A DNA stretch of 10,203 bases from Thermoleophilia bacterium (lineage in GTDB: Bacteria; Actinomycetota; Thermoleophilia; Gaiellales; JAICJC01), in NCBI GenBank assembly GCA_025928435.1, contig JAICJM010000145.1:1-10203 (forward strand), read 5' to 3'. Both the position numbers and the translations under genes were made by a program. Shown here one piece after another: positions 1-10,203 of this stretch. Below the pieces are notes generated by a model that made no database searches, had not been told where the DNA came from, and worked only from the letters and a program-made list of their open reading frames with translations. Each line of letters opens with the position of its first letter. Within the stretch, counting starts at the first letter, position 1.

Positions 1-506
1 GCGATGTGGTACGGACCGAGGCCGATCTTGCCGAACGCCCAGTTGATCGGGCCGTCATAGGCCGTCATCAGACGCCACGTATACGCCTTGATCAGGTAGC
101 TCGACCAGAGCGGCATGAGCACGCCGACGAAGAGCACCGCCCGCATCTTCGGCGACGCCATGCGCACCATGTAGTAGGCGAGCGGGAACGCCAGGACGGC
201 GTCGGTGATCGTGACGACGATCGCCATCCCCACCGTGTTGCGGGTGATGATCCGGTTGGTGGGGTCGTCCCACAGCTGCTTGAAGTTGTCCAGCGTGAAC
301 GTGTGCAGGATCCGGCCGGAGAGCTCGTCCTGCACCCACAGCGACGTGAGGAGCAGTACCCCGAGCGCCGCCAGGTAGACGACCAGGATCCAGCCCAGCG
401 GCGGGAGCAGGAGCAGCGTCAGCTTCAGCCTCCGCCGCCGGAACAGGAACGCGGACAGCCGCCGGCGCACGCCGGCCGTCCCCGCCGGGGAGGCGGAGGC
501 GGTCAC
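1..506 (-). CDS. potB: ABC transporter permease, PotB-like (partial, C-terminus beyond the left edge)
   Basis: This is the N-terminal 168 residues of an inner-membrane permease that would form the channel of the polyamine-type ABC importer encoded by the adjacent genes. A basic N-terminus (RRR near 14-16, RRRR at 23-26) is followed by a first hydrophobic helix at about 29-57. Two more hydrophobic segments lie at about 91-115 and 121-148, the usual start of a BPD_transp_1 permease. The coupling (EAA) loop would lie beyond the window. The assigned start is GTG at 504-506, 25 nt after the binding-protein stop. No Shine-Dalgarno is visible there because a 20-bp palindrome fills the gap. A second GTG at 468-470 (residue 13) has a GGGGA upstream and is a credible alternative. 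The family is clear from the hydropathy pattern and the operon. PotB rather than PotC is inferred from gene order. Confidence 0.88.
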   Translation of the reverse strand, partial: MTASASPAGTAGVRRRLSAFLFRRRRLKLTLLLLPPLGWILVVYLAALGVLLLTSLWVQDELSGRILHTFTLDNFKQLWDDPTNRIITRNTVGMAIVVTITDAVLAFPLAYYMVRMASPKMRAVLFVGVLMPLWSSYLIKAYTWRLMTAYDGPINWAFGKIGLGPYHI

Positions 507-508
507 GG

Positions 509-528
509 CGCCCGCCGGCCGGCGGGCG
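509..528. repeat. Perfect 20-bp GC palindrome between binding-protein and permease genes
   Basis: All 20 bases are self-complementary and consist only of G and C. The palindrome fills most of the 25-nt gap between the binding-protein stop (532-534) and the permease GTG (504-506). In the transcript it would fold into a hairpin with a very small loop. Hairpins at this place in ABC importer operons commonly protect the upstream message and lower permease expression, so binding protein outnumbers channel. That role is inferred here. There is no U-run, so a simple intrinsic terminator is unlikely. Confidence 0.6.
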
Positions 529-531
529 GGA

Positions 532-1725
532 TCACGAGTTCTTGATGTCGGTCCAGGCCGTCGTCCACCCGGAGTACGGGATGCACTTCTGCCCGCGGGA
601 GTCGCCGCAGTCGGTCAGCGGCGTCTTCCAGTAGGCGATCTTCTTGAAGTAGTTCTGGTCGGTCACGTGGTAGTCGGTGCAGTAGTTCGCGACCAGCTTG
701 TCCAGGATCGTGCACGCCTTCGGGTTGGCCGGGGCCGACCCGAACGTGTAGGCGGTGTGCGCCTGCGTGAACGGCTCCGTCGCCCACTTCATCCACATGA
801 GCATGCAGTTCGGGTGCTTGGCCTGGGACGAGAGCATCCAGGTGTCGGCCCAGCCGGTCGCGCCCTCCTTCGGGAGCACCGTCGCGACGGGCTCATGCAG
901 ACCCTTGAGCGTGTTGTACTGGTACGGCCAGGTGGGGCCGATCACGATCGACTTCTGCTTGAAGTCCTGGATCTGCGTCGTGTAGCTGCCCCAGTAGTTG
1001 CCGATCTGGGCCCGCTGCTTCTTCAGCAGGGCCACCGCGGCGTCGAACTGGTCCTGCGTCAGCTCGTACGGATCGGTGATCTTGAGGTCGCCTCTAGTCG
1101 CCTTCAGGTACACCGCCGCGTCGGCGATGTAGATCGGGCTGTCGTAGGCGTCGACCTTGCCCTTGTAACTCGAGCCGTCGAAGATCACGCCCCAGCTGGT
1201 GGGGGCGGGCTTGACGACCTCGGTGTTGTACATGAGCACGTCGGCGCCCCACTCGTAGGACACGCCGTAGTGCAGGCCGCCCACGGTGTTGTGCGGGGGC
1301 GACTGGAGCGGCGCCGAGATGTCCTTCCAGTCCGGGATCAGCTTCTGCACGTCGACCGGGACGACGTCGCCGGCCGCGATCAGCCGGTTGGTCGCGTCGC
1401 CCGAGGCGCTCACGCCGTCGTAGTTGCCCGACCGCATCAGCTGCACCATCTCGTCCGACGTCTGGCCGTAGGTGACGTGCACCTGGCAGCCCGTGTTCTT
1501 CTCGAACGGCTTCACCACGTCCGGCTCGGTGTAGCCCTGCCATGCGATCAGGCTGAGCGCGCCCTCGCCGGCGCCGATCTTCTCGACCACGTTCGTGTCG
1601 CCGCCCCCGCCGCCGCCACCACCGCCGCCGCCGCCCGCGCCGCCACCGCCGCTCGAGCCGCCGCAGCCGGCCGCCACGGCCAGCACCACAGTCGCCGCTA
1701 TCAGGGCGATCCATCGCTTGGTCAT
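532..1725 (-). CDS. potD: Polyamine-type ABC transporter substrate-binding lipoprotein, PotD-like
   Basis: The gene encodes 397 residues, the expected size for a spermidine/putrescine-type binding protein. An n-region with K3 and R4 leads into a hydrophobic stretch and the lipobox VAAGC, giving lipidated Cys21 and anchoring outside the membrane. A low-complexity linker follows, with 12 consecutive glycines at 31-42. The periplasmic-type fold begins near 56 with a LSLIAWQGY stretch, typical of PotD-like proteins. Later landmarks are a YEWGADVLMYN segment at about 157-167 and a GPTWPYQY segment at about 263-270. Six cysteines in the mature domain (80, 307, 338, 349, 373, 381) could form disulfides. 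The ATG at 1723-1725 overlaps the ATPase TGA as ATGA, which suggests translational coupling, and it also has its own AAGGAG 8 nt upstream. The ligand (putrescine, spermidine or another cation) is not determined. Confidence 0.92.
   Translation of the reverse strand: MTKRWIALIAATVVLAVAAGCGGSSGGGGAGGGGGGGGGGGGDTNVVEKIGAGEGALSLIAWQGYTEPDVVKPFEKNTGCQVHVTYGQTSDEMVQLMRSGNYDGVSASGDATNRLIAAGDVVPVDVQKLIPDWKDISAPLQSPPHNTVGGLHYGVSYEWGADVLMYNTEVVKPAPTSWGVIFDGSSYKGKVDAYDSPIYIADAAVYLKATRGDLKITDPYELTQDQFDAAVALLKKQRAQIGNYWGSYTTQIQDFKQKSIVIGPTWPYQYNTLKGLHEPVATVLPKEGATGWADTWMLSSQAKHPNCMLMWMKWATEPFTQAHTAYTFGSAPANPKACTILDKLVANYCTDYHVTDQNYFKKIAYWKTPLTDCGDSRGQKCIPYSGWTTAWTDIKNS
1600..1635. repeat. Trinucleotide GCC-type repeat encoding 12 glycines
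   Basis: Twelve consecutive glycine codons, nearly all GGC with a few GGT and GGG on the coding strand, lie just after the lipobox of the binding protein. Slippage would change length in steps of one residue without breaking the frame. A flexible tether between the lipid anchor and the folded domain is the likely role. Confidence 0.8.
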
Positions 1726-2816
1726 GCCGGGATCTCCTTCACCTCGTTTTCGCGATCGGCGCCGTCCACCGGACGGTTGTGCTGCCGATCCCAGACAAGG
1801 CGGACCTGCCGTCCGCGCGCGGCCAGCGCCTGCATCGACGACGTGGCCTGGTTCTGCTGCACCACCACCAGCTCGCTCCCCGCGCCGAGCTGCACGATGT
1901 AGCGGGTGTTGACCCCCAGGTAGACGACCTCCGAGACGATGCCCTCGGCGCTGCAGCGGTCGGGCCCCGGCTCCTCGCCGGGCTCCGCCAGGTGGATCTT
2001 CTCGGGCCGCACGGTGAACGTGCCGTCGGCCCCGGTGATCGCGCGCGCGACCTCGCCCGTGATCAGGTTGGACGTACCGACGAAGCCGGCCACGAAGGCG
2101 GTCGCCGGGCTCTCGTAGACCTCGGCCGGCGAACCGACCTGGTCGATCCGGCCCTCGTTGAAGACCGCCATCCGGTCGCTCATCGTGAGCGCCTCGTCCT
2201 GGTCGTGGGTGACGAACAGGAACGTGATGCCCACGTCCTTCTGGATGGCCTTCAGCTCGATCTGCATCTGCTCGCGCAGCTTCAGGTCGAGCGCGCCCAG
2301 GGGCTCGTCCAGCAGGAGCACGCGGGGCCGGTTCACGAGGGCGCGGGCGAGCGCGATCCGCTGCCGCTGGCCGCCCGAGAGCTGGCCCGGCCTGCGCTTC
2401 TCGTAGCCGGACAGGCGCACCATGTCGAGCGCCTCGCTCACGCGGCTCGCCCGCTCCTTCTTGGCCACCCGCTTCACCATCAGCCCGTAGCCGACGTTGT
2501 CGCCGACGGACATGTGCGGGAAGAGCGCGTAGTCCTGGAACACCGTGTTCACGTCGCGTCCGTAGGGCGGCAGCCGCGACACGTCGGCGCCGTCGAGGAG
2601 CACCGTCCCGGCCGTCGGCAGCTCGAACCCCGCGATCAGGCGCAGGGTCGTCGTCTTGCCCGAGCCGGACGGGCCGAGCAGGGTGAAGAACTCGCCCGCC
2701 CGCACCTCGAGGTCCACGCGGTCCACGGCAACGACGTCGCCGTAGGTCTTGCGCACACCCTGGAGGCTGACGGCGGGTGCTGAGCTACCGGCGGGGCTAG
2801 CCGACGGCTGCGCCAA
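1722..2816 (-). CDS. potA: Polyamine-type ABC transporter ATP-binding protein, PotA-like
   Basis: The 364-residue protein is the cytoplasmic ATPase that powers the importer. Visible motifs are Walker A GPSGSGKT at 48-55, Q-loop Gln94 in VFQDYALFP, signature LSGGQ at 146-150, Walker B LLLDEP at 167-172, D-loop GALD at 174-177 and H-loop His204 in THDQDEA. The segment from about 250 to 345 fits the TOBE-type regulatory domain of the PotA/CysA/MalK group. The start is TTG at 2814-2816, inside the end of the aminotransferase gene (20-nt overlap), with GAGGAG 4 nt upstream. No ATG or GTG lies between it and the conserved domain. The stop overlaps the binding-protein ATG. Assignment to the polyamine/GABA importer type rests on the neighbours. 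The ATPase alone could also serve an iron or sugar importer. Confidence 0.92.
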   Translation of the reverse strand: MAQPSASPAGSSAPAVSLQGVRKTYGDVVAVDRVDLEVRAGEFFTLLGPSGSGKTTTLRLIAGFELPTAGTVLLDGADVSRLPPYGRDVNTVFQDYALFPHMSVGDNVGYGLMVKRVAKKERASRVSEALDMVRLSGYEKRRPGQLSGGQRQRIALARALVNRPRVLLLDEPLGALDLKLREQMQIELKAIQKDVGITFLFVTHDQDEALTMSDRMAVFNEGRIDQVGSPAEVYESPATAFVAGFVGTSNLITGEVARAITGADGTFTVRPEKIHLAEPGEEPGPDRCSAEGIVSEVVYLGVNTRYIVQLGAGSELVVVQQNQATSSMQALAARGRQVRLVWDRQHNRPVDGADRENEVKEIPA

Positions 2817-4086
2817 GCGACTCCTCGAGCCGGTCGAGCCCCGCCTCCACGTCCTCGTCGGGGGCCGTGATCGGGACCAGGATGCGGATGACGTTGTCGT
2901 AGATGCCGGTCTTCAGCAGGATCAGGCCGCGATCGAGCGCCCCCGCGACCACCGCCGCCGCGACGTCCGCCGCGGGCTCCTTCCCGACAGGGTCCTTGAC
3001 GAGCTCGATGGCCGCCATCGGGCCGATCCCGCGCACCTCGCCGATCACCGGGTGCCTCGAGGCGAGGTCGCGCAGACGGGCGCCGATGCGCTCGCCGACC
3101 TCGACCGCGCGGGCCAGGAACTCCTCGCTCGAGATGGCGCGCAGGCTCTCGATGGCCGCCGCGCAGGCGACCGGGTTGCCGCCGTACGTGGAGCCGAGCC
3201 CGCCCGGGTGCACCGAATCCATCACCTCGGCGCGGCCGATCACGCCCGCGAGCGGCATCCCCGACGCGAGCGACTTGCCGACCGTGACCATGTCGGGGAC
3301 GACGCCCGAGTGCTCGATCCCCCACAGCGTGCCGGTGCGGCCCATGCCGGCCTGCACCTCGTCGTCGATGTAGAGGATCCCGTGGCCCTCGCAACGCTCC
3401 TTGAGGCCCTGGATGAACTCGGGTGGCATGACGGTGAAGCCGCCCTCGCCCTGCACCGGCTCGAGGATGACGCACGCCACCGAGGCCGGGTCTACGGTCG
3501 CCTTGAACATCCAGTCGAGCGCGTCGAGCGCGTCCTTCGCGCTGATGCCGCGGTACGGGTAGGGCGCCGTCGCGCGGTAGATCTCGGGCGCGAACGGCCC
3601 CATGCCGCGCTTGTAGACCAACTTCGACGTCAGCGACATCGTGAGCAGCGTGCGCCCGTGGAAGCCGCGGTCGAACGTGATCACCGCGTCCCGCCCGGTG
3701 TGGTAGCGGGCGATCTTGATCGCGTTCTCCACCGCCTCGGCGCCGGAGTTGATCAAAAGCGCCTTCTTGTCGTGGCTCCCCGGGGCGAGCTCGCACAGCA
3801 TCCTGCAGACCTCGAGGTACGGGTCGTACGCCGCCACCGGGAAGCAGGCGTGCACGAGCTGCTCGGCCTGCTCGCGGATGGCCGCCACGACCGCCTCGGG
3901 CGTGTGGCCGAGGTTGAGGACGCCGATGCCGCCGGCGAAATCGATGTATTCGCGCCCGTCCACGTCGGTCAGCCGGGCGCCGTGGGCGTGGTCGGCGAAG
4001 ATCGGTGCGATGGAGACGCCCCGGGCGACGTACCTGTCGCGCTTCTCGAGGAGCGCCTCGGTCTTTCGGCCTTGCTGAACTGCCAT
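2797..4086 (-). CDS. gabT: Class III PLP aminotransferase, GabT-like (4-aminobutyrate transaminase)
   Basis: The 429-residue length is normal for GabT. It is a fold-type I PLP enzyme that would transfer the omega-amino group of GABA or a similar substrate to 2-oxoglutarate, giving succinate semialdehyde. Visible landmarks are NSGAEAVENA at 113-122 (cofactor phosphate binding), GFHGRT at 141-146, ILEPVQGEGG at 207-216, the PLP-nitrogen Asp in IDDEVQ at 240-245, and Schiff-base Lys271 in VGKSLASGMPLAGV. The last motif closely resembles E. coli GabT. The chosen start is ATG at 4084-4086. The frame stays open upstream to 4170, but those 28 residues look unconserved and run into the promoter region. 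It is the first gene of the pot operon, so uptake and the first catabolic step would be co-expressed. Lysine, ornithine or 5-aminovalerate transaminase activity cannot be excluded. Confidence 0.9.
   Translation of the reverse strand: MAVQQGRKTEALLEKRDRYVARGVSIAPIFADHAHGARLTDVDGREYIDFAGGIGVLNLGHTPEAVVAAIREQAEQLVHACFPVAAYDPYLEVCRMLCELAPGSHDKKALLINSGAEAVENAIKIARYHTGRDAVITFDRGFHGRTLLTMSLTSKLVYKRGMGPFAPEIYRATAPYPYRGISAKDALDALDWMFKATVDPASVACVILEPVQGEGGFTVMPPEFIQGLKERCEGHGILYIDDEVQAGMGRTGTLWGIEHSGVVPDMVTVGKSLASGMPLAGVIGRAEVMDSVHPGGLGSTYGGNPVACAAAIESLRAISSEEFLARAVEVGERIGARLRDLASRHPVIGEVRGIGPMAAIELVKDPVGKEPAADVAAAVVAGALDRGLILLKTGIYDNVIRILVPITAPDEDVEAGLDRLEESLGAAVG
2817..2826 (-). promoter_or_regulatory. 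Ribosome-binding site that decides the potA TTG start
   Basis: On the minus strand GAGGAG (2821-2826) sits 4 nt before the TTG at 2814-2816, inside the last codons of the aminotransferase gene. It supports TTG as the start and suggests that potA translation is coupled to ribosomes finishing the upstream gene. Confidence 0.6.
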
Positions 4087-4124
4087 TTTGGAACCCCCGC
4101 GGAGGAGCGATGCATACGCCGCCG

Positions 4125-4132
4125 AGTATAAG
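4125..4132. promoter_or_regulatory. Candidate shared -10 region for the divergent operons
   Basis: This short A/T island, within a GC-rich 137-nt divergent gap (4087-4223), reads TATACT on the minus strand (4130 to 4125) and TATAAG on the plus strand (4127-4132). Each matches the TATAAT consensus at five of six bases. Neither strand has a convincing TTGACA-like -35 at 16-18 nt, which would fit promoters that need an activator. The rest of the gap shows no other clear motif. Low confidence. Confidence 0.35.
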
Positions 4133-4210
4133 GGTCGTGGGCCCGTGGCGGGGGCTCGCTCCGGTAGCATTGGCCGCGGTGTCCAACAGCCGGCATGGGC
4201 ACCGCCATCG

Positions 4211-4216
4211 AAAGGA
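4211..4216 (+). promoter_or_regulatory. Ribosome-binding site that fixes the omega-aminotransferase start
   Basis: AAAGGA lies 7 nt before ATG 4224. The same frame is open further left, but that upstream extension crosses the divergent promoter gap and antisense gabT codons, so this site picks the correct start. Confidence 0.7.
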
Positions 4217-4223
4217 TCTGAGC

Positions 4224-5624
4224 ATGACGGACCACGCCAACCTGCAGGACCTCGCGAAGCAGCACCTGATGATGCACTTCACGAGCCAGGGCCGCTTCGC
4301 GAGCGAGGAGGTGCCCATCATCGAGCGCGGCGACGGCTGCTGGCTCTGGGACATCAACGGCAAGCGCTACTTCGACGGGATGTCGGGCCTGTTCTGCACC
4401 CAGATCGGGCACAGCTACGGCGCGGAGCTGGGCGAGGCGGCGTCGAAGCAGATGGCGGAGCTCGGGTTCTTCATCAACTGGAGCTACGCGCACCCGCGGG
4501 TGATCGAGCTCGCCGCGAAGATCGCCGAGATCGCCCCCGGCGACCTCAACCGCACCTTCTTCTGCTCCGGCGGCTCAGAGGCGAACGACTCGATCATCAA
4601 GCTCGCCCGCCAGTACCACCAGATCCGCGGCGAGGGCCGCCGCTACAAGATGATCGCGCGCCGCACCGCGTATCACGGCACGACGCTCGGCGCGCTCTCC
4701 CTGACGGGGATCGCCTCGATCCGCAACCCGTTCGAGCCGCTGCTCCCGGGCGCCCGCCACGTCTCGAACACGAACGCCTACCACCGCCCGGACGGCGAGA
4801 CGGAGGCCGAGTTCACGGCGTTCCTGCTCGACGAGCTGCGCGGCGTCATCGAGCAGGAGGGGCCGGAGACGATCTCGGCCCTGTTCGCGGAGCCGGTGCA
4901 GAACTCGGGCGGCACGTTCACGCCGCCGGAGGGCTACTTCCAGGGCGTCCGCGCGATCTGCGACGAGTACGGCATCCTGCTCGTGGCCGACGAGGTCATC
5001 TGCGGGTTCGGCCGGCTCGGGTACTGGTTCGGCTCGGAGCGCTACGACATCCGCCCCGACATCGTCACCTTCGCCAAGGGCATCGGCTCGGCCCACGTGC
5101 CGCTCGGCGGCGTGATCATGACCGACAAGGTCGCCGCGCCCTTCCTCGAGGGCACGAACATGTTCGTGCACGGCATCACCTACGGCGGCCACCCGGTCTC
5201 GACCGCGGTCGCGCTCAAGAACCTCGAGATCATGGAGCGCGAGGACGTACTCGGGAACGTGCGCCGCAACGAGCCGTACTTCAAGGCGGTGCTCGAGAAG
5301 CTCGGCGACAAGCCGATCGTCGGCGACGTGCGCGGCGCGGGCTACTTCATGTCGCTCGAGCTCGTGCGCGACAAGGAGACGAAGGAGACCTTCTCCGACG
5401 AGGAGGCCGACCGGCTGCTGCGCGGGTTCCTCTCGCCTCGGCTCTACGACGCGGGTCTCATCTGCCGCGCCGACGACCGCGGCGATCCGGTGGTGCAGCT
5501 CTCGCCGCCGCTCGTGGCGACGCGCGAGGACCTCGACTACGTGCACGACGTGCTCGACACCGTGCTCGACGAGGCCTGGACGGAGATGAACCGCTCCGGC
5601 CGCCGCGAAGCCGTTACTTCCTAG
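4224..5624 (+). CDS. Class III PLP aminotransferase, omega-amino acid/diamine:pyruvate type
   Basis: The 466-residue enzyme differs clearly from the divergent GabT-like protein and belongs to the omega-amino-acid:pyruvate / putrescine:pyruvate (SpuC-like) branch. Landmarks are an aromatic early segment with GLFCTQIGHSYG at 55-66, CSGGSEAND at 114-122, YHGTTLGALS at 150-159, FAEPVQNSGG at 221-230, ADEVICGFGR at 255-264 with PLP-pairing Asp256, Schiff-base Lys285 in TFAKGIGSAHVPLGG, and TYGGHPVSTAVA at 319-330. Such enzymes deaminate putrescine, beta-alanine, taurine or related amines, usually with pyruvate as acceptor, leaving an aldehyde. The substrate is not determined. It is the first gene of the plus-strand operon, and its stop lies 12 nt before the PucR-family regulator. 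Given the adjacent polyamine importer, a diamine or omega-amino acid is the best guess. Confidence 0.88.
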   Translation: MTDHANLQDLAKQHLMMHFTSQGRFASEEVPIIERGDGCWLWDINGKRYFDGMSGLFCTQIGHSYGAELGEAASKQMAELGFFINWSYAHPRVIELAAKIAEIAPGDLNRTFFCSGGSEANDSIIKLARQYHQIRGEGRRYKMIARRTAYHGTTLGALSLTGIASIRNPFEPLLPGARHVSNTNAYHRPDGETEAEFTAFLLDELRGVIEQEGPETISALFAEPVQNSGGTFTPPEGYFQGVRAICDEYGILLVADEVICGFGRLGYWFGSERYDIRPDIVTFAKGIGSAHVPLGGVIMTDKVAAPFLEGTNMFVHGITYGGHPVSTAVALKNLEIMEREDVLGNVRRNEPYFKAVLEKLGDKPIVGDVRGAGYFMSLELVRDKETKETFSDEEADRLLRGFLSPRLYDAGLICRADDRGDPVVQLSPPLVATREDLDYVHDVLDTVLDEAWTEMNRSGRREAVTS

Positions 5625-5636
5625 CGGTCGCGGCCG

Positions 5637-6770
5637 GTGCTGACGGTCTCAGACATCGTCGGGATCGAGGCGCTCAAGATCACCCTCCGTGGGGGCCGGT
5701 CCGGCGCGGGCCGGCCCGTGCGGTGGGTGCACATCTCGGAGCTCGACGACCCCACCCCATGGCTGCGCGGCGGCGAGCTCCTGCTGACGACGGGCCTGCC
5801 GCTGCGCAACGGCCCGGCCGCGTACCTCGAGCAGCTGGCGGACGCCGGCCTGACCGGCATGGGGCTGGGCCTCGGGTTCGGCTTCGACGCGGCGCCCGCC
5901 GACGCCGTCGCGGCCGCCGACCGGCTGGGGTTCCCGCTGTTCGAGATCCCCTACCAGGTGCCGTTCATCGCGCTCACGGAGGCCGTGTTCACCCGCATCT
6001 CCGACGCCCGCGTGGCCGAGACGGTGCGGCGCCTGGCCGGCGACCTGGTCGAGGCCGTGCTGAGCGGTGAGGCCGGGGTGCGCGAGCTGCGCCGGCGAGC
6101 GCGCGCGTTCGGCCTGCGGGGAACGCTGCCGCTCTCGTTCCTGGCGCTGCGCCCGGCCACCGACGAGGCGGCGACGCTGGCCCGCCTGGCCGAGGCGGCG
6201 GGGCGGTTCGGCCCGGCCAGCGTCCGCGACGGCGTCGTGGCCGTGCTGATCGAGGCCCGCGACGACGGCGAGGCGGAGCAGACGGCCGCCGACGTCCTGC
6301 GTGAGACGGGCGCCGGCGCCGCCGGGGTGGGGCGCGTGCGCACCGATCCGGGCGAGCTGGCCCGCAGCTACGACGAGGCCCTGTACGCGGTCGAGGCCAG
6401 GCCGGTGAACGGGACGCCCGCCGTGGCCACGTTCCGCGACCTGGGCTCGATCCAGCTCCTGCTCTCGCTCGGCGACGAGCGCGGCGTCGAGCTCTACTGC
6501 GAGTCGATGCTCGGCCCGCTGCGCGCCCACGACGCCCGCTACGGCTCGGCGCTGCTCGAGTCGCTCGCCGCCTACATCGAGGCCAACGGCCGCTGGGCGG
6601 ACGCCGCGGCCGCCCTGGGCGTGCACCGGCACACGCTGCGCTACCGGATCCGCAAGATCGAGACGCTCACGGGCCGCAAGCCCACCGACGCCCGCGACCG
6701 GCTCGAGCTGTGGCTGGCGCTGCGCGCCCACGAGCTCCAGGGCCGGCGGGAGCTGGAGCCCGTGCCGTGA
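5637..6770 (+). CDS. PucR-family transcriptional regulator
   Basis: The 377-residue cytoplasmic regulator has the three-part PucR architecture. The N-terminal PucR sensor-like domain spans about 1-125, beginning with LTVSDIVGIEALK and containing a VRWVHISELDDPTPWLRGGE stretch. A middle GGDEF-like region lies at about 150-275. A C-terminal HTH_30 DNA-binding domain spans about 305-365, with the helix-turn-helix around 320-342 (AAALGVHRHTLRYRIRKIE). Relatives control purine catabolism, GABA use and other nitrogen-source pathways as ligand-dependent activators. The start is GTG 5637, only 12 nt after the aminotransferase stop, without a good ribosome-binding site, so it probably relies on coupling. 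Its own stop overlaps the next GTG as GTGA. The likely targets are this operon and the divergent gabT-pot operon, though no operator can be recognised. Confidence 0.9.
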   Translation: MLTVSDIVGIEALKITLRGGRSGAGRPVRWVHISELDDPTPWLRGGELLLTTGLPLRNGPAAYLEQLADAGLTGMGLGLGFGFDAAPADAVAAADRLGFPLFEIPYQVPFIALTEAVFTRISDARVAETVRRLAGDLVEAVLSGEAGVRELRRRARAFGLRGTLPLSFLALRPATDEAATLARLAEAAGRFGPASVRDGVVAVLIEARDDGEAEQTAADVLRETGAGAAGVGRVRTDPGELARSYDEALYAVEARPVNGTPAVATFRDLGSIQLLLSLGDERGVELYCESMLGPLRAHDARYGSALLESLAAYIEANGRWADAAAALGVHRHTLRYRIRKIETLTGRKPTDARDRLELWLALRAHELQGRRELEPVP

Positions 6771-7915
6771 GCCGCGTGTGCGTGGTCGGCGCGGGCGGCA
6801 TCATCGGCCCGGCCATCGTCGCGACGCTCGCCGGGGAGGACGCGGTCTCGGAGATCGCCTGCCTGGACGTCGACGGGGAGCGGGCCGCCGAGGTGGCGGC
6901 CGCCCGCGGCGGCGGCAAGGCGATGGGCGCGGCGCTCGACATCCGCGACGCCGGCGCCGCGAAGGAGGCGCTCGCCGGCGCCGCCGTGCTCGTGAACACG
7001 GCCGCCTACCGGGTGAACCTGGCCGCGATGGAGGCTGCGCTGCACGCAGGGACGCACTACATCGACCTGGGCGGGCTCTTCCACGTCACCCGCGAGCAGC
7101 TCGGCCTGGACGAGCGGTTCCGCCGGGCCGGACTGCTGGCCGTGCTGGGCATGGGCTCGACGCCGGGGAAGACGAACGTGATGGCGGCGCGCGCGGTCGA
7201 GCTGCTCGGCGGCGAGGTCGAGCGGATCGTCGTCGCCGCATCCGGGCGCGATCCCGATCCGCCGCCCGGGCCGCTCGTCGCCCCGTACGCCGTCGAGACG
7301 ATCCTGGACGAGCTGACGATGCCGACTCCGGTCGTCCGCGACGGCGAGGTGCGGATGCTCGAGCCGATGACCCCGGCCGGCGTGGTCGAGTTCGGCGACC
7401 CGGTCGGCCCGGCCGAGACGGTCTTCACGATCCACTCGGAGATGGCGACGTTCCCGGCCAGCTTCGGCGCCCGCGACGTCGGCTTCCAGCTCTCGCTCGA
7501 CCCGGCCTTCCTGGCCAAGGTGCGGCTCCTGGCGGAGCTCGGGCTCGCATCGACGGAGGCCGTCGAGGTGGACGGGAGCGCCGTCGCGCCCCGCCGCCTG
7601 CTGCTCGAGCTGCTCCGGCGGCTGCCGCGGGCCGAGCCGTCGCGGCGGACGGTCGGCGTGCACCGCATCGAGGCGTACGGCCCGTCCGGGACGGCGGTGG
7701 TCGAGTGCGTCACCCGCGCCGTCGAGGGGCTCGGCTTCGGCGGCGGCATCGCGTCGACCGCCTGCCCGCCCGCCGTGGTGGCGGCGATGATCTGCCGCGG
7801 CGAGCTCGATGCCCGCGGCGTCGTCCCGAGCGAGCGGTCGGTGCCGTTCGGCCCGCTGTTCGAACGGTTGCGCGCGTACGGCGTCGAGGTGCGGGAGGAG
7901 GCGCGGGCGGCGTGA
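6767..7915 (+). CDS. Saccharopine-dehydrogenase-like NAD(P)-binding oxidoreductase, substrate unknown
   Basis: The 382-residue protein opens with a Rossmann fingerprint, VCVVGAGGIIG at 4-14, and an acidic residue at the end of the second strand (CLDVDGERA), as in NAD(H) enzymes. A VLVNTAAYRVN stretch and a GTHYIDLGGLF stretch follow, then GMGSTPGKTN. These are the usual landmarks of the saccharopine dehydrogenase superfamily. That superfamily includes saccharopine reductase, carboxynorspermidine synthase and L-lysine 6-dehydrogenase, all of which act on amines or form C-N bonds, which suits this locus. I cannot choose among them. The start is GTG 6767, overlapping the regulator stop (GTGA), with GGAG 8 nt upstream. 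The in-frame ATG at 6710 lies inside the regulator gene and is rejected. The stop overlaps the hydrolase GTG in the same way, so these genes are tightly coupled and probably act together. Confidence 0.82.
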   Translation: MSRVCVVGAGGIIGPAIVATLAGEDAVSEIACLDVDGERAAEVAAARGGGKAMGAALDIRDAGAAKEALAGAAVLVNTAAYRVNLAAMEAALHAGTHYIDLGGLFHVTREQLGLDERFRRAGLLAVLGMGSTPGKTNVMAARAVELLGGEVERIVVAASGRDPDPPPGPLVAPYAVETILDELTMPTPVVRDGEVRMLEPMTPAGVVEFGDPVGPAETVFTIHSEMATFPASFGARDVGFQLSLDPAFLAKVRLLAELGLASTEAVEVDGSAVAPRRLLLELLRRLPRAEPSRRTVGVHRIEAYGPSGTAVVECVTRAVEGLGFGGGIASTACPPAVVAAMICRGELDARGVVPSERSVPFGPLFERLRAYGVEVREEARAA

Positions 7916-8727
7916 CCGTCCGCGTCGCCGTCGGCCAGACGCCGCTCACGGCGACGCTGGACGAGGCCGTGCCGGCGGCCGTGGCCGCGATCGAGGAGGC
8001 CGCGCGGCTCGGGGCGCGGGTGCTGTGCCTGCCGGAGACGTGCCTGCTTGGGCACCGCTCCCAGCCCCGCGCGGTGCCGGACTACACGGCCCCAGAGCTC
8101 GAGGCCGCGGTCGACGCGGTCGCGGTGGCAGCCGGTCGTGCGGGCGTCGTCACCATCGTGGGCGCCGAGCGGCCGACGGCCGCGGGCCGCGAGATCGTGG
8201 CCGTCGTGGTCGACATCGACGGGGGCCGGCTCGGCGTACAGGCGAAGACGCAGATCGACCCGTCCGAGGAGCGCGACTACGTCCCGGGCAGCGGCCGGCA
8301 CGTCTTCGAGGCCGCCGGCATCCGGTTCGCCGTCGTCATCTGCCACGAGGCCTTCCGCTACCCCGAGCTGGCCCGCGCGGCGGCACTCGACGGCGCCCAG
8401 GTCGTGTTCGTGCCCCACTTCGTCGTCACGGACGACGGCTCGCTCGCCCGGCAATGGTGCGACGCGGCCAACCCGTACAACGAGAAGGCCCTCCTCTGCC
8501 GCGCCCTCGAGAACACGGTCTACGTCGCGGCCGCGAACGCCGCGGCGCCCGACCAGGGATCGGCCAGCTGCGTCATCTCGCCCGAGGGCGCGCTGCTCGC
8601 GCAGGTGCCGTACGGCCGCTCCGGGGTCGCCGTCGCGGACATCGACCCGGCCCGCGCGGACGGCCTCATGGCGCGCCGTTTCGCGCCCGAACGGAACCGC
8701 CGTGAACCGGGGACTGTCCCCGCTTGA
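7912..8727 (+). CDS. Nitrilase-superfamily carbon-nitrogen hydrolase
   Basis: The 271-residue cytoplasmic amidase-type enzyme has the full Glu-Lys-Cys triad: Glu42 in LCLPETCLLG, Lys112 in VQAKTQIDPSEERDYVPG, and nucleophile Cys144 in VVICHEAFRYPEL. The accessory Glu lies near 119-120. The length and the YVPG motif fit the amidase, carbamoylase or omega-amidase branches better than true nitrilases. N-carbamoylputrescine amidase would suit a putrescine locus, but omega-amidase or beta-ureidopropionase activity is equally open. The start is GTG 7912, overlapping the upstream TGA (GTGA), with GGGAGGAG at 7893-7900. It is the last gene of the operon. The last five residues (GTVPA) and the stop codon come from an inverted-repeat element at 8709-8741, so the native C-terminus may have been altered. 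Confidence 0.88.
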   Translation: MTVRVAVGQTPLTATLDEAVPAAVAAIEEAARLGARVLCLPETCLLGHRSQPRAVPDYTAPELEAAVDAVAVAAGRAGVVTIVGAERPTAAGREIVAVVVDIDGGRLGVQAKTQIDPSEERDYVPGSGRHVFEAAGIRFAVVICHEAFRYPELARAAALDGAQVVFVPHFVVTDDGSLARQWCDAANPYNEKALLCRALENTVYVAAANAAAPDQGSASCVISPEGALLAQVPYGRSGVAVADIDPARADGLMARRFAPERNRREPGTVPA

Positions 8728-8741
8728 CGGGGACAGTCCCC
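8709..8741. terminator. Perfect inverted repeat (GGGGACTGTCCCC / GGGGACAGTCCCC), probable operon-end structure or REP-like element
   Basis: The 13-nt arms at 8709-8721 and 8729-8741 are perfect reverse complements. G8722 and C8728 add a fourteenth pair, leaving a 5-nt loop that contains the hydrolase TGA. Each arm is also nearly palindromic (GGGGAC-T-GTCCCC), so two smaller hairpins could form instead. There is no T-run after the stem, so if it terminates transcription it does so without the classical tail. The position between the catabolic operon and the leuA promoter suits an insulator. The compact symmetric form also resembles a dispersed repetitive palindrome. Which of these it is cannot be settled from one copy. 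Confidence 0.7.
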
Positions 8742-8762
8742 ACGCTGCGCGCCGGTTCCCGT

Positions 8763-8792
8763 TTGACGGATCAACCTTCGCGCACCTATGCT
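8763..8792 (+). promoter_or_regulatory. Sigma70-like promoter for the leuA leader
   Basis: TTGACG at 8763-8768 (five of six matches to the -35 consensus) is followed after 18 nt by TATGCT at 8787-8792 (four of six matches to the -10 consensus). It lies just after the inverted repeat and is the best-formed promoter in the window. Transcription would start near 8798-8800, leaving a leader of about 215 nt before leuA. Confidence 0.65.
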
Positions 8793-8803
8793 GTGCGAGA
8801 GAG

Positions 8804-8917
8804 ATGCCGAGCTACGCCTGCACAGAGAGGACATTCGCCCGCTCCCCGCTGAGCGGGCGTCCTGTCGGGCGCTCAACGGACAACCTCCTCGGCCTTCTCC
8901 TCATCCTCGCCCGCTAG
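8804..8917 (+). CDS. leuL: Leucine-rich leader peptide of leuA (37 aa)
   Basis: The small ORF starts at ATG 8804 and stops at TAG 8915. Its C-terminus reads [11 protein letters not shown], with six leucine codons (five CTC, one CTT) plus one isoleucine among eight codons at 8885-8908, just before the stop. Leucine-rich leader peptides ahead of leuA are classic sensors of charged leucyl-tRNA. The first two CTC codons lie within the segment that is complementary to the leuA ribosome-binding site. The start is less certain than the end. ATG 8804 is the only in-frame ATG, GTG or TTG, but it has only GAGAGAG directly abutting it and would lie about 4-6 nt from the predicted transcription start, so translation may be nearly leaderless. 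The product itself probably has no function. Confidence 0.72.
8836..8859 (+). promoter_or_regulatory. Hairpin inside the leader ORF, upstream of the Leu codons
   Basis: A perfect 9-bp stem pairs 8836-8844 with 8851-8859 around a 6-nt loop. It lies within the leader ORF, about 25 nt before the first leucine codon of the run. It may slow or pause polymerase so that the first ribosome catches up, as pause hairpins do in attenuators. That role is inferred. Confidence 0.5.
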
Positions 8918-9005
8918 GGCGAACGACTTGGCCTACGCGCCGGCCTTCGGCGCACACGCACCCGAGTCCCGACGGGAGAGTTGCGCTCTCCCCCAGCCGA
9001 GGAGG
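8884..9005 (+). promoter_or_regulatory. Candidate leucine-responsive element sequestering the leuA ribosome-binding site
   Basis: CCTCCTCGGC at 8884-8893, which contains the first two leucine codons, is the exact reverse complement of GCCGAGGAGG at 8996-9005, the leuA ribosome-binding site. The 10-bp helix would enclose three local hairpins: 8907-8912/8917-8922 across the leader stop, 8937-8942/8948-8953, and 8974-8980/8986-8992. A short hairpin at 8967-8970/8974-8977 competes with the last one. In the inferred model, leucine scarcity stalls the leader ribosome on the Leu codons, covers 8884-8893 and frees the leuA site. With ample leucine the ribosome reaches TAG 8915, leaves that segment exposed, and the site is masked. 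Translational leucine control of leuA by leader elements has been proposed for actinobacteria. Confidence 0.6.
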
Positions 9006-9006
9006 A
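8999..9006 (+). promoter_or_regulatory. leuA ribosome-binding site
   Basis: GAGGAGGA ends about 8-9 nt before ATG 9015, a strong site with normal spacing. It fixes the leuA start and is the target of the long-range pairing with the leader Leu codons. Confidence 0.85.
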
Positions 9007-9014
9007 TCCCGCTG

Positions 9015-10203
9015 ATGGCAGTACCCACGGACACCGTCCGCATCTTCGATACCACGCTCCGCGACGGCGAGCAGTCGCCCGGCATCGCGTTGTCGGCTCC
9101 CGAGAAGATCGAGATCGCCCGCCAGCTCGACCGCCTGGGGGTGGACATCATCGAGGCCGGGTTCGCCATCTCCTCCCCCGGGGAGCGTGAGGGCATCCGC
9201 GCCGTCGCCGAGGCCGTCGACTGCGTCGTCGCGTCGCTCGCGCGCACGAACGACGAGGACGTCGACGCCGCCATCGAGTCGCTCCAGGGCGCGCGCAACC
9301 CGCGCATCCACGTCTTCATCGCCACCTCCGACATCCACATGGAGCACAAGCTGCGCATGACCCGCGCGCAGGTGCTCGAGGGCGCCGACCGGGCCGTCCG
9401 CCGCGCGAAGGCGTTCTGCAGCGACGTCGAGTTCTCGTGCGAGGACGCGACCCGCAGCGACCCCGACTTCATGGCCGAGGTCGTGCGCACGGCGATCGCC
9501 GCCGGCGCGACCACGATCAACATCCCCGACACGGTCGGCTACACCGTGCCCGAGGAGTACATCGAGATCCTGAACGGCCTGCGCCGGCGCGTGCCCGAGG
9601 TGGATGGGGTCGTCCTCTCGGTGCACTGCCACGACGACCTGGGCCTCGCGGTCGCGAACTCGCTGGCCGGCGTCATGGCGGGCGCCCGCCAGGTCGAGGC
9701 GACCATCAACGGGATCGGCGAGCGGGCCGGGAACGCCTCGCTCGAGGAGATCGTGATGCTGCTCGCGACCCGCGCGCCGCGCTACGGCCTCCGGACGAAC
9801 CTGCGCACCGAGGAGATCACCCGCACCTCGCGGCTGGTCTCGCGCCTGACGGGCTACGTCGTGCAGCCGAACAAGGCGATCGTGGGCCGCAACGCATTCG
9901 CCCACGAGGCCGGGATCCACCAGCACGGCGTGCTGGCGAACCGGCGCACCTACGAGATCATGGACGCCGAGTCGGTCGGCCTGCAGGGCTCGGACATCGT
10001 GCTCGGGAAGCACTCGGGCCGCCACGCGCTGCGGCAGGCGTTCGCCGACCTGGGCTTCACCATCGAGGGCGACGACCTCAAGCGCGCCTTCGCCCGCTTC
10101 AAGGAGCTGGCCGACCGCAAGGGCAAGATCAGCTCGCTCGACCTCGAGGCGATCGCGTCCGACTCGCTGCGCGACCGCGAGGAGCCGTACAAGCTCGTGC
10201 GAC
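9015..10203 (+). CDS. leuA: 2-isopropylmalate synthase (partial, C-terminus beyond the right edge)
   Basis: The first 396 residues of the first committed enzyme of leucine synthesis are present. It condenses acetyl-CoA with 2-oxoisovalerate in the cytoplasm. The catalytic TIM barrel starts with [13 protein letters not shown] at 11-23, where Arg16 and Asp17 are active-site and metal residues. [10 protein letters not shown] and [12 protein letters not shown] follow. The metal-binding HCHDDLG is at 204-210 and [14 protein letters not shown] at about 232-245. The subdomain part is seen in [20 protein letters not shown] and GKHSGRHAL. The sequence follows E. coli LeuA closely along its length, so it is the short LeuA type. 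The C-terminal leucine-binding allosteric domain would lie beyond the edge. Homocitrate and citramalate synthases share the barrel, but the close match and the leucine-rich leader favour LeuA. It has its own promoter and is unrelated in function to the catabolic operon. Confidence 0.95.

Follow-up and report, generated by a model that had tools for sequence, protein, structure and literature searches.

Introduction

The closest described counterparts of the locus studied here are the LEU elements of actinobacteria, in which a leader open reading frame (ORF) with a run of leucine codons precedes leuA and these codons pair with the leuA Shine-Dalgarno (SD) sequence, forming a base stem whose interior folds as a pseudoknot or as an alternative hairpin (Seliverstov et al. 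2005, PMC1262725). In its passages on mechanism, the same paper disfavours both a riboswitch and classical attenuation and suggests a regulatory protein instead, with orthologues of ML1624 as candidates; it also recounts that leader mutations of S. coelicolor leuA had some effect, of a kind inconsistent with classical attenuation, and its conclusion states that mutations in the Leu codons were without influence on regulation (PMC1262725). Two further leaders are described from individual species: the S. lividans peptide LeuL1 has 15 residues (MRFGLLLLSCRGEGL) and a transcript measured to be leaderless (PMC8079986), and the C. glutamicum leuA leader peptide cg4015 is presented as a putative transcription attenuator (PMC4046766).

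Here we follow up a leader in a stretch of DNA of 10,203 nucleotides (the window) from a bacterium of the class Thermoleophilia, with the leader features given on its forward (+) strand. A preliminary description of the window had remarked that leucine leader control of actinobacterial leuA had been proposed before. This is true, and the direct pairing of Leu codons with the SD is likewise already published for other actinobacteria in the 2005 text (PMC1262725). A literature search for leader peptides in Thermoleophilia found no paper, and related searches returned no title on the class.

Results

A leucine-run leader precedes leuA in Thermoleophilia

The leuA gene (2-isopropylmalate synthase; 9015-10203) starts at ATG 9015 and is cut by the window end, so that only its 5' part is inside. 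Its product matches Pfam PF00682 (HMGL-like) and PF22617 (HCS_D2); the nearest relatives are found in two genomes, at 98% (G287) and 97% identity, and a Thermoleophilia MAG (L001) carries a leuA with 86% identity to that of the window. Further upstream, at 532-8727, lie genes for a solute-binding protein, an ABC ATPase, two class III aminotransferases, a PucR-type regulator and a carbon-nitrogen hydrolase, which look like an amine or amino acid catabolic cluster adjoining leuA. A palindromic repeat at 8709-8741 (GGGGACTGTCCCCG-loop-CGGGGACAGTCCCC) adjoins the leuA promoter. It is a dispersed REP-like element: the exact-arm pattern occurs at 21 places in G287, at 2 in G199 and at none in three further family genomes, and at the same place the palindrome is present in L081 and a different one in L082.

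The sole promoter-like site in 8650-9100 is a predicted promoter at 8763-8792, made up of TTGACG (8763-8768), an 18-nt spacer and TATGCT (8787-8792), which ends 11 nt upstream of the leader ATG. Corresponding sites exist in five relatives (L081, L082, L083 and L085, with that of L084 identified by eye). Across 133 leaders the best promoter site scored 7.2, against 4.2 in shuffled DNA; the first value is favoured by the choice of the best among several starts. A transcript beginning downstream of 8885 would lack the leader ORF; the predicted promoter lies upstream of that ORF.

The ORF itself (8804-8917) consists of an ATG at 8804-8806, 37 sense codons in all and a TAG stop at 8915-8917. Near its end, codons 28-35 (8885-8908) read LLGLLLIL, so that six of eight codons specify Leu, each of them CTC or CTT, just as the preliminary description had it. 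The suggestion made there, that relatives be searched for the Leu run, was borne out: at 120 of 127 loci, leuA is preceded within 420 nt by a leader ORF in which four or more of eight codons specify Leu. Besides the window, these loci comprise 16 of 80 named ones and 110 (loci or regions) taken from a search of 299 genomes of the class, 206 of which contain this leuA; some of the named loci duplicate genomes of the 110-locus set. The 120 include L190, whose leader, 387 nt from leuA, looks spurious. Seven loci (L084, L126, L127, L146, L155, L006 and L012) were without a qualifying leader. One of these, L084, belongs to the window's family and keeps the Leu run, the hairpin and, by eye, a 12-nt SD complement, but its leader stop is lost (TAG to TTG) and the frame extends 236 nt into leuA, which is either a natural variant or an assembly error.

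Within the window's order, this leuA type is present in 18 of 129 genomes (E<=1e-140) and the other type (type II) in 34 of 129 (E<=1e-150). Type II loci of the order also carry Leu-run leaders (22 of 30, with none at 7 and the leuA start not found at 1); a Leu leader can therefore precede either leuA type. Leader Leu codons (n=666) are 53% CTC, 31% CTT and 13.5% CTG, whereas those inside leuA genes (n=1474) are 51% CTG, 41% CTC and 4.5% CTT. Since CTC and CTT are read by one common tRNA, the leader bias could serve the sensor, the pairing or both.

The sensor codons are an exact complement of the leuA SD

The segment 8884-8893 (CCTCCTCGGC), which holds the Leu28, Leu29 and Gly30 codons together with the preceding base, is the exact reverse complement over 10 nt of 8996-9005 (GCCGAGGAGG), the leuA SD box with its upstream flank. 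Both the perfect match and the identity of sensor codons and anti-SD strand, as first described, thus hold on the sequence. Within 8760-8985 no longer complement of 8986-9017 exists, the next being one of 7 nt that belongs to a local hairpin.

Because CTC runs resemble an anti-SD, we used synonymous recodings of the leader, with codon use taken from 44 leuA genes, as the null. A perfect match of at least 10 nt to the ribosome-binding region arose in 157 of 1500 recodings of the window leader, and the SD was hidden by default (P free <= 0.01) in 53 of 150; the 10-nt match alone is therefore only mildly unusual and constitutes weak evidence. Of greater weight is the probability of pairing between the SD and the final 28 codons of the leader, which is 1.0 for the natural window sequence; recodings average 0.61, and none of 40 attains 1.0.

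The same comparison was extended to 134 distinct leaders (of 143), with leuA starts and SD positions set by a script rule and the starts of L003, L092, L093, L096 and L221 corrected by hand. The mean probability of the SD being paired with the leader was 0.655 in natural and 0.541 in recoded sequences, exceeding 0.5 in 95 and 81 leaders, respectively. When only the last 36 nt of the leader were considered (109 leaders), SD pairing was 0.38 natural versus 0.20 recoded and exceeded 0.5 in 45 versus 16. Leaders also formed stronger duplexes with their own SD (-19.7 kcal/mol) than when recoded (-18.7) or swapped (-18.3), the own SD beating the swapped one in 68 of 109, although p-values from the recoding and swap tests are too small because related leaders count as independent. 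With the target defined as the stretch from 20 nt past the stop to the ATG, four of six groups lacked an excess of natural over recoded pairing (natural higher in 2/5 for the window family, 1/12, 9/22 and 6/23) and the remaining two had a slight one (21/38 and 21/34); we suspect that recoding with CTG increases GC pairing in general.

A single pairing register across the class was sought and not found, as the best complement shifts between leaders. Judged by eye, the window has it at Leu28-29; L083 and L085 have it further along, at later Leu codons; several of L086-L095 use the last Leu codons together with Pro; and members of the NLLAGRG group use an upstream Leu pair. The DLRLLLL subgroup is mostly without a base stem between Leu codons and SD.

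The leader is predicted to fold around the SD helix

When the leader was folded with the pairing allowed, as had been proposed at the outset, the minimum-energy structure of 8799-9025 included the SD helix (z -4.34 against 200 shuffles), with a base stem that encloses three local hairpins. Hairpin H1, inside the leader ORF (8836-8859; 8836-8843 with 8852-8859), is 94.2% paired in 15 sequences, one pair being G-C in 9 and C-G in 6. A second hairpin (8908-8921), with the leader stop codon in its loop and a closing stem of 8908-8912 with 8917-8921, is invariant in the six family members, one pair being C-G in 9 and G-C in 6 of the 15. The six pairs of H3 (8937-8953; 8937-8942 with 8948-8953) are all invariant in the six family members, which speaks neither for nor against the structure, and H4 (8974-8992; 8974-8980 with 8986-8992) is 85.7% paired in the same six, with no double change.

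Covariation was assessed in two alignments. In the first (A1, the six sequences of the window's family) the base stem is 88.3% paired, and pair 8887/9002, at the third base of Leu28, is C-G in 3 sequences, G-C in 2 and U-G in 1. Because the two G-C carriers, L083 and L085, are closely related, the change from C-G to G-C was probably one event. Covariation in A1 was not significant, its whole-structure score being reached by 31 of 500 shuffles. The covariation between 8884-8893 and 8996-9005 that the preliminary description had proposed looking for thus amounts to one compensatory pair, short of significance. In the second alignment (A2, 15 sequences) H1 and the stop-codon hairpin each have one pair changed on both sides; none of 500 shuffles reached the covariation score or the percentage paired, but nearly all (499 and 492 of 500) reached the two measures based on counts of pairs and types. 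Covariation thus lends moderate support to H1 and the stop-codon hairpin and weak support to the base stem.

Two familiar classes of leader were considered and set aside. Identity with a riboswitch or T-box was rejected for want of a match to a curated Rfam family, the window giving no match at the gathering threshold and nine at E<=10, all unrelated and far below gathering. A classical transcription attenuator was likewise dropped, there being no terminator hairpin with a U run between leader and leuA; the search found no terminator-like site anywhere in 8650-9100, in keeping with the original view that the switch could do without one.

A modelled ribosome on the Leu run frees the SD

The ribosome covers positions -14 to +16 from the P site, and in our masking model this footprint was forced to be single-stranded, codon by codon along the leader. 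In the window, the modelled probability of a free SD rises from 0.002 in the absence of a ribosome to 0.51-0.55 when the A site is at codons 28-35, and is 0.00 at codons 36, 37 and the stop (38). The SD is thus at most about half open, Ser24 and Thr25 also open it (0.51 and 0.45), and other footprint sizes shift the edges of the switch by one to two codons. Its amplitude is 0.54, compared with a mean of 0.19 in recodings, and 0 of 150 recodings reach that value. The behaviour that marks a translational attenuator, an SD that is hidden and then freed on the sensor codons, is seen for the window in the masking model only.

Among 23 other modelled leaders, 11 behave like the window to some degree (L081, L082, L086, L088, L090, L124, L128, L137, L157, L165 and L174). 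The other 12 are without its pattern. Three of these (L117, L150 and L187) have a largely open SD even with no ribosome present, and two (L208 and L243) do not close at the stop. The response is flat in L094, L248 and L251, and opening is confined to one or two codons in L098 and L104; L083 closes further, and L085 does not change at the stop. The modelled mechanism thus has its strongest support in the window and some of its relatives. The proposal that ribosome position alone could switch leuA holds up in so far as the model switches on the right codons with no terminator; as to its simple geometry, the stem encloses three hairpins and the register drifts.

The window leader is a variant of the LEU element

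The window shares with the LEU element, as the 2005 text presents it, a Leu-run leader ORF upstream of leuA, a base stem between Leu codons and SD, and the lack of a terminator; it differs in belonging to the class Thermoleophilia, in preceding a LeuA of the other type and in having no pseudoknot, in place of which there are hairpins around the leader stop and inside the stem (PMC1262725). The comparison covered the pseudoknot form of that element, the alignment of its alternative hairpin form being printed as a figure (PMC1262725). A crude helix search for the LEU pseudoknot (two interleaved helices in the base stem) gave z -0.15 in the window, did not find it in the 19 Thermoleophilia leaders examined out of 134 (z averaging 0.07 and at best 1.39), and recovered it in 9 of 10 hand-picked Actinomycetia-like type II leuA leaders, with z >2 in 6; these ten are so labelled because L197, L199 and L200 encode the LeuL1 ending GLLLLSCRGEGL. 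The window leader would therefore work like a LEU element and yet is a variant, since one defining feature, the pseudoknot, is missing.

Likeness to the single-species leaders is looser. The window has in common with S. lividans LeuL1 a Leu-rich leader before leuA, no typical terminator and a transcript start near the leader start, but LeuL1 has 15 residues rather than 37, and the leaderless start that is predicted here was measured there (PMC8079986). Like cg4015 it has consecutive Leu codons before leuA; the passages on cg4015 present a putative transcription attenuator and do not describe SD pairing, which the window has (PMC4046766). Leucine attenuators with an intrinsic terminator also occur among our leaders: four of 134 (L223-L226) have a terminator-like site past the Leu run, as do L203, L207 and L218; L205, L206 and L209 look terminator-like by eye but failed the script. 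These seven have a Leu-run leader before leuA, as the window does, but their output is a terminator, which the window lacks. In erm-type translational attenuation a stalled leader ribosome frees a hidden SD, the signal being an antibiotic; in the window the signal would be a missing amino acid, and the stall codons are themselves the anti-SD. As a separate observation, L223-L226, leaders of type II leuA in the window's order, end in TLLLSL followed by a terminator-like hairpin and a T run.

Leaders of the DLRLLLL kind had at first been taken as a plain counter-example to pairing. This was dropped once the Leu third base was found to match a downstream CG-N-AG word in 13 of 25 LRLLL leaders (p 0.0002; permutation gave a mean of 5.9); pooled, the other three third bases did so in 7 of 75. 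In DLRLLLL leaders (L113, L117, L122, L129, L150, L152, L187 and others), the Leu codons covary with a strand located at the SD or upstream of it instead of pairing with the SD core. Taken together, the CG-N-AG match and the terminators suggest one sensor with several outputs.

Discussion

We regard a leucine-responsive translational attenuator of leuA as the best explanation of the window leader, and as a reasonably probable one. The transcript would start just before the leader ORF, which would then be translated. By default, with leucine plentiful, 8884-8893 would pair with the SD at 8996-9005 around the local hairpins and leuA translation would be low. Were charged tRNA(Leu) for CUC and CUU to become scarce, the leader ribosome would wait with its A site on one of Leu28-Leu35 and cover 8884-8893, so that the SD would be freed and leuA translated; a ribosome at the stop would already have left 8884-8893, allowing the stem to re-form. 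The pairing of Leu codons with the SD, together with the switch in the masking model, supports this attenuator, and the 12 of 23 leaders that do not follow, the non-significant covariation and the S. coelicolor mutants count against it.

Alternatively, the SD pairing might be a by-product of CTC runs that merely resemble an anti-SD, with the Leu run sensing leucine and control exerted by another switch, such as the local hairpins, other pairing or translation-coupled mRNA decay. The frequency of chance matches in recodings (157 of 1500), the drift of register, the DLRLLLL pairing with a strand at or upstream of the SD, and the better covariation of H1 and the stop-codon hairpin than of the base stem all fit this reading; since natural leaders hide the SD more than recoded ones do and none of 150 recodings reaches the window's switch, we consider it unlikely. 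Rho-dependent transcription control, in which untranslated C-rich leader RNA is terminated unless covered by ribosomes, would agree with the C-rich Leu codons and the lack of an intrinsic terminator in 8650-9100, and the terminators that end related leaders in the phylum show that transcription control exists nearby, but it leaves the SD complement and the geometry of the switch unexplained and seems to us distinctly improbable. We give still less credence to a regulatory protein that binds the leader, the mode of control put forward in 2005 for LEU elements with orthologues of ML1624 in mind (PMC1262725): the leader is structured (z -4.34), but the pseudoknot proposed as part of the LEU element is absent here and the masking model needs no protein. 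That there is no regulation at all is scarcely credible, because, common as ORFs and CTC-rich matches are in GC-rich DNA, a chance ORF with a chance match is largely disfavoured by the Leu-run ORFs at 120 of 127 loci and at 22 of 30 type II loci, the promoter counterparts in relatives and the covarying hairpins.

Returning to the attenuator and its relatives, we tentatively propose, with rather less confidence than for the window itself, that a single, ancient Leu-codon sensor of Actinomycetota has come to drive outputs that can replace one another. In Actinomycetia-like leaders the output would be SD pairing with a pseudoknot; in the window and some of the other Thermoleophilia, SD pairing with a stop-codon hairpin; in the DLRLLLL subgroup, a helix involving a strand that lies at the SD or upstream of it; and in other lineages, as well as in L223-L226 of the window's own order, an intrinsic terminator. 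The Leu third bases would then be under double selection, by the one tRNA(Leu) and by RNA pairing, and the sensor would stay in place while leuA swaps between two LeuA types.

What is new here is that the pairing occurs in Thermoleophilia, before the other LeuA type and in a different RNA shape. The genomes listed in the 2005 study include none that we take to be Thermoleophilia. The authors of that paper did not fix the mechanism of their element and inclined to a binding protein (PMC1262725); for the window leader, ribosome position alone would, on paper, suffice. Our comparison suggests that the sensor, the pairing and the inner structure of such leaders evolve separately, which, if true, would help annotators to find leaders that lie outside any Rfam family.
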